Origin: Roseofilum halophilum BLCC-M91
GTDB lineage: Bacteria; Cyanobacteriota; Cyanobacteriia; Cyanobacteriales; Desertifilaceae
Length of the DNA: 64,000 bases
Assembly: GCF_030068445.1 (NCBI RefSeq)
Contig: NZ_JAQPOK010000036.1
Coordinates: forward strand, 1-64,000
Direction: 5' to 3'
Positions 1 to 64,000 of this stretch are shown piece by piece. A program made the translations under genes and the position numbers. Numbering within the stretch: the stretch's first letter is position 1; every line of letters starts with the position of its first letter. Below the pieces are notes generated by a model. It had not been told where the DNA came from. It was given only the letters and a program-made list of their open reading frames with translations, and searched no databases.

Positions 1-107
1 TTTAGAGCGTAGTTCCACCACCATCTAGCACAGCCAAAGTGCTGAGACAGTAGAATTTGTTGCTCTGGTGTTGGGTAAAGTCGAACCTTGAGTGCTTTGT
101 GCAGCAT
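1..107 (-). CDS. tnpB: TnpB (IS200/IS605-type), N-terminal fragment cut by window edge
   Basis: The 35 codons present read MLHKALKVRLYPTPEQ and continue to a W-W-W-N-Y run. This is the N-terminal helix-turn-helix segment typical of TnpB/OrfB proteins of the IS200/IS605 and IS607 groups, the RNA-guided nucleases related to Cas12. The start is fixed by a strong ribosome-binding site (AGGAGG, reverse strand, 8 bases before ATG). The rest of the gene lies outside the window, so I cannot say whether it is intact or whether tnpA is present. A palindrome at 202-227, upstream of the start, fits an IS200/IS605 left end. Confidence 0.8.
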   Translation of the reverse strand, partial: MLHKALKVRLYPTPEQQILLSQHFGCARWWWNYAL

Positions 108-194
108 CTTAATACCTCCTTACTGTATTTTACATACAACAGTAAAAACATCAGGAAAATTTGGAAATTTCCGTTCCTCCAATTTCCCGCCTTT

Positions 195-230
195 CATCCC
201 GCCGCTAAATCGAAGCGATTATAGCGGGGG
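195..230. repeat. Subterminal hairpin, probable left end of the IS200/IS605 element
   Basis: CCGCTAAATCG and CGATTATAGCGG (202-227) form an imperfect hairpin with a 3-base loop, about 100 bases upstream of the tnpB start. IS200/IS605 elements carry such imperfect palindromes near each end instead of inverted repeats. The exact element boundary cannot be placed. It probably lies between this hairpin and the bolA stop at 257. Confidence 0.5.
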
Positions 231-256
231 ACTTCCCGGCAAATTAGTTAAGACTT

Positions 257-508
257 TTACTGGGAAGTTTCAAATTGTTCTGGGGTATAGGTTTTTAAAC
301 CCAAGGCATGGATGGCATTACTAGCCATGGCTTCCTGAACGGCCGCATAAACCAACTGATGTTGTTGTACGGGTCGTTTACCTTCAAACTCACGGGAGAC
401 AACGATCGCCTCGTAATGATCGCCCCCTCCCGTCATATCCTTGAGTTGAATTTGGGCATCGGGAAGCTTGGCTTTAATCATTGCTTCCACTTCGGCTGGA
501 CGAACCAT
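257..508 (-). CDS. BolA family protein
   Basis: An 83-residue protein with the BolA fold signature: an N-terminal helix (VEAMIKAKLPDAQIQLKD), then GGGDHYEAIVVSREFEGK, then the conserved HQLVYAAVQEAM...IHALGLKTYTPEQ. BolA/IbaG proteins bind monothiol glutaredoxins and take part in iron-sulfur cluster handling, and some bind DNA. The start at 508 is preferred over an upstream start at 538 because AAGGAG lies 7 bases before it. The length matches the family. The gene seems to be transcribed alone, with the IS element just downstream. Confidence 0.85.
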   Translation of the reverse strand: MVRPAEVEAMIKAKLPDAQIQLKDMTGGGDHYEAIVVSREFEGKRPVQQHQLVYAAVQEAMASNAIHALGLKTYTPEQFETSQ

Positions 509-614
509 GCAAGACTCCTTATGATTAGTTACGATCAATCGTTCTCAATTCTTTATTGTAGCGATCGCTCTTGAGAGACTCAAGGGGATAAACCACTCGA
601 TACTCTTATGGCTT

Positions 615-1229
615 CTATTGAGGAGTCGCAGAGGTAGGTTCCCTATCATCGGGTTTGGGATAGGGAGACTCCACAAATCCCAATTCAAAAAGCTGTTGAT
701 ATGCCTTTTTGCCCATTTCTGTAGTCGGGTTTTGAGAGCGAATCACCTGTACCAGCAGGGGAACTGCTAAGTCAGCTTCGTTTTGAGCGCGATGGACAAG
801 GGCAAGCTGATAGGTGGCTTCGTCCCGTTTTTGCGCCGTCTCAACGGCTAGATCCCGTTGGCTATTGGCAATGCGGTTATCAATACCAGAGAAACTCGCA
901 GCCAGTTCCTGATAAAAATTAGAGAGCTGGTTAAACACCTGACGGGCATCTTGGAGTTTTTGCTGGGCTAGGGCATAATTCTCATCACCAACGGCTGCTG
1001 CTGCTTCTCCCATCAGGCGTTCGGCCCCGACCATGCTCAGTAAGCTGTTTTCCTGGTTCAGGGGGCGAAATTCGTTGGCACTGCCTTCTTCGGCGGTGGT
1101 TTGAGCGTCTTGTGCTGCAAGTTGCTGGTGGGTCGATTGTCCAACGGCAACGTTAGTCAAGGCGATCGCAGAAGTACAAACCGCTAAAGTCGTAGATTGT
1201 AGGAGTCGAGAGGGATTTAAAGATACCAT
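615..1229 (-). CDS. Secreted helical protein, unknown function
   Basis: I do not recognise a named family. The 204-residue protein has a likely signal peptide: hydrophobic residues about 8-28, ending AVG-Q. An Ala/Glu/Gln-rich helical region follows (about 60-185), with patterns like tetratricopeptide or coiled-coil helices (AAVGDENYALAQQKLQDARQ; DLAVPLLVQVIRSQNP), and the tail is Pro-rich. It is probably periplasmic. It is divergent to the protease at 1356, with about 125 bases between them that could hold both promoters. No clear Shine-Dalgarno sequence precedes the ATG. Confidence 0.6.
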   Translation of the reverse strand: MVSLNPSRLLQSTTLAVCTSAIALTNVAVGQSTHQQLAAQDAQTTAEEGSANEFRPLNQENSLLSMVGAERLMGEAAAAVGDENYALAQQKLQDARQVFNQLSNFYQELAASFSGIDNRIANSQRDLAVETAQKRDEATYQLALVHRAQNEADLAVPLLVQVIRSQNPTTEMGKKAYQQLFELGFVESPYPKPDDREPTSATPQ

Positions 1230-1355
1230 GAGTTGTAAGAGCTAGGGTGAAGACAAACAATATAAAACAAATCTAAACATAATTTAGCAGACAGTTTCCC
1301 TTTTTATCTGTTCCAATCAAGAGCAAAGATAAACGATCGCAAAGAAGTGGTGAAG

Positions 1356-3506
1356 ATGGTTAAATTTTTCGAGCAGTTGAAGCGCTTTCTTGGGAGTCAA
1401 CCGAGTTCTCCCCCCGATCTAGCCTCCGATCCCGTTCAGGCTAAATCTCCGATCCCAGAGTCAGATATCGGGTTAGTTCTGCAACGGGGGGGCGAACAAT
1501 GGGTTTTAGAAAAGGCCCCAGATCGGCTCACGGTGGCCGTGAAGTCCCAGACCTCTCCAGATTGGGCCAGGGATCTGCCTTCTTTAGCCACTCGCCCCAT
1601 TGACACCAAACTCTCAGAATTAACCGTCGATCCCCAAAGCTTGGAAACGGCCATTACTTCGGCTCGCAATTCCCAAGATGTGGCCTTTGCCAGCCATGTC
1701 TATCAGATCAAAGATGCGCCGGGAACCTACACCTATTTGTCCAACGAGATGACCATTCAATGGTCAGAAACAAGCGATAAACCAACCCGCAACGCCCTGA
1801 TCCAACAGTATGGCTTGCGGGAGATCAAACCCGTGGACATGCTCCCCCATACCTGGGTCTATCAACTGACGGAAAAATCTACCGAAAATCCAATTAAAAT
1901 TGCTAACCGTCTGATGGCTTCCCCAGCCGTAGTTGCGGCTGAACCCAATTTAATTATTCCCAGCCAACCCATGTATCGCCCCACGGATGGGTTTTATGGT
2001 CAACAATGGTATCTGAACCATAATGGGGGCAATTATCTGGCCACCGGGTCTCATATCGATGCTGAACGGGCTTGGGATATGATTAGGGGCGATCGCTCCA
2101 TCGTCGTTGCCGTTGCCGATGATGCCATGGATCTCAACCATCCCGACTTCCAAGGACTCGGCAAAATTGTCGCCCCCAAAGACTTCAAAGACCAAGACTT
2201 TATCCCCCAACCCGGAGGCCTGGTAGAAAACCATGGAACCTCCTGTGCCGGAGTCGCCATTGCCGAAGAAAACGGCTCTGGGATCGTCGGTGTTGCCCCC
2301 GGATGCTCCCTGATGCCCGTTCGTACCACTGGCTTCCTCGATGATAATTCCATCGAACAACTCTTTGATTGGTGTGCCAGTCGAGGCGCTGCCGTCATTT
2401 CCTGTAGTTGGGGGCCAGCCGCCGTTAATTTTCCCCTTTCCCTGCGCCAAAACGCCGCCCTTACCAAAGCCGCCACCCAAGGCCGTCAGGGCAAAGGTTG
2501 CGTGATTGTCTTTGCCTCTGGCAATGCCAACCGCCCCATAAACGATACGGTTTATGAGCAAGGATGGCCCAATAATGTCATTTCTGGCAATACCCGATGG
2601 TTAGCCGGTTTTCCCATTCATCCCGATGTAATTGCCGTTTCTGCCTGTTCCAGCCTCAGCAAAAAAGCCATTTACAGCAACTGGGGCAAAGAAATTGCCG
2701 TTTGTGCCCCCTCCAATAATGCCCCTCCAGGGATTTGGTTACAGCAAACCGGATTTATCCCAACCCCTCCCGCAGTCACCAGTGCAACTCCAGGGTTAGG
2801 GGTATTTACCACTGACCGGGTAGGGGGGGCAGGCTATGGTACGGGGGATTTTACGGGCACATTTGGCGGCACGTCTAGCGCTTGTCCGATTGTGGCTGGA
2901 GTCGCTGCCCTCGTCTTATCCGCTAATCCGGATTTAACGGCGGCTCAGGTGAAGCAAATTTTGATCTCGAATACTGATAAAATTACTGACCTAGACCCCG
3001 ATCCCCAGTTTGGCTTTCGCAAGGGGACTTATGATGCTCAGGGCCACTCTGAGTGGTTTGGCTATGGTAAAGTGAATGCCTATAAAGCAGTTTCGGCTGC
3101 CCTGCGATCGCGTCCTACTCCTCCTACTGTCAGTCGCTGGATTCAACGCCAAAACTATGCCAGCGTCGCCATTAGAGATTATGATAGTCGCGGCATTAGT
3201 AGCTCGATTTACATTTCTGAAAGCAATTCATTACGGGATATCCAAGTCACCGTCAATATCGATCACAGTTTCTTAGGCGATATTCAAGTGAGTTTAATAG
3301 CGCCCAACAATCAAACGATTTTGCTGCAAAACCGGACATTAGCCAGACAAACCCAACTTCAACATACCTATACTTCTTCTGAGCGCCCCTTACTGAAAGA
3401 TTTAGTGAATCTTTCCGTTAAAGGCGTTTGGAAATTACAAGTCATTGATTATGCTTTAGGCAATACCGGCACGTTAAGAGGTTGGGTATTGACATTAGGG
3501 ATTTAA
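1356..3506 (+). CDS. Subtilisin-family (S8) serine protease with C-terminal P-domain
   Basis: The protein has 716 residues. Residues 1-20 are a basic-aromatic amphipathic helix (MVKFFEQLKRFLG) followed by a Ser/Pro-rich linker. About 110-200 resembles the inhibitory propeptide of fervidolysin-like proteases, ending VVAAEPN. The S8 domain has the Asp motif VAVADDAMDLNHPD (D255/256), His in NHGTSCAG (H293), oxyanion Asn in ASGN (N390) and nucleophile Ser in GTSSACP (S507). The Asp motif reads DDA in place of the usual DTG. Residues about 590-716 form a P/proprotein-convertase beta domain (SLRDIQVTVNIDHSFLGD ... GTLRGWVLTLGI). There is no ordinary signal peptide. ATG at 1356 is chosen over GTG at 1347 because AGAAG lies about 8 bases upstream of the ATG. 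Confidence 0.9.
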   Translation: MVKFFEQLKRFLGSQPSSPPDLASDPVQAKSPIPESDIGLVLQRGGEQWVLEKAPDRLTVAVKSQTSPDWARDLPSLATRPIDTKLSELTVDPQSLETAITSARNSQDVAFASHVYQIKDAPGTYTYLSNEMTIQWSETSDKPTRNALIQQYGLREIKPVDMLPHTWVYQLTEKSTENPIKIANRLMASPAVVAAEPNLIIPSQPMYRPTDGFYGQQWYLNHNGGNYLATGSHIDAERAWDMIRGDRSIVVAVADDAMDLNHPDFQGLGKIVAPKDFKDQDFIPQPGGLVENHGTSCAGVAIAEENGSGIVGVAPGCSLMPVRTTGFLDDNSIEQLFDWCASRGAAVISCSWGPAAVNFPLSLRQNAALTKAATQGRQGKGCVIVFASGNANRPINDTVYEQGWPNNVISGNTRWLAGFPIHPDVIAVSACSSLSKKAIYSNWGKEIAVCAPSNNAPPGIWLQQTGFIPTPPAVTSATPGLGVFTTDRVGGAGYGTGDFTGTFGGTSSACPIVAGVAALVLSANPDLTAAQVKQILISNTDKITDLDPDPQFGFRKGTYDAQGHSEWFGYGKVNAYKAVSAALRSRPTPPTVSRWIQRQNYASVAIRDYDSRGISSSIYISESNSLRDIQVTVNIDHSFLGDIQVSLIAPNNQTILLQNRTLARQTQLQHTYTSSERPLLKDLVNLSVKGVWKLQVIDYALGNTGTLRGWVLTLGI

Positions 3507-3534
3507 ACCATTCTTGCAAGCGCTATCATTAACT

Positions 3535-4149
3535 ATGTCTCGATTGACCATTATCAAGCCAGACCAATCGTATACTTTTGCGGATTACTTTAAACTTAAC
3601 TTTGCACCGCAAGATATTCTGGCATATTTTCAGGTTTCCTTGCAACGGCGATCGCTACAATTTCCCCAGTATACCGGTACTCTCGATCGCCTACTCGACC
3701 TCAAAACCCGCATTGAGGAAAGTCTCCCCCGTCTTAGTCTCACCAGTGAAATGGCACGGCGAGAATTTTTGATTGCCCCGGTTTTAACGGACTTGCTCCA
3801 CTATACCCAAGCAACCCTCAATGTTGAATATCCTATTGTCGTGAGCCATCAACTCAAAGGTTCTCTGGATTATCTGCTCCAAAGTGATGGTGTTTTCCTC
3901 GCAATTGAAGCTAAAAATGAAGATCTAGAGCGGGGTTTTGTGCAACTGGCGATCGAACTCATTGCCCTCGATCAATGGATCGAATCCGATCAAAACCTGC
4001 TCCATGGAGCAATTTCCACCGGCAATATCTGGCAATTCGCTCAATTCGATCGCCACTCTCGTCAAGTGACTCAAGACCTTAATCTTTACCGTGTCCCTGC
4101 CGATCTAGAAGACCTGCTACGCATTTTAGTTCAAACTCTGAATAATTAA
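3535..4149 (+). CDS. PD-(D/E)XK nuclease-superfamily-like protein
   Basis: The protein has 204 residues. GSLDYLLQSDGVFLAIEAK places D112, E125 and K127 in the spacing of a PD-(D/E)XK nuclease core, preceded by the helix EFLIAPVLTDLLHYT and followed by the helix ERGFVQLAIELIALDQW. The family includes restriction-like nucleases, but many such stand-alone cyanobacterial proteins are uncharacterised and may only bind or nick DNA. ATG at 3535 is chosen over an in-frame TTG at 3514. It starts 28 bases after the protease stop, so the two may be cotranscribed. No methyltransferase or other restriction gene is nearby. Confidence 0.6.
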   Translation: MSRLTIIKPDQSYTFADYFKLNFAPQDILAYFQVSLQRRSLQFPQYTGTLDRLLDLKTRIEESLPRLSLTSEMARREFLIAPVLTDLLHYTQATLNVEYPIVVSHQLKGSLDYLLQSDGVFLAIEAKNEDLERGFVQLAIELIALDQWIESDQNLLHGAISTGNIWQFAQFDRHSRQVTQDLNLYRVPADLEDLLRILVQTLNN

Positions 4150-4234
4150 ATTAGCGGGTAGGTGCGTTAGCGACAGCGCAGGGCACCTTACTCTGGAAGA
4201 TTGATTTTATCAAACTCTATAATCCAAGAAAATA

Positions 4235-4885
4235 ATGCGAATTAAAGTTGACTCAACATTTCATCTGTCGAATAGTGGAATACTCGGCTTGTCTAGTTAT
4301 GATGATTTAATGTTCACCAGCATTTATTGCACAATAAGTTTGGATTTTACTGAAGATTTATCAGAAGAAGAATGGTGTGAAAGAGAAGAAACTGGTGGTT
4401 TACCAGATGATATTCAAATTGGTCATATATATGCCCATAGATTTGATTTAGATTACGATCCAGAGACTCTATTTCTCTTGGGTCATGCTCGTAGTTCAGA
4501 CTTAGCTAATTTCGTATCTTTCTTTTTCTTAGATGAAGGTAAAAAACAGAAAAGCTTTGATTATCTTTTTTATTTAGATGATGTATTTATTGAAATTCCT
4601 TATAGGGGTAAAAATTATGCATTACAAGCATTAGCTCTCTTCTTACAAGGTTTTGCCTGGGGAGAAACTGTCGGTTGTTTTCCTGAAGATTTACGGGGTA
4701 AAAATTCTAATTTAGAGAGCCAATCTAGAGAAAAAGGTAAATTTTTAATGAGAAAATATTGGTCTAAATTAGGATTAGATCGCTATAGTGCAAATCATAA
4801 TATTCTTTGGACAGATGAATGGTATATGCCAAGTTGGTTACGAGATAAAGTGTTACCAAACTCAATTGATAGTCAATTCGATTAA
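4235..4885 (+). CDS. Hypothetical protein with GNAT-like segment
   Basis: The protein has 216 residues and is clearly AT-richer than its neighbours. I do not recognise a named family. The segment LDDVFIEIPYRGKNYALQAL (about residues 112-131) looks like the R-x-x-G/A-x-G/A acetyl-CoA loop of GNAT acetyltransferases, and KYWSKLGLDRYS near the end resembles the GNAT C-terminal strand region. The substrate is unknown. Base composition and lack of HIP1 sites inside the gene suggest it arrived more recently than the flanking genes. An intervening segment (4155-4190, a GGTGCGTTAG-type repeat) separates it from the upstream gene. Confidence 0.5.
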   Translation: MRIKVDSTFHLSNSGILGLSSYDDLMFTSIYCTISLDFTEDLSEEEWCEREETGGLPDDIQIGHIYAHRFDLDYDPETLFLLGHARSSDLANFVSFFFLDEGKKQKSFDYLFYLDDVFIEIPYRGKNYALQALALFLQGFAWGETVGCFPEDLRGKNSNLESQSREKGKFLMRKYWSKLGLDRYSANHNILWTDEWYMPSWLRDKVLPNSIDSQFD

Positions 4886-4929
4886 GGTTGAGACACTGTT
4901 AGGTACACACAACCTGTCTAGAGCACCCG

Positions 4930-5110
4930 TATCTGTAGGGGCAAGCGGCCGTTTCGCTTCGCGACATAAACGCCCCTACAAAAATGTCTTGGGGGGACAC
5001 AGGGGGGGTTTGCCTCTTGCCTATCGCGTTTCATGTCCGCCATAGCGGAAAGCGCTATAACCTGAATCAGTAGGGGCGAACGACTGTTCACCCCTACATC
5101 TCGTCTATTC
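4930..5110. repeat. Cluster of dispersed repeats (GTAGGGGC palindrome, TGTCCGC hairpin)
   Basis: 4935-4980 is a palindromic unit: TGTAGGGGC ... GCCCCTACA bracketing a hairpin, TTTCGC-TTC-GCGACAT. A second unit, GTAGGGGCGAACGAC ... TTCACCCCTAC, lies at 5071-5097. Between them, 5031-5051 is another hairpin (CATGTCCGC-CATA-GCGGAAA) followed by GCGCTATA. Related copies occur at 11607-11656, 29810, 44751 and elsewhere in the window. No gene is visible from 4886 to 5681 apart from the rRNA-like stretch listed separately. Confidence 0.75.
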
Positions 5111-5284
5111 TTAATTCAATAGGGTATCAGCTTGAGCGTGCCTAGGATTGGGAGACCGTTTTACGTACACTCAAAGCAGGAGCAGCAAGTTCCAAGGGCC
5201 CATGGGTGGTATATTCTGGCCATAAGATCGCCAATTCTTGAGGCTACAAATAATTCTGGATGGGGAGGCGATCGCCTAAAATAG

Positions 5285-5505
5285 AGCTAAAATAGATCCC
5301 AAGGCGTGCCCTGACTCTTACAGCTTACATACTTTAGTACGAGAGGAACAGTAACACTGCCATGCAGTGGGTGTTTGGGAAACAGGATGCGAAGAACCCG
5401 ACAGGTGGACATTAAAGGTAGTCATCCTTTAAAGAGTGTGTAATAACTCATCGGCGGAGTCCCTGGTGTCCCTGAGCAAACACATCATGCTGTAAGTAAC
5501 TTGCA
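5285..5505 (+). ncRNA. LSU-rRNA-like locus: rearranged 23S motifs, pseudogene or novel RNA
   Basis: Three stretches resemble conserved 23S rRNA segments, judged by eye against remembered E. coli 23S. At 5287-5306, AGCTAAAATAGATCCCAAGG resembles the segment near 2560-2580. At 5330-5353, TACTTTAGTACGAGAGGAAC and the next four bases carry the sarcin-ricin loop core AGTACGAGAGGA, with a local TACT/AGTA stem in place of the usual CUCC/GGAG. At about 5377-5455, GGGAAACAGGATGCGAAG ... CATCCTTTAAAGAGTG ... TAATAACTCA follows the L11/GTPase-centre region (about 1020-1110); about 32 of 44 bases of its 3' half match. In 23S the GTPase-centre segment precedes the sarcin-ricin loop by some 1500 bases; here the order is reversed. 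A functional RNA and a relic are both possible. Confidence 0.55.
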
Positions 5506-5681
5506 CGCCCTATCAATTAAAAATTAACAATTTTCATGTCGGCGACAGCCGAAAAAATTAAAAATGGGTATGGGTTGGGGGCGAGTTGGCTTGCTACGGG
5601 GTTAATATCGTGTTTTCATTGGAGATGCGAATAGGAAATCTGCCTATCTCCCCATCTCCCTATCCCCCCCATCCCTCCACT

Positions 5682-7433
5682 ATGCCGATTGATTTCCGTA
5701 ACCTGAATATGCTTTGGGCTTCGATTTTGGTGGAAACCTTGGAGCGTTTGGGGTTAAGGACGGCGATCATTTGCCCCGGTTCTCGTTCGACTCCCTTAAC
5801 GGTGGCTTTTGCTGCTCAAAGGGGGATTGAAGCGATACCGATTTTAGATGAGCGTTCGGCGGCGTTTTTTGCTTTGGGACGGGCGAAACAATCCGGGTTA
5901 CCCACGGCTTTAGTCTGTACTTCGGGAACGGCAGGGGCTAATTTTTATCCAGCCGTTATTGAAGCGGCGGAAAGTCGAGTTCCCTTGATGGTGTTAACAA
6001 CAGATCGCCCCCCGGAATTGCGGCAAACCCATGCGGGGCAAACCATTGACCAGGGTAAGATATTCTACGGAAATTATCCCACTTGGCAAACGGAGCTAGG
6101 TTTACCGGATGTGGATCTTTTAGCCTATCTGCGCCAGGCGATCGCCTATGGATGGGAACGCACCTTAAGTCCAATTGCTGGCCCCGTCCATGTTAATATA
6201 CCGTTTCGAGACCCCTTAGCGCCCATTCTGCAACTGGATCTGGGCATTCGGGAAGAAGAATTCGATCTCGATCGCTTCTTTGGCTTTTTAAATCCCCGTT
6301 CTGCCTCAGTATCGAGTATCGACATCACCCCGGAAGCGGTGCAAACTTGGTGTAATACTCTGCGCTCTTCCCGTGGCATTATTGTTGCCGGAGTCGCTCA
6401 ACCGCAGCATCCAGAAGCTTATGTAAAGGCGATCGCCCATTTAGCCAAAACCCTTAACTTTCCCGTCCTCGCGGAAGGACTCTCACCTGTTCGTAACTAT
6501 GCCCATCTCAATCCCCATCTTATCTCCACCTATGACCTAATTCTCCGCAATCCTGAAATTGCCCAAGAATTATCTGCCGATGTCGTCATTCAAATTGGCG
6601 ATTTTCCCACCAGTAAAGAGTTGAGACAATGGCTTAAGAAATGTAACCCTCGCCAGTGGATTATCGATCCAACCTATCAGAATCTCGACCCCCTGCACAA
6701 TCAAGCCCAATTTTGGCGCTGTTCCATTGAACAACTCTCCCGATTTCTGCCAGAACCCCCGTCTGAAGCCAATCCCTATTTAGAGCGTTGGCGTACCTTA
6801 GAGCATTGGGGGCGATCGCACCTAGATCGAGTCTTAGAAACGATCGATCCTTTACTCGAACCCAAAGCCCCTTGGCTACTCTCCCAAATTCTCCCCGCAC
6901 AGACTCCGATTTTCATTTCTAATAGTATGCCCGTGCGCGATGTAGAATGGTTTTGGACTCCCAATACCCTCAAAATACATCCCTATTTTAATCGCGGAGC
7001 CAATGGCATAGATGGCATTCTCTCCACAGCTTTAGGAATGGCTCACCGTCATCAGCAACCTGGCATTTTACTCACCGGAGATTTAGCCCTCTTGCATGAT
7101 ACCAATGGCTTTTTAATCCGTCCCTATTTCCAAGGTCATTTAACCATTATTTTAATCAACAACAATGGGGGCGGCATTTTCGAGCATTTACCCATTGCTG
7201 AATATAATCCCCCCTTTGAAGAATTCTTTGCTACCCCTCAATCCATTAATTTTGCCCAGTTATGCCAAACTTACGCAATTGAGTATCATCTTGTGGAAAC
7301 TTGGGAGCAGTTTCGGCAGTATTTAGCCCAATTACCCGATCGCGGGATTCGCCTCTTGGAAATTCAGTGCGATCGCCATCTAGACAGTCAATGGCGCAAG
7401 CAAATCTTCAATAACTTCCGCATTAATACTTAG
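5682..7433 (+). CDS. menD: 2-succinyl-5-enolpyruvyl-6-hydroxy-3-cyclohexene-1-carboxylate synthase
   Basis: The protein has 583 residues. MenD joins 2-oxoglutarate (decarboxylated) to isochorismate using thiamine diphosphate; in cyanobacteria this pathway makes phylloquinone for photosystem I. The N-terminal CPGSRSTPLTVAFA, the CTSGTAGANFYPAVIEA segment, and NSMPVRDVEWFW and NRGANGIDGILSTALG near the ThDP-binding C-terminal domain (GDLALLHDTNGFL ... NNNGGGIFEHLP) are diagnostic. The length is normal. ATG at 5682 is chosen because the family begins MxxDFRNxN. The sequence just upstream is a CT-rich tandem run (5640-5680) without a clear ribosome-binding site. No other men gene is adjacent. Confidence 0.95.
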   Translation: MPIDFRNLNMLWASILVETLERLGLRTAIICPGSRSTPLTVAFAAQRGIEAIPILDERSAAFFALGRAKQSGLPTALVCTSGTAGANFYPAVIEAAESRVPLMVLTTDRPPELRQTHAGQTIDQGKIFYGNYPTWQTELGLPDVDLLAYLRQAIAYGWERTLSPIAGPVHVNIPFRDPLAPILQLDLGIREEEFDLDRFFGFLNPRSASVSSIDITPEAVQTWCNTLRSSRGIIVAGVAQPQHPEAYVKAIAHLAKTLNFPVLAEGLSPVRNYAHLNPHLISTYDLILRNPEIAQELSADVVIQIGDFPTSKELRQWLKKCNPRQWIIDPTYQNLDPLHNQAQFWRCSIEQLSRFLPEPPSEANPYLERWRTLEHWGRSHLDRVLETIDPLLEPKAPWLLSQILPAQTPIFISNSMPVRDVEWFWTPNTLKIHPYFNRGANGIDGILSTALGMAHRHQQPGILLTGDLALLHDTNGFLIRPYFQGHLTIILINNNGGGIFEHLPIAEYNPPFEEFFATPQSINFAQLCQTYAIEYHLVETWEQFRQYLAQLPDRGIRLLEIQCDRHLDSQWRKQIFNNFRINT

Positions 7434-7638
7434 AAAATGCCCGGCATTTCTATGATTTGTGTAAACTAACGTACATAAAAACCCCCGATCGATCGATCCA
7501 TTTCAGAAATAATGTAAAGAATTGTTGCGGCTTGCATAAAAACAGGGGCAAAAAAACGAGAACCCTATAGAGGGGTTTCATAGCAGCCACTCTACCTATT
7601 TTTTACTGTTACTCAAGATTCGGGTGAATCTTACCACT

Positions 7639-10600
7639 ATGGATTTTTTGAAAAAATTCTTCCGCAACAACGCCCCTAAAACCCCCAAAACTAATTCTAA
7701 TCAAGGTCAGACCTTCATCCTTGAACCCATCCTTACCCCTTCAGGTTTGGGTTTCGATGGAGATGGAGGAGACGAAATTCCCCCCTTAGACCCAGACTTC
7801 GATATCGATCTAGATCCTCCTGATGGTGAAGAAATTGATATTCCTGACGATACAAGTGCTTCAGATACAGAACCTACAGAAAGTACAGAAGAGAATAATA
7901 CAGAAGACAATAATACAGAAGACAATAACTCAGACGTTAGCGGAGGTGACATAGAAGATTCAGACATAGAAGATTCAGACATAGAAGAAATCTCCTATAT
8001 CACCTCCCTTACAGAAAATCGAGCCGAAGATGAAGGTTTAGAAACACAGGAAAATCCAACTAATGACGAAGTAGAAGTTGATGGTCAAAAGATTGTAAAT
8101 TCTGAATCGGATGGCGGGCAAGAAACCCTAGCTGCATCCTCAGTTAACCGTACTCAAGCAGACGGAGACTCTGAAGATGAACTTCAACCGAGTGAAACCC
8201 AAACGACTGAAACCGGAGAAGAAATTGTCAACAATACGGAAGAAGAGAAGGAAGAAATTGTCCCCGTTTTAGAGATTGAGCAACCCAATTTTACCTTTGA
8301 TTCCGGAGTCTTCACCGTTGGCGAAACCGGAGAAGTTGGAGTAGATTTCCTCTTTGATGGTGGTGGATATAAAGGTGAACTGGCCATCTTTTCTTTAGAT
8401 GGAATGGATGAATTTGAAGCCGGTTCCGAGGAATTTATCCAAGAAGCTGCAACTCGTGCCTTGAGTAACTCAGAGCAAGGTTATGTCGTGATTTCTGACG
8501 CTGAAGAGGGTGCGAAATTTAGCGGCAACTTGGGCGAGCGCGACCAAAATGATGGGGATTATTTGGGGGTGAAAACTTTTAAGATGCGCTCTGGCGATGA
8601 GTTTGGGGTGATGTTGGTTCCCAATAAGACTGTAGCCAGGGTTTTGGATAATCCCAGTATTGGGGGTTCCGGTCGTCCTTTGTTTTCCATGGTAACGGCG
8701 AATCCCCATGAAGCCTTTCATGTGGGCCAAATTGCCGATGTGACGGGAGATGGTTCTACGTTTGTGATGGAAGATATCCGCGTTGATGGTAAGACCGATG
8801 GGGATTACAATGATGTGATTTTCCAGGTTAGGGGAGCAGAAGGGAAGGCTACGCTGTTGGATAGTGCGATCGCCTCTGACAAAGAATGGCGCTATTCTGA
8901 TCTTGGGCAAGCCTTGCTCGAATACGCCAAACCCTACATCACCCCTGAGTCCGTAGAAACAGAAGTCACAGATCTCATTCAGGACGTACAAGGATTAACC
9001 GATGCCTTGCAAGACGCAGTAGAAACTCTAGAACCTGAAGTTGTAGAACCTCCTGAAACCCCTGAAGAACCGACTCCAGCACCAGAAACTCCCACTTCTG
9101 AGCAGAACGAGCAAAATTCAGATACTGAGGAAACCGAGACTTCTGACAACTCCACTGCTGAGACTTCTAATTCTGAGCAGAACGAGCAAAATTCAGACAC
9201 TGAAGAAACCGAGAATTCTGACAACTCCACTGCTGAGACCTCTAATTCCGAGCAGAATGAGCAAAATTCAGACACTGAGGAAACCGAGAATTCTGATAAC
9301 TCCACTGCACAAACTCCAGATACTGAGGAACCCGAACATATTCATCACGAACATGAAGAACCCTCAGCCACCGATAACCTCATCGCTCGGTTAGACCATT
9401 TAACCACGCGACTCGAAGACGCGCAGGATGCTCCCGTTTCCACCGAAGAAGCAGAACAACTGCAAACCTTGGTGCAACAGGTAGAAACCTTAACTGAAAC
9501 CCTCGAAGAACCGGAGTATCAATCCTTCTCCGAGCGGGCAGAATTAGCCGTAACGCGAGTCGTTGAGCGCTTAGAAAACGTCGCCCAACGCATCGTTCCC
9601 ATTGGCGAAACTCCTCCAGAATTTGAGTTTGCCGAAACTGCGCAACCCCTAGTCGGTATCATCGACACCGGATTTAGCGGGGATAATCCCGATATTGACT
9701 ATGCTCGCATTACCTTGGGTCAAGACCATATCGACAACGACGATAATCCCCTATTGTCCGAAGGAGAAGGCAACGAACACGGAACCCATATCCTGGGAAT
9801 TATCGGCGCAACCGAAAATAACGGTATCGGTATCGATGGCATCAATGACCAAGCGCCCCTATGGGTAAGTCGTGCCGTAGGTTCTGGAAAATGGGCTGAG
9901 TCATTAGTTGAATTTGTCGATGCAGCGCGAGAGTCAGGACAACCGAATGCGGTGGTGAATTTGAGTATGGATTTAACTCAAATTGATGCCCAAGGAAATG
10001 TCACCACTCGCTATGAGTTTACCCAACAAGAGTGGGATGCTATTGAATATGCTCGTGAACATAATGTGTTGATTGTAGCTGCTGCCGGAAATGATGGCGG
10101 GGTGATGTCGGCGTTGGGACAAGCTTCTCAGGAGTTGGATAATATTCTTACCGTCGGTGCTGCTGAACAAGTGAATCTAGACCTATCTGTGGCTGAAGGT
10201 TTCGAGCGAGTAGACTATTCCAGTTATGGAGAAGGATTAAATCTGGTTGCTCCTGGAGGAACCGATGAATATCCGATTTTATCCACCGTTGGTAATGGCG
10301 TAGGAACCATGACCGGGACTTCAGTAGCAACAGCAAAAGTTACGGGAGCAGCGTCTCAAGTTTGGGCCGCTAATCCAGATTTAAGTTATCAGCAAGTGGT
10401 GCGAATTCTCAAGGAAACAGCGACTGATTTGCATGAAGCAAATCCCGATAATGAAACTGGGTTTGGCTTGTTAAATATTGCCGCAGCCGTTCAGTTGGCA
10501 ACCGTAACGAAACCCGAAATTTACGAGCGTCCTACTATTGCAATTCCAGAGACTTGGAGTGGAGAAGGTCGAGTTACTGCTACGGAACGTGCTGCAAATT

Positions 10601-11574
10601 ATCCAAATTATCCCATTGTCTCAGAAAATTTCAGTGGCTGGGTTGGGCCAACAATAGGTGTAAATCTTCGCAATACTCCTGTTCATGGCGATCGCGGGCC
10701 TGTTAACGAACCTTATCGTAAAACGCTTTACTTTGATGCCTGGACTTATGGCAGTCGAGTCAGTGACTTGTGGTTAAACCGTCCAGATGAGCTATGGTAT
10801 CGAGTGCGTGGAACAAGTTACTGGGTTCCGAGTGCTTATATCTGGGGTTATCCAGGCAGTAAACCACCTGTACTTGCTCCACTGTTGCCAACCCCAACGC
10901 CTACTCCAACTCCAACCCCAACTCCCACTCCTACGCCTCCACCAGCTAATCGTCCAACTCCCGTCTCTCCTCCTACTGGCCGTTCTTATACCATTCAACG
11001 AGGGGATACTCTCTGGGCAATTGCTCAACGCTTCTTAGGTAATGGTAGCCGTTGGCGGGAAATCAAGGATCGTAACGGTAATTCTTTTAACTCAACTTCT
11101 GCAAGGTATTTGCGTATTGGTCAAGTGGTTTACCTTCCTGGTGGTTCTCCATCTCCGTCTCCCACTCCAACACCCCAACCATCGAATACCTGGCATCATC
11201 CCCTTCCAGGAGCGCGAGTAACCAGTGAATATGGGCCGCGTTGGGGACGTTTTCATTACGGTATCGATTTAGGTGTACCAACAGGAACTCCAGTTAAAGC
11301 TGCTAAAGCTGGTCGAGTCGTTTATGCTGGTTGGGATACGACAGGATATGGAAACTTAATCAAGATTCAGCATTATGATGGCACGATGACGTTCTATGCT
11401 CACCTATCTCGGTTTGGAGTCAGTGTTGGACAGTCAGTTAGTGGAGGAGCCTACATTGGTAGAGTTGGTAGTACAGGCAATTCTACGGGGCCTCATCTGC
11501 ATTTTGAAGTCCGTGTATCTCCTTATCGATGGAAAGTTAATAACCGCAATCCTAGGAATTACATCAAATTCTAA
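7639..11574 (+). CDS. Multidomain subtilisin protease fused to LysM and M23 endopeptidase, with DUF4114 domain
   Basis: The protein has 1311 residues. Order: basic-aromatic N-terminal helix ([10 protein letters not shown]); very acidic Asp/Glu/Ser/Thr region (about 40-210); DUF4114-like domain (about 215-400) ending [13 protein letters not shown]; three 25-residue acidic repeats (about 486-560); S8 subtilisin domain with D676 (IIDTG), H714 (HGTH), N818 (AAGN) and S895 (TGTSVA); SH3-like segment (about 1000-1072); Pro-Thr linker; LysM (about 1115-1169, [16 protein letters not shown]); second linker; M23/LytM endopeptidase with H1206-x3-D1210 and H1286-L-H1288. It has no ordinary signal peptide. 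LysM and M23 act on peptidoglycan, so the protein probably works at or outside the cell wall. ATG at 7639 is preferred to GTG at 7624. Confidence 0.9.
9094..9318 (+). repeat. Three 75-bp in-frame coding repeats
   Basis: Three tandem 75-base units encode a 25-residue acidic motif beginning [14 protein letters not shown] and ending SDNSTAET. Units differ at a few third positions and at T/N after ETE, so the copies are diverging but kept in frame. They lie between the DUF4114-like domain and the protease domain. Confidence 0.9.
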
Positions 11575-11606
11575 CGGTAGCGATTAATCGATCTCTCCCG
11601 TTAAAT

Positions 11607-11658
11607 TGTAGGGGCTTTCCGGCCGTTTCGCTTCGCGACATGAAACGCCCCTACAGAT
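11607..11658. repeat. GTAGGGGC palindrome with TTTCGC hairpin
   Basis: TGTAGGGGC ... GCCCCTACA encloses TTTCGC-TTC-GCGACATGAAA (11626-11645). It is closely related to 4935-4980, so the same unit has been copied within the window. The gene-free stretch 11575-11899 contains this unit and palindrome copy A, and nothing else I can support. Confidence 0.75.
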
Positions 11659-11724
11659 TTGGGGAGATACGGGGGAGTTTTGGCGATCGCGCCAGCGATG
11701 CGGAGCATTATCGCCCTTCCAGCA

Positions 11725-11806
11725 CCCCAAGAAACCGGGTTTTTCAGGACACTGTTGCGTCTTAAGCGATATCGGCGGCAAAAACCCGGTTTCTGAAGCT
11801 TAGGGA
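11725..11806. repeat. Palindromic element, copy A
   Basis: The left arm is CCCCAAGAAACCGGGTTTTT and the right arm is AAAAACCCGGTTTC followed by a partial GGG end, around a spacer of about 35 bases with GCGATATC. The upstream flank (11684-11716, GCGCCAGCGATGCGGAGC...) is shared with copy C at 12951-12982. This copy lies upstream of the first toxin-antitoxin pair. Confidence 0.85.
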
Positions 11807-11899
11807 CGATCTTGGGATGAGATTTCACTTCCAGGCGATTGTTACGCTCGGTCGCTATGATAAACTTCTAAAGTACGTCTGTTTACGATCGGTGAGATT

Positions 11900-12133
11900 A
11901 TGAACTTTGTTTCCTTATCAGCGCATTTTGATGGGAAATCAATCCAACTCGATGAACCCTATAAACTCGAACCTAATACTAAACTGATTGTCACGATTAT
12001 TCCCGAACAAGCAGAGGAGCAAGCATCTTGGTTAAAACGCTCCAGAACTCAACTCAACTGCGCCTACAGTAATGATGATGATTACCCTCTTGATGCGATA
12101 AAAGTTCCTAATCCCGATTATGCAGGAAGCTGA
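11900..12133 (+). CDS. Putative antitoxin of MazF/PemK pair 1
   Basis: A 77-residue protein (MNFVSLSAHFDGKSIQLDEPYKLEPNTKLIVTI...) of a small conserved cyanobacterial type seen upstream of MazF-like toxins. It resembles no classical MazE; the N-terminal strand pattern may form a short AbrB- or DUF2281-like fold, and the C-terminal tail (DDDYPLDAIKVPNPDY) probably binds the toxin. It overlaps the downstream toxin by 14 bases, the usual arrangement of a type II pair. The antitoxin role is inferred from this context. Confidence 0.65.
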   Translation: MNFVSLSAHFDGKSIQLDEPYKLEPNTKLIVTIIPEQAEEQASWLKRSRTQLNCAYSNDDDYPLDAIKVPNPDYAGS

Positions 12134-12461
12134 TGTTGTTCTTACGCCAATTCCTCAAGCGGATGGACAAATTAAAAATCGTCCTGTCATTCTTTTGCGA
12201 GAACTGCCACCTTATCAAGATTTCTTAGTTTGTGGAGTGAGTACCCAACTCAATCAACAAGTCATGGGTTTTGATGATATCATTGCCTCTACCGATCTCG
12301 ATTTTATCACAAGTGGCTTACGAAGTGATTCTTTGATCCGCCTTGGCTTTCTGGCTGTAATTCCTCGCCAGCAAATTCTTGGTTCTATTGGCAAAATATC
12401 ACCAGAACGACACCAACGATTGCTGAAGACTTTAAGTGATTATCTCGTCAATTCTCCTTAG
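12120..12461 (+). CDS. MazF/PemK-family toxin, pair 1
   Basis: A 113-residue protein. MQEADVVLTPIPQADGQIKNRPVILLREL matches the MazF/PemK opening (strand, G/A-D-V-V, then K-x-RPV(V/I)), and the rest (DFLVCGVSTQ, GLRSDSLIRLGFLAVIPRQQI) fits the family's barrel. These toxins are usually sequence-specific mRNA endonucleases, held inactive by the antitoxin that precedes them. Compared with pair 2 the sequence is quite different, so the pairs are not recent duplicates. Confidence 0.75.
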   Translation: MQEADVVLTPIPQADGQIKNRPVILLRELPPYQDFLVCGVSTQLNQQVMGFDDIIASTDLDFITSGLRSDSLIRLGFLAVIPRQQILGSIGKISPERHQRLLKTLSDYLVNSP

Positions 12462-12496
12462 TGAATCGGCGATCGCCCCTTCCATCCTCTCCCCCA

Positions 12497-12605
12497 CCCC
12501 AAGAAACCGGGTTTTTAGGTCACTTTTGCTGCTTCAGCGATATCTGTGGCAAAAACCCGATTTCTGACTTTGGGGCGATCTTTGGATGAGAAGGGGGCGA
12601 TCGCT
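12497..12605. repeat. Palindromic element, copy B
   Basis: Same unit as copies A, C and D in the same orientation: CCCCAAGAAACCGGGTTTTT ... AAAAACCCGATTTC ... TGGGG, followed by a shared 3' flank, CGATCTTTGGATGAGAAGG plus GGGCGATCGC. It starts 35 bases after the first toxin gene. Confidence 0.85.
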
Positions 12606-12639
12606 CATTTGCTAAAATTAATAGCAGGCTCATTCAGTA

Positions 12640-12753
12640 GCAGTAGTGCCGTGACACGACTAAAATGAGGCAATAGGATTTTGCTTAAATTCACAAATTT
12701 CAAGAACCCTAGCGATTTTCTAATGCCCTAAATTAGCTGTGTCACGGCAGTAG
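12640..12753. mobile_element. MITE-like element with 14-bp terminal inverted repeats
   Basis: TAGTGCCGTGACAC at the left and GTGTCACGGCAGTA at the right form near-perfect inverted ends around about 85 bases of AT-rich sequence with no coding capacity. Similar ends appear singly at 53205-53215 and 63392-63407. This suggests a non-autonomous element moved by a transposase elsewhere in the genome. Confidence 0.65.
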
Positions 12754-12920
12754 GGTGCGTTAGTCGGGAATCAATTTCAGACTGAATCAGTCAATTAAAA
12801 AGCCCGACGCAGGGCACCAACTTTACACAAATAAAATCAACCGGTTTTCGGTGCGTTATGCGGGGAATACAATTTACTCGACTTCGCCAACTGTTAACTC
12901 CCCGCTAACACACCCTACCC
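12752..12920. repeat. GGTGCGTTAG-type palindromic repeat
   Basis: TAGGGTGCGTTAG at the left end is answered by CTAACACACCCTA at the right, with internal pieces GACGCAGGGCACC and GGTGCGTTATGCGGGG. A shorter relative is at 4157-4190. Together with the flanking copies it explains the whole gene-free stretch 12462-13096. Confidence 0.65.
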
Positions 12921-12989
12921 GGTAAGAGGTTGCTCATTTTCCCAGAGTGCGATCGCGCCAGCGATGCGGAGCATTATCGCCCTTACCCA

Positions 12990-13097
12990 CCCCAAGAAAC
13001 CGGGTTTTTAGGTCACATTTGCTGCTTAAGCGATATCTGTGGCAAAAACCCGATTTCTGACTTTGGGGCGATCTTTGGATGAGAAGGGGGCGATCGC
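12990..13097. repeat. Palindromic element, copy C
   Basis: Same unit and orientation as copies A, B and D. Its 3' flank (GGGGGCGATCGC) runs directly to the stop codon of the second toxin gene at 13097, so the end of that gene may have been set by the insertion. Confidence 0.85.
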
Positions 13098-13426
13098 TAT
13101 TGGATGATTTCCAATATTTTGGCGATCGCCTCGTTTAATTTTTCTGGCTTCAGTTTACCCGCTCGATACAGTATGATTCCTCGATCGGCCGTAAACAAAC
13201 GATTGGGTCTAATATTACTGTTTTGGTTCAGTCCACCCTCACTAAAATCATCCGTTTCCAGAGTAATTGCATAGCGATCGCTAATTTTCTGGCTCGTAAC
13301 TTGACATAGAATTACATCATCTCCTGTTAAAGTGGCTATCACACAAGCTGGTCTGCGCTTAGCTTGGGTTAAATCTGAAAAGGGGAAAGGAACAACCACC
13401 ACATCCCCTTTTACAAATTCTGCCAT
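13097..13426 (-). CDS. MazF/PemK-family toxin, pair 2
   Basis: A 109-residue protein with the clear MazF/PemK opening FVKGDVVVVPFPFSDLTQAKRRPACVIA, a central ILCQVTSQ strand, and the typical end SNIRPNRLFTADRGIILYRAGKLKPEKL. These toxins cleave mRNA in single-stranded regions; the Arg in KRRPA and the Thr/Ser of QVTSQ correspond to conserved active-site positions. It overlaps the upstream antitoxin by 16 bases. The last residues (ILEIIQ) abut palindrome copy C. Confidence 0.85.
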   Translation of the reverse strand: MAEFVKGDVVVVPFPFSDLTQAKRRPACVIATLTGDDVILCQVTSQKISDRYAITLETDDFSEGGLNQNSNIRPNRLFTADRGIILYRAGKLKPEKLNEAIAKILEIIQ

Positions 13427-13602
13427 GCTTCATCCTCCTCTAAGCTCAACCAATCTTTTTCTAAAGAGGATTGACTGAGCAAGCTAGTTTCTAAGGTGTG
13501 GCGATCGCGTTTTTGTTTCAGAAACCGCAGAAAATCCCAGACCTCTTCTAACATGGCTTCAGGAAGATCTTCTATTTCTTTGAGAAATAACTCTTTGTCC
13601 AT
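13411..13602 (-). CDS. DUF2281-type antitoxin, pair 2
   Basis: A 63-residue protein with the pattern MDKELFLKEIEDLPEAMLEEVWDFLRFLKQK, typical of DUF2281 antitoxins: a short helical dimerisation segment followed by an acidic toxin-binding tail (SLEKDWLSLEEDEAWQNL). It is translated ahead of the PemK toxin with a 16-base overlap. The function is inferred from this coupling and family resemblance. Confidence 0.75.
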   Translation of the reverse strand: MDKELFLKEIEDLPEAMLEEVWDFLRFLKQKRDRHTLETSLLSQSSLEKDWLSLEEDEAWQNL

Positions 13603-13635
13603 AAAACTGCATTAATCAATACAAAGGTTAGAACC

Positions 13636-14103
13636 TCAATTGTACCAGGTGTTATTTTCTCGTTCAAATCCTGGCCCTTCCACCACCCCAAGAAACCGGG
13701 TTTTTAGGTCACTTTTGCTGCTGAAGCGATGTCCGTGGCAAAAACCCGGTTTCTGACTTGGGGGCGATCTTTGGATGAGAAGGGGGCGATCGCCAAATGG
13801 GTCAAAACAAGTATAATTAACAAAACCCAACACAATCTCACAAGGGCAAAACTTTAGGTTCGGAAAAGATGGCAAGTCGCGAGCATATTCTTCAGCAATT
13901 TCGGAGAAGCCATCACGCAATGGCTTAACCATCAATTCTGCTAGTACCAAATCACAAGCAAAACCTTGACATTTTCCCAGCTCTATCAGCTCAAAAATTT
14001 TTCTGGCTAGTTCGCCAAATTCCTGATTCCCTTCGATAGCGTAAATAAAAATTACGCTGTCGAAAGCCACAGCAACACCTTCCAGGTCTTCTAATCGCGC
14101 CAT
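13636..14103 (-). pseudogene. VapC-like PIN toxin, 3' half replaced by palindrome copy D
   Basis: Residues 1 to about 85 match a PIN-domain toxin: VAVAFDSVIFIYAIEGN with the first acidic residue, a helix EFGELARKIFELIE, and DLVLAELMVKPLRDG with the second. After KFCPCEI the similarity ends. The frame then runs through the repeat (GDRPLLIQRSPPSQKPGF...), coding for low-similarity sequence to a chance stop. The second half of a PIN domain, with the remaining acidic residues, is absent here and in the next 100 bases. The gene overlaps the AbrB-type antitoxin by 13 bases. It is most likely an inactive VapC, which would make the antitoxin dispensable. Confidence 0.75.
13686..13793. repeat. Palindromic element, copy D
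   Basis: The fourth copy in the same orientation, with full 20-bp arms (CCCCAAGAAACCGGGTTTTT / AAAAACCCGGTTTC ... GGGG) and the shared 3' flank to GGCGATCGCC. It lies inside the reading frame of the PIN toxin remnant. Confidence 0.85.
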
Positions 14104-14324
14104 GACTCCCGTTCCTCACGAATGTAAGCAACAGCATCAACTTCATCCCAGAGATGGCGATGCTTGCCAAACCAGCGAGAAGTGTGGCTGGGAACTGGCA
14201 GCATCACCACTGCACCATCTACTACTTTAAATTCCAGAGAATCGCCCGGTTTTAGCTGTAATCTTTCTCGCACCGCTACCGGAATCTCGATTTCATAGTT
14301 TCCACTCAATTGAGCTATAATCAT
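14091..14324 (-). CDS. AbrB/MazE-type swapped-hairpin antitoxin (VapB-like)
   Basis: A 77-residue protein. MIIAQLSGNYEIEIPVAVRERLQLKPGDSLEFKVVDG is the SpoVT/AbrB DNA-binding beta-hairpin (I-P-x-x-V-R-x-x-L-x-L-x-x-G-D). A C-terminal helix (WDEVDAVAYIREERESWRD) would bind the toxin. It precedes and overlaps the broken PIN toxin gene, so it is probably a VapB left without an active partner. Such antitoxins repress their own promoter. Confidence 0.8.
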   Translation of the reverse strand: MIIAQLSGNYEIEIPVAVRERLQLKPGDSLEFKVVDGAVVMLPVPSHTSRWFGKHRHLWDEVDAVAYIREERESWRD

Positions 14325-14366
14325 GAACCTTATCTCAATATTTTATTCTTATTATACAAATGATAT

Positions 14367-14687
14367 TTAATCTTCTCCAAGATTCATTCCCTTTAGTTTT
14401 TGCTCTACTTTAGAAGGAATTTTGGCTTGCAACTCTTGAACCCATTGTTCGCTCTGTTGAATCTGTTGTCGAATTTCTTGGAAATGATCGTGATAATAAG
14501 CCAAAGCAGCATAGACATCTGCCAAAGTAATGGAAGGATGTCTGGAGACAATCTCATCAGGAGAAATGCCCATTTGTTCGTGCCAAACCACAATGTCTTG
14601 AACTCTAATTCTATGGCCAGCGATATGGGGTTTTCCACCACATATCTCAGGAGAAATCTGAATGTGTTCTGAAATTACTGCTGTCAT
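14367..14687 (-). CDS. DUF433 antitoxin-like protein
   Basis: A 106-residue protein with the DUF433 signature ISPEICGGKPHIAGHRIRVQDIVVWHEQMGISPDEIVSRHPSITLADVYAALAYYHDH, a winged-helix DNA-binding fold. DUF433 genes usually precede a DUF5615 PIN-like toxin. Here the next gene downstream is an AbrB antitoxin, so the partner is missing. The C-terminal 25 residues are helical and basic, normally the toxin-binding part. Confidence 0.8.
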   Translation of the reverse strand: MTAVISEHIQISPEICGGKPHIAGHRIRVQDIVVWHEQMGISPDEIVSRHPSITLADVYAALAYYHDHFQEIRQQIQQSEQWVQELQAKIPSKVEQKLKGMNLGED

Positions 14688-14865
14688 GGGAGCATGAAAC
14701 TAGACGATTAGGAGTGCTTATTATATCTCAAATTCTTGTTCTTGAATCGTATTTTCAGTTAACCAGGGGGGCGATCGCCTGAAATTTAAGCAGCAACTGA
14801 ACTTGGACTTGGAGGCGTTAAGCGCTATATGTCCATAAGAACAAGGTTGCAAGGTATGCGATCGC

Positions 14866-16110
14866 CTAGATTAATTCTTCTAAGCGATCGCCGATCGCCC
14901 TGGCAATGCCTTCTTTACCCATCATCTGTTCTGGTGCGTCATTCTCCGATACCCAATAGGCAACTTGTTCGCCGTTCTCGCCCATCTCTTCTCCCCGATT
15001 CGCCACCACTGCATTATACCCCTGTCCTAATCTCTCTTGGGCAATGTTCATTAATTCTTCATGGCTGACTTGTTCCTGATATTTGAACGTCACCATATAT
15101 AAGTCGGGAAACTCTGCCCTTACCCGTTCAATGATTTTCGCCGTCGGGACTAATTTAAGGGACTGCATTGCGCCTCCACTGGGAATTTTTCCCGCGAATA
15201 GCTGCTCCGGTTGATAATCAGCAACGGCGGCGGAAAAGATACCAAAAACATAAGGAATTTCCTGTAACTGTTCTAAAACCAATTGTGAATAACGATCGTA
15301 GGTTGGAGCCATTTTACAAGGTAAATGAGCGGGGGAAATATCCCCACCTGTCCCTAAAATCAATTGAACTTCTGCGCCTCGTAAATACAGTTCTTCTGTG
15401 ATTTTGATACTGAGTGTACCGCGAAAGCGATTAGTAATTCGGCGAATATTATCAATAGGCACGGGAGTAGGGCCGCCGGTCACTAAAATGGGGATACCTT
15501 TTAAGGGAGAAGAACTGACCAAACGAGAAACAGCAGCAACAATTGAGCGTAAATCGGGTAAATTATCTTTGCCGTAAGCTTGTTTGGGGGTCATAATCTC
15601 TACACCCCAGCACTGTAATTGCTGTAGAGATGCGGTTAAAATTTGATTGTGTAAACTGCCGTGCATCGTGGGCACAATCAGGATTTTCGCTTGTCCCTGT
15701 TCCAGTTTTCCTAATGCGGAAGCGAGGGTAGATGTAATTACGCCATCAGCAATGCCGTAGCGCATTTTATTAATGGTATTGTAGGTTGCAGGAGCGACGA
15801 CATAGGCATCAAAAGGGTCTTCATCGCTCAGATGTTCGGCAGCAGCCGTCAGTTTGGTAATTACCGGATGGGTGGTACTCCATTCTAGGCTGTCAAGGGT
15901 GGTATAGCGTAGGGCTTCAGTGGAGGTAAATGCGATGACTTCTGCTCCTTCGCGCCTAAGTTCTCGCGCGAGTAAAGGGGCTTTGAGGGCAGCAATACTG
16001 CCGGTAATCAGCAGGGCAATCCGTTTGCCTTGAAGATGGGTTCCATGTAGGGGGACTTGGCGATCGCCTAATTCAGAGGCAGGAGGTGGGGTAAAATTCC
16101 AAGGTTTCAT
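14866..16110 (-). CDS. coaBC: CoaBC-like phosphopantothenoylcysteine decarboxylase / phosphopantothenate-cysteine ligase
   Basis: The protein has 414 residues. The N-terminal flavoprotein (HFCD) half has GKRIALLITGSIAALKAPLLARELRR, the FMN motif VVAPATYNTINKMRYGIADG and the substrate motif PTMHGSLHNQ; H around residue 93 (AAEHLSDEDP) is the candidate catalytic His. The CoaB half has ILVTGGPTPVPIDNIRRITNRFRG, corresponding to the usual TAGPTxEPID-VRxIxNxSSG. Together they turn 4'-phosphopantothenate into 4'-phosphopantetheine for CoA. Both halves deviate from the commonest CoaBC, notably NRFRG for NxSSG, so it may be a paralogue with a related substrate. The 35-residue N-terminal extension is also unusual. 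Confidence 0.8.
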   Translation of the reverse strand: MKPWNFTPPPASELGDRQVPLHGTHLQGKRIALLITGSIAALKAPLLARELRREGAEVIAFTSTEALRYTTLDSLEWSTTHPVITKLTAAAEHLSDEDPFDAYVVAPATYNTINKMRYGIADGVITSTLASALGKLEQGQAKILIVPTMHGSLHNQILTASLQQLQCWGVEIMTPKQAYGKDNLPDLRSIVAAVSRLVSSSPLKGIPILVTGGPTPVPIDNIRRITNRFRGTLSIKITEELYLRGAEVQLILGTGGDISPAHLPCKMAPTYDRYSQLVLEQLQEIPYVFGIFSAAVADYQPEQLFAGKIPSGGAMQSLKLVPTAKIIERVRAEFPDLYMVTFKYQEQVSHEELMNIAQERLGQGYNAVVANRGEEMGENGEQVAYWVSENDAPEQMMGKEGIARAIGDRLEELI

Positions 16111-16273
16111 ATAGGGAAGGGGAATGCTTGATTTTATTTTGCTTGAGGCTAGGGCCAGCTAACGTTACAAAAGATTGAGAAAAAGGGGTCAAATGCCAAG
16201 AGGGATCGGCGATCGCTATACAATGCACAAATACTCTGATTTTGTTTAGATTCTCGTTTGTAAACCCCTAACT

Positions 16274-17257
16274 ATGTTTCCCATTCATCGCCCTCGCCGC
16301 CTCCGTAACTCTGCCACTTTGCGCCGGATGGTGCAAGAAAATGTGGTCACCACTAATGATTTGATTTATCCCCTCTTTGCTATACCGGGTGAAGGAATCG
16401 CCAAGGAAGTGCGATCGATGCCCGGTGTGTATCAGTTATCGGTAGATAAAATTGTAGACGAAGCCAAAGAAGTCTACGATCTAGGCATTCCCGCCATTAT
16501 CCTGTTTGGCATTCCCGAAACCAAAGATATGGAAGCAACAGGCGCTTGGCATGATTGTGGGATGATCCAAAAAGCCGCCACAGCAGTCAAAGAAGCAGTT
16601 CCTGGTCTAGTGGTGATTGCCGATACTTGTCTGTGCGAGTATACCAGCCATGGCCATTGTGGTTATTTAGAAGTGGGAGACTTGACGGGACGGGTGCTGA
16701 ACGATCCCACCTTAGAATTATTGAAAAAAACCGCCGTCTCCCAAGCCAAAGCCGGAGCCGATGTAATTGCCCCGTCCGGGATGATGGATGGGTTTGTACA
16801 AGCCATTCGAGCTGGGTTAGATGAAGCCGGGTTTGAAGAGATCCCGATTTTGTCCTATGCAGCTAAGTATGCTTCCTCCTATTACGGGCCATTCCGAGAT
16901 GCAGCCGAGTCTTCCCCCCAATTTGGCGATCGCCGCACCTATCAAATGGACCCTGCCAATAGTCGAGAAGCAATCAAAGAAATTGACCTAGATGTGGCCG
17001 AAGGCGCAGATATGCTGATGGTCAAACCCGCCCTAGCCTACATGGATGTGATCTGGCAAGTCAAACAAGCCTCTAACCTCCCCGTCGCCGCCTACAATGT
17101 TTCCGGTGAATATTCCATGGTCAAAGCGGCTGCCCTCAATGACTGGATTGATGAAAAGCGGGTGGTCATAGAAACCTTAACCAGCTTCAAACGTGCAGGA
17201 GCCGATCTGATTCTCACCTATCACGCTAAAGACGCTGCTCGGTGGCTTCAAGGCTAA
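16274..17257 (+). CDS. hemB: Porphobilinogen synthase (delta-aminolevulinate dehydratase)
   Basis: The protein has 327 residues, normal length. HemB condenses two 5-aminolevulinate molecules to porphobilinogen for chlorophyll, haem and bilins. Visible features are the N-terminal [20 protein letters not shown], the zinc motif [14 protein letters not shown] with three cysteines (so a zinc-type rather than magnesium-type enzyme), SYAAKYAS with one Schiff-base lysine, [12 protein letters not shown] with the catalytic lysine, and [14 protein letters not shown]. It is read divergently from the CoaBC-like gene, with about 160 bases between, which contain one HIP1 site. Confidence 0.97.
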
Positions 17258-17287
17258 TTACCGACAGTTTGAGAAAATGCGGGTAGC

Positions 17288-17321
17288 ATGAGTGAGTGTC
17301 AACCTGGATTCACTCACCATG
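17288..17321 (+). promoter_or_regulatory. Hairpin over the cax start region
   Basis: GTGAGTG (17292-17298) and CACTCAC (17311-17317) form a perfect 7-bp stem with a 12-base loop, ending two bases before the ATG of the next gene. In mRNA this would sequester the initiation region. A competing ATG at 17288 overlaps the hairpin but is out of frame. The regulatory role is inference. Confidence 0.4.
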
Positions 17322-18416
17322 TCCAAAACGAATATCATCATTTCGCTATTCTTAATCTTTGTCCCCATCTCGATCGCCGGCCATTTTTTTGAATGGGGAT
17401 CGACAACAATCTTTATCACGGCTGCTTTAGCCATTATCCCCCTAGCCGCTTGGATGGGCATCGCCACAGAAGAAATTGCTGTGGTTCTCGGGCCCAATTT
17501 GGGAGGGCTGATGAATGCCACCTTCGGGAATGCCACTGAATTAATTATTGGTTTAGTTGCCTTAAATGCGGGCTTAGTCAGTGTTGTCAAAGCCAGTATT
17601 ACCGGCTCCATCATCAGTAACCTGCTACTGGTGATGGGGTTTGCTATGTTTTTAGGCGGCATTCGCTATAAGGAACAAAATTTCACCTCGGTGGTAGCGC
17701 GTTTGAATGCCTCAGCTATGAATCTAGCGGTGATTGCCATCTTGGTTCCTACCGCAGTCGATGTCACCTCGGATGGGATCGCCGAAGAAACCATGCAAAC
17801 CTTATCCGGTGCGGTATCCATCGTTTTAATTGTGGTTTACTTGCTCACCCTGCTCTTTTCCATGAAAACCCATTCCTATCTCTATGATGTCGGTTTGGCG
17901 GAAAATGAGGAGGAAGGGGAAGAAGAACCCCATGAACAGCCGAATCTCGTTTTGTGGAGTCTGGTGCTGCTGGTGGCAACTGTGGTGGTTGCCGTGGAAT
18001 CGGAGCTATTGGTGGATTCTTTAGAAGAGGCAACCTCTTATTTAGGCTTAACTGCTTTGTTTACCGGGGTGATTGTGGTTCCCATTATTGGTAATGCGGC
18101 TGAACATGCCACCGCAGTCACCGTCGCCATGAAGAATAAGATGGAATTGTCGGTTTCTGTGGCTATGGGATCGAGTTTACAGATTGCCCTGTTTGTGGCT
18201 CCGGTTTTAGTGTTAGCGGGAGTATTTTTTCACCAACCCATGGATCTCGATTTTAATCCTTTCGAGTTAGTGGCAGTGGTTGTGGCTGTCCTACTGGCGA
18301 ATTCCGTTAGTTCTGATGGTCGTTCCGATTGGTTGGAAGGCTCCCTGTTACTTGCTACTTATGTGGTTTTAGGGTTAGCGTTCTTCTTCCATCCGGCGAT
18401 CGAAGGATTAGGTTAA
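17319..18416 (+). CDS. cax: Calcium/proton exchanger (Cax family)
   Basis: The protein has 365 residues and about 11 membrane segments. Cax proteins exchange cytoplasmic Ca2+ (or other divalent cations) for H+. Both alpha repeats are present: GNATELIIGLVALNAG near residue 65 and GNAAEHATAVTVAMKNKMELSVSVAMGSSLQIALF near 255. An acidic cytoplasmic loop (ENEEEGEEEPHEQ) separates the halves, as in the family. ATG at 17319 is chosen because the preceding GTG (17292) lies inside the hairpin described above and would add residues not typical of the family. It lies 61 bases after hemB and may be cotranscribed with it. Confidence 0.92.
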   Translation: MSKTNIIISLFLIFVPISIAGHFFEWGSTTIFITAALAIIPLAAWMGIATEEIAVVLGPNLGGLMNATFGNATELIIGLVALNAGLVSVVKASITGSIISNLLLVMGFAMFLGGIRYKEQNFTSVVARLNASAMNLAVIAILVPTAVDVTSDGIAEETMQTLSGAVSIVLIVVYLLTLLFSMKTHSYLYDVGLAENEEEGEEEPHEQPNLVLWSLVLLVATVVVAVESELLVDSLEEATSYLGLTALFTGVIVVPIIGNAAEHATAVTVAMKNKMELSVSVAMGSSLQIALFVAPVLVLAGVFFHQPMDLDFNPFELVAVVVAVLLANSVSSDGRSDWLEGSLLLATYVVLGLAFFFHPAIEGLG

Positions 18417-18429
18417 TCTCCAACTTCTG

Positions 18430-18580
18430 ATATCAAGTCCGCTTAAATTGGATTCAAGAAGCGGGCAAGATGCCCGCACTCCTCGAATTCTTCGATCTGA
18501 CTGGAGTGGGAGCATCTTGCTCCCTGGATTTTTAATTCGGGTATTTCCGCTTCGCGGACATGAATAAGCGGACTTGATAT
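18430..18580. mobile_element. MITE-like repeat with ATATCAAGTCCGCTTA ends
   Basis: ATATCAAGTCCGCTTA (18430-18445) is the exact inverse of TAAGCGGACTTGATAT (18565-18580). Inside are two GCAAGATGC-type hairpins (18461-18477 and 18508-18524) and a TTTCCGC-TTC-GCGGACATGA hairpin (18544-18563). A related, truncated copy in inverse orientation is at 27077-27143. It occupies much of the gene-free gap 18417-18843; the remainder (18581-18843) is AT-rich and shows nothing I can identify. Confidence 0.7.
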
Positions 18581-18843
18581 AACTGAATCTTTTGAGACTT
18601 ATCCCCATCTTCCGGTGAAACTGATTCAATATGTTAAGAAGACTCGCAATGACTTAATCATAGATAAATAGCCGGATTTGATATTACGATTCATTGCACA
18701 CTCAGATGATATTCGATGATTTTCTTTTAGAATACGGAAATCTGGTGTTTTCTGGTCTGTATTTTTATAATTTTTTTTACCGATAAGGCTCTGCATCCCT
18801 GGCCCGATCGCCTAGGTCAACTCCCTCCACCCTCTATTCTAAT

Positions 18844-21237
18844 ATGAAACTTCCTAATTTACAACTCAGTAAATTTGCTGCAAAAGACCCTACTGCGGCT
18901 AAAACTGAGATAGATAGTTTATCGGAAAACCTGCTGTTAAAAATAGTGGTTGGCATCATGACTTTAGGGGTCAGTATGGCAACTTACTACAGCTATCAAA
19001 TTTTGCGAAATTCTTACCTGGAAAGTTTAAAGCAAAATGCCATATTGGAAGTACAGCAAGGAGTCGATCGCGTCGATAAATGGCTAGGCATCCAAAAAGC
19101 CGAAAATGCTGCTATTGCTGCGAGTCCAACATTACGGACAATGGATTGGTCTCAAGTGGAACCCTATATGCGATCGGAAGAAGCAAGATCAAAAGACTTT
19201 TTTTACTTTGCAATGGTTTATCCCGATGGTTCCTACTATAATACCAAGGTCGGATTTGCCAAGGGTAAGAACCTCAAAGATCGCGAACATATTCAGATTG
19301 CCATGACGGGGAAAAACTCGGTCTCCGATCCGATCGTCTCTCGGACTATGGGCATAAATATAGTAGTCGTCGGCGCTCCCGTTCCATCGGAAAGTGAAAC
19401 GCCTGCCGGTGTACTCACTGGTATTATGTCTTTAGAACGAGTCACTAAAGTCGTGACCGACCTCAAATATGGAGAGGGGAGTTATGCCTTCGCTCTCAAC
19501 TCAGAAGGCAAACCGATTATTTATGCAGGCGATCGCGCCGAAGAAGTCGTACAAAAGGAACAACACCCAGATTTCCAACCTCTCACCCAGCAAATCATGA
19601 GGCAGGAAAGGGGCATTGAATTGATGCAACTCGACAACAAAAAGGTTTATATCGCCCACGTTCCCATCAGAGAAGCCAACTGGTCGATCGCCCTCGTCAT
19701 TCCCAGGGAGAATATCGAATCTCAACTTAGACCCCTAGAAGTTATCGCCTTAGTCGTAGCCGGACTCACCATCGCCACCATCGCGATCCTCCAACAAGTG
19801 CAAAGCTTCAAGCAACGGCAGCTACAACGTTCCAAAGAAGCAGCCGATGCCGCCAACCAAGCCAAAAGCACCTTCATCGCCAACATGAGTCACGAGTTGC
19901 GAAGTCCCCTCAACGCCATCCTCGGTTTCACTCAAATTATGACCCGCTCTCAAACCCTGCCCAAAGAGCATCAAGAAAGTGTCAGCATCATCAACCGCAG
20001 TGGCGAACACCTGCTCACGTTAATTAACAACGTCCTCGACCTCTCCAAAATCGAAGCTGGGCGCGTCACCCTCAACGAAAAAAACTTTGACCTCCACCGC
20101 CTCCTCGATGACATCCACGATATGTTCCAACTCAAAGCCACAGATAAAGGCTTGCAATTGCTGTTAGAACCAGCCCCCAATCTCCCCCGCTACATTCGCG
20201 CCGACGAAGTAAAACTGCGGCAAATCCTCATTAACCTGATTAACAACGCCCTCAAATTTACCGAACAAGGGGGCATCTGTGTCAGAAGTCAAAGGATTAA
20301 TGGGGCTAAAATTGCCTTTGAAGTGGAAGACACAGGCCCAGGCATCGCCCCAGAAGACCTCGATAAACTCTTTGAAGCGTTTAGTCAAACTCAAAGCGGC
20401 AAGCAATCCCAAGAAGGAACCGGTTTGGGATTATCCATCAGTCGTCAATTCGTTCAAGTGATGGGGGGCGAAATGCAGGTTAGTTCCCAAGTGGGTAAAG
20501 GAACGATCTTTACTTTTGAGATTGCCTACACAGAAGTCGCAGCAACAGAAATCGAAAGTCAGGAGGTTAACCAACGCCGGATTATTGCTTTGGAGCCAGA
20601 CCAACCCCGCTATCGCATCCTCATTGTTGATGATAAACCAGTCAATCGACAATTGCTCGTTAAACTCCTGAATCCTTTAGGTTTCGAGGTTGCCCAAGCG
20701 AGTAACGGCAAAGAGGCAGTGGAAATCTGGGAGCAGTGGCAACCGGACTTAATCTGGATGGATATGCGGATGCCGGTGATGAATGGATTTGAAGCCACTC
20801 AAACGATTAAAGCGACTACAGCAGGACAAGCGACGGCCATCATTGCTTTAACAGCCAGCGTCTTAGAAGAGGAACGAGCAGTCGTCGTCTCTGCCGGATG
20901 CGATGATTTCTTGCGTAAACCGTTTCGCGAAGATGATATTTTTAAGATGATGGAGAAGTATTTAGGGGTGCGCTATGTGTATGAGGATATCACTCAGTCA
21001 CGGCAGGAAATTCTCCAGGAAACGGAGGTATTAACTTCAGAAAATATACTCGCTTTACCGCCAGAATTGCAGGTGCAATTACGGAGGGCAGTCGTCAGTG
21101 CCAGCAAGCGAGAAATAACGGCTGTAGTTGAGGCAATTGCCAGGGAAAATGCGGCTTTAGCGGAGGCGATCGCCAATTGCTTCCATAATTTTGAATACGA
21201 TAAAATTTTGAACCTAATCCCCCAGGAGATTAGTTAA
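18844..21237 (+). CDS. Hybrid sensor histidine kinase with dCACHE-like sensor and receiver domain
   Basis: The protein has 797 residues. TM1 is about 28-50 and TM2 about 298-318, enclosing a periplasmic Cache-type sensor (FFYFAMVYPDGSYYNTK ... LKDREHIQIAMTGKNSVSDPIVSRTMG). The HisKA has MSHELRSPLNAILGF with phospho-acceptor H350, the ATPase has NLINNALKFT, VEDTGPGIAPED and GTGLGLSIS, and the receiver has ILIVDDKPVN, phospho-acceptor D640 (MDMRMP) and K in LRKPF. A C-terminal tail of about 80 residues has no clear Hpt His motif. It probably autophosphorylates on sensing a small extracellular ligand and passes phosphate to its own receiver. The next gene starts two bases after the stop, so the two form an operon. 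Confidence 0.93.
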   Translation: MKLPNLQLSKFAAKDPTAAKTEIDSLSENLLLKIVVGIMTLGVSMATYYSYQILRNSYLESLKQNAILEVQQGVDRVDKWLGIQKAENAAIAASPTLRTMDWSQVEPYMRSEEARSKDFFYFAMVYPDGSYYNTKVGFAKGKNLKDREHIQIAMTGKNSVSDPIVSRTMGINIVVVGAPVPSESETPAGVLTGIMSLERVTKVVTDLKYGEGSYAFALNSEGKPIIYAGDRAEEVVQKEQHPDFQPLTQQIMRQERGIELMQLDNKKVYIAHVPIREANWSIALVIPRENIESQLRPLEVIALVVAGLTIATIAILQQVQSFKQRQLQRSKEAADAANQAKSTFIANMSHELRSPLNAILGFTQIMTRSQTLPKEHQESVSIINRSGEHLLTLINNVLDLSKIEAGRVTLNEKNFDLHRLLDDIHDMFQLKATDKGLQLLLEPAPNLPRYIRADEVKLRQILINLINNALKFTEQGGICVRSQRINGAKIAFEVEDTGPGIAPEDLDKLFEAFSQTQSGKQSQEGTGLGLSISRQFVQVMGGEMQVSSQVGKGTIFTFEIAYTEVAATEIESQEVNQRRIIALEPDQPRYRILIVDDKPVNRQLLVKLLNPLGFEVAQASNGKEAVEIWEQWQPDLIWMDMRMPVMNGFEATQTIKATTAGQATAIIALTASVLEEERAVVVSAGCDDFLRKPFREDDIFKMMEKYLGVRYVYEDITQSRQEILQETEVLTSENILALPPELQVQLRRAVVSASKREITAVVEAIARENAALAEAIANCFHNFEYDKILNLIPQEIS

Positions 21238-21239
21238 CT

Positions 21240-22598
21240 ATGAACAATGATAATTTACCTCTAGGTCAAATTGCTGTAGTTGACGATACGGCAGCTAACT
21301 TGCATCTACTCTGTAATTTGTTGGAGGATGCGGGTTATGATGTGCGTCCTTTTCCTAGGGGTAAACTCGCTCTTGAGGGAATCGCTTATTCTCCCCCAGA
21401 TTTAGTTTTGCTGGACATCCAGATGCCAGAAATCAATGGCTACGAAGTCTGCGAGAAACTCAAAGCTCAAGAATTAACTCAAAATATTCCCATAATTTTT
21501 ATTAGTGCCTTAAATGAAACCTTTGATAAGGTAAAAGCCTTTCAAGTAGGTGGGGTAGACTATATTAGCAAGCCGTTTCAAGCAGAGGAAGTTTTGGCGC
21601 GGGTAGCCACTCATATAAACCTCTACCAAATCAAGAAAAAATTACGAGAAACGAATATTATCCAAGGGGAAAAACTCGCGGAGCAAAATATCCAACTTCG
21701 ACAACTCAATCAATCTTTAGAGAAGGCTAACCAAGAATTACAAAGGCAATACGATCAATTACAGAAAACTCAATTACAACTGATTAAAACTGAGAAAATG
21801 TCAACTCTGGGAGGTTTGGTGGCAGGGGTGGCACACGAAATCAATAATCCTCTGAATTTTATCCAGGGTAATCTTAAGTATGCCCTGGGATATATTGATG
21901 ACTTACTTGGTCATTTAGATCTCTATCAACAGGAATATAAGCCTACACCTGGCATTGAAGAAAATGCGGAGGATATAGAGCTGGATTTCTTGATTGAAGA
22001 CCTTCCTAAGCTGATTAGATCTATGGTGGAAGGGGTAGAGCGAATCGGGAAAATTAGTACATCTTTGCGAACGTTCTCTCGCACAGATACGGATAAGGAA
22101 ACAGAATTTAATTTGCACGAAGGACTCAATAGTACGCTGTTAATCTTAAAGTATCGCCTCAAAGCTAACGAACAACGGCCGGCTATTGAAATTGTCAAAA
22201 AGTATGGGGATCTACCTGCCGTTAAATGCCATGCTGGGCAAATTAATCAAGTGTTTATGAATCTTTTGGCTAATGCGATCGATGCTCTCGATGAAAGCAA
22301 TGCAGGGAAAACATTTGAAGAGATACAAAAAGATCCCAATCGCATTACCATTGAAACGAAATTAAGCGAAGATAAGAAGAATATTCTGGTAGGTATTACC
22401 GACAATGGGAAGGGAATGGCAGATGAAGTGAAAACACGCATTTTCGAGCAAGGATTTACCACGAAGGAAGTGGGCAAAGGAACGGGATTGGGGATGGCGA
22501 TCGCTCACCAAATTGTGGTCACAACCCACGGGGGAACCCTGACGGTTGACTCTGAACTAGGTCAGGGAACAAAATTTGGCATTCACTTGCCGATCTAG
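21240..22598 (+). CDS. Response-regulator/histidine-kinase hybrid (REC-coiled coil-HisKA-HATPase)
   Basis: The protein has 452 residues and is soluble. An N-terminal receiver (IAVVDDTAANLHLL; phospho-acceptor D59 in LLDIQMPE; YISKPF) is followed by a Gln-rich coiled coil (about 130-185), then HisKA with H199 in VAGVAHEINNPLNFIQGN and an ATPase domain (ITDNGKGMADEVKTRIFEQGFTTK, GTGLGMAIAHQI). It is translationally coupled to the membrane hybrid kinase upstream, so the upstream receiver or H350 may feed D59. There is no DNA-binding output domain in either gene and no regulator next door, so the output lies elsewhere. Confidence 0.93.
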   Translation: MNNDNLPLGQIAVVDDTAANLHLLCNLLEDAGYDVRPFPRGKLALEGIAYSPPDLVLLDIQMPEINGYEVCEKLKAQELTQNIPIIFISALNETFDKVKAFQVGGVDYISKPFQAEEVLARVATHINLYQIKKKLRETNIIQGEKLAEQNIQLRQLNQSLEKANQELQRQYDQLQKTQLQLIKTEKMSTLGGLVAGVAHEINNPLNFIQGNLKYALGYIDDLLGHLDLYQQEYKPTPGIEENAEDIELDFLIEDLPKLIRSMVEGVERIGKISTSLRTFSRTDTDKETEFNLHEGLNSTLLILKYRLKANEQRPAIEIVKKYGDLPAVKCHAGQINQVFMNLLANAIDALDESNAGKTFEEIQKDPNRITIETKLSEDKKNILVGITDNGKGMADEVKTRIFEQGFTTKEVGKGTGLGMAIAHQIVVTTHGGTLTVDSELGQGTKFGIHLPI

Positions 22599-22730
22599 GG
22601 TTGGCTCAATAAAAGGGCACTCTCGCTCAAATCCTTAAAAATGGGAACTATAGCGTGAAAAACGGTTTTCCCATTACCGATTACCCATTATCGATTACCG
22701 CGCAAAGCGCTATATAATGCACTAAAAGCC

Positions 22731-23690
22731 ATGCTAAAAGCGCGATCGCTCATGCCTGAATCTTCTGTTTCTCCCGCTTCCTTAACGTTTGCTGTCAGCT
22801 TAGATGCGGCTCCTCCAGAGGAGTCCCCGGATCAACCCGTGGAGGCTGCACCTTCAGAACCCCCTGCAAATCTTGAAGAGACTTCACACGAAGGCGATCA
22901 TCTCGAAGATGCAGCAATAGATGACCAACAATTGCCTCCCGAACAGCAGCAGTTGAAAGATATTCCGGTGCGCTTGAAGTCCCAAGGCTCCCATTTTTGC
23001 TTGGTTTTACCGCCAGAGGGAGAATTAAGCTGTACTTGGACGGAGTTGTTTCAACAACTTCAGGTGTTGCTTAAAGGGAGCGATCGCCTGCGAGAATCGA
23101 ATGTACCGGTTCATTTAATCTCCCAAGACCGTTTATTAGATATGCGCCAATTGCAGGCGATCGCCGATATCCTGAAACAATCCCAGCTTGAGCTAGAACA
23201 GGTGGAAACCCAACGCCGCCAAACCGCCGTAGCAGCAGCCACTTGTGGCTATTCGGTGCAACAGGTAACCCGCAAAGATCCCCTCAAGTCGGCTTCCTCC
23301 CAACCCCTACAACTGCAAGAAGAGCCTCTCTATCTACAGACTACCTTGCGATCGGGCGTGGAAATTCGCCATAAAGGAACCGTCATTATCCAAGGCGATG
23401 TCAATCCCGGAGCCTCTGTGGTCGCCGATGGCGATATCCTGGTTTGGGGAAGACTGCGGGGTGTAGCCCATGCAGGGGCGATCGGCAACCCCGAATGTGT
23501 CATCATGGCCTTAGATATGGAACCGACTCAAGTGCGAATTGCCGGTCAAGTCGCCAGAGCGCCCCAACATTCCTTACCCAAACCCTATCCAGAAGTCGCC
23601 TACGCCACCCCCGAAGGCATTCACATCGCTGGAGCCATGGAGTTTCACAAAGTTCGTCAGGCTCTAGCCGATGAACAACCCGAAGTTTAA
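22731..23690 (+). CDS. minC: Septum-site determining protein MinC
   Basis: The protein has 319 residues. The C-terminal beta-helix that binds MinD is clear: LQTTLRSGVEIRHKGTVIIQGDVNPGASVVADGDILVWGRLRGVAHAGAIG, then IAGQVARAP. The N-terminal FtsZ-inhibiting domain is preceded by an acidic, Pro-rich extension of about 80 residues (ESPDQPVEAAPSEPP...), common in cyanobacterial MinC. MinC blocks FtsZ assembly away from mid-cell. ATG at 22752 (MPESSVSP) is a reasonable alternative start; neither has a good ribosome-binding site. It is followed by minD after 71 bases. Confidence 0.95.
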   Translation: MLKARSLMPESSVSPASLTFAVSLDAAPPEESPDQPVEAAPSEPPANLEETSHEGDHLEDAAIDDQQLPPEQQQLKDIPVRLKSQGSHFCLVLPPEGELSCTWTELFQQLQVLLKGSDRLRESNVPVHLISQDRLLDMRQLQAIADILKQSQLELEQVETQRRQTAVAAATCGYSVQQVTRKDPLKSASSQPLQLQEEPLYLQTTLRSGVEIRHKGTVIIQGDVNPGASVVADGDILVWGRLRGVAHAGAIGNPECVIMALDMEPTQVRIAGQVARAPQHSLPKPYPEVAYATPEGIHIAGAMEFHKVRQALADEQPEV

Positions 23691-23721
23691 CCCCATCTGT
23701 TAAAACCCTAAACTGCCTTGC

Positions 23722-23727
23722 TATAAT
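23722..23727 (+). promoter_or_regulatory. Candidate -10 box for minD
   Basis: A perfect TATAAT lies 34 bases before the minD ATG, in the minC-minD gap. A -35 match is poor (TTAAAA about 18 bases upstream). It would allow minDE expression apart from minC. Prediction from motif and position only. Confidence 0.35.
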
Positions 23728-23761
23728 CAACAGCCGTGACCCTGCCAAAGAAATCGCCATC

Positions 23762-24568
23762 ATGAGCCGTATTATCGTCGTTACATCAGGAAAGGGAGGA
23801 GTAGGTAAAACCACCTGCACCGCTAATTTAGGAATGGCTCTGGCTCAACGGGGACGAAGAGTTGTCCTGGTTGATGCCGATTTTGGGTTGAGAAATTTGG
23901 ATCTCCTCTTAGGTTTGGAAAACCGCATCGTCTATACAGCAGTCGAGGTGATTGCCGGAGAGTGCCGCTTAGAGCAAGCTTTAGTGCGAGATAAGCGTCA
24001 GTCGAAGTTGGTGCTGTTACCCGCAGCCCAAAATCGCACCAAAGATGCTATTACTCCGGATCAAATGGCTAAGTTGGTTCATCGCTTGAGTCCTAGTTTT
24101 GATTATGTGATCGTCGATTGTCCGGCTGGAATTGAAATGGGATTCCAAAATGCGATCGCCGCAGCACAAGAAGCCGTCATTGTCACCACACCAGAAATTG
24201 CGGCAGTGCGGGATGCTGACCGGGTGATTGGTCTTTTGGAAGCCAACAGTATTCGCAAAATTCGCTTAATTGTCAATCGCATTCGCCCAAACATGGTGGA
24301 AGCCAATGACATGATGTCGGTTCAGGATGTTCAGGAAATCCTGGCCATTCCCCTAATCGGTATGATTCCCGATGATGAACGGGTGATTGTGTCCACGAAC
24401 CGAGGGGAACCCTTGGTACTTTCGGCTGCTGGAGAGTCCTCCTTACCAGGGATGGCCTATGGTAATATTGCTCGCCGTCTGGAAGGGGAAAAAGTTCCGT
24501 TTCTGGATTTGGCTCCCCCCCAAGGCAATTTCTTCAGTCGCTTGTTTCAGATGTTCCGCAAGGGATAA
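23762..24568 (+). CDS. minD: Septum-site determining ATPase MinD
   Basis: The protein has 268 residues, normal length. It shows the deviant Walker A SGKGGVGKTTCTANLG at the N-terminus, VLVDADFGLRNLDLLLG (switch I), DYVIVDCPAGIEMGF (switch II/Walker B), and a C-terminal amphipathic membrane-targeting helix (FFSRLFQMFRKG). ATP-bound MinD dimerises on the membrane, recruits MinC and is released by MinE. It lies between minC and minE on the same strand. Confidence 0.97.
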   Translation: MSRIIVVTSGKGGVGKTTCTANLGMALAQRGRRVVLVDADFGLRNLDLLLGLENRIVYTAVEVIAGECRLEQALVRDKRQSKLVLLPAAQNRTKDAITPDQMAKLVHRLSPSFDYVIVDCPAGIEMGFQNAIAAAQEAVIVTTPEIAAVRDADRVIGLLEANSIRKIRLIVNRIRPNMVEANDMMSVQDVQEILAIPLIGMIPDDERVIVSTNRGEPLVLSAAGESSLPGMAYGNIARRLEGEKVPFLDLAPPQGNFFSRLFQMFRKG

Positions 24569-24584
24569 GTGCGGTGAATTTCTT

Positions 24585-24648
24585 TTTCCCATTGCCTTTT
24601 GCCTTTTGCCTTTTGCCTTTTGCCTCTTGCCTTTTGCCTATTCCCCTA
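24585..24648 (+). repeat. Short tandem repeat run (TTTTGCC units)
   Basis: About seven near-identical 7-base units (CTTTTGC / CTCTTGC) fill the minD-minE gap and end just before the minE start. The run would be transcribed as part of the operon. Confidence 0.9.
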
Positions 24649-24655
24649 ACTCCCT

Positions 24656-25243
24656 ATGTTAAACGATCTTCTAGAACGCCTTTTTCCCTGGACTACTCGC
24701 CCGTCTAGTCGTGAGGCGGTGAAAGAGCGGTTGAAGTTGGTACTCGCTTATGACCGAGCGGGGATTAGTCCGGGGATGTTGAATGCCATGCGGGATGATA
24801 TTTTGGCGGTGCTGTCTCGCTATGTGGAGATTGATGACGAACAATTGGAGTTTGCCATAGAAAATAGCGATCGCACTACAGCTTTAATTGCGAATTTTCC
24901 CATTCGCCGGATTAAAAAGACGGCTGAACCGGAACCGGAAAATTCTTCCTCCGAGGAAGAGAGCAGCCCCAACTCTCCTGCTCTGGAAGAGTCGGCCGAA
25001 GTATTGGCTGAAGAATCCCTTGAAGAATCGCTTGAAGAATCGGCTCCGGAATTAGAGGAGTTATTTGTCGAAGATGCGCCCCTAGAATCGCCTGAACCTC
25101 CTCCTAGTACGTCAGCTCCAGCAAAAAAGGAAGAAAAGGAGATAGAGTCTTCTGCACCCTCTGAACCCACAGAATCCCCTAAAAAAACAGATTTACCCCC
25201 GAAATCCAGCCAAAAACAACGAAAATCGCCCAAATCTGAGTAA
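24656..25243 (+). CDS. minE: Cell division topological specificity factor MinE, with acidic C-terminal extension
   Basis: The protein has 195 residues. Residues 1 to about 84 are a standard MinE: membrane helix (MLNDLLERLFPW), MinD-binding segment (REAVKERLKLVLAYDRAGISPGMLNAMRDDILAVLSRYVEIDDEQLEF), then TTALIANFPIRRI. Residues about 88-195 are a Glu/Ser/Pro-rich tail with repeats of the form EESLEESLEESAPELEELF and a basic end (PPKSSQKQRKSPKSE). MinE usually has 80-110 residues, so the extension more than doubles its size. Its role is unknown. No second start or frameshift is seen at the junction. Confidence 0.93.
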   Translation: MLNDLLERLFPWTTRPSSREAVKERLKLVLAYDRAGISPGMLNAMRDDILAVLSRYVEIDDEQLEFAIENSDRTTALIANFPIRRIKKTAEPEPENSSSEEESSPNSPALEESAEVLAEESLEESLEESAPELEELFVEDAPLESPEPPPSTSAPAKKEEKEIESSAPSEPTESPKKTDLPPKSSQKQRKSPKSE

Positions 25244-25275
25244 GATAAAGTGAATCGTGTTACTTTGTCTTACGA

Positions 25276-25701
25276 ATGAACCTGGAATCTGATGCACAAA
25301 AAACCACTTTTGACTCCTTAAGTGCTTGTGTCAAAGCACTGGGTCTCGCTCAGATTGAGCGCCATATCTTCATTTGCGCCGATCAGAGCGTTCCTAAATG
25401 TTGCGATCGCCAACAGAGTCTTGAATCTTGGAATTATCTCAAAACTCGCTTAAAAGAGTTGAAATTGGATCGGCCCACTCCAGAACGGCCGGCGAGTATT
25501 TTTCGCTCTAAGAGTCATTGCCTACGAGTTTGCCAGAACGGCCCGATTCTCGTGGTTTATCCTGATGGGGTTTGGTATCATAGCTGTACACCAGATGCGA
25601 TCGAGCGGATTATTACAGAACATCTCCTAGGCAATCAGGTGGTTGAAGACCATGCCTTCCTGATCCATCCCTTGCCCAATGCTTCCGTAATTTCATCATG
25701 A
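25276..25701 (+). CDS. Thioredoxin-fold [2Fe-2S] ferredoxin-like protein
   Basis: The protein has 141 residues. [19 protein letters not shown] gives the first cysteines, [26 protein letters not shown] the later ones; this spacing and the GP(I/V)xxVYPxGxWY segment are typical of thioredoxin-like [2Fe-2S] ferredoxins, as in NuoE-related proteins and cyanobacterial '(2Fe-2S) ferredoxin domain' proteins. It probably carries electrons; the partner is unknown. It lies 32 bases after minE and could be read through from that operon, though no functional link is apparent. Confidence 0.8.
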
Positions 25702-25770
25702 GTTTTCAGGAAATTCGGATATTCGGAGAAAAAAATCAGTAAATTCCGCAGAAAAATTATTGGATCATCT

Positions 25771-25799
25771 GATTATTTCCGCAAAAGTACGCTATAATC
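25771..25799 (+). promoter_or_regulatory. Candidate promoter for the Rre1-like regulator
   Basis: A perfect TATAAT lies at 25794-25799, about 197 bases before the ATG. The -35 position holds TGATTA, a weak match. A transcript from here would carry the long inverted repeat at 25834-25892 in its leader. Confidence 0.4.
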
Positions 25800-25833
25800 A
25801 AAAAAAACAACTGAGCTTATATCAGTATATTTA

Positions 25834-25892
25834 CCAAAATACCTAATCTGACCCTCAGTTCTCGAATCTCGGAGAAGTCTCAGGTATTTTGG
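25834..25892 (+). promoter_or_regulatory. Perfect inverted repeat in the leader of the Rre1-like gene
   Basis: CCAAAATACCT (25834-25844) and AGGTATTTTGG (25882-25892) pair perfectly over 11 bases, with a 37-base loop that itself contains TCTC/GAGA pairing. It could be an RNA structure, or two half-sites for a dimeric regulator. The gap 25702-25995 holds only this and the promoter. Confidence 0.45.
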
Positions 25893-25995
25893 GACAAGGC
25901 AGAAACTCGAACGTTCTTCCTATTGATTTCCTGAAAATAGAGGAATATACTGAATAAACAGTAGTTGATAATGAAGTAAATGAGGTTATACGGAT

Positions 25996-26634
25996 ATGAC
26001 AACTGACCAAAAGCAATTACTGCTGATTGACGACGATCCCAACTTAATTCTGTTGGTGCAAGATTACCTAGAATTCCGGGGATACGAAGTGACAACAGCC
26101 GAAAATGGTCAAAAAGCGATCGATATCTTACAGCAGCAAACTCCAGATATGATTATCTGTGATGTGATGATGCCGGAAATGGACGGTTATGAGTTTGTGC
26201 AAAAAGTCCGGGAAAATGAGAACACGGCCTGGATTCCCGTCCTGTTTTTGTCAGCTAAAGGCCAAAGTCAAGACCGGGTGAAAGGGTTGAGTAAAGGAGC
26301 TGATGTCTACATGGTCAAACCCTTTGAACCCGAAGAACTCGTGGCCCAAGTTGAATCTTCCCTCAAACAGGCCTCCCGGATGATGCATTATCCCTACAAA
26401 GGGAATAATAGTGAAGTTAATTTCCCCAAAGTACCTGAAGATGTGACCCTAACACCTACGGAGCGCAAAGTGGTACAGAAAGTAGCCCAAGGCAGTTCTA
26501 ATCGCGAAATTGCCGAGATCTTAAATGTGAGTCAACGCACCGTAGAAAGCCATGTCTCTAATATGTTGGGTAAAACCAATTTGCACAACCGCACCGAGTT
26601 AGCTCGTTGGGCCATGGAAAATAATCTAGCTTAG
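25996..26634 (+). CDS. NarL/LuxR-family response regulator (Rre1/Ycf29-like)
   Basis: The protein has 212 residues. The receiver has LLIDDDPNLILLV, phospho-acceptor D56 in CDVMMPEMDGYEF, SAKGQSQDRVKGLSKGADVYMVKPF. The LuxR-type HTH has LTPTERKVVQKVAQGSSNREIAEILNVSQRTVESHVSNMLGKTNLHNRTELARWAM. The whole sequence resembles the cyanobacterial Rre1 / plastid Ycf29 regulators, which respond to stress and nutrient state through separate kinases such as Hik34/Hik2; that assignment is from memory of the family. No kinase gene is adjacent. The long leader with an inverted repeat suggests controlled expression. Confidence 0.88.
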   Translation: MTTDQKQLLLIDDDPNLILLVQDYLEFRGYEVTTAENGQKAIDILQQQTPDMIICDVMMPEMDGYEFVQKVRENENTAWIPVLFLSAKGQSQDRVKGLSKGADVYMVKPFEPEELVAQVESSLKQASRMMHYPYKGNNSEVNFPKVPEDVTLTPTERKVVQKVAQGSSNREIAEILNVSQRTVESHVSNMLGKTNLHNRTELARWAMENNLA

Positions 26635-26787
26635 GGCAGCAATTAGGTTAACCGAATTAATCATAAGGGTTGCATCTTGACTTGAGGTTTTCCTTCTCAA
26701 TTGCACAGTCTGAAGCCACAACTCTACTCCTCCAAACCACCTTTGGACTGTTGCTCCATCGATATTCCCTTCCTTTAAGATCGGGGA

Positions 26788-26817
26788 GTGACAAGGAGAT
26801 CCAATTTCTGATATACT
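26788..26817 (+). promoter_or_regulatory. Promoter of tRNA-Thr
   Basis: GTGACA (26788-26793), an 18-base spacer and TATACT (26812-26817) form a sigma70-type promoter that would start transcription about 10 bases before the tRNA. Confidence 0.55.
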
Positions 26818-26834
26818 GCTCTAAGCATGAGTCT

Positions 26835-26907
26835 GCTGGTGTAACTCAGTTGGTAGAGTAGCTGATTTGTAATCAGCCTGTCAGGAGTTCGAGTCTCCTC
26901 ACCAGCT
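26835..26907 (+). tRNA. trnT: tRNA-Thr (anticodon UGU)
   Basis: A full cloverleaf can be drawn: acceptor stem GCTGGTG/CACCAGC with discriminator T, D-stem ACTC/GAGT, anticodon stem GCTGA/TCAGC with 7-base loop TTTGTAA (anticodon TGT), T-stem AGGAG/CTCCT with loop TTCGAGT. CCA is not encoded. Downstream (26908-27076) I see no integrase or attachment-site duplication. Confidence 0.95.
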
Positions 26908-27076
26908 TTTCTATGAATGCAGTCACAGGGAGACTTTCACCCCTGACAGGCTAATCATCAGCTACTGCATCTGCCTAAAATCTGCCTAAATCCAACATAA
27001 CACCCCCCAATATGGGAGTAGGACTTACCCAATTGCCGGTGAGCTGTGCAAATAATTCACACAGTTCACGTAAAGT

Positions 27077-27143
27077 GGCATCTTGCCCGCTTCTTGAATC
27101 CCATTTTCATGTCCGCTTGCGGAAACCGGACTTGATATCACAT
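27077..27143. mobile_element. Truncated copy of the ATATCAAGTCCG repeat
   Basis: In reverse orientation this shares TGATATCAAGTCCG, GCGGACATGAA and GGATTCAAGAAGCGGGCAAG (in part) with 18430-18475. Its GCAAGATGC-type hairpin is degenerate (GGCA-TCT-TGCC only) and the left end is missing. It reaches the stop codon of the next gene at 27145. Confidence 0.65.
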
Positions 27144-27144
27144 C

Positions 27145-27849
27145 TTAAGGCATATTTTTAAAGATATGGCGTAAATCCCATTGATGTTCGCAGTTATATC
27201 CTTTTTCTATCCACTCTTGTACATCAGAGTCCACAAGCCGATACAATTGGTCACAACTCGGTTGATAAAACTGGCTAATTCCTGCCCAGATGAGGCTGCG
27301 AACTACATCTAATGCGGTTTTCAAAGGAGATTCGGTATTTCCAGGAATGCCTTTTTCTTTGACGGTATAGGTTTCCATCCAAATGCCATGACTACCGAGG
27401 ATAATTTGTCCTAACCATTGGGCGCGGGGGAGATGGCGAGCCGAGGTGATCATTTGTAGGTGATGAACCCCCCAGTTTTTGAGAATGGGTAAGGTATAGT
27501 AAAAGTTTTCAAAGGTGGCATTGGCGCAGCGCTCTAACCACACTTGATTTTGGGGTGCAGCGTTGACTTCAAATAGGCGTACAATGCAAGGATCGTCGGC
27601 TCCTTGGGAGATGAGAATGGGAAGGTTGGGATGATCTTTGGCTACTTGCGTGATATGCATTTCTCGACGAATGCTGCCCCCTAGCATTAAATAGGCATCG
27701 AGGGGGGATTGGGAAGCAATAGAAAGTTTTTGGGAGGTGGCGATCGCCCACCCACTGCCAACGACTATCATCAGGCTAAGGAGTACCCAAGTGCCCAATC
27801 GCAACCAACGACGCAGCACAGGAGAAGTTAATCTTGCCCAAATCTTCAT
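27145..27849 (-). CDS. YdcF/ElyC-type (DUF218) membrane-anchored protein
   Basis: The protein has 234 residues. A basic start and one membrane segment (about 17-38, LGTWVLLSLMIVVGSGWAIA) precede a DUF218 domain: DAYLMLGGSIRREMHI, LPILISQGADD, ERCANATFENFYYTLPIL, LQMITSARHLPRAQWLGQIIL. DUF218 proteins include SanA, YdcF and ElyC, linked to envelope precursor metabolism; the reaction is not settled. The start at 27849 is preferred because GGAGG lies 4-8 bases upstream; a GTG 12 bases earlier is in frame. Single gene, divergent to the protease at 28140. Confidence 0.8.
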   Translation of the reverse strand: MKIWARLTSPVLRRWLRLGTWVLLSLMIVVGSGWAIATSQKLSIASQSPLDAYLMLGGSIRREMHITQVAKDHPNLPILISQGADDPCIVRLFEVNAAPQNQVWLERCANATFENFYYTLPILKNWGVHHLQMITSARHLPRAQWLGQIILGSHGIWMETYTVKEKGIPGNTESPLKTALDVVRSLIWAGISQFYQPSCDQLYRLVDSDVQEWIEKGYNCEHQWDLRHIFKNMP

Positions 27850-28139
27850 GACTACCTCCATAACATTGGCTAGGGATGGGATTCTGAGTATAGGCGATCG
27901 CCATTTTCCTTAGTGGATGTAAAGTTATGTTATGTTCCCTGGCCTAACTTGGGGAAAAGTGGCACACAATAGGGAAAGTGAGCTATTCGTCTTGAAGTAG
28001 AATCAAAGAGCTTCCTGGAGCATTTTGCATTCTTCAATCGACTCAGTATTCCTACCCAGTACATCAGTTGATGGGTAAAACTGAAGATAAAAACTCAATA
28101 GGACAGCTCACTCTCTAACCTCGATCGCGGCTAATCCCA

Positions 28140-29450
28140 ATGAACTGGTATAAAAACTGCTTAAAACCACTTCAGATTGCGTTGCTCACGGGTACACTGA
28201 CCACCACAGCAACCCTATCTTTACTCGGTACAGCCTGGTGTCAATCAGTCCGTGCAGCCTTACAGGATAGTCCCAAAGCAATTGTGGATGAAACCTGGCA
28301 AATTGTAAACCGTGAGTATGTTGATCCCGATTTTAATCAAGTGGATTGGTTGAATGTGCGACAGGAACTCCTAGATCGCCAGTATACTAGCCCCGACCAA
28401 GCCTATAGAGCCATTCGCGCGGCCTTAGAACAACTCAACGACCCCTATACCCGTTTTCTTGACCCCAACCAGTTTAAGCGACTCACCGAGCAAACCTCTG
28501 GAGAGTTATCTGGGGTGGGTATTTCCTTAGAAATCCATCCCCAAACTCGCCGATTGACCGTGATTCAACCTTATGATAAATCCCCAGCGTTGAAAGCCGG
28601 TATTCTCCCTGGAGATATCATTTTAGCCATTGATGGCCAGTCTACGGAGGGCATGTCTTTGCAAACAGCCAGCCAACTGATTCGAGGAGATGTGGGGAGT
28701 AAGGTAAAACTGAAATTAACCCGGCCGGGATGGGGCCCCTTTGAGTTAGAGGTTGTGCGAGCTACGGTGGAAGTGCCTTCTGTTAACCATGAAGTTAAAC
28801 AAGAGGGTTCCTTACGAGTGGGTTATATTCGCTTAGATGAGTTTAGCTCCCATGCGGCTGAACAAATGGAGCGCTCGATTAAAGATTTAGAACATCAAAA
28901 TGTGGATGGGTTTGTGCTAGATTTGCGCGGTAACCCAGGGGGATTATTAGAATCAAGTATTGAAATTGCTCGTATGTGGCTCGATAGTGGGGCGATTGTT
29001 AGTACGATTGACCGTAATGGGAATCGGGAGTCTGTGCGAGCGAATCGTACTGCGTTAACGAAACGGCCCTTAGCGGTTTTAGTGGATCAGAAATCGGCTA
29101 GTTCGAGTGAAATTCTCACGGGCGCTCTGCAAGATAATCATCGGGCTAAAATAGTGGGAACGAAAACCTTTGGTAAAGCCTTGGTGCAAGCGGTTCATTC
29201 CCTCTCCGATGGCTCCGGATTGGCGGTTACGGTTGCCCATTATTACACGCCGAAGGGAACGGATATTAGTAAAATGGGGATTACTCCGGATGTGGCGATC
29301 GAGTTGAGTCAGCGAGATCAACGGCGCTTGGTGCAAAATGCCCGTTTACGAGCTACGTCTTCCGATCCCCATTATACCCAGGCGATCGCCTCTTTAACGG
29401 CTCAATTGTCTCCCAAACCCTTAGCCACGACGTTTGAAATGAGGCCATAG
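28140..29450 (+). CDS. Carboxyl-terminal processing protease (S41)
   Basis: The protein has 436 residues. A signal peptide or anchor (about 12-38) is followed by VDETWQIVNREYVDPDFN, a PDZ domain (about 105-190, SGVGISLEIHPQTRRLTVIQPYDKSPALKAG) and the S41 core with VDGFVLDLRGNPGG. The S-A-S-S-S-E stretch at 319-324 and GTKTFGKALVQ give a likely Ser321/Lys346 dyad, 25 apart as in the family. Cyanobacteria have three such proteases (CtpA matures photosystem II protein D1; CtpB and CtpC act elsewhere); I cannot tell which this is. It acts in the lumen or periplasm. The gene stands alone. Confidence 0.92.
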   Translation: MNWYKNCLKPLQIALLTGTLTTTATLSLLGTAWCQSVRAALQDSPKAIVDETWQIVNREYVDPDFNQVDWLNVRQELLDRQYTSPDQAYRAIRAALEQLNDPYTRFLDPNQFKRLTEQTSGELSGVGISLEIHPQTRRLTVIQPYDKSPALKAGILPGDIILAIDGQSTEGMSLQTASQLIRGDVGSKVKLKLTRPGWGPFELEVVRATVEVPSVNHEVKQEGSLRVGYIRLDEFSSHAAEQMERSIKDLEHQNVDGFVLDLRGNPGGLLESSIEIARMWLDSGAIVSTIDRNGNRESVRANRTALTKRPLAVLVDQKSASSSEILTGALQDNHRAKIVGTKTFGKALVQAVHSLSDGSGLAVTVAHYYTPKGTDISKMGITPDVAIELSQRDQRRLVQNARLRATSSDPHYTQAIASLTAQLSPKPLATTFEMRP

Positions 29451-29453
29451 ATA

Positions 29454-29713
29454 GTAGTGTGAGCATCTTGCTCACTGCCTTTCTCTAGGGAGGAAGATGT
29501 AGTGGGAGCATCTTGCTCATACCCTTTCTCTAGGGAGGAAGATGTAGTGTGAGCATCTTGCTCACTGCTTTTCTCTAGGGAGGAAGATGTAGTGTGAGCA
29601 AGATGCTCACTGCCTTTCTCTAAGGAGGAAGATGTAGTGTGGGCATCTTGCTCGCTGCCTTTCTCTAAGGAGGAAGATGTAGTGTGAGCATCTTGCTCAC
29701 TGCCTTTCTCTTG
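29454..29713 (+). repeat. Tandem array of 45-bp units, 5.8 copies, each with a hairpin
   Basis: Units begin at 29454, 29499, 29544, 29589, 29634 and 29679. Each reads GTAGTGTGAGCATCTTGC... and ends CTCTAGGGAGGAAGAT. The hairpin GTGAGCA-TCT-TGCTCAC is perfect in units 1, 3 and 6. In unit 4 it is inverted (GTGAGCA-AGA-TGCTCAC). In unit 5 it is GTGGGCA-TCT-TGCTCGC, which still pairs fully if G-U pairs are allowed. The array begins three bases after the stop of the S41 protease gene. Confidence 0.95.
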
Positions 29714-29754
29714 CCCGCTTGTTCGATATCAAAGCTATAGCAAGGCGCGATCCC

Positions 29755-29840
29755 ATTCTGCAACCTGACTACCAATTACCCATTACCTATTACCTATTAC
29801 CGCGCGTTTCATGTCTGCGAAGCAGAAAGCGCTATAACTG
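29755..29840. repeat. ATTACC short tandem run plus CATGTCTGC hairpin
   Basis: 29770-29800 is a run of ATTACCC/ATTACCT units, followed by CATGTCTGC-GAA-GCAGAAA (29810-29827) and GCGCTATAA. The same succession appears in part at 5031-5060, 22679-22717 and inside the CHAT gene at 44765-44820. With the 45-bp array it fills the gap 29451-29842. Confidence 0.75.
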
Positions 29841-29842
29841 AA

Positions 29843-31339
29843 TTATCGCGATCGCCGCCTACCCCACGAAGCACTATAAAATAGTTTTTCCAGATAAAGA
29901 AATTGGTCTTCTAAGTTCTCGTTTCCCGGTTGGGGTTGCCAGGCAGTGGTTTGCACCCCTAGAGCTTGATGAAGTTCCCATTTATAATTAAAGGATTGAC
30001 CGGTTAATCGCTCAATGGCTGAGAATTGTTCTGGAGTTAAGGCTTGGGAATCAATTTTGTTAATCGCTTCTGGGGTAATGTGCAGGGGATAGAGTTCTGC
30101 TGCTGCCATTACCTGGGATTCTTGTTTTGGGGTTAAGCTGGCAACCCGTCTTAAGGCAGTGCGAAAATTAACTGGTTTAGTCAGGGTTTGACCTTCTAAG
30201 GGGGCAATTTCGGTCGTGGGTACGCCTTTTTGTTGTAGATGCATTAACACGGGTTCGGAGATGCGAAAGTGGATCTCCTCATACACGGGTTGGTTAAAGA
30301 CATTTTGGACAATAAAGAGGAGAATAATACTGATTAAGGTGGCGATCGCCGGAGTCGAAACCCAACCCGATCCTATTTCCCCTAAAACTCGCCAGCGAAT
30401 TTGCCTTACTCCTCGCATCCCCTGTAATAGTCCAATGCCAATCACTGCACCAATTACCGCTTGAGAACTCGATACCGGAATCAGGGGAATGGGGGGCACT
30501 CCGAGGCTAATAAACGTTTGTTGTAATTCCCTTGAAGAGAAGACGAATAAGACTAAAGAATGGGCAACCACCACCACAAAGGCGGCAATGGGGGATAATT
30601 TCATTAAACTGCCGCCCACGGTCATCATCACTCCTCTAGAGTAGGTATAGACTCCGATCGCAATGGCAATACCTCCCAGGAGAAATAATTGTTGTGTTGA
30701 ACTCACGCGCACCATCGTTCCCAAGTGAAACTCGGTAAACGGAGACGAAGGAATAAACACCCCCATTACATTACCAATATTATTCGCGCCCAAGGCATAG
30801 GAGCCGAAAATTCCCGCTAAAATCAACCCCCAACGGGTATATAAATCCAATTGCAGTAAATGGGGTTTTGTGCGATTAATCATCATCGCGATCGCGCGAT
30901 ATAAAATAGCGGCAAATATCGCCCCTAAAACCGGACACGCCACCCAAGTGAGGGCAATTTTCGATAACACCCCTAAATCCGTAATTGCACCGCTAAAGAG
31001 ATTCCAACCAATAATCGCCCCCACCACCGCTTGAGAGGTAGACACCGGTAAACCTAACTGGGTCATCCAAAACACCGTCATAGCGGCTGATAATGCCACT
31101 GTAAACGCTCCCGGCAGAGCATTTAACGATCCGAGTTCTCCCAAGCCTCCGGCAGCCCCTGCGCCCCCAATAACCGCCCCTAAAATCACAAAGACACTGC
31201 ATAGAAACGCGGCTGTGGAAAAGCGAATCATGCGACTGCCAACCGCAGTGCCGAAGACGTTTGCAGCATCATTAGCACCGAGAGACCATCCTAAGAATAG
31301 CCCACTGGAGAGGAAGATAAAAGCGGCGATCGCATCCAT
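29843..31339 (-). CDS. Inorganic phosphate transporter, PiT family
   Basis: The protein has 498 residues and about 10 membrane segments. The two PHO4 signatures are LGWSLGANDAANVFGTAVGS (about residue 17) and GSYALGANNIGNVMGVF (about residue 180), with SQAVVGAIIGWN and SQAVIGAVIGIG repeats after each. Pit proteins take up phosphate-metal complexes with protons or sodium. The C-terminal 130 residues after the last membrane helix form a soluble tail (LEGQTLTKPVNFRTALRRVASLTPKQESQV) not in short Pit proteins. It is preceded on the same strand by the DUF47 gene, its usual partner, with a 70-base tandem repeat between them. Confidence 0.92.
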   Translation of the reverse strand: MDAIAAFIFLSSGLFLGWSLGANDAANVFGTAVGSRMIRFSTAAFLCSVFVILGAVIGGAGAAGGLGELGSLNALPGAFTVALSAAMTVFWMTQLGLPVSTSQAVVGAIIGWNLFSGAITDLGVLSKIALTWVACPVLGAIFAAILYRAIAMMINRTKPHLLQLDLYTRWGLILAGIFGSYALGANNIGNVMGVFIPSSPFTEFHLGTMVRVSSTQQLFLLGGIAIAIGVYTYSRGVMMTVGGSLMKLSPIAAFVVVVAHSLVLFVFSSRELQQTFISLGVPPIPLIPVSSSQAVIGAVIGIGLLQGMRGVRQIRWRVLGEIGSGWVSTPAIATLISIILLFIVQNVFNQPVYEEIHFRISEPVLMHLQQKGVPTTEIAPLEGQTLTKPVNFRTALRRVASLTPKQESQVMAAAELYPLHITPEAINKIDSQALTPEQFSAIERLTGQSFNYKWELHQALGVQTTAWQPQPGNENLEDQFLYLEKLFYSASWGRRRSR

Positions 31340-31392
31340 GATGGTAATGGGTAATGGGTAATGGGTAATGGGTAATTAGTAATGGGTAATGA
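31340..31392. repeat. Short tandem repeat run (ATGGGTA units)
   Basis: About six units of TAATGGG/TAATTAG-type heptamers lie directly upstream of the Pit start codon, between it and the DUF47 gene. Confidence 0.85.
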
Positions 31393-31409
31393 TGTTACCC
31401 TGCCAAGAG

Positions 31410-32072
31410 CTATAATGCTCGTTTAATGGCATAAATGGATAGCTTATCCGCCACATCTTCGGAGGCATCGGCTAATGCATCAATCACATCAATGACATCT
31501 CGCAATTGGGTTTTATGAGCCAAAGGTAAAACGGAGCGAAAAATCCCCCGTTTCAGGCGAAAAGAAATCTGATCCGCTTCTGCTTCGTAAACCCGGACTT
31601 TATAGGCGTAGTCGCGGACGGTTCTGGGGTCGCGAAAAAAGGCGCGAGAGGTGAGAACAATAGTTTCCAAACACTTGACTCCCATGGAAACCAACTGCTT
31701 AAAATCACTATGATAGGGAGTGGGAATAATCGGTTCTTCAATCATCAAATTTTGAAAATTATCCCCAATTAAGCCAATCAGATAATACAAATCTTCGAGC
31801 AAACTCAAAACATCTCCCCGCGCATCGGGAATGAGCATTTCCGTGTAGAGTTCCGCTTCAATTTCCCGGCGCAAGGTATTACAGCGATGTTTCACTTGGT
31901 CGATTTGTTGCATTTTTTCTTCGCACCCTGGGGTGAGAGCTTCAGTCTCTAGGTAGAGTACCATACCCATCTCAAAGTACATCCCCCCTTCCGAGAGGCG
32001 ATCAAAAAATTCATTCAGTTGATTTTCGATGAATTTGGTTTTACCAAACAGGGGGAGTGATGAGTGATTCAT
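31410..32072 (-). CDS. DUF47/PhoU-like Pit accessory protein
   Basis: The protein has 220 residues, all helical: FGKTKFIENQLNEFFDRLSEGGMYFEMGM, QIDQVKHRCNTLRREIEAELYTEMLIPDARGDVLSLLEDLYYLIGLIGD, VRDYAYKVRVYEAEADQISFRLKRGIF, LRDVIDVIDALADASEDVADKLSIYAIKRAL. This is the DUF47 (TIGR00153) family, PhoU-like helical bundles coded next to pit genes and thought to regulate the transporter. It is first in a two-gene unit with the transporter. Confidence 0.88.
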   Translation of the reverse strand: MNHSSLPLFGKTKFIENQLNEFFDRLSEGGMYFEMGMVLYLETEALTPGCEEKMQQIDQVKHRCNTLRREIEAELYTEMLIPDARGDVLSLLEDLYYLIGLIGDNFQNLMIEEPIIPTPYHSDFKQLVSMGVKCLETIVLTSRAFFRDPRTVRDYAYKVRVYEAEADQISFRLKRGIFRSVLPLAHKTQLRDVIDVIDALADASEDVADKLSIYAIKRAL

Positions 32073-32119
32073 AGCTGCTAAAATTTTACTCCTCTAGAGC
32101 AGTATAAGCAATAAGGTAA

Positions 32120-35008
32120 TTAAGGATATAAAACTTCTTGGGGAATCACTTCCGGATCGAGAGTGGTACTTGTCCAGATCGCTCGAAGGGTTGGATTTCC
32201 ACCCTGGTTAATCCATTCGATTTTAATCGGATATTTTTCTCCCCTTTGCAGAGTAATTTTAGGGACAGGATTTTCTGAATCTTCAGCATCAAAAACCAAT
32301 TGATTATCAACCCATATCTTACCAGAATCTTGGGCTTTTTTCAAGTACAGATAAAATTGATGGTCTTCACTAAATCTGGCTTGCACTTCACCTTCCCACA
32401 CCATCTTAAAATCATCGGGTGCAACCCCAGAGATAGGGGAAGGGTTATAGGGTTCGATGTCAATTTTGGAAAAGGTAAACTCGCCCAGAGCTGATTTACC
32501 CTCGATATTTTGATAGAGAGTTCCTGTTAATCCGGTTCCAGAGAATCCTATGGTTTCGACGGGTTGATCTAGCTTCAATTGACCGGTTGCTTGTTGAATT
32601 TTGTCCCATCCCAGGCTTTCATAAACCGGTAATCCTCCCGTTTGCGGGCCAATCCAAAACCGGCGACCATCGGCCAATTCTGTTAAGGCAAATCCCTGAA
32701 AATCTTGATGATAAGAGGCTTGATAAACGGAATCCGGATAATTATCTAAGGTACGCTGGTCTAACAGGGGGCCAATAAATAATCCATCTTGGGTATAAAC
32801 GGCGGCTGGCGTATAGTCTTGATCGACGACAATCACTGTATTATCGGGGCCAGAGCGCACATGCATGGGATAATAGAGTTTGCCGCTATCTTTTTCTCGA
32901 TGATCGAAGACTTTACGGGAAATCAAGCCTAAAAGTTCTTGATTTTCATTCCATTTGATCAGGCGATTGACGCGATTTTGGCTACTGGGCCAGCGTCCTC
33001 CTAAGCTTTCATGAATGGTGAGATGGGATTGACTGACGAGATAGATATTACCCTGTCGATCGCGCTCTAATTCTCTTCCCCAATAGGCATTATTTACAGA
33101 CTCAGGGATTGGGGGGCCGGGTTCGATGTTTTGCAGGTTGTAAAAGGGGATTTTGGGATTAGTTCCGAGCCATTCGGCTACGGGGACTTTATACCAAGCA
33201 AATTGGGGATCGGAACTGCCAAAGTTTTGGGTGGGTAAATAATAGTTAAATTGGTCATCCCAAGCACCTTCACCGGCGAAATTCCAGCGAAAATCCTGGG
33301 GATAGAAGAGGAATTCTTCGGGTTCCATGAGGCCATTTTGATTGCGATCGCCCCAAGCAAAGCTTCTCGGTGCTTGACCCAAGTCCTGAAACCCTTGCGA
33401 TCGCACCGCTTCCACCCATGGCGCGGGAAAACCGTCTTCTCCAGACCCCCTCCACAGGTCACTATTGGGGTCGTGAATGACGGTTGTGGTTAAGGAAACG
33501 GGCCATAATTTCCCTTCCTGGCGATCGACTCTTAAAATAGCCGGTCTTTTCGTCGCGAATAAATAGAGTTCATCTTGCCAATACACCGGTTGCCAACGGG
33601 AACCGATCGCCCGATTTTCCACAAAGAGCTTATCCCCCGGTTCTGCAAAGGAATAGACCTCTAACACCTCCCAGGTTCCTTCATCTACATTCAGCCGGAG
33701 CTTAACTACCTCTGGAGCATGACCGGTTAACCAAATAATGCTGGGGTCTTTGGGGTCAACCGTGGGCACTAGATAATAACTTAATCCCCCAAACCAGGCA
33801 CTTAAAACCGAGCCATCCGCGCTGCCAATATGGGAGGTTTGCCGAGGATACCTCCCCGGCTCTGTCGTATAAAATCCACCGCGCTGATCCGCCGTCACAT
33901 CCGCCAGATCCCCGAATAACTCCTGTTGATAGACCCCAAAGGGTCGCCGCTCTGAGCCATATTCCTGTACCTTGCGAAACTCCCGGTCATAGCGCCAAAC
34001 CTGAGACCCTTGGCTGGTTTCATTCAGATATAAATCCCCGGTGGTATGGTCGAGATCGAGGGCAACAACCCCCTGTAAGCCAGTGATTTGAGTCTCCTGA
34101 ATGCCTGACACGGGATCGACAAAGATGACTCGACCTTGAGTATGAACCAGGACAGCTCCTTGGCGATCGCCGCTTACTGCCGTCACCCCATTCACCCCCT
34201 CTAACCCCTTAACCGTCCCTAAAACCATACTCGGATTCTCTGGATCGAGCCATCGGATTTCCCCTAAATCGGGCAAAACCACGACTAAATTATCACCTTC
34301 AATATCAACATCACTAACCTGAATTCCGCCCTCCGTAATTTGCCAGTCTCCTGCCGGTTGTCCCGTATCCGCCGTTACCACCCTAATCCAATGGGTTTCC
34401 GTATTCCCTCCCCCCTCATCCTTAAGCAAATACACCTTACCCCCTCCCGCCGCCAACCGTTTCAGACGGCCCCCTTTGTAATACTGCTCTTTCGTCCAAA
34501 TTTGCTCTTTACCATCCGGGGAATGCTTCACCACCATTGGAGGCACTTCTGTCACCCTTGCGCCAAAGTAAACCCCAGAATCATCCACAGCCACGGTTCC
34601 CACACCGGTATGTTCTCCGGGCCATAAATGATACGATTCTGATGGCGGATTCACGCCAATATGGGTCACATAGCGGGAAGTAAACCCCGGATGAGTCACC
34701 CGTTTCCAAGTATACTCACCCGCAGGCGCAGGATTTCCTTCCCCATCCAAGCCATCCCACCTTACCTGATGGGTTCCCGCTTCATAGGGTTCACCCCTCA
34801 GCACTTCCCGCACCAAAACCCCTTCGGCATTAAAAATACCCAAAGAAACCCGGCGTTTTTCCGTAAGGGTAAACTCTAGGGTGCGTCCAGCAGGGATGAC
34901 TGCTTGCGTAATTGAGGGGTCATTTGTTTCTAAAGTTTGACACCCAGAAAGGACTACTCCTGTGGTTAATCCGAGAATCAGTAAGGGGAGATAAAGAGAG
35001 AGACGCAT
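32120..35008 (-). CDS. Lipoprotein with FlgD-like, beta-propeller and PA14 domains
   Basis: The protein has 962 residues. Signal peptide with lipobox LSGC (Cys about 22). A FlgD-like Ig domain follows (about 40-105: TLTEKRRVSLGIFNAEGVLVREVL ... GEYTWKR). The long middle (about 110-790) has repeated strand-turn motifs and conserved G-x-Y/F-x-x patterns of a beta-propeller, with one EF-hand-like loop DRNQNGLMEPEEF. The C-terminus (about 825-962) is a PA14 domain (WEGEVQARFSEDHQFYLYLKKAQDSGKIWVDNQLVFD). It is probably outer-membrane anchored and binds carbohydrate. This domain set is familiar in Planctomycetes and Verrucomicrobia, less so in cyanobacteria. No partner gene is clear. Confidence 0.75.
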   Translation of the reverse strand: MRLSLYLPLLILGLTTGVVLSGCQTLETNDPSITQAVIPAGRTLEFTLTEKRRVSLGIFNAEGVLVREVLRGEPYEAGTHQVRWDGLDGEGNPAPAGEYTWKRVTHPGFTSRYVTHIGVNPPSESYHLWPGEHTGVGTVAVDDSGVYFGARVTEVPPMVVKHSPDGKEQIWTKEQYYKGGRLKRLAAGGGKVYLLKDEGGGNTETHWIRVVTADTGQPAGDWQITEGGIQVSDVDIEGDNLVVVLPDLGEIRWLDPENPSMVLGTVKGLEGVNGVTAVSGDRQGAVLVHTQGRVIFVDPVSGIQETQITGLQGVVALDLDHTTGDLYLNETSQGSQVWRYDREFRKVQEYGSERRPFGVYQQELFGDLADVTADQRGGFYTTEPGRYPRQTSHIGSADGSVLSAWFGGLSYYLVPTVDPKDPSIIWLTGHAPEVVKLRLNVDEGTWEVLEVYSFAEPGDKLFVENRAIGSRWQPVYWQDELYLFATKRPAILRVDRQEGKLWPVSLTTTVIHDPNSDLWRGSGEDGFPAPWVEAVRSQGFQDLGQAPRSFAWGDRNQNGLMEPEEFLFYPQDFRWNFAGEGAWDDQFNYYLPTQNFGSSDPQFAWYKVPVAEWLGTNPKIPFYNLQNIEPGPPIPESVNNAYWGRELERDRQGNIYLVSQSHLTIHESLGGRWPSSQNRVNRLIKWNENQELLGLISRKVFDHREKDSGKLYYPMHVRSGPDNTVIVVDQDYTPAAVYTQDGLFIGPLLDQRTLDNYPDSVYQASYHQDFQGFALTELADGRRFWIGPQTGGLPVYESLGWDKIQQATGQLKLDQPVETIGFSGTGLTGTLYQNIEGKSALGEFTFSKIDIEPYNPSPISGVAPDDFKMVWEGEVQARFSEDHQFYLYLKKAQDSGKIWVDNQLVFDAEDSENPVPKITLQRGEKYPIKIEWINQGGNPTLRAIWTSTTLDPEVIPQEVLYP

Positions 35009-35116
35009 GGCTTTTTAAATGAATAGACAGGGGGACGCGGAGACACGGGGATAGGGGCTATAGCCTGAAAAAACGGTTTTCCATTACCCTTCTGCCCTTT
35101 TGCCGCCCATAACCCC

Positions 35117-36007
35117 TTAAGGCCGCAATTGTTTCCAGAGTTGACGAATGAGACCAATGGTTAATCCGGGCATTTCCAATTGGGGAGTCAGTCCCACATC
35201 GTCTAGAGTCATAAATCGTTTCACATATTCGGGATTTAGACCCGCGAGACGTTGACCGATTTCGGGGCCAGTAAATTGAGATTTTTTCCCCCAAAGGATG
35301 GCGGTAGGAGTCGTTAAACGGGGCATATATTTGGCTAAATCAAAGCATAAATCCCCCCGCACAAAAGAGAGGGCAGCGTATTCTGCATTCGGTTGTGTCG
35401 CCGATTCGAGATAGGCTTCGATGATTTGGCTGTAGATGCGATTGCTTTGGGCAAATTGGCGATTTTCCAGAAAGGAAGCAATTCCGGCTTCGGTGGCGAT
35501 CGCACTGCTATAAACCAATTTATCTAAAACCGGAAGTTTAATCAATTGGGCAAATAAACTGGCGCTATAATCTTGGCCAAAATCCGATAATCCTGCCGGA
35601 GTGGTTAGAATCAGAGACTCGAATAACTCAGGATACTCAATCGCTACCCGAATCACCAACGCTGCGGTTAAAGAAGAGGCAATCACCGTGCAGGGTTCGT
35701 CACAGGTGAGTTCGAGGAATTCCCGAATGGTGGTCAGATAATCCTCAATGGTATAGTTGCGCTCTGGATGCTCGGAACGACCCCAACCGATTAAATCGGG
35801 AGCGAGGGTATAATATTGGGGGGCGAATGCGGGATACACCTGCGACCACTCATAGGCCGATGACCCTCCCCCAAACCCATGTAAAAACACCAATTTGGGC
35901 TGTAGCTTGACCTGAGAATCCCAGAAGGAGTCACTGGGGTGGTAGTAAACCATGCGACCTAAGCTGGTTACCACAGAGTTTTGCTCAAAACCGGGAGGGA
36001 TAATCAT
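35117..36007 (-). CDS. Alpha/beta hydrolase-fold protein lacking the usual catalytic His
   Basis: The protein has 296 residues. LVFLHGFGGGSSAYEW is the oxyanion loop and PDLIGWGRSEHPERNYTIEDY the next strand-helix. CTVIASSLTAALVIR is the nucleophile elbow with Ser at the right place, and PTAILWGKKSQFTGPE the acid region. The expected GHxPxxExP near the end reads GLTPQLEMP, with Leu (CTG) in place of His. It is therefore probably not a standard hydrolase, or uses a different base. The start is followed by ICPPGFEQNSVV-like family residues; MIIPPGFEQNSVVTSLGR is the observed N-terminus. Its substrate is unknown. Confidence 0.8.
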   Translation of the reverse strand: MIIPPGFEQNSVVTSLGRMVYYHPSDSFWDSQVKLQPKLVFLHGFGGGSSAYEWSQVYPAFAPQYYTLAPDLIGWGRSEHPERNYTIEDYLTTIREFLELTCDEPCTVIASSLTAALVIRVAIEYPELFESLILTTPAGLSDFGQDYSASLFAQLIKLPVLDKLVYSSAIATEAGIASFLENRQFAQSNRIYSQIIEAYLESATQPNAEYAALSFVRGDLCFDLAKYMPRLTTPTAILWGKKSQFTGPEIGQRLAGLNPEYVKRFMTLDDVGLTPQLEMPGLTIGLIRQLWKQLRP

Positions 36008-36121
36008 GTACGCTTTGTTCTGTTCTCAATGATTACGCTCCCATTTTAATCAATTTTTGGCGATCGCCTAAGCAGATACAATATTTTGGACGAAGAGAGA
36101 TGAGGGCAACGATCGCCAACC

Positions 36122-36952
36122 CTAACCTTTCAAACCACTGCTCGCATCCGTAGACATAATATAGCGTTGCACAAACATAAAAAGCAGTAAAATCGGCAAA
36201 ATTGAAATCATCGATCCCGCCGCAATTAAACGCCAATCTAACGAAAATGTCCCCGCTAACCGTTGCACACCCAGAGGAAGCGTAAACATTTCCGGTTGAT
36301 CTAAAATAATCAACGGCCATAAAAAGTCACTCCACGATCCAATAAACACAAAAATCGCCAGAGTCACCAAAGCAGGGCGGACAGCAGGCAACATCACACA
36401 CCACCAAATTTCCCATTCTGAACAGCCATCCATACGCGCTGCTTCTTCTAATTCCTTGGGCACACCTTGAAAGGCTTGTCGCAAGAGAAAAATCCCAAAT
36501 GCAGAAGCCAGAGACGGCAACATTACCCCTAAATAAGTGTTTCTTAATCCCAATTGTACCATTAAAATATAGAGGGGAATCATCACAATTTGAAACGGAA
36601 TCAAAATCGTGGCCACAATGAGGTTAAAAATCAGTTGTCGTCCCTGAAAATTGAGCCGCGCTAAGGGATAAGCCGCCAGGGAACAAAAGAGTAAATTGAT
36701 CCCCACCGTCAGGGCAGAAATCCAGAAACTATTGAATAAGTAGCGGTCAAAGGGGTTGGTTTGCCAAACCTCCATAAAGTTACTCAGGGTGGGTTCTTCT
36801 GGAATTAATTGCGGCGGAAACTCAAAGATATTTTCACCGGCTGATTTCAGGGAGGTACTCCCTAACCACAGTAGCGGCAAGAGCATCATAAATGCTATGA
36901 TGATCAGTACACTATAGGTTGCTAGAGTCGGCCAGAATTTGGTCTTATGCAT
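36122..36952 (-). CDS. Sugar ABC transporter permease, MalG type
   Basis: The protein has 276 residues with six membrane segments. It has the MalG/CUT1 C-terminal layout and EAA loop EEAARMDGCSEWEIWWCVMLPAVRPAL, which contacts the ATPase. An N-terminal helix (YSVLIIIAFMMLLPLLWLGSTSLK) and a periplasmic loop precede it. It probably helps import a sugar, oligosaccharide or compatible solute such as glucosylglycerol. Neither the MalF-type permease nor the ATPase is adjacent; a solute-binding protein of the same class is at 61866. It is divergent to trmB, 33 bases away. Confidence 0.9.
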   Translation of the reverse strand: MHKTKFWPTLATYSVLIIIAFMMLLPLLWLGSTSLKSAGENIFEFPPQLIPEEPTLSNFMEVWQTNPFDRYLFNSFWISALTVGINLLFCSLAAYPLARLNFQGRQLIFNLIVATILIPFQIVMIPLYILMVQLGLRNTYLGVMLPSLASAFGIFLLRQAFQGVPKELEEAARMDGCSEWEIWWCVMLPAVRPALVTLAIFVFIGSWSDFLWPLIILDQPEMFTLPLGVQRLAGTFSLDWRLIAAGSMISILPILLLFMFVQRYIMSTDASSGLKG

Positions 36953-36984
36953 AGAAGTTAGGAGAGGAAAAAGGGGGTTATCCT

Positions 36985-37614
36985 TTGGGACGAGTGCGGG
37001 TGCGTCAGCATGTTAATCCATTAAGCCAGAAATTTCAAGAGCCGGTCACTATCCCCAATTGGTCGGAAATTTATTCCCATTTAGATCGCCCTCTCCATCT
37101 AGATATTGGTTGTGGACGGGGGAGATTTTTATGGCAAATTGCCCAACAGCAATTAGACTGGAATTTCCTGGGGTTGGAAATTCGGGAACCTCTGGTGATA
37201 GAAGCGAATGAATGGCGCGATCGCCAGAATTTAAGTAATCTTCATTATCTCTTTTGTAATGTTAATATTTCCCTGAAAGATATTCTTGGTTCTTTACCGG
37301 AAAATGTTGTTCATTATGTAAGCATTCAGTTTCCCGATCCTTGGTTTAAAAATAGACATCAAAAACGGCGGGTGGTTCAGGATGAGTTGGTGGATTTTTT
37401 AGCTCAGTTTATCATAGCTGGGGGTCAGGTTTTTCTACAATCGGATGTGGAAGAGGTGGCGTTACAGATGCGAGATTTATTCGATCAACACTCTAGTTTT
37501 TCCCGTTCTGATGACTGGTTAGAGGAGAATCCTTTACCGGTGCAAACGGAGCGAGAAATTGCCACCTATGCCAAAGGTGAGCCGGTTTATCGGGTTCTAT
37601 TTGAGCGGTTGTAG
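36985..37614 (+). CDS. trmB: tRNA (guanine-N7-)-methyltransferase
   Basis: The protein has 209 residues. TrmB methylates G46 in the variable loop of tRNAs with S-adenosylmethionine. [15 protein letters not shown] is the SAM site, FLGLEIREP the second strand, and [16 protein letters not shown] the family signature; [11 protein letters not shown] and [22 protein letters not shown] close the domain. A TTG start at 36985 is chosen because the family begins [14 protein letters not shown]; no ATG is available. GGGGG lies about 9 bases upstream. Confidence 0.93.
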
Positions 37615-37685
37615 CCCTCATCCCCCAGCCCCTTCTCCCAGGGGAGAAAAAGTCCCTCTCGGAGTGGGAGAGGGAAAATTTTTGG
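37615..37685. repeat. Dispersed repeat with two hairpins, possible terminator of trmB
   Basis: TTCTCCC/GGGGAGAA and CCCTCTC/GAGAGGG hairpins lie in a row and are followed by AAAATTTTT. The same CCTCTCCC-type sequence occurs at 56012-56090 and, coding, at 44012-44145 and 44935-44970. The second hairpin could end trmB transcription before uvrC. Confidence 0.6.
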
Positions 37686-37701
37686 ATAATAACTAACAAC
37701 T

Positions 37702-39570
37702 ATGGCAGAAAAAATAACTTCAGAATTATTCTGTGAAAATCCAGAGCGCCTACAGCAATGTTTGCAAGAAATTCCCAAATTACCAGGGGTTTACTTGATG
37801 AAAGATGCAGATCATTTAATTTTATATATCGGTAAATCGAAACACTTAAGAACCCGCGTTCGCTCCTATTTTCGCGATTTCACTAGCCATAATGCTCGCA
37901 TTGCTTTAATGGTGCGAAAGGTGAGTGATATTGAATGGATTATTACGGATACGGAGGCGGAAGCACTGGCTCTAGAATCAACGCTAATTAAGCGCCATCA
38001 ACCGCGTTTTAATGTGCTGCTCAAGGATGATAAAAAGTATCCCTATATTTGTATTACCTGGTCAGATGATTATCCCCAAATTTTTATTACCCGCAAGTGT
38101 AAACGAAGAAATGGCAAGGATAAATATTATGGCCCCTATGTGGATGGGGGGCAATTGCGGCAAACTTTGGATTTAATTAAGCGAATTTTTCCCCAGCGTC
38201 AGCGACAGAAACCGCTTTATAAAGACCGGACTTGTTTGAATTATGATATTGGGCGCTGTCCGGGGGTTTGTCAACAGTTGGTGGAGGTGGAGGAGTATCG
38301 GCAAATGATGCAAAAAATTGCCATGATTTTTCAGGGGAGAACGGCTGAGTTGGTGGAGGAGTTGCGGGAGAAAATGCAGGAAGCGTCAGATGCTCTGAAG
38401 TTTGAGTTGGCGGCTGGGTTGCGGGATCAAATTCAAGGGTTGCAAGGGCTGAATGGGAGTCAAAAGATGGATTTATCGGACGATCGCATTTCACGGGATG
38501 CGATCGCCCTTGCAGAGGACGCAGAACGCTGCTGTATTCAGTTGTTCCAGATTCGCGCCGGTAAATTAGTGGGTCGTTTGGGGTTCTTTACCGAGTCTGG
38601 GGAACCGGGGGCGATTGTACAACGGGTGTTAGAGGAGCATTACCAAAGCGCCGATCCCCTAGAAATTCCGGCGGAAATTTTGGTGCAACACCCTTTACCA
38701 GATGCAGAGTTTTTGCTAGAGTTCTTGCACCATCACAAGGGTCAAAAAGTTACGATTCATGTTCCGCAACGGCAAAGTAAGGCAGAACTGATCGATTTAG
38801 TCTATCGCAATGCCCAAGGGGAGTTAAACCGGATGCAGAAATTGGGCGATCGCACCCAACAAAGCCTCACGGATTTAGCCCAGATTCTCAATTTACCGGC
38901 AATTCCCCGACGGATCGAGGGTTACGACATTTCCCATTTACAAGGCTCGAACGCGGTTGGGTCTCAAGTGGTGTTTATTAACGGGATGCCAGCGAAACAA
39001 TATTATCGCCATTATAAGATCAAAAATCCCACCGTCCAACCCGGTCATTCTGATGATTTTGCCTCCCTTGCAGAAGTCATCAGTCGTCGATTTCGCGCTT
39101 TTCTGGACAATCCCCAACTTCCCCGTCAAGGAAACCCGGATTTTCCCGATCTACTGCTCATTGATGGGGGAAAAGGTCAGCTATCGGCGGTGGTTGCTGT
39201 CCTTTCTGAGTTAGAATTATTACCCGATTTGCGGGTGATTAGTTTAGCCAAACAGGAGGAAGAAATCTTTCAACCGGGCGATCCTGCGCCCCTTCCCAGC
39301 GATCGCGATCGACCCGGTGTGCAGTTGCTGCGTCGGGTTCGGGATGAGTCCCATCGGTTTGCGGTGAGCTTCCATCGTCAGCAACGGGGCGATCGCTTCC
39401 TCAGTTCCCGTCTAGATGCAATTCCGGGATTAGGCTATGAGCGCCAGAAGCAATTATACAAGCATTTTCCGTCCGTGGATGCGATCGCCCAAGCCACCCC
39501 CAAACAACTGCAACAAGTCCCCGGAATCGGCCCCCATCTCGCCCAAAACATTTATGATTATTTTCACTGA
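37702..39570 (+). CDS. uvrC: Excinuclease ABC subunit C
   Basis: The protein has 622 residues, normal length. UvrC makes both cuts in nucleotide excision repair. The GIY-YIG domain ([31 protein letters not shown]), the Cys cluster ([13 protein letters not shown]), the UVR motif ([24 protein letters not shown]), the RNase H-like 3'-incision domain ([30 protein letters not shown]) and tandem HhH ([27 protein letters not shown]) are all visible. Its last seven bases overlap the convergent kinase gene. Confidence 0.97.
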
Positions 39571-41906
39571 TGGATTGTTTTCAAAGCCTCGATCGCCTCA
39601 ACAGCAGAGGGATAGCGATCGCGGAAATGATAGGCCACCATTTTGTCTAAAACATCCATCAGCTCCACACTCACCTTATCCTCAACCAAATGATGCCAAA
39701 CAGCGCTACCACTGCTCCAATCTTGCCGTAACTTCTGGGGCGTAATCCCCGTTAAAGCATGGATAGCGATCATACCCACAGAGTAAATATCACTACAAAG
39801 TCTCGGCTGTCCCATCAGTTGCTCTGGTGCTGCATAGCCTTTCGTGCCGATCGCCACCGTAAACCGTTCCGTCTCTTCATCTAACTGGGGAGAAAACTGC
39901 TTCACTGCGCCAAAATCAATCAAGCACAGGCGGCGATCGCTCTGGCGACGGATAATATTACTGGGTTTAATATCCCGATGGATCACCTGATATTGATGTA
40001 CAAAGGTCAACACCTGCAAAAGATCCAACATCAACTCAATCACTCGCTCCACCTCTAAGCGCCGATCTTCCCCGACTTCATCACTTAAAGAACTGCCCTC
40101 AATGTACTCTTCCACTAAATAAAACTCTTGATATTCTTCAAAATAAGCAAACAATTGGGGGATTCGATCGTGTTCTCCTAAAATTTCTAAAATTTCCGCC
40201 TCCGTCTTAAACAACCGTTGAGCAACCTGAAAAAAATTACCCTCCGTCTGTACCGGTCGTAAATGCTTAATCACACAAATAGGATGTCGGGGGCGCTGTA
40301 TATCTTGTGCCAAATAAGTTTGGCCAAATCCTCCCGCACCTAATACCTTCGTAATATGATAACGCCCTCCCAAAAGACTCATGGGCTGAGTCCATTCCTC
40401 TGGATTTTCCGGAGCAATTTGGGTGCAGTCTTCTTCTGCATCTATATCCGTCTGTGTCAAAGCCTTCGTATTCTCTGAAGGTTCTAATTGAGTCGAATTT
40501 TGTGCTTGAGTCTGTGCCTCTAAAAACGTTTGCAACAGCCTTAAATCTTCCTCTTGTTGTTTCACCCGTCTAGCCATTTGTTGTTGAACTTTTTCCGTTT
40601 GATAAGACCGATAACCCAACACCCCACCACTACTGATGAACAATCCCAAAACAGGAGAAAAGAGAGGAACCCAAACAGAAGCCTGAAAGAACCCCCAGCT
40701 ACATCCGGCTAAACCCAAAACGGCGATCGCCAAACTTCCCGATAAACCCAAAGGACGGGGAATCTTCCAACTCAACACTGCCCCCACTGCCGCCCATCCT
40801 AGAATCCAGAGGATTTCCACCCGATCTGACCAGGTACTCATCAAGGGCTGGCCATCCAAAGCAGCATTAAGGAGTTGGCTAATCATTTGGGCATGAATCT
40901 CCACCCCTGCCATTTGATGATTCGTTTCTTGTCCTCCGCTATAGGGCGTATAAAAGAAATCATTCAAGCTAGGAGCCGTCACCCCAATCAGAATAATGCG
41001 ATCGCGTATCCAACTCGGATCGACGTTCTCTTGCAAAACATCCGTGAGCGTCACTTTAGGAGCCACCCGATCCGGAGAATGATATTTCAATAAAATTTGA
41101 TAACCTTCAGCATCCACCCCCTGATAGCCCCCCGTATTCGGTTGCAGGCGCTCTAAAGGCACTGATCCTAACATCAGCGTTCCCTCGGAAGTTCTCGCAT
41201 CAATATTTTCATCCCTTAGATAATGGCGCGTCAGTTGCAGGGAAAAGGCTTGTTTCACCTGACATTGAGAAGAAGGAAAAGGTTTACCCCATAACAAACT
41301 GCGCCGAATCACCCCATCCTCATCAATCACCACATCCGCAAATCCCAGATGGGAATTGGGAACTTCAGGAGGGGGAGGAACCCCAATATCATCCTCTCCT
41401 CGACTCAGTTGACACACCGTAACTGTACGATTATCCTCCCCTTGTAAATAGGCCATCAATTCCTCACGGCCGGGATTTTGGGGAATATCTCGATAAATAT
41501 CTAAACCAATGACTCTCGGCTCATGAGCCTCTAATTTCTGTAAAAGCTCATAAATCGTTTCATCGGATAGGGGATACCTCTGTTGCGCTTGAATATCCTC
41601 TTCCGTCACCCCAACAATTAAGAGGCGATCGTCGAGTTCGGCGATCGCCCTCCATTGAGTCAATTCATCATAAATTAACAATTCCAGCGATTCAGTCCAG
41701 CCCAATTCCCTCAACACCACCACCAACGCCGTCGCCGTCAACGTCACAATCACCACCGAATTTCCCACACTCACCCAATCCATCCATGAATCCTGGGGAT
41801 TATTCCACAATTGACAGAGCTTGGGCCAAACTTGCTCGCACACCAATGAACGACATCGCTGCCATAAAGGGAGGCTGGTTTTCATTCCCGGTTCACTTTT
41901 GCCCAT
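39564..41906 (-). CDS. CHASE2-domain transmembrane serine/threonine protein kinase
   Basis: The protein has 780 residues. One membrane helix (about 48-66) precedes a CHASE2 extracytoplasmic sensor (about 70-385: [15 protein letters not shown] ... [20 protein letters not shown]), then three membrane helices (about 395-470), a coiled coil ([30 protein letters not shown]) and an Hanks-type kinase (about 515-780). Kinase motifs are [33 protein letters not shown] and LIDFGAVKQ, then APEQ. The C-terminus has no further domain. Such kinases are common in cyanobacteria; ligands and substrates are unknown. It is convergent with uvrC, overlapping by seven bases. The start is followed upstream by a TTGCCTC tandem run. 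Confidence 0.93.
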
Positions 41907-41957
41907 ACTCGCCTCTCTGACACCTTTTGCCTGTTGCCTCTTGCCTAGCGCTCCGCC

Positions 41958-42779
41958 CTATATCGGAATAGTCCGTCCTAGGCTCAACTCTTGTAAACTT
42001 TCGTTATAGAGATCGACCCTTCCCATCCAATCATTATGCCCTAAGTCCTCAATCGGAACCAAGTCTTTCGGTTCCTTGGCAACTTGGTAGAGTTTCTCAC
42101 CATGGATGAAGGGAATTACCCGATCCAGTGTCGCATGAAAAATGAGGACAGGAGCATTAACTTGTCTGATTTTGCCAATATTATTAAATTTTTCAAACGG
42201 AAATAAACGTATCCAAGTCACCACCCGCAAAACGGAAATAAACGTATTTTCAGTCACTAAAGCAGCAATAGGACTCTGGGTAGCTAAATCAATCGAGGGC
42301 CCCCCACCCACGGAACGACCATAAAGGATAATTTGACTAGGGGGAATCTCTAGCGTTTCCGTGAGATAGCCATAGGCAGCGCGAATATCTTCATATGCAC
42401 CTCCTTCCGTGGGTCGTCCTTGGCTCGTTCCATAGCCTTGATAGTCATAGGCAAAAACACTAAACCCCAGTTGCTTGAAATGTTCGAGAACCGGTTGAAT
42501 CATACCTAAATCTTCCGCATTGCCATGGCTATAGAGCAAGGTATAGGTAGCCTTGGGATTGGGTAAATATTGGCCCGTAATATTGACTCCCGATCCAGAG
42601 CTGAGGGTAACCGTCTGGGGTAGAGTTTGATAGCTAGACACGGGAGGCAAAAAAATCCGACTGTCTGCAATCAAGAAAACGTAAACACAGAGAATCGCAT
42701 AAATAGCTACCGTGGATCGCAGCAGACGAAACCAGGAAAATTTGCCCATTAACAAGGTTTTTAACCGTGGAATTTTCAT
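41958..42779 (-). CDS. Membrane-anchored alpha/beta hydrolase (BEM46-like)
   Basis: The protein has 273 residues. One N-terminal membrane helix (about 24-45, STVAIYAILCVYVFLIA), then a hydrolase with TLLYSHGNAEDLGMI, FAYDYQGYGTSQGRPTEGGAYEDI, nucleophile ILYGRSVGGGPS, acid VLIFHATLDRVIPF and His in DLGHNDW. The whole triad is present, in contrast to 35117. Related to eukaryotic BEM46/ABHD13. Substrate unknown. Divergent to the CHAT gene, with a TTTCCGC-TTC hairpin repeat between. Confidence 0.88.
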   Translation of the reverse strand: MKIPRLKTLLMGKFSWFRLLRSTVAIYAILCVYVFLIADSRIFLPPVSSYQTLPQTVTLSSGSGVNITGQYLPNPKATYTLLYSHGNAEDLGMIQPVLEHFKQLGFSVFAYDYQGYGTSQGRPTEGGAYEDIRAAYGYLTETLEIPPSQIILYGRSVGGGPSIDLATQSPIAALVTENTFISVLRVVTWIRLFPFEKFNNIGKIRQVNAPVLIFHATLDRVIPFIHGEKLYQVAKEPKDLVPIEDLGHNDWMGRVDLYNESLQELSLGRTIPI

Positions 42780-42932
42780 GATGATTCTCGGCTATGAGGT
42801 ACATTAGTGACTATTTTTCACCCGAACTACAATAGCTTACAGTGCTATATAATAAATACATCCCCCATGACAGCGCTTGGCGCTATTGCGTTTCCGCTTC
42901 GCCGACACGAAAATTGTTAATTGTTCATTGCT

Positions 42933-45743
42933 ATGGGTCTCTGGAACTGGCTAAAACGACTCTTTAACCGGTGGTTCGGCAAAAAACGCCAACCCCCACA
43001 AACCCCCGCGCCAACCCCTGCTCCTGCGCCGGATAATGCCCAATGCGAAGCCGTATTCATGGAACTGTTGGAGGGAGTTGACCAAGGGTGGACAAGGGGG
43101 AACGGTAAAGGCTTCTTGATGGGGAAAGGGATCAAAGAAGCGACCCTCATCGCTTGGTTGCACGAGTTTGCCCAGCGCGTGGGGCAGAACCGAGAACAGC
43201 ACCGGGAACTGGGGAGACGGTTGCAGAAACTGGGGAATTTGGCATGGGGGGAACTCTCGCCAGTCGCCGCACGTTTGGCGCGGGAGTTGCTGGTGGTGGA
43301 GGAACCGAGAGTGCAAGGGATAGAAGCGGAGTTTGGCGGAGATGGGTTGGGAATAGAGGAGGAAGAGGAGAAAGACGAGGTAGAGGTATGGTTTGAGCGA
43401 GGTAAGGCTCAATATATGCAAGGTGATTTTTTAGGCGCGATCGCCTCCTACGACCGGGCAGTGGGGATTAAACCCGACTTCCATCAAGCTTGGGGCAACC
43501 GGGGGGTGGCGCTGGGTGAGTTAGGCAGAACAGAAGAGGCGATCGCCTCCTACGACCGGGCACTGGAGTTTAAACCGGACAAGCATCAAGCTTGGTACAA
43601 CCGGGGGGTGGCGCTGTATGACTTAGGCAGAACAGAAGAAGCGATCGCCTCCTACGATAAGGCACTGGAGTTTAAACCCGACGACCATCAAGCTTGGCTA
43701 AACCGAGGAATAGCCGCAGGAAACTCTTCCTATTCTGCTCCTCTACAAGCCTTTGCCCTCACCCTCCAATATCCCCAACTCAACCAACGGGGTTTTGCTG
43801 GCGCACTCGCCAGCTACGAGGTAGGCTTAACCTTCTGTACCCAAGACCAACACCCCCAAGGTTGGGGACGCTTGCACCGTGCCATTGGTCGCGCCTACTA
43901 TTACCGAGGACGCGCAAGCCTCTACAGTCACGGCGCAGGAGGCTCCGACTTCCAGGAAGCCCTCAACCACTACCACCAAGCCCTGCAAACCCTCAGCCCC
44001 CCACAAAAAGCCCCCTCTCCCCTAGCCGAGAACACAAAAGCCCCCTCTCCCCCAGCCGAAAACACAAAAGCCCCCTCTCCCCCAGCCGAGAACACAAAAG
44101 CCCCCTCTCCCGTGGGAGAGGGGGTTGGGGGAGAGGGCTACAACCCCGAATACCACCTAGAACTCATCCGAGATCTAATTAAAGTCCACCAAGCCCTCCA
44201 CAACCAAGAAAAAGCCAAAGAATGGCGCAACCAAGGCTTAGACCTTTGGAGCCAACTGCTCAACCACCCCCATAAATCCTCCCAACAAAAACGCCAACTC
44301 GCCATTAAATTCATCTACTTCGCCCAGATGCGCGTCGATGTCCTCCTCGAAGACAACGAACTCCTAGCCGCCTTCCGCGCTGCCGAAGAACAAAAAAACC
44401 TCTATCTCACCTGGATCTTAGACCGGCAAAAGCAACATATCCTCAGTCCCACCTATCACGACATCCAACAAAACCTCCTCAACCCCACCACTGCCATCAT
44501 TCTCTGGCATCTCAGCGACCTAAACCTCACCACGTTCGTCCTCCTCCCCGGTGCATCCGCACCCATCCCTTTCACTACCTCCCCCGAACCCCTAAAACAC
44601 TGGTTCCACAACTGGGAAACCACCTACGAGGAACACCGGGAAGCCAAAACCAGCACCGAGAGCGACTGGCGCAAAACCCTCCGCCAACAACTCCAAGACC
44701 TCAAACAACTCCTCAACATTGACCAAATTTGCGCCCATCTCCCCCAACCCGTAGGGGCAAACGACGATTTACCCATTACCCATTACCCATTACCCATTAC
44801 CAGCGCGAAGCGCTCTATCCACCACCTCATCCTCATCCCTCACCTGGACTTACACCGCCTTCCTCTCCATATCCTCTTCCCCGAAACCTTCACCCTCACC
44901 ACCCTCCCCAGCGCCCAAGTCGGCATCGAAAAAGCCCCCTCTCCCACGGGAGAGGGGGTTGGGGGAGAGGGCACAGAGGGCAACAACCTCCTCATCACCC
45001 AACCCCCTCGCAACTCCCTCGAACCCCTACCCCTAGCGGAACTCGAAGCCCAAGTCATCGCCTACCTCTGCCACCCCTCCCACCTCATCCCCAACGACAA
45101 CGCCACCCCAGACACCCTCAAACAACACCTCGCCCAACCCTATCACCGCTTCCACTTTACCGGCCATGCCAGCCACGATTTCAAAGCGCCCCAAGACTCG
45201 CGACTCCTGCTCGCCGACGACGAAACCCTCACCCTGCGCGACCTCATCCACCCCGACTTTCACCTCTCTCCCTTCGCCCTCGTCTCCCTTTCCGCCTGCG
45301 AAACCGCCGTCACCAGTCGCGAAGCCTTCGACGACGACTATGTAGGTTTAGTGAGCGCCTTCCTCTCCCGTGGAACCCGTCAAGTCCTCTCCACCCTCTG
45401 GACAGTCCCAGAAAGCTCCAGCGCCCTCTTCATGATGGAATTCTACTGGCAACTCACCCAAGAAGGAAAAACCATCACCGAAGCCTTCCAGCACAGCCAA
45501 CAGTGGCTCAAACAGCTCACCCCCTGCCAAATCGTCACCTGGTATCATCAGCGCGGACAATTCTTCATCACCGCAGGAGAAAATATCCAGGAAGAAAAAC
45601 GGCGAGAGCAAGTTCTAGACATCGCAGACCAATTACAAGAACAAAGTGTTGTCCTGCAACGGCAAATAGACGCAGGTGAGTTTTTGGCCGACCTCCCTCA
45701 CCCCTACTACTGGGCAGCCTTCACCCTCACCCATGTGTGTTAA
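42933..45743 (+). CDS. TPR-CHAT protein, putative caspase-like peptidase
   Basis: The protein has 936 residues. It begins with an amphipathic basic-aromatic helix (MGLWNWLKRLFNRWFGKKRQ) and a Pro/Ala linker. Residues about 38-110 hold a helical domain (FMELLEGVDQGWTRGNGKGFLMGKGIKEATLIAWL) seen in other cyanobacterial CHAT proteins. About 145-260 has three near-identical 34-residue TPRs (ASYDRALEFKPDKHQAWYNRGVAL) and about 270-350 degenerate ones. The C-terminal CHAT domain keeps both catalytic residues: H745 in FTGHASHDF and C789 in SLSACETAV. About 360-405, 606-630 and 667-683 encode repeat-derived insertions. CHAT peptidases include eukaryotic separase and the bacterial TPR-CHAT protease of type III-E CRISPR. 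The target is unknown. ATG at 42933 is chosen over TTG at 42921. Confidence 0.9.
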   Translation: MGLWNWLKRLFNRWFGKKRQPPQTPAPTPAPAPDNAQCEAVFMELLEGVDQGWTRGNGKGFLMGKGIKEATLIAWLHEFAQRVGQNREQHRELGRRLQKLGNLAWGELSPVAARLARELLVVEEPRVQGIEAEFGGDGLGIEEEEEKDEVEVWFERGKAQYMQGDFLGAIASYDRAVGIKPDFHQAWGNRGVALGELGRTEEAIASYDRALEFKPDKHQAWYNRGVALYDLGRTEEAIASYDKALEFKPDDHQAWLNRGIAAGNSSYSAPLQAFALTLQYPQLNQRGFAGALASYEVGLTFCTQDQHPQGWGRLHRAIGRAYYYRGRASLYSHGAGGSDFQEALNHYHQALQTLSPPQKAPSPLAENTKAPSPPAENTKAPSPPAENTKAPSPVGEGVGGEGYNPEYHLELIRDLIKVHQALHNQEKAKEWRNQGLDLWSQLLNHPHKSSQQKRQLAIKFIYFAQMRVDVLLEDNELLAAFRAAEEQKNLYLTWILDRQKQHILSPTYHDIQQNLLNPTTAIILWHLSDLNLTTFVLLPGASAPIPFTTSPEPLKHWFHNWETTYEEHREAKTSTESDWRKTLRQQLQDLKQLLNIDQICAHLPQPVGANDDLPITHYPLPITSAKRSIHHLILIPHLDLHRLPLHILFPETFTLTTLPSAQVGIEKAPSPTGEGVGGEGTEGNNLLITQPPRNSLEPLPLAELEAQVIAYLCHPSHLIPNDNATPDTLKQHLAQPYHRFHFTGHASHDFKAPQDSRLLLADDETLTLRDLIHPDFHLSPFALVSLSACETAVTSREAFDDDYVGLVSAFLSRGTRQVLSTLWTVPESSSALFMMEFYWQLTQEGKTITEAFQHSQQWLKQLTPCQIVTWYHQRGQFFITAGENIQEEKRREQVLDIADQLQEQSVVLQRQIDAGEFLADLPHPYYWAAFTLTHVC
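44012..44145 (+). repeat. In-frame repeat array in the CHAT gene (KAPSPxAENT units)
   Basis: Three 36-base units (AAAGCCCCCTCTCCC-type) encode KAPSPLAENT and KAPSPPAENT, and a fourth is followed by GTGGGAGAGGGGGTTGGGG, the dispersed hairpin family found at 37615 and 56012. It lies between the TPR region and the CHAT domain. Confidence 0.9.
44748..44825 (+). repeat. In-frame GTAGGGGC / ATTACCC repeat in the CHAT gene
   Basis: GTAGGGGCAAACGAC is followed by four ATTACCC heptamers and GCGCGAAGCGCTCTAT. Both parts match intergenic repeats (5071-5097; 29770-29835; 22679-22717). In frame it encodes GANDDLPITHYPLPITSAKR. Confidence 0.85.
44934..44975 (+). repeat. Second in-frame CCCTCTCCC hairpin repeat in the CHAT gene
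   Basis: CCCCCTCTCCCACGGGAGAGG plus GGGTTGGGGGAGAGGGC is nearly identical to 44103-44143, coding KAPSPTGEGVGGEGTEG. It is a separate insertion from the first array. Confidence 0.8.
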
Positions 45744-45834
45744 TTGGGTTAAACGTGGGGAACCCAGAAACAGGGGGCGGGTTTACAAAAGCGATCGCTC
45801 TGTGTCCTAGATCTAGGTGAACCCGCCCCTACAG

Positions 45835-45890
45835 GTTAATTGTTAATTGTTAATTGTTCATTGTTAATTGTTAATTGTTAATTAATTCCT
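45835..45890. repeat. Short tandem repeat run (TTAATTG units)
   Basis: About seven TTAATTG/TTCATTG heptamers run between the CHAT gene and the Uma2 gene. The last units encode the C-terminal residues of the Uma2 protein. Confidence 0.85.
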
Positions 45891-46447
45891 GCATCTTCAT
45901 ACAATTGGTCAAAAGACACCTCTAACCCCAAACTCTGTAGCGCAAAGGTTCCCGAATCTGGAGTATAGGATTGAAAAGACCACTCCTGTTCGCCATTGCG
46001 CCGAAAAATATCTACTCGCTGCTGCTTCGCGTTCACTAGCACATATTCTTCCAGCGACTCCAAGGTTTGATAATCATTAAATTTATCCCCGCGATCGAAG
46101 GCTTCCGTACCGGGAGATAACACTTCTACAATTAATTTAGGAAATCGCTTATACACCGGAGTTTCTCGATCTCTCGGATCGCAAGTCACCATTAAATCGG
46201 GATAATAAAACCGATTCTGTTTCTCTATTTGCGCCTTGACATCATTGAAATAGACCTGACAATCCGTTCCTCGTAAATGATTGCGGAGCAACATATACAA
46301 ATTACCACCAATCATATTATGGCTATCTGTACCGCCTGACATGGCATACATTTGACCATCAATATATTCATGTCTAATCGTATTCCGTTCTTCGATTTCC
46401 AGATACTCTTCTGGACTGATAAAATAGGATTTAGAGAGCGCAACCAT
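45878..46447 (-). CDS. Uma2-family (DUF820) putative endonuclease
   Basis: The protein has 189 residues. Uma2 signature: YFISPEEYLEIEERNTIRHEYIDGQMYAMSGGTDSHNMIGGNLYMLLRNHLRG, then YYPDLMVTCDPRD, KLIVEVLSPGTEAFDRGDKFNDYQTLESLEEYVLV. The PD...E-x-L pattern is a PD-(D/E)XK-like core. These genes are highly amplified in cyanobacteria, often near toxin-antitoxin or mobile sequences; the activity is unproven. ATG at 46447 is preferred to GTG at 46456. Convergent with the CHAT gene. Confidence 0.85.
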   Translation of the reverse strand: MVALSKSYFISPEEYLEIEERNTIRHEYIDGQMYAMSGGTDSHNMIGGNLYMLLRNHLRGTDCQVYFNDVKAQIEKQNRFYYPDLMVTCDPRDRETPVYKRFPKLIVEVLSPGTEAFDRGDKFNDYQTLESLEEYVLVNAKQQRVDIFRRNGEQEWSFQSYTPDSGTFALQSLGLEVSFDQLYEDAGIN

Positions 46448-46562
46448 AATTCCCACTCGTTCCTAGCTTACTCTGTCTTAGACTCGCGTCTGTTCCTAGT
46501 TTAACCGAGAACCCCAAAAATATCTATAATAGAAGAAACTCCAAATTACAGATGCCCCCACC

Positions 46563-46964
46563 ATGGACAACAGAAGCGCCAATATTCTCCGCTCTTTTCT
46601 CTACGCTCTGGCGAAAGCACAAAATCCCATTCCTGCACAATTCATGTCAGATTACCGTGAAATCGCTAAACAATTACCCGATAAAGATGCGATATTGAAA
46701 CTCAAACCAAAGGAAGATAATCCTCTTTATGCCGATTATAAAGAAGGGATGTATCAACTGCAAAATAGCGGAGAAACGGAGCGCAATAAACTGTTTCCCC
46801 CGAAAGGCGAGAACCCCAAAGAACGCCTAGAAAATATTAGCGCACCCCAGCGCCAAACTCCGAATATTACTGAAATGTCTGGAGAAGTGTTAAACTCAGA
46901 GAATCCGCAACAAAAGGCCAAGGAAAATCCCCCAGAGGTTTATCTGGGTTTGCCTTACTGTTAA
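46563..46964 (+). CDS. Unrecognised small protein, first of a two-gene unit
   Basis: The protein has 133 residues and I do not recognise the family. Residues 1-85 are helical with mixed charge (SANILRSFLYALAKAQNPIPAQFMSDYREIAKQLPDKDAILKLKPKEDNPLYADYKEGMYQ); residues 86-133 are Pro/Asn/Glu-rich and probably disordered, ending in a conserved-looking YLGLPYC. No signal peptide or membrane segment. It starts about 115 bases after the divergent Uma2 start and ends 24 bases before the next gene, so the two probably share a transcript. Confidence 0.6.
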   Translation: MDNRSANILRSFLYALAKAQNPIPAQFMSDYREIAKQLPDKDAILKLKPKEDNPLYADYKEGMYQLQNSGETERNKLFPPKGENPKERLENISAPQRQTPNITEMSGEVLNSENPQQKAKENPPEVYLGLPYC

Positions 46965-46988
46965 AGTTGCTAAAGGATTCTGGTTTTT

Positions 46989-48473
46989 ATGAGTTATTTA
47001 TACTATCCCAATTTGGATTTGTTTGTCTATTCCCTACGGGAAGGGTTGGGATATAGCGATTTGGATATTCAAGAGAATCAGCGCCTGTTTTGGCAGTTGC
47101 TCCCGGATGAACTGGAAAAGTATCGTACAGGTTGTTTTGATGAAGAAGAGAATACCGGCACGCCTCACTATTTGGAGTTACTGAAACTCACGCCACATCA
47201 GCAAGAAGTTTGTCAATTTAAGGAAGTAAATGCTGCTGAATCTCCGCCGGTTAGAGGCTATTATTATCCGGTGCGTCTTTTCGATACCTATGGCTTAATG
47301 GTCGATTGTTATTTGGGTTATCAAGCTCCGAGTCAAAGCCAGAATTTTTTACCGGAAACAGAAAAGTTTGAGGCTAAATCTAGTATAGCACGGCTGAAGA
47401 AGTATGTCGCTACTTTTCCCAATTATTTCATGGATTCTGAGGTATATTTAGGCAAAACTTGGATGATTTCTGGTTGTATCGATCCCCAGGTTAATCCTAA
47501 AAGCATGGTGGCTGAACTTTATGAGGGTTTGGGGTTGGGAAAATTTGACCCCAAAACCTGCCAATGGGGTAAGTTTTTAGGGGTGGAGTGTTGTGAAATT
47601 TATCAACCGCCTCCGCAGTGGAAAGAAAGAGATCAGGAAGTTCATGTGCTGTTCTTTTTCTTCCCTAATTTAGATAAAAACCGCGAATTTTCTGGGTTTT
47701 ACAAAACTTGGATGGAGCTATTCCTCTATCACCATAAAATAAATTGGGCGTACTGGCAAACCCGCAAGCTGAAACGGAAGATGATGATGGGTTATGGGGA
47801 GAGTTTTGAGATTGCTAAAACCTTACGGGATCTCAATTTATTAGAACTGGAAGAGAAGTTACAAAAGACGACGGAAACGTTATCGGATTATGTGGATAAT
47901 ATCAGCTATTTTGGTATTCAACCCTATACTATTGGCACTAATCTTACCAATTATACAAACTGCCTCAAGGAGTTACAAGAAAACCCAGACACTGACCTAA
48001 GTTTATTATCACAATTTGCGACAATTGTCAAGGAAAAATATCTGCCGCAAACGGAGGGCGATCGCCAAACGCTCCATCAAGGTTTAAGAGTGCTGGAAAA
48101 CCTGTTACAGAGTATCCGGGGCAAAATCCAAATCGAACAGACGAAAATCCAACAGGAGCAGATCGAGAGCGATCGCCAACTCAACGAAACCATCCAAGTG
48201 TTCGGTACAGGTATCGCTTTCGCCAGCGTCACGGCGGCGATCGCCTCCACTCAGGTTCAAGATCCAGAGCCTCCCGGCTTATCCTCTTGGCAAGCATTCG
48301 GATTGAGTATAGCGAGCGATCGGCGCTCTAGTCGCACTTGGGATGGCTTGGTTTGTCAGATCGGAACAGAAAAAATAGCGATCGCCCCCATTCCCCCACT
48401 ACAGCCACCCAATCAACTGCCCCATATAGACTCAATTAACCCCATAATATCCCCGCCAAGGACTCACCTGTAA
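46989..48473 (+). CDS. Unrecognised 494-residue protein with C-terminal coiled coil and membrane segment
   Basis: I do not recognise the family. Residues 1-270 are rich in aromatic residues and hold short strands (YYYPVRLFDTYGLMVDCYLGYQ, VHVLFFFFPNLDKNREFSG). About 280-405 is a long helical or coiled-coil region (LEEKLQKTTETLSDYVDNISYFG ... LHQGLRVLENLLQSIRGKIQIEQTKIQQEQIESD). It is followed by one hydrophobic segment (VFGTGIAFASVTAAIAST). The coiled coil ahead of a single membrane helix is reminiscent of CorA-like geometry, but the GMN motif is absent. It follows the 133-residue gene by 24 bases. Its last 42 bases overlap the convergent DUF4335 gene. Confidence 0.6.
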   Translation: MSYLYYPNLDLFVYSLREGLGYSDLDIQENQRLFWQLLPDELEKYRTGCFDEEENTGTPHYLELLKLTPHQQEVCQFKEVNAAESPPVRGYYYPVRLFDTYGLMVDCYLGYQAPSQSQNFLPETEKFEAKSSIARLKKYVATFPNYFMDSEVYLGKTWMISGCIDPQVNPKSMVAELYEGLGLGKFDPKTCQWGKFLGVECCEIYQPPPQWKERDQEVHVLFFFFPNLDKNREFSGFYKTWMELFLYHHKINWAYWQTRKLKRKMMMGYGESFEIAKTLRDLNLLELEEKLQKTTETLSDYVDNISYFGIQPYTIGTNLTNYTNCLKELQENPDTDLSLLSQFATIVKEKYLPQTEGDRQTLHQGLRVLENLLQSIRGKIQIEQTKIQQEQIESDRQLNETIQVFGTGIAFASVTAAIASTQVQDPEPPGLSSWQAFGLSIASDRRSSRTWDGLVCQIGTEKIAIAPIPPLQPPNQLPHIDSINPIISPPRTHL

Positions 48474-49934
48474 AATCCCCTCCGGAGTAAACACCACCTT
48501 AAACTGGGCTAAGGGTTCCTCAGAACTTCCCACCTCTCCAGAACGGCTATTTTCGGTCACCTCAAGTAAACTCGGTAGGGGAGTCCGATCCAGATAATCA
48601 AACGCCGCTTGATTAAGCGCTTCATAATCAGCAATCTCACCATCGGGTTGCACGGCTACCCGGTAATTGAGTTCTGTGGGAAAATCGGCTTCTCGAATCC
48701 GGGCCCTATCGATTTGGTCGTAGAGTTCATCATTCAAATTTTCCAGCAAAAACGGATCGGTAATTTCCGGGCCTAAACTTTGAGACCCTGGGGGAAAGCC
48801 ATTCCAAGGACTGACCTCAACCACCCCTTTTTCCCGAAACACCACCTTAAACTCAGCAATCGATTCTGTTTCCGTCCCCCCATCAGCCGTCGGAATATAA
48901 GCTAACTCCAACAACGGAGTTAATTGATCGTCTTGGGGACTCATGGCTGCATCTGCCCCTCGATAGCCCAAAATTGCCCCATCTTGTCCCACTGCGACTC
49001 GATAGGTTAAATCTTCCTCTAAATCTTCGCGACTTTGCCAAGCCCGGTCAATATCCTCATGCAATCTCCGATTTAAGATCCCTATTGCCGTGGGATCGGT
49101 AATTGAAGATCGGCGTTCGACTAAGGTATCAATATCTTCAATCCTTGGCGGTAATGAACTTGGCCGAGTGGTTAAAGGATTCACAGTTGTCGAATCAGAA
49201 ACGGTCAAGGCCCCTTCTCCATTGCGCCCTTGAGGATTAGCACTTTGAGGACTTTGATCCGTATTCGGGGAAGTGGAGGGGGGGGAAGTCATGGGTTCCT
49301 CCGAGTCTGAAGACTCCGAGGAATCAGAGGGTTGGACTTCCTCTAGGGTATCCGGCCGTTCAATGGTGGGTACAGGCATAATTAGAAACAGGCCAGCCGC
49401 AACTGCCAAACCCACAACCCCTAGGGCCGCAGGTGCTGCCCGTTGCGTGACAGGAATAGTGGCTTGCACATAGCGCTTAGGCGTGGGAGCTAAAGACCAG
49501 GAAAGACTGGGCAGGGTTTGGGTATCGGCAAAAAATTGATCGACTGCTTCTACCAGGTCAAACAGTTGGACATCGCTAAGTTTTACTTCTGGAGGATTTG
49601 GGGAGCTAGTCGCGGAATCGGGAGTATTATGGTTAATGCACAGGCGATGATAATGGCCGTTGAGTTTTTCTAAGTGTATCCATTTGGGCCCGGGGAGATG
49701 GTCTTGGGGATAGGAAACGCCACTGAGGACTTCTTGGGCATAGGTGCTGACGGCCCAAACGAGGCTTTCAAAAAATTCTTTGCCCCCGGTTAATTTGATT
49801 CCAGCAATTTGGCATTCCACATTGCTTAACATGGATAAGGCTTGAAAGTCTAAGGAACTCCCTTCGTTAGAGTCATTCCATCCCCAAAGGGTTAAGGTGC
49901 AGTTGGGTAAACTATATTGACGTTCGATACTCAT
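48432..49934 (-). CDS. DUF4335 protein
   Basis: The protein has 500 residues. Residues 1-145 match DUF4335 (SIERQYSLPNCTLTLWGW ... SLDFQALSMLSNVECQIAG ... GKEFFESLVWAVSTYAQEVL). It continues to a basic segment, one membrane helix (about 168-186, LGVVGLAVAAGLFLIM), a Ser/Pro/Asp-rich linker, then a repeated domain of about 100 residues (about 245-360 and 375-500): NRRLHEDIDRAWQSREDLEEDLTYRVAVGQDGAILGYRG and NDELYDQIDRARIREADFPTELNYRVAVQPDGEIADYEA. The function is unknown. It is downstream of DUF3038 with a 4-base overlap, the usual cyanobacterial pair. Confidence 0.85.
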   Translation of the reverse strand: MSIERQYSLPNCTLTLWGWNDSNEGSSLDFQALSMLSNVECQIAGIKLTGGKEFFESLVWAVSTYAQEVLSGVSYPQDHLPGPKWIHLEKLNGHYHRLCINHNTPDSATSSPNPPEVKLSDVQLFDLVEAVDQFFADTQTLPSLSWSLAPTPKRYVQATIPVTQRAAPAALGVVGLAVAAGLFLIMPVPTIERPDTLEEVQPSDSSESSDSEEPMTSPPSTSPNTDQSPQSANPQGRNGEGALTVSDSTTVNPLTTRPSSLPPRIEDIDTLVERRSSITDPTAIGILNRRLHEDIDRAWQSREDLEEDLTYRVAVGQDGAILGYRGADAAMSPQDDQLTPLLELAYIPTADGGTETESIAEFKVVFREKGVVEVSPWNGFPPGSQSLGPEITDPFLLENLNDELYDQIDRARIREADFPTELNYRVAVQPDGEIADYEALNQAAFDYLDRTPLPSLLEVTENSRSGEVGSSEEPLAQFKVVFTPEGILQVSPWRGYYGVN

Positions 49935-50536
49935 GCCACTTCTCCATCAAATAAGCTGATCCACAGTCGTTGCATTCCTTTGGTTCCGGTGCAAAATAGG
50001 AGTTGACTCAGTAAGGATATGCCCAATTCATTGAGGGTTGGATCGTCTTGGTATTTGGCTAGGGCGGAGCGTTGGAGATTCATACGGGAGCGGAAATGGG
50101 CCCGGAAGCGATCTAAGTATTCGGAAAGGCGAAAATGATGTTCTACACAGAGGTGTCTTTCTTGGAGTTGGTCGTAGGCAACGAGCAGTTGACGGATGAG
50201 GACGGTACGTTTGCGGGCGAGGGTGGCGGCGATCGCCACTAATGCCTTAGCTTCTTCTAAACTGAGAGAACGGCGCATATGGGCGCGGCGAAAGGGGTTC
50301 GTGCTGCGTAAACGCCATAGAGTCACACGATTTTGAATAATTTCTTGCAGTTGTAAACTTTTGGAGGCGGCAAGCATGGCTTCTGAGCCGCCTAAATCTA
50401 GGGCTTCGAGAGCCAGTAAAATCAGATCGAGATGCCAGCGAGTACGGCGGGGACATTCTGGGGAATTGAGGGGCGGATTGACCAAATTCTCCAGAATTAG
50501 GGGAGTAGTATTCAGAGGTGGACTGTTGGTTTGCAT
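49931..50536 (-). CDS. DUF3038 protein
   Basis: The protein has 201 residues and is helical: RRTRWHLDLILLALEALDLGGSEAMLAASKSLQL, NPFRRAHMRRSLSLEEAKALVAIAATLA, VEHHFRLSEYLDRFRAHFRSRM, LNELGISLLSQLLFCTGTKGMQRLWISLFDGEV. This is DUF3038, a cyanobacterial family of unknown function coded with DUF4335. The stop overlaps the DUF4335 start (ATGA). ATG at 50536 is preferred; an in-frame ATG at 50554 has no better ribosome-binding site. Confidence 0.85.
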   Translation of the reverse strand: MQTNSPPLNTTPLILENLVNPPLNSPECPRRTRWHLDLILLALEALDLGGSEAMLAASKSLQLQEIIQNRVTLWRLRSTNPFRRAHMRRSLSLEEAKALVAIAATLARKRTVLIRQLLVAYDQLQERHLCVEHHFRLSEYLDRFRAHFRSRMNLQRSALAKYQDDPTLNELGISLLSQLLFCTGTKGMQRLWISLFDGEVA

Positions 50537-50676
50537 AATGTTCTCAAGAAACATTTAATCGTGTTAGCGACTGCCCTTGTGCTGAACTGTTTGTTCAACT
50601 GCTAGGGCACACTCTCAGGATCTCTGTTGACGAATGAACCGGATACAGCACTTTGCGCGGTAATGAGGTACGAACT

Positions 50677-50772
50677 TTAAAGATCCCCCTTTCCTGTCTG
50701 CTTGCGGAAAATCCCCCGATGAATTGGGGGATTTTTGCTGCCCCCCTTAAAAAGGGGGGTTGGGGGGATCGA
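50677..50772. repeat. GATCCCCC palindromic repeat
   Basis: Outer arms AAGATCCCCC and GGGGGGATC enclose two inner hairpins: CTGTCTGC-TT-GCGGAAA (50694-50710) with AATCCCCC-GATGAATT-GGGGGATTT, and CCCCCCTT-AAA-AAGGGGGG. It has no coding capacity. The rest of the gap 50555-51019 shows nothing else I can support. Confidence 0.75.
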
Positions 50773-51019
50773 GATGTACCGCATAGCAGCGAAAAATCCT
50801 GTAAAAGAGGGCAGGGTTTAATTAGACCATCAAAGGGGAACACGATCGCTAATATGAGTTAATCTAGGATGCTAAGTGTATATTACCGGATTGCTCACCC
50901 TTTGTTCTAGAGTAACGCCTACAGGCGATCGCGTGCTTCTCTATTATAGATTTGGCCGAGCGATCGGTTAGGATTTGGAAGCACAGGCTCCTATAACCTG
51001 ATAATCACAAAAGTATTGG

Positions 51020-51544
51020 ATGATGGATATTCAAGACATTCAGACGCTCATTCGGGATATTCCCGATTTTCCGAAACCGGGGATTGTATTTCGCGATATT
51101 ACCACCCTATTGAAGCACCCCGAAGGGTTTCGCAGCACCATCGATCTCTTGGCTCAACGCTGCGGTGAACTCTCTCCGGACTATATTTTGGGCATGGAGT
51201 CACGGGGCTTTATTTTTGGTACGGCTGTCGCGTATCAATTAAATTGTGGCTTTATTCCAGTACGCAAGCCGAAAAAGCTGCCAGCCCCGGTTTATCAACA
51301 GAGTTACGATCTCGAATATGGTCAAGATCAGTTGGAAATGCATCAAGATGCCTTAAAAGAGGGCGATCGCCTCGTCGTCGTTGATGACTTAATCGCTACC
51401 GGGGGAACCGCTCAAGCCACCGCCAAACTTGTCGAGCAAGCCGGAGCCATCTTAGCCGGATTCGTATTTGTCATTGAATTAGAAGCCCTAGAAGGACGCA
51501 AAAACCTCCCCGATGTCCCCATTTCCAGCCTAATCCAATACTAA
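51020..51544 (+). CDS. apt: Adenine phosphoribosyltransferase
   Basis: The protein has 174 residues, normal length. It salvages adenine to AMP with [28 protein letters not shown] is the family's N-terminus, [20 protein letters not shown] the adenine side, and [20 protein letters not shown] the PRPP motif. A second Met immediately follows the first. Upstream is a long repeat-containing gap. Confidence 0.96.
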
Positions 51545-51623
51545 TTTGGTAATAGGTAATAGGTAATGGGTAATTGCCGTGTCTCCCTATCTCCCCATCC
51601 CCCCCATTCCCCCACCCCATTCC

Positions 51624-52652
51624 ATGAATTCTACCGTCTCTTACAATCTCCGGGGGCTTTTTGGTAACGAAGTCTTCCTCTATATCAGCAAACGGGTTTT
51701 ACAAGGATTAATCACCCTGTTATTAGCCTCCGCCCTAAGCTTTACCATTATTCAACTTGCCCCTGGTAACTACATCGATACCCTGCGGCAAAATCCTCAA
51801 ATTTCCCCCGAAACCCTGGAACAACTCTCCCAGCAATTTGGACTAGACAAACCCGCCTATCAACAGTATTTTCGCTGGCTCTGGCGTATTCTCCGATACG
51901 GTGACTTTGGTCAGAGTTTTGTCTATCAACGCTCCGTGGCCTCGCTACTGTGGGAACGGATGGCCAATACCCTGTTGTTAGCGATTATATCTCTAGTGAT
52001 TAATTGGGCGATCGCCCTCCCATTAGGCATTGTCGCTGCCCTCAAACAAAACACCAAACTCGATCAAAGTCTGCGAATTCTCAGCTATATTGGCCAAGGA
52101 TTTCCCAGCTTTATTACCGCCCTTGTTCTCCTCTTTTTTGCCCAAAGTGTTTCCCCCCTCTTACCCGTCGGAGACATGACCAGCATCTATTTCTCTGACC
52201 TCACTTTACCCGGCAAAATCCTTGATATTGGGTGGCACATGATCTTACCCGTATTAGCCCTCAGCATCACCGGATTTGCCGGACTCCAACGCCTCACCAG
52301 AGGACAATTTTTAGACGTTTTGCGCCAAGATTATATTCGCACCGCCCGCGCCAAAGGATTACCGGAAAATCGCGTCATTTATGTTCATGCCCTCCGCAAC
52401 GCCATTAACCCCCTAATCACCCTTTTAGGCTTTGAATTTGCCAGCCTATTAAGCGGTTCCTTTATTACCGAATTCTTCTTCAACTGGCCAGGGTTAGGGC
52501 GCTTAATTCTCAGTGCCGTCCAATCCCAGGATTTATACCTAATTATGGCCAGTCTGATGATGGGGGCAGTCATGCTCATTATCGGCAACTTAATCGCCGA
52601 CTTGATGTTAAAATTCGCCGATCCTCGTATCCGCTTAGAAGACCTCAAATAA
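51624..52652 (+). CDS. ABC transporter permease, DppB/OppB type
   Basis: The protein has 342 residues and six membrane segments. It has the family's first helix (LYISKRVLQGLITLLLASALSFTIIQLAPGN) and large periplasmic loop (PAYQQYFRWLWRILRYGDFGQSFVYQRSVASLL), and the EAA loop DYIRTARAKGLPENRVIYVHALRNAINPLITLLG. It imports peptides, nickel or similar solutes. No DppC, ATPase or binding protein is adjacent, so it works with unlinked genes, as often in cyanobacteria. The start is preceded by a CT-rich tandem run. ATG at 51624 is chosen over ATG-like starts in the run because the upstream residues are low complexity. Confidence 0.92.
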   Translation: MNSTVSYNLRGLFGNEVFLYISKRVLQGLITLLLASALSFTIIQLAPGNYIDTLRQNPQISPETLEQLSQQFGLDKPAYQQYFRWLWRILRYGDFGQSFVYQRSVASLLWERMANTLLLAIISLVINWAIALPLGIVAALKQNTKLDQSLRILSYIGQGFPSFITALVLLFFAQSVSPLLPVGDMTSIYFSDLTLPGKILDIGWHMILPVLALSITGFAGLQRLTRGQFLDVLRQDYIRTARAKGLPENRVIYVHALRNAINPLITLLGFEFASLLSGSFITEFFFNWPGLGRLILSAVQSQDLYLIMASLMMGAVMLIIGNLIADLMLKFADPRIRLEDLK

Positions 52653-52668
52653 ATTCTCAATCCTATCA

Positions 52669-52959
52669 ATGCCTATGGCTTTTCAAACCTATTATCTCAT
52701 TCGCTCTCAAAACGACGGCCAATACATCACCGCTCGCGTAGGAGATAACCAATATGTCTTACTGTTTCAACAGGACTTTGAAGCGTACAGTTATCTCAAC
52801 ACCCATGCTCCCGATTTAGCCCAGCAATTCGCAGTAGAAACCTTAGTGGGTTCCCAATTAAGCGCTCTCTTAAATCGTTGGGGATATCAGGGAGTCGGTT
52901 TAGTCAAAGATCCCTTAATTCCCAGGGTAGAATTCATGGCGCGGGAGTCATTCATTTAG
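52669..52959 (+). CDS. Small conserved protein of unknown function
   Basis: The protein has 96 residues: FQTYYLIRSQNDGQYITARVGDNQYVLLFQQDFEAYSYLNTHAPDLAQQFAVETLVGSQLSALLNRWGYQGVGLVKDP. The strand-rich first half and helical second half resemble a small conserved cyanobacterial family without an assigned function. Its start lies 16 bases after the permease stop, so it is probably cotranscribed. A second ATG at 52675 is possible. Confidence 0.7.
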   Translation: MPMAFQTYYLIRSQNDGQYITARVGDNQYVLLFQQDFEAYSYLNTHAPDLAQQFAVETLVGSQLSALLNRWGYQGVGLVKDPLIPRVEFMARESFI

Positions 52960-53151
52960 GGGACTTGATACAGCGCTTTCCGCTATGATGGGGAGATGGG
53001 GGAAAAATACAGCGCTTCGCAGAGACATTTGCCGATCTGACTGGATTTTTGAGTTTCTGTTAGGAAAAACTGTCGCGATCACTCATACTGCAAGAGTTCT
53101 AGAATTCAGTCAAGACAAGTGTTTTCCCAGTTTGACAGAAGAGGGGTATTA

Positions 53152-53168
53152 GCGAGCAAGATGCTCGC
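53152..53168. repeat. GCAAGATGC-type hairpin
   Basis: GCGAGCA-AGA-TGCTCGC: a perfect 7-bp stem with a 3-base loop, followed by ACTCCTC as at 18478. Part of the dispersed family described in the findings. Confidence 0.85.
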
Positions 53169-53221
53169 ACTCCTCTATTATCCTATATTTGATATTTGAT
53201 GCAGTCACGGCACAACCAGTT

Positions 53222-54295
53222 TCACACCAATTCAATCTGACAATCATCGCCAATCATAAACCTTAGAGCTGTGGGACGACGGGGGGCAACATTTAAGCGA
53301 GCGCGTCTACCGACGACACTATCAACAATCCGTTGTTGAATGTTTTCTAAGGTTGCTTCCCCTAGAATCACGCTGTGTTCAATATCGACTTCTGTTAAGG
53401 TTGTGCCACTGGCGATACTACTATAGGGGCCGATGAAGGTATTTTCAATGTGGCAATTTTCCCCGATCGCCACGGGGCCGCGAATTGTGCTATTGATCAC
53501 TTTTGTCCCTGCACCAATTCTCACCCGGCCAATGACTTGGCTTTGAGCATCAATGGTTCCTTCTACTTCTGATTCTAAGCGGGTATCGAGAATAATCCGA
53601 TTGGCTTCTAAAAGATCGTCTTTTTTGCCGGTATCTAGCCACCATCCTTCGATTTGACGCGCTCCGACTTGGGTTTTGCGATCGATTAAGACTTGAATAG
53701 CATCGGTGATTTCGAGTTCGCCTCGCGAGGAGGGTTGGATACTGGCGATCGCCTCATGAATGGCAGCCGAAAAGAAGTAAATCCCCACCAGCGCTAAATT
53801 CGAGGGCGGATCTTTCGGTTTTTCCACCAATTTTAAGACTCTTCCCTGAGCATCAACTTGGGCGACCCCAAAGGCGCTGGGATTAGACACCGGACGCAGC
53901 AAAATCAGTCCATCTAGGCTGTTTTCCTTAAATTCGGTCAAAAATGGGGTTAAATCATTTTGAATGATGTTATCGCCCAAATACATCACGAATGGGTCGT
54001 TTCCTAGGAAGGGCTGCGCCACCTTTACGGCATGGGCTAAACCGGCAGGTTTCTCCTGCAAAATATAAGTAATTTTCGCCCCAAACCGTTCCCCATCCCC
54101 AGTCGTTGCTTTCACCTCTTCCCCAGTTTCGGGACTAATAATAATGCCAATATCCGTAATTCCGGCGGCCACAATCCCTTGAATGCCGTACCATAAAATC
54201 GGTTGATTGGCCACTGGAACCAATTGTTTCGCCCCCGTATAGGTAATGGGACGTAAGCGCGTGCCTTTACCACCAGATAAAATAAGTGCTTTCAT
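53222..54295 (-). CDS. rfbA: Glucose-1-phosphate thymidylyltransferase, long form
   Basis: The protein has 357 residues. The nucleotidyltransferase domain has MKALILSGGKGTRLRPITYTGAKQLVPVANQPI, GGDNIIQN-type YLGDNIIQND and LVEKPKDPPSNLALVGIYFF; a C-terminal left-handed beta-helix (VIGRVRIGAGTKVINSTIRGPVAIGENCHIENTFIGPYSSI) makes it the long form. It makes dTDP-glucose (possibly other NDP-sugars) for the dTDP-rhamnose branch. Start at 54295; three codons upstream are an in-frame non-ATG. It is last in the rfbC-rfbD-rfbA order on this strand, separated from rfbD by about 180 bases with a relic and a tandem run. Confidence 0.9.
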   Translation of the reverse strand: MKALILSGGKGTRLRPITYTGAKQLVPVANQPILWYGIQGIVAAGITDIGIIISPETGEEVKATTGDGERFGAKITYILQEKPAGLAHAVKVAQPFLGNDPFVMYLGDNIIQNDLTPFLTEFKENSLDGLILLRPVSNPSAFGVAQVDAQGRVLKLVEKPKDPPSNLALVGIYFFSAAIHEAIASIQPSSRGELEITDAIQVLIDRKTQVGARQIEGWWLDTGKKDDLLEANRIILDTRLESEVEGTIDAQSQVIGRVRIGAGTKVINSTIRGPVAIGENCHIENTFIGPYSSIASGTTLTEVDIEHSVILGEATLENIQQRIVDSVVGRRARLNVAPRRPTALRFMIGDDCQIELV

Positions 54296-54348
54296 AATTA
54301 ACAATTAACAATTAACAATTAATAATTAACAATTACCTGTAGCCAATT

Positions 54349-54395
54349 AGCCTAACATCTTCCGTAAACTTTTCCGCCAATGGGGGGCAGAGTGT
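54349..54395 (-). pseudogene. Relic of an rfbD 3' end
   Basis: 35 of 39 bases match the rfbD 3' coding region (54506-54544). Read on the same strand and frame it encodes APHWRKSLRKMLG followed by a stop, versus APHWRQSLQKMLA in the intact gene. Upstream it breaks into a GTTGGGTT...AAACCCAAC palindromic repeat (54396-54425). It is probably what remains of a second rfbD copy or of a recombination event. Confidence 0.7.
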
Positions 54396-54476
54396 AGGTT
54401 GGGTTGAACGATAGTGAAACCCAACAAAGTTTGACTGGTGTGGATGTTTTCGGATACTGACTCATAAAGATCGCCC

Positions 54477-55364
54477 CTAGTAGACTAATTTTTCCGCATA
54501 TTCAGCTAACATTTTTTGTAAACTTTGCCGCCAATGGGGGGCAGGGGTTCCCAGGAGATCGGCTAGTTTTTGACTCGAAAGAACGGAGTAAGCGGGACGT
54601 TTGGCAGGGGTGGGATATTGGTCGGTGGTAATGGGAAGCACCCGTTTAATTTTTAGGGGAATGCCCAACTTTGTGGCTCCTTCAAAAATGGCGATCGCAA
54701 AATCATACCAACTGGTCACCCCCGCATTAGTGTAATGATAAATACCCACAGTTTCCCCGTTCAGTTTGGGAATCAATTGGGCGATCGCCCCCGCTAAATC
54801 CACAGTCCAAGTCGGAGAACCCACCTGATCGTAGACCACGCGCAACTCTTCCCGCTCCTGACCCAGGCGTAACATGGTCTTGACGAAATTACCCGTCATC
54901 CCATTTCCATACACCCAAGCCGTTCTGAGGATGGCAAAGGTTGCCCCACTCTCCTGCACGACCTCTTCACCGCGCAACTTCGATCGCCCATAGGAACTCA
55001 GAGGATTGGTTCGATCCGTTTCCAAATAGGGCTGATTTTTACCGCCATCAAACACATAATCCGTAGAAATATGAATTAACTTGGCTCCAGAAGCAGCCGC
55101 TAAACGGGCTAATTGTCCCGGTGCTTCCCCATTCACCTGCATGGCCAGATCGGCATCCTCTTCAGCCTTATCCACTGCGGTATAGGCCGCTCCATGCACC
55201 ACGATATCTGGTTGCAGGTCTTGCCAAAAGGCTTCTACCCGGTCAAACTCAGTTAAATCCAGTTCCTGGCGATCGATTCCCGTTACTTCTCCCAAGGGTT
55301 TTAACAGGGTGACCAACTCTTGGCCCAACTGACCTTGGGCCCCGGTTACCAAAATTCGGGTCAT
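54477..55364 (-). CDS. rfbD: dTDP-4-dehydrorhamnose reductase
   Basis: The protein has 295 residues, normal length. ILVTGAQGQLGQELV is the NAD(P) site, VVHGAAYTAVDKAEEDADLAMQVNGEAPGQLA and LIHISTDYVFDGGKNQPYLETDRTNPLSSYGRSKLRGEE the SDR core with YxxxK, and AILRTAWVYG, PTWTVDLA and PHWRQSLQKML the family features. It reduces the 4-keto intermediate to dTDP-L-rhamnose. Its start overlaps the rfbC stop (ATGA). Confidence 0.95.
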   Translation of the reverse strand: MTRILVTGAQGQLGQELVTLLKPLGEVTGIDRQELDLTEFDRVEAFWQDLQPDIVVHGAAYTAVDKAEEDADLAMQVNGEAPGQLARLAAASGAKLIHISTDYVFDGGKNQPYLETDRTNPLSSYGRSKLRGEEVVQESGATFAILRTAWVYGNGMTGNFVKTMLRLGQEREELRVVYDQVGSPTWTVDLAGAIAQLIPKLNGETVGIYHYTNAGVTSWYDFAIAIFEGATKLGIPLKIKRVLPITTDQYPTPAKRPAYSVLSSQKLADLLGTPAPHWRQSLQKMLAEYAEKLVY

Positions 55365-55909
55365 GAATATACCTCAGCGTCTGATAATAGCTTACCGGCT
55401 CGATCTTTAGCCGATAAGGTGGGTTCTAGCCCTTCAATCTGCCAATCGATGGCGATATCGGGATCGTTCCACAAGATGGAGCGCTCGTGCTGGGGAGCAT
55501 AATAGTCGCTGGCTTTATACAGCACCTCTGCTATTTCCGACAGCACCACAAACCCATGGGCAAATCCGGGCGGAATCCATAACTGGCGGTGATTTTGGGC
55601 CGTCAATAGACAACTGACCCACTGGCCAAAATGGGGGCTGCTTTTGCGGATATCTACGGCTACATCTAGGATTTCGCCCACCGCAGCACGGACGAGTTTA
55701 CCTTGGGCCTGCTCAATTTGGTAATGCAGACCCCTTAGCACTCCTTTAACGGAGCGGGAATGGTTATCCTGGACAAACTCCACAGAGTGGCCGGTGAGTT
55801 CGATAAAGCGTTTATGATTATAGCTTTCAAAAAAGAAGCCGCGATCGTCTCCAAAAACCTTGGGTTCTAGGATGAGAACATCGGGAATTTTTGTCGGGAT
55901 ACATTGCAT
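55361..55909 (-). CDS. rfbC: dTDP-4-dehydrorhamnose 3,5-epimerase
   Basis: The protein has 182 residues. VLILEPKVFGDDRGFFFESYNHKRF, VKGVLRGLHYQ with the catalytic His, and HRQLWIPPGFAHGFVVLSEIAEVLYKASDYYAPQHERSILWNDPDIAIDW are the RmlC signature. It epimerises C3 and C5 of the 4-keto-6-deoxyglucose intermediate. ATG at 55909 is chosen over an upstream in-frame start in low-complexity sequence. It is translationally coupled to rfbD. rfbB (4,6-dehydratase) is not in the window. Confidence 0.95.
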   Translation of the reverse strand: MQCIPTKIPDVLILEPKVFGDDRGFFFESYNHKRFIELTGHSVEFVQDNHSRSVKGVLRGLHYQIEQAQGKLVRAAVGEILDVAVDIRKSSPHFGQWVSCLLTAQNHRQLWIPPGFAHGFVVLSEIAEVLYKASDYYAPQHERSILWNDPDIAIDWQIEGLEPTLSAKDRAGKLLSDAEVYS

Positions 55910-55977
55910 AAGGTAAAAGGAAGGCAAAAGGCAAAAGGCAAAAGGGAGGATATAGGGACAAGGGAGGCACTATAGCT

Positions 55978-56114
55978 AGTCTAAATGAGTTGTACAACAG
56001 GAAATGCCCTCTCCCTAAATCCCTCTCCCACGGGGAGAGGGACTTCTGCTCCCCTTCTCCTGCGGGAGAAGGGGCTGGGGGATGAGGGGCAATCGTTACA
56101 TAACTCATTTAGGT
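55978..56114. mobile_element. MITE-like repeat with TAAATGAGTT ends
   Basis: TAAATGAGTT (near 55982) is answered by AACTCATTTA (near 56104). Inside are two strong hairpins, CCTCTCCC-A-CGGGGAGAGG and CCCCTTCTCC-TGC-GGGAGAAGGGG. The inner sequence is the same family as 37615-37685. Confidence 0.7.
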
Positions 56115-56161
56115 TTGCTGTAGTTAATCAGTTCATTATTCCTTGTTCCCTGATTTCCTAG

Positions 56162-57658
56162 TTAACGAACCTTTTCTAAGCTGCGGATTTTGGTGTCAAA
56201 CTTATCGGTTAACAGACTTAAAACCGTCCGTTTCCGCACCTTAATGTTGGCACTAATATCCATCCCAGCTTGTAAATCCAGTTGCTTATCATTAATGGTG
56301 AAATACTGTTTATCCAACTGAATTTTGGCCGGGAAGGCGTAGAAGGGTCGCACTTGCGTTGGTTCTAGGGCATCGGAACCAATCCAAGTTAGGGTTCCTT
56401 GAATGGTGCCAAATTCAGAAGAGGGGAAGGAGGAGACATCTAACTCCACTTCCATGCCTTCATCGACAAAGCCAATATCCTTGTTGGGGATATAGACTTC
56501 AGCAATTAAGGCATCATTGGGGACGATCGAGAGTAGGCGTTCTGTGGCTTGGGCCACGTGGCCCGTACCGGCTTGTAAATCAAAGACTACCCCACTAACG
56601 GGCGCTCGTAGTTCTTGATAACCCAGGGCCTGTTGGGCTTTGATCAGTTCCCCTTCGACTTCGGCTAACCGTTTTTTGGTCTCAATTTTGGCACGGGCCA
56701 GTTGGGAATCGATCTCAGCGATGCGCCGTTGGTTATCGGCAACTCTCGTTAAGATATCTTTGGCAGAAATGGCGATCGCATTGGATAAGGCTTGTTGAGA
56801 CTGGGCTTGTTCTACCCGCAACCGTTGTTCCTCTAGCTGAAGCTGTTCAATTTCCCCTTCCCTAGCCAGCAGCTCGTCCTGATAGCGTAGCACTTCCTGC
56901 TGTTGGCGATCGTACTGGAGTTGGGAGAGGGCCCCTTCTTCCACGACGGGACGAATACGATCTAGAGTGTTCTCATGAATGGCTAGGGTTTCTTTGGTCT
57001 TAGCTATCCGAGGCACGATCGCACTGGCTTGGCGTTGGGTGCGGTTGATTTGTTTGTCTAACTCCGAAATTTTCAGCCGAGCAGCTTCTACCCTAGATTG
57101 GTATTCTGCACGAGACGCACTCAGCAGTCGATCTTGGTTTAGATTAAAGGCACTACTGACCGGTTGATTGGGGTTATAGCCATCGAGTTGGGCATTGAAG
57201 TATTCATTTTCTGCTAACAGGGTTTGGCGCAAGCTGGCCAGAGAGGCTAATTCTGGGGGGCCACCTTGGATGCTTCCTCCAGAGAGAATGCGATCGTAAA
57301 TTTCTATTTCTTCTTGCAGAGTAATTTGTTGCTTGGTGAGCGATTCAATATCCGCTTGGGGAGCCGTGGGGTCAAAGGTAATTAACAGTTCACCCTGTTG
57401 TACCACATCCCCATCTTCGATCAGGATTTCCCGCACCATGCCACTGGTAGGCGATTTCACTTCATTGACCGATCCTTGAGGTTCCAGTTGTCCTTGAGCA
57501 GGAACGGCCTGTTCGATTTTGGCGATCGCCGCCCAAGCAATTCCCGAAGACGTAATCAATAACAGCAGCCATACCAGGATTTGAGACCAAATCACTGGCC
57601 GCTCTAGCAATATAGGCTGTTCGACATAAGTTTCTGTGTATTTAGCTTGCGTTTTCAT
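56162..57658 (-). CDS. HlyD-family membrane fusion protein
   Basis: The protein has 498 residues. One N-terminal membrane helix (about 28-48, ILVWLLLLITSSGIAWAAIA) is followed by a lipoyl half-motif (AQGQLEPQGSVNEVKSPTSGMVREILIEDGDVVQQGELLITFD), a long coiled coil (about 100-355) and the second lipoyl half with a beta barrel (LRAPVSGVVFDLQAGTGHVAQATERLLSIVPND). It bridges an inner-membrane exporter and an outer-membrane channel in type I secretion. The ABC exporter lies just upstream on the same strand (gap 93 bases, with a tandem run). Confidence 0.93.
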   Translation of the reverse strand: MKTQAKYTETYVEQPILLERPVIWSQILVWLLLLITSSGIAWAAIAKIEQAVPAQGQLEPQGSVNEVKSPTSGMVREILIEDGDVVQQGELLITFDPTAPQADIESLTKQQITLQEEIEIYDRILSGGSIQGGPPELASLASLRQTLLAENEYFNAQLDGYNPNQPVSSAFNLNQDRLLSASRAEYQSRVEAARLKISELDKQINRTQRQASAIVPRIAKTKETLAIHENTLDRIRPVVEEGALSQLQYDRQQQEVLRYQDELLAREGEIEQLQLEEQRLRVEQAQSQQALSNAIAISAKDILTRVADNQRRIAEIDSQLARAKIETKKRLAEVEGELIKAQQALGYQELRAPVSGVVFDLQAGTGHVAQATERLLSIVPNDALIAEVYIPNKDIGFVDEGMEVELDVSSFPSSEFGTIQGTLTWIGSDALEPTQVRPFYAFPAKIQLDKQYFTINDKQLDLQAGMDISANIKVRKRTVLSLLTDKFDTKIRSLEKVR

Positions 57659-57751
57659 AGGTAATGGGGTATGGGGTACTGAGCGAAGTTTTAAGGGTTT
57701 CGGCTTCTCGCCGACCTCAAAATTGTTAATTGTTAATTGTTCATTGTTGTT

Positions 57752-60700
57752 CTACAATTGAGAGTCCTGTTGCTCAAACAGACAGTAATACCGTCCTTGG
57801 AGCGCCATCAGTTCAGCATGGGTTCCCTGTTCCACAACGGAACCTTGATCCATCATAATAATTACATCCGCATTCCGCACCGTGGTTAACCGGTGGGTAA
57901 TAAAGAAAACGGTTTCGCCTTTGAACGTTTGGGCTAGATTTTGGCACACTTGCCGTTCACTATCATAGTCTAGAGCAGAAGTGGCTTCATCAAGGATCAG
58001 TAAGCGAGGTCTCTGGAGGACAGTACGGGCGATCGCGATCCGTTGCCGTTGTCCCCCTGATAAATTCGCCCCCCGTTCGCCCACAACCGTGTTATAGCCC
58101 TGGGGCAGAGACATAATAAACTCGTGAGCAACCGCCACCTTAGCCGCTTCGATAATTTCCTGCTCCGTAGCATCGGGGTTCGCCAGAGCAATATTCTCTT
58201 GTACCGAACCATTAAATAACAGCGTATCTTGCAAAACCACCCCAATTTGCCGACGCAGGGAGTACAGTTCCACTTTACCAATTTCTAACTGGTCTACCAG
58301 GATACGCCCAGAACCGGGTTCATACAATCGTTGCAGGAGCTTCATCAACGTGGACTTACCGGAACCACTTTGGCCCACAATCCCCACAAATGTACCTTGG
58401 GGAAACTCTAGATTCACATTCAAGAGTTGCCAGGTATTGGCTGTGGCAAACCGGAAAGAAACATCCTCATATTTCACATGGCCATGAATCGGAGGCATGG
58501 AAATATTGGAGCGGTTGGCTTCATCGGCTTCTGGTGAGGCATCCAAGACATCGGAGAGTCGTTCAATGGATAGCCCAGTTTCCTGGAAGCTCTGCCACAG
58601 TTGAATCAGGCGCAACAGGGGCGAGGTGGTATAACCGGCAATAATCCGAAAGGCGATTAACTGCCCCAGGGTAAAGGGGTTATCGGTGGAGGCCGTGGTG
58701 AGTACCATTTGCGCTCCAAACCAGAGAATTAACAGCCCGGAGAGCTTGTTTAAAAAGCCACTAATGGAACCGGCGGTGCTAAAGGTGAGAACGGAGCGAA
58801 ACCCAGATTTAATGTATTTGGCGTAGCGCTCTTGCCATTGCCAACGGGATTTTAGCTCAATATTTTGGGCTTTTACGGTTTGAATCCCCGATAGCACTTC
58901 CACCAGGTAGGATTGCACGTCGGCGTAGCGTTCGGCTTTATGGCGCAGTTGGCGGCGGACAATGGGGGAAGCGACAATGGTTACCAGGGCAAACAGGGGA
59001 ACCGTAGCTAGGGCAACCAGGGAGAGCTGCCAGCTATAGATGAACATCACGGCGATGTAGACGACGGAGAAGACGGCATCTAGGACAACGGTGAGGGCTG
59101 TTCCGGTGAGAAATTGGCGGATGTTTTCCAATTCGTTGATCCGGCCGGCTAGTTCCCCAACCCGGCGGCGATCGAAGTATTCTAGGGGTAGCCTGAGCAG
59201 GTGGGCAATGACTTCTGAGCCGAGTCCCAGGTCAATACGGTTGGTGGTATCGACAAACAGATAGGTTCTGAGCAGGGTGAGGATGGCTTCAAAGATGGCC
59301 ACTCCGAGCAGGAACAGCCCTAAGATATCTAGGGTATCGATGCTCCGTTGCACCAGCACTTTATCGATAATTACCTGGGTGATCAGGGGGTTGGCTAGAC
59401 CAAAGAGTTGCACGAAGAAGGAGGCGATGAAGACTTGGATCAGGATGCCGCGATATTTGATCAGGGCAGGGACGAACCAACTGAGACCAAATTTTTCCCG
59501 TTGTCTCTCTGGGGGGGACTGGAGCAGCAGCACCGATCCTTGAACAACTCCCCATTCTTCGGCAAAGTCGGCCACTCGCCTGCGGGTAATGCCTTTTTCG
59601 GGCACTGCCATTACCACTTCTCGTTCGCTGATGCGATAGAGGATGGCAAAGCTTTGCCCCCAGGGAATCATGGCGGGGCCTTTGATGCGGTTAATGGAGG
59701 CGGCGGGCAGTTGTACGAGTTGGGCTTGGAGTCCCATCATTTCGGCGATCGCCCCACAAACCGTTAAGGAGATTTGACCGGTACTTCGCAGTTGATTTTC
59801 CAGAACTTTACGAATCACATCCCGACGGAAGGAGACTCTCATGAACTGGCTCAACATCTTAAAACAGGCCATGGGGGCATCAATTTCTCCTTTGCCGCGC
59901 ACAAAAGGATAGGTGATGCGAGAGTCACTGGCTTCTTCCAGCTCTGGGATATTTTCCGGGGCGCGGCTGATATCAAGTTCACTCTCTTCCTTCTCTAGGC
60001 GATCTCTTCGACTCCGTTCGGGGAGCGCTCTGGGGGATGGGGAGATGGGGAGTTTGGGCGGAGTCGATGCGGGTTCTAGGGCCTCTTGAGTTTCTTGAGT
60101 CTCCTGAAACGCGGAAACGCCCAATAACCTGGCTCCCCATCTGCCTTTAATGGGCAGTCTTTGATTGGGGGTTTCCGCCAGGCTATCTAAGGGAATTTTT
60201 GATGCGGGGGTAAAGTCGCCTACAGTTCCACTACTGACGAGCCACAGCCGGGAGGGGTTAAGGGTATTAATCAAATCCCTTACTTGTAGGTTGCCAGAGG
60301 GGAGGTTTACGGCGGTGGCATTGGCGATCGCCTTAAACGTCAGTTCTTTTAAGTCTGCTGTGCCATCGGCTCGCCGCCCCAGTTCTACACTCAGCAGTTC
60401 AAATACCTCGCTGATGGAGACCTGTTGAGCCAGGCTCTCTCTAAATTTCGGTTCGCGATCGATTAAGCGCAGAAATTCTTCCGCCCCTAATGTAATACAA
60501 ATTACTTCCGTAGAAGCCAGGGCCGTTTCACATCCGCTTTGGCGCAGCAAACTGGCCCATCCCATCACCTCTCCGGGTTCGGCTCGTTTTAAGCTCACGG
60601 TGGTTTGTCGCCGTTGGTCGTAGCCTAAAATCCGCACTTGACCTTGATAGAGGATGGAAATTTGAGCCGGAACTTTTTCCCGAATCAGGATCGGTTGCCC

Positions 60701-60826
60701 GATCGCATAACGCAGCAGTTTACACCCAGAGGTCAACTGCTCTAGGGTGTTGGGATTAAGCTGATCGAAGGGCGGTATTTTCGCTAAAAACCCTTGGATT
60801 TGAGAAGGCGAGACAGCTTGAGTCAT
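57752..60826 (-). CDS. Type I secretion ABC exporter with cNMP-binding domain and degenerate C39 domain
   Basis: The protein has 1024 residues. A cyclic-nucleotide-binding-like domain is about 15-130 (DQLNPNTLEQLTSGCKLLRY...). After a linker, a C39-like domain spans about 305-440; its catalytic Cys position reads DAPMACFKML (Ala for Cys), and the His and Asp positions read QSFAILY and VMAVPEKG, so it is proteolytically dead. Six membrane helices (about 455-720) and an ATPase follow: VGIVGQSGSGKSTLMKLLQRLY, LSGGQRQRIAIARTVL, LLILDEATSALD. Such exporters recognise substrates through the dead C39 domain instead of cleaving a leader. It is coded between a parvulin and HlyD, an arrangement seen in cyanobacteria. 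Confidence 0.93.
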   Translation of the reverse strand: MTQAVSPSQIQGFLAKIPPFDQLNPNTLEQLTSGCKLLRYAIGQPILIREKVPAQISILYQGQVRILGYDQRRQTTVSLKRAEPGEVMGWASLLRQSGCETALASTEVICITLGAEEFLRLIDREPKFRESLAQQVSISEVFELLSVELGRRADGTADLKELTFKAIANATAVNLPSGNLQVRDLINTLNPSRLWLVSSGTVGDFTPASKIPLDSLAETPNQRLPIKGRWGARLLGVSAFQETQETQEALEPASTPPKLPISPSPRALPERSRRDRLEKEESELDISRAPENIPELEEASDSRITYPFVRGKGEIDAPMACFKMLSQFMRVSFRRDVIRKVLENQLRSTGQISLTVCGAIAEMMGLQAQLVQLPAASINRIKGPAMIPWGQSFAILYRISEREVVMAVPEKGITRRRVADFAEEWGVVQGSVLLLQSPPERQREKFGLSWFVPALIKYRGILIQVFIASFFVQLFGLANPLITQVIIDKVLVQRSIDTLDILGLFLLGVAIFEAILTLLRTYLFVDTTNRIDLGLGSEVIAHLLRLPLEYFDRRRVGELAGRINELENIRQFLTGTALTVVLDAVFSVVYIAVMFIYSWQLSLVALATVPLFALVTIVASPIVRRQLRHKAERYADVQSYLVEVLSGIQTVKAQNIELKSRWQWQERYAKYIKSGFRSVLTFSTAGSISGFLNKLSGLLILWFGAQMVLTTASTDNPFTLGQLIAFRIIAGYTTSPLLRLIQLWQSFQETGLSIERLSDVLDASPEADEANRSNISMPPIHGHVKYEDVSFRFATANTWQLLNVNLEFPQGTFVGIVGQSGSGKSTLMKLLQRLYEPGSGRILVDQLEIGKVELYSLRRQIGVVLQDTLLFNGSVQENIALANPDATEQEIIEAAKVAVAHEFIMSLPQGYNTVVGERGANLSGGQRQRIAIARTVLQRPRLLILDEATSALDYDSERQVCQNLAQTFKGETVFFITHRLTTVRNADVIIMMDQGSVVEQGTHAELMALQGRYYCLFEQQDSQL

Positions 60827-60869
60827 ATCAATTAAAAATTAAAAATTAGAAATTAAAAATTGGGTTGCA

Positions 60870-61622
60870 TCAGGTTTCTTGTTTGTCGGATGACCAAAGC
60901 GAGCGGATTGGCCCTAGTTTTTGGACTTCTTCTCGCATCCAGAGTTCAAATAATTCATCAATTAACTGTCGTCTCATGGCATCATCAAATTTGGCAGGAA
61001 TGAATTTTTCCAATCGGACAATAACATACCATTCTCCTAAATTCCGAGGCGGCCAGAGTTGGCCCGGTTGGGAAATCGAGAGCAGTTTGGCCAGGATGGG
61101 GTGGGGCGTGGAAACGGAAACCGGCCCTAACACTCCTCCCGTATGGGATTCCGGCCCTTGGGAGTATTCGCGGGAGAGATCGGCAAAGCTGGCTTCTTCT
61201 TCTTGGATGCGAAAGTAGATTTCTTGGGCTAATCCGAGATCTTTGGTGCGAATCAGGGAATAGACTACTTGATCGAGGTGGGTTTTGCGACTGAGAAAGT
61301 AGGATTCTACTTTATTGCCCCATTTGGCCTGTTTAAATTTTTCGATCAGTAGGGGACGGATAGACACTTCTTGGAATTGTTCGGCGCTCATGCCTTGGTT
61401 TTCTAGCCAAGCGGCTTTGTCCTCTGGGGTGGTAAACTTGAGTTGACTGTGGACGGATTTGAGGGCCGCTTCGATTTCTTCGGGTGTGCAAGAGTAATCG
61501 GCGATCGCCCGATCGATTACTAATCCGCGCACCACATGGGGCATTAATTGATAACGGGTGAGCAGTTCTAAAATTTCATCTGTTTGAATGACTCGGTTGC
61601 CGACTTGTAGAATTTCTACCAT
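60870..61622 (-). CDS. Parvulin-type peptidyl-prolyl isomerase / chaperone
   Basis: The protein has 250 residues. A SurA-like N-terminal helical domain (about 1-115, including VVRGLVIDRAIADYSCTPEEIEAALKSVHSQL) is followed by a rotamase segment (QEIYFRIQEEEASFADLSREYSQGPESHTGGVLGPVSVSTPHPILAKLL ... GEWYVIVRLEKFIP). There is no signal peptide, so it acts in the cytoplasm. It is coded ahead of the ABC exporter and probably keeps export substrates unfolded or delivers them; that is inference from the gene order. Confidence 0.85.
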   Translation of the reverse strand: MVEILQVGNRVIQTDEILELLTRYQLMPHVVRGLVIDRAIADYSCTPEEIEAALKSVHSQLKFTTPEDKAAWLENQGMSAEQFQEVSIRPLLIEKFKQAKWGNKVESYFLSRKTHLDQVVYSLIRTKDLGLAQEIYFRIQEEEASFADLSREYSQGPESHTGGVLGPVSVSTPHPILAKLLSISQPGQLWPPRNLGEWYVIVRLEKFIPAKFDDAMRRQLIDELFELWMREEVQKLGPIRSLWSSDKQET

Positions 61623-61865
61623 TGGTTCTCATCGATAAGCGATCGCAGTTACTTGAATTTGAACGGTTTCCTTACACTCCCCTCCTGTCACTAGGGACAG
61701 TTTCCGCAAGCGGACATGAACAGGTTAATGGAAGGGCATACCCTTTAGTTTTTTTTAATGATACAGACTTCCAAAATAGGATAGCATCCCGATCGCGATT
61801 CAGTGCGAATTGGCGATGGGAATGGGATGGGGGAATGGGGAGGAGACATTCGATCGGGGTTGATT

Positions 61866-63176
61866 ATGGTTTACATGAGTCACATTAGATTTAGAATCGA
61901 GGGTTGGTTGAGCCATTCCAGATTATGGACATATGGGGTGGCGATCGCCTTTCTCTGCGGTATTCTGATTTTCCTGGGTTTTCCTGTCTTTCCTCAACCT
62001 CCCGTAACCGTTCGTGTTCTCATTCAAGCCATTGATGCAACCCACTGGCAACCCCTGGTTACCCAGTTCAATCAAACCCACTCAGATATTCAGTTAGAGG
62101 TGGTTAAGGGGCCCAATAATACCAATTTAGTCGAAGATTTGTATACTTCGGCCTTTTTATTGGGGGATTCTCCCTACGATCTGGTCTATATGGATATTGT
62201 CTGGGTGCAAAAGTTTGCGGCTGCTCGGTGGTTGACGGATTTATCCGATCGAGTGACTCCAGAACAGTTAAATGTTTATCTCAAAGGGGATATTGAGGGA
62301 GGACGCTATCAAGGAAAGCTCTACCGCATCCCGTTTCAAACGGATGGGGGAATGCTCTACTATCGTCAGGATTTATTGGCCCAAATTGGCGCAACTCCTC
62401 CAGAGACGTTTGCGCAGTTAATGGCACTCTCCAAAATTCTACAAGAGCAAAATTTAGTGGCATGGGGCTATGTTTGGCAGGGGAAACAGTATGAAGGGTT
62501 GTCGGCCATGTTTACGGAAATTTTAGCCGGCCATGGGGGATTTTGGATCGATCCAGATACCCAAGCGGTAGGATTAGACCAACCCCAGGCGATCGCCGCC
62601 GTGGAATTTCTGCGCGATACTCTAGCAGAAGGGATTTCGCCCCCAGGGGTAACTACCTATTCTGAGGAAGAAACCCGTCGCTTATTTCAGAACGGCAAAG
62701 CTGCTTTTTTACGCAATTGGCCTTATGTCTATTCCCTGGCTTCGGATTCCGAATTGGTGGGGAAATTTGCTATTAAACCGATGATGCATACCCCAGGCAA
62801 TAAGGGTGGTGCTTGTCTGGGGGGTTGGGGTTTGGGCATTTCTAAATCCTCTCCCCATCCGGATGCAGCTTGGCAGGTGATTGAGTATTTTAATCAGCCA
62901 GAGGTGCAGCGCCAATATTTTCAGCAAACTGGATATGTTCCTGCGCGGCGATCGCTCTTTTATGATAGTCAATTAATTACCCAATCCAATCATCTCCCCC
63001 GCTTGCTCCCGGTTCTCGATAGCTCGGTGCTACGTCCTCCCATTCCCCAATATGCCCAAGCCTCAGACATTCTGCAACGCTATCTGAGCGCCGCTCTAAC
63101 TGGTCGAGAAACCCCCCAGAGAGCCATGGAATTAGCCGCAAAAGAAACTCGCGCCCTCTTGCTCCGGGGTGGATAG
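61866..63176 (+). CDS. Sugar ABC transporter solute-binding protein (family 1)
   Basis: The protein has 436 residues. An N-terminal anchor or signal (LWTYGVAIAFLCGILIFLGF) precedes an extracellular solute-binding protein family 1 fold: QPLVTQFNQTHSDIQLEVVKGPNNTNLVEDLYTSAFLLGDSPYDLVYMDIVWVQKFAA, YRIPFQTDGGMLYYRQDLL, ALIDPDTQ-like sites, GGWGLGISKSSPHPDAAWQVIEYF. No lipobox Cys. It binds a sugar or glycoside for a CUT1-type importer; no partner is adjacent, though the MalG-type permease at 36122 is of the same class. ATG at 61866 has GGGG 8 bases upstream; ATG at 61875 is possible. Confidence 0.9.
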   Translation: MVYMSHIRFRIEGWLSHSRLWTYGVAIAFLCGILIFLGFPVFPQPPVTVRVLIQAIDATHWQPLVTQFNQTHSDIQLEVVKGPNNTNLVEDLYTSAFLLGDSPYDLVYMDIVWVQKFAAARWLTDLSDRVTPEQLNVYLKGDIEGGRYQGKLYRIPFQTDGGMLYYRQDLLAQIGATPPETFAQLMALSKILQEQNLVAWGYVWQGKQYEGLSAMFTEILAGHGGFWIDPDTQAVGLDQPQAIAAVEFLRDTLAEGISPPGVTTYSEEETRRLFQNGKAAFLRNWPYVYSLASDSELVGKFAIKPMMHTPGNKGGACLGGWGLGISKSSPHPDAAWQVIEYFNQPEVQRQYFQQTGYVPARRSLFYDSQLITQSNHLPRLLPVLDSSVLRPPIPQYAQASDILQRYLSAALTGRETPQRAMELAAKETRALLLRGG

Positions 63177-63212
63177 GGAGATGGGGAGATGGAGAGATGG
63201 GGAATGGGGAAT

Positions 63213-63385
63213 GCGAGCGTCTCGCTCGCTGGATTTCTGTAGCGAGCAACTGGGTTTTGGTAGCGAGCAACTGGGTTTTGGTAGCGAGCAAGATGCTCGC
63301 ACTACATCTCTCGCACTACATCTCTCGCACTACATCTCTCGCACTACATCTATTGCACTACATCTATTGCACTACATCTATTGCC
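63213..63385. repeat. Hairpin, 21-bp and 14-bp tandem repeats
   Basis: 63213-63229 is a hairpin (GCGAGCG-TCT-CGCTCGC). 63239-63280 has two 21-bp units (GTAGCGAGCAACTGGGTTTTG) and then a GCGAGCA-AGA-TGCTCGC hairpin (63284-63300). 63296-63379 has six 14-bp units (CTCGC/ATTGC plus ACTACATCT). The region 63177-63415 contains these only; a MITE-like end (GGTGTCACGGCACTA) is at 63392-63406. Confidence 0.9.
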
Positions 63386-63415
63386 TGATTTTAGAGGTGT
63401 CACGGCACTACAGCC

Positions 63416-63859
63416 TTACAAAATTGTTAAATAAGTATCCATGGAATCGTCGGGCAACAACTTCAATTGCTGATTCCTTAAATCTAACTCTATCCCCAAC
63501 GTCTCCAAAGGAACCACCCCAATTAACGGCTCCCTTCCTCCTGGCAACTCCAGACATTCAAACGTTCCCTCACGTCCCATAATACAAATAGACGCATCAC
63601 GAAAGATTCGCGCTTTACTCAATCCTGTGGCTGTGGCTACATTCACTTCCTTGAGCAATTCCAATCCTAAAGTGGCAATCACATCTGAAGGTAAACACAA
63701 TAACGTAGCTCCCGTATCCACGAGAACCTCCGTCAGTGTCATCGATCGCACTTCTTCTGGAGTAATGTACCCTCGCGTTGCCGCAGACTCATCGGCGCGA
63801 TTGGCTACTTTTAAGGTCGTTTCAATTTTTCCCATGGGGGTTTGAGTGGATGGATTCAT
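63416..63859 (-). CDS. Retropepsin-like aspartyl protease
   Basis: The protein has 147 residues. EVLVDTGATLLCLPSDVIATLGL is the D-T-G-A active-site loop, and GREGTFECLELPGGREPLIGVVPLETLGIELDLRNQQL the second half with the family's hydrophobic-G-x-x-x-L-E flap region. These short proteins have one Asp per chain and would work as homodimers, like retroviral proteases. Bacterial examples are uncharacterised for the most part. The start at 63859 is supported by GAGGG 7 bases upstream; Met at 63835 is an alternative. Confidence 0.85.
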   Translation of the reverse strand: MNPSTQTPMGKIETTLKVANRADESAATRGYITPEEVRSMTLTEVLVDTGATLLCLPSDVIATLGLELLKEVNVATATGLSKARIFRDASICIMGREGTFECLELPGGREPLIGVVPLETLGIELDLRNQQLKLLPDDSMDTYLTIL

Positions 63860-63903
63860 AACGTTTTCCCTCTTACACTACCTGAATTATGACTACTGGA
63901 TAA

Positions 63904-63965
63904 GGTGGGCAGGAAAACCAGTAATATTAATTCAACTTTAACAAAAATAGCCTGCCCACCCTACG
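63904..63965. repeat. GGTGGGCAGG palindromic repeat
   Basis: AGGTGGGCAGG and CCTGCCCACCCT form inverted arms of 11 bases around an AT-rich spacer. It lies upstream of the aspartyl protease gene; I cannot say what follows at the window's end. Confidence 0.7.
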
Positions 63966-64000
63966 ATAAAATCGATGACAGTAACCAGAGAAATGATGAC

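What the first reader, a model, noticed from the sequence alone, without database searches (positions are those of the whole stretch)
7639..11574. Subtilisin joined to LysM and M23 endopeptidase, with DUF4114
A protein-cutting and a peptidoglycan-cutting enzyme lie in one chain with a Ca-binding-like DUF4114 domain and acidic repeats. All catalytic residues of both are present. This could be a wall-remodelling or contact-dependent lytic protein.
Basis: partly seen in the sequence, partly recalled or inferred. Interest (0 to 1): 0.6.

Follow-up and report, generated by a model that had tools for sequence, protein, structure and literature searches.

The report
Leader-tagged lectin-subtilase carrying a swappable wall-cutter
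This cyanobacterial gene belongs to a large, unrecognised family of secreted-looking proteins that join a sugar-binding domain and a protein-cutting enzyme to a swappable cell-wall-cutting or toxin end, and nearly all carriers of its start tag also have a membrane protein with paired domains that resemble known leader-peptide readers, suggesting an undescribed export or processing route.

Summary
ORF 7639-11574 (1311 aa) has DUF4114, S8, LysM and M23 domains above Pfam cut-offs, and all catalytic residues are present. It is not a one-off: paralogues in the same Roseofilum genome (nine leader-bearing genes in all), and about 100 loci in other filamentous cyanobacteria, share one N-terminal chassis. 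In many members it starts with a leader, [11 protein letters not shown], without a Sec signal; then come an acidic linker, an extended DUF4114 domain and usually an active subtilase. The C-terminus is interchangeable: M23, CHAP, amidase, lipase, Ntox44 or RHS, with LysM, SH3, LGFP or ricin-B binding modules. Same-genus relatives show sharp C-terminal module swaps. The modelled DUF4114 resembles LecB-type Ca-dependent lectins. Seventeen loci lie within 4 kb of an M50 peptidase and/or HlyD gene; the M50 protein starts with two domains that resemble RiPP leader-binding (RRE) domains. M50 and the leader co-occur almost perfectly and both are missing from one same-genus genome. Best reading: a leader-directed, polymorphic lytic exoprotein that attacks foreign walls. 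Export, sugar binding and target are inferred. Contact dependence and an immunity gene are not supported at this locus.

The parts
7639..11574 (+). Whole gene, 1311 aa
   Evidence: start chosen by the family N-terminal comparison
7639..7758 (+). N-terminal leader region: basic amphipathic start [11 protein letters not shown]... and motif [11 protein letters not shown] (residues 26-36, 7714-7746); no hydrophobic signal sequence
7759..8283 (+). Acidic, fast-evolving linker with short tandem repeats
   Evidence: 28-62% identity to same-genus relatives against 92-98% in the following domains
8284..8928 (+). Extended DUF4114 domain (about 215 aa), LecB-like Ca-lectin fold; Ca-loop ED......DGDYND at residues 378-392 (8770-8814)
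9096..9308 (+). 75-bp tandem repeat coding for an acidic Ser/Thr/Glu linker
9334..9618 (+). Charged, probably helical segment before S8, present in only some members
   Evidence: 'PRO' segment; absent where S8 directly follows DUF4114 (L060, L064)
9646..10467 (+). Subtilisin-family S8 peptidase, D676/H714/N818/S895
10597..10923 (+). SH3b-like region (by similarity to an SH3_3-matching segment in L106), swapped for a LysM in the G005 orthologue
10987..11139 (+). LysM domain
11248..11517 (+). M23 zinc endopeptidase, H1206/D1210/H1286/H1288

Best explanation
The gene encodes one member of a polymorphic family of lytic exoproteins. SHOWN by sequence: a constant chassis (leader, acidic linker, DUF4114, subtilase with intact catalytic residues) carries exchangeable C-terminal wall hydrolases or toxins together with wall- or glycan-binding modules. 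INFERRED: the N-terminal leader is read in the cytoplasm by the two RRE-like domains of a membrane M50 peptidase, which with its HlyD partner (and perhaps the universal PPIC/C39-ABC type I exporter) processes and passes the unfolded acidic chain out of the cell. Outside, Ca folds the chain. DUF4114 binds surface or matrix sugars, the subtilase trims the chain or clears target surface proteins, and SH3/LysM hold the M23 domain on peptidoglycan, which it cuts in competing or prey bacteria.
For: Domains and catalytic residues are intact. Nine leader-bearing genes lie in the genome, with paralogues ending in M23+ricin-B, lipase, alpha/beta hydrolase or RHS. Of 70 family C-termini, M23 is found in 19, CHAP in 13, Amidase_3 in 5, Lipase in 3, SH3_3 in 16, LysM in 11 and LGFP in 10; one ends in CHAP+Ntox44. 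The S8 triad and oxyanion Asn are complete in 72 scored domains. The G004 relative is mostly 92-98% identical over residues 201-1100 and then has a different end; the syntenic G005 orthologue is mostly 92-100% identical from 251 to about 950, has a different module, then the same M23 again. The leader shows no hydrophobic segment and is also present in an RHS member without an S8 match. An M50 and/or HlyD gene lies within 4 kb at 17 of 107 loci. All six exact-motif genomes in a 194-genome sample have the M50, which only 16 genomes carry. Among 39 relatives, 12 have both chassis and M50, 23 neither, 3 chassis only, 1 M50 only; same-genus G002 lacks both. The M50 N-terminus models as tandem b3a3 domains whose best PDB matches are leader-binding RREs (lasso B1 with leader Z 10.8, TbiB1 with leader Z 10.2). 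The DUF4114 model's 17 best matches are all LecB-type lectins, Z 5.1-6.3, then 4.0.
Against: No experiment. The M50/HlyD pair is not next to this gene in its own genome (contig C104) and has no ATPase. G013 carries the leader but no detected M50, and many Microcoleus-type members start with a PPC-like domain instead of the leader. A C39-ABC type I exporter occurs in 38 of 39 relatives and could do the export alone. Co-occurrence counts are not corrected for phylogeny. Winged-helix folds are shared by DNA-binding proteins, and no Pfam PqqD match was found. DUF4114 model confidence is moderate (pLDDT 75) and Z about 6 is middling. No immunity-like gene follows this locus.
Confidence: 0.6

Rival explanations
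1. Scavenging or predatory exoenzymes without a dedicated leader machine: large secreted hydrolases go out through the ordinary PPIC/C39-ABC/HlyD type I system and digest dead or neighbouring cells for nutrients; the leader is a generic type I signal.
For: A PPIC/C39-ABC operon lies in this window (56162-61622) and its ABC in 38 of 39 relatives. PPIC genes homologous to its PPIC sit beside nine family loci. Cargo includes lipase and alpha/beta hydrolase.
Against: The type I ABC is equally present in genomes without the family, whereas the M50 tracks the family and is physically linked at many loci. No RTX repeat family was reported in the Pfam scan of the window protein.
Confidence: 0.25
2. 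Self-wall remodelling: the protein acts on the producer's own septal or filament peptidoglycan, for example in filament breakage, with S8 as activator.
For: M23 and LysM act on peptidoglycan; the named carriers are mostly filamentous cyanobacteria.
Against: Cargo differs between same-genus strains and the family includes RHS, lipase and Ntox44 ends; same-genus G002 lacks the chassis. Essential remodelling genes would be expected to be stable.
Confidence: 0.1
3. Classical contact-dependent polymorphic toxin with cognate immunity proteins.
For: Constant N-terminus with variable C-termini, an internal protease, and RHS and Ntox44 ends, as in PMC3482391. Six loci have a homologous ORF of about 200 aa downstream, at 5-143 bp in five of them.
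Against: No immunity-like gene within 500 bp downstream of this locus. The six-locus ORF is similar across its loci, unlike the divergent immunity genes expected for different toxin ends. No contact apparatus was found next to the genes.
Confidence: 0.2
4. The leader is an inhibitory propeptide for the subtilase rather than an export tag.
For: The leader is short, N-terminal and accompanied by S8 in most members.
Against: It is conserved in the RHS member L050, which has no S8 match, and members with complete S8 residues exist with other N-termini.
Confidence: 0.04

Closest known systems
Polymorphic toxin systems (PMC3482391)
   Same: Constant trafficking/adhesion N-terminus, internal protease (subtilisin is listed there among processing proteases), exchangeable C-terminal effectors including peptidoglycan-cutting ones, lectin/LysM/SH3 modules
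   Different: The leader and the DUF4114-S8 chassis are not described there (no 'DUF4114' in the held text); no immunity gene at this locus; mostly wall hydrolases rather than nucleases
LecB/PA-IIL-type Ca-dependent lectins, and DUF4114 lectin domains of PilY1.1 and AcMBP (PMC9109919, PMC11934332)
   Same: Best structural match; conserved E-D...D-x-D-Y-N-D loop comparable to LecB E95, D96, D99, D101, N103, D104 (PMC8752737)
   Different: About 215 aa instead of about 115; extra residues between the ED and DxDxND parts of the loop; no detectable sequence homology to PDB lectins of this type; sugar binding untested
RiPP recognition elements (PqqD, lasso B1, TbiB1, LynD/TruD, ThcOx)
   Same: M50 N-terminus models as two b3a3 domains best matched by leader-bound RREs; the substrate-side leader is short, N-terminal and conserved
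   Different: The presumed substrate is a protein of 1,000-5,000 aa, not a small peptide; the domains sit on a site-2-type protease; Pfam PqqD not matched; binding untested
Lysostaphin/zoocin/LytM-type M23 exoenzymes
   Same: M23 catalytic domain matches lysostaphin, zoocin A and LytM and is joined to a wall-binding module
   Different: No Sec signal; joined to a subtilase and a lectin-like domain

Membership tests
Peptidase S8 (subtilase) | Family profile match and Asp/His/Ser triad with oxyanion Asn | tested here: met
Peptidase M23 | Family profile match and HxxxD / HxH zinc site | tested here: met
DUF4114 (PF13448) | Score above Pfam gathering cut-off | tested here: met
   78.3 against 27 bits
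LecB-type Ca lectin | Fold | tested here: inconclusive
   The 17 best rows are all LecB-type, Z 5.1-6.3, but Z is under 8 and model pLDDT 75
LecB-type Ca lectin | Acidic Ca-binding loop | tested here: met
   E168, D169, D177, D179, Y180 and D182 invariant in alignment A1, N181 mostly; compared with PMC8752737
LecB-type Ca lectin | Sugar binding | not testable with these tools
   -
Polymorphic toxin | Conserved N-terminus with variable C-terminal effectors | tested here: met
Polymorphic toxin | Adjacent immunity gene | tested here: not met
   Only short ORFs of up to 77 aa and repeats up to the PemK-like gene at 12120
Polymorphic toxin | Recognised trafficking domain | tested here: inconclusive
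   Conserved leader without a known machine
Sec-exported protein | N-terminal hydrophobic signal | tested here: not met
   Highest 14-residue hydropathy in the first 60 aa is 1.2 for the window protein and 0.6-1.7 in the family; a hydropathy scan, not a signal-peptide predictor
RTX type I substrate | C-terminal nonapeptide repeats | tested here: not met
   No such repeat family in the Pfam scan
eCIS/PVC effector | Linkage to a contractile injection system | not tested
   -
RRE domain (M50 partner) | b3a3 winged-helix fold similar to leader-binding domains | tested here: met
RRE domain (M50 partner) | Binds a leader peptide | not testable with these tools

The most novel reading that the evidence does not exclude
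A leader-guided export or processing system for giant proteins: tandem RRE-like domains on a membrane M50 peptidase, with HlyD, read the [11 protein letters not shown] tag and deliver a polymorphic arsenal of lectin-subtilase-wall hydrolase proteins, extending RiPP-type leader recognition to proteins of 1,000-5,000 residues.
Probability: 0.4. Interest if true: 0.85.

Novelty: new variant of a known kind. Interest (0 to 1): 0.7.

Why it matters
It would explain a whole class of very large cyanobacterial proteins annotated only as 'S8 peptidase' or 'DUF4114 protein', suggest how mat-forming cyanobacteria attack neighbours, and give a short tag that may direct export or processing of giant proteins. 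The host genus, Roseofilum, includes the dominant cyanobacterium of coral black band disease (PMC5177637), whose M23 enzymes were noted there as possible virulence genes without this family context.

Tried and rejected
First genome-contig scan with the single protein found nothing; an alignment of the extended DUF4114 region worked. PA-IIL (PF07472) was sought in 194 genomes of the phylum to allow a profile comparison with LecB: none found, and the controls did not ring either, so this is uninformative. HMM search of the DUF4114 alignment against PDB sequences gave only a marginal, repeat-driven hit to another lectin. Matching the leader to the lasso YxxPxL motif (PMC10368454): the common leader has P-x-L, but Pro and that Leu vary in some leaders while L-E and T-P are invariant, so this is an analogy only. 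C39-ABC presence as a discriminator was rejected because it is nearly universal. No phage record carries the DUF domain at E 1e-10. Other chassis-like proteins lie on plasmids. Loose leader pattern: most low-specificity matches outside the family are probably chance.

Full report
Observation. The gene is real and complete. ATG 7639 to stop 11574 encodes 1311 aa. Pfam finds DUF4114, Peptidase_S8, LysM and Peptidase_M23, each well above its curated cut-off. The subtilase keeps D676, H714, N818 and S895; the M23 domain keeps H1206, D1210, H1286 and H1288. The acidic and low-complexity repeats exist. PDB comparison places the M23 domain with lysostaphin, LytM, DipM and zoocin A, and the S8 domain with subtilisins.

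It is one of a family. The genome (4.85 Mb, 169 contigs) has twelve DUF4114 matches and nine places coding FILEPI.TP. Two of these lie on contigs (C33, C34) that end just before the DUF4114 domain, and two headless family proteins (C100, C105) begin there, so the assembly broke in the repeated chassis. A same-genus genome is Roseofilum acuticapitatum BLCC-M154 (G004 contig C104 corresponds to NZ_JAQOSP010000104.1 by length and content), so the window is from Roseofilum. An alignment of the extended DUF4114 domain (about 215 aa, 24 members, most 55-76% identical to the window) found relatives in Oscillatoria, Lyngbya, Microcoleus, Planktothrix, Spirulina, Symploca, Coleofasciculus, Tychonema, Kamptonema and others; plasmid hits with the S8 domain include a Calothrix (Nostocales).

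Constant chassis, variable ends. The chassis is a leader (or another signal-less N-terminus), a linker, the extended DUF4114 and, in most, S8. In 72 aligned S8 domains the triad and oxyanion Asn are complete; a minority have lost residues or are fragments. After S8 the proteins differ. In this genome the ends include ricin-B plus M23, lipase with Ig-like domains, an alpha/beta hydrolase, and RHS repeats in a member without an S8 match. Elsewhere CHAP, C39-like, P-domain and one CHAP+Ntox44 end occur. Of 70 C-terminal regions, M23 occurs in 19, CHAP in 13, Amidase_3 in 5 and Lipase in 3, with SH3_3 in 16, LysM in 11 and LGFP in 10. Thus at least three unrelated peptidoglycan hydrolase types sit on one chassis.

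Swaps are visible within the genus. G005 carries a syntenic copy after menD: it is mostly 92-100% identical from residue 251 to about 950, then the SH3-like module is replaced by a LysM (16-20% identity), then LysM and M23 are again 80-96% identical. G004 carries a copy that lacks the menD neighbour: mostly 92-98% identical over residues 201-1100, after which a ricin-B lectin and a different M23 replace the end. The acidic linker drifts (28-62%) while the leader region is kept (70-84%).

DUF4114 as a lectin. The AlphaFold model (pLDDT 75) gives LecB/PA-IIL-type lectins as the 12 best Foldseek matches and as the 17 best VIA-align rows at Z 5.1-6.3 before a drop to 4.0. The family-invariant E-D...D-x-D-Y-[ND]-D (residues 378-392 here) parallels the LecB calcium and sugar residues E95, D96, D99, D101, N103 and D104 (PMC8752737). 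The link between DUF4114 and these lectins is already in the literature (PMC9109919), and mannose-resin binding was shown for an Acanthamoeba DUF4114 domain (PMC11934332). Sugar binding by this protein is inferred.

The leader and its likely reader. Seventy-one distinct leaders have invariant L-E and T-P within F-[IV]-L-E-P-I-[LY]-T-P-S-G. They follow a short basic segment, and hydropathy shows no signal-peptide core. The RHS member without S8 keeps the leader, so it is not simply an S8 propeptide. Seventeen of 107 family loci have, within 4 kb, one or both of an M50 peptidase and a HlyD protein, in one case fused; since genomes hold mostly one M50 copy this is far beyond chance. Nine loci have a PPIC/SurA-like foldase nearby, eight of them within 1-120 bp on the same strand. 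The M50 N-terminal 200 residues model as two tandem b3a3 domains (pLDDT 84, low only at residues 1-11 and 100-112). Best matches are RiPP leader-binding domains: lasso B1 with leader (Z 10.8), TbiB1 with leader (Z 10.2 and 10.0), also ThcOx and PqqD. Pfam does not call PqqD there.

Co-occurrence. In 194 genomes of the class, 16 have the M50 and 6 have the exact leader pattern; all 6 have the M50 (hypergeometric p 1.2e-7). Extended DUF4114 and M50: both 12, M50 only 4, DUF only 24, neither 154 (p 3e-7). In 39 relatives, judging the chassis by strong matches: both 12, chassis only 3 (G013, G028, G032), M50 only 1 (G022, partial), neither 23 (p 1.4e-6). G002, same genus, lacks both. A looser leader pattern also finds leaders next to DUF4114 hits in G040 and G064 and second copies in G107 and G187; in G040, G107 and G187 the M50 lies on the same contig within about 5 kb. 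These tests are not phylogeny-corrected.

Mechanism. Shown: domain anatomy, modular exchange, leader conservation, gene linkage and co-occurrence. Inferred: leader reading by the M50 RRE-like domains, export with HlyD, Ca-dependent sugar binding, S8 trimming or target clearing, M23 lysis of foreign walls. The main rival for export is the nearly universal PPIC/C39-ABC system, one operon of which lies at 56162-61622 in this window; the two may cooperate. Immunity is not evident at this locus, which fits action on distant targets, as argued for PVC toxins in PMC3482391.

Novelty. Each domain is known, and modular toxins are known. I found no description of the chassis, the leader or the RRE-like M50 pairing in the searchable papers, and public annotation stops at 'S8 family serine peptidase' or 'DUF4114 domain-containing protein'. 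Subscription papers were not searchable. Verdict: new variant of a known kind, with a possible new export principle.

Noticed in passing
window 56162-61622 (-): PPIC-like ORF (homologous to the PPIC genes beside family members), cNMP-binding C39-ABC transporter, and a 498-aa ORF that looks HlyD-like: a type I secretion operon 45 kb from the finding.
   Followed up: partly
window 1347-3506 (+): Separate subtilase with a proprotein-convertase P-domain, upstream of menD.
   Followed up: no
window 11683-13806: Four copies of an interspersed repeat of about 70-128 bp downstream of the gene, also found near the relatives in G004 and G005; MITE-like, unexplained.
   Followed up: partly
L061:84-4136: Family member with CHAP followed by an Ntox44 toxin domain.
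   Followed up: partly
L050:7806-18047: Leader and DUF4114 protein of 3413 aa with RHS repeats and no subtilase match.
   Followed up: partly
L105:4449-5135, L056:14211-14894, L073:10364-10960, L080:4568-5179, L163:17138-17761: Homologous ORF of about 200 aa (no Pfam match for the L105 copy), 5-143 bp downstream of family genes on the same strand; accessory or immunity gene unknown.
   Followed up: no
L123, L128, L139, L145, L148: Microcoleus/Lyngbya/Tychonema-type members replace the leader with an N-terminal PPC-like domain, also without an evident Sec signal.
   Followed up: no
L126, L134, L141: DUF4114-only ORFs are followed by or overlap a second ORF with DUF4114 and an S8 match; possible split or phase-varying genes, or masked assembly gaps.
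   Followed up: no
L103, L152, L064, L156: TpsA-like filamentous haemagglutinin ORFs near family genes at nine loci.
   Followed up: no
L063:7213-7725: M23 end in a separate reading frame from the rest of its family gene in G012, suggesting a frameshift or interruption.
   Followed up: no
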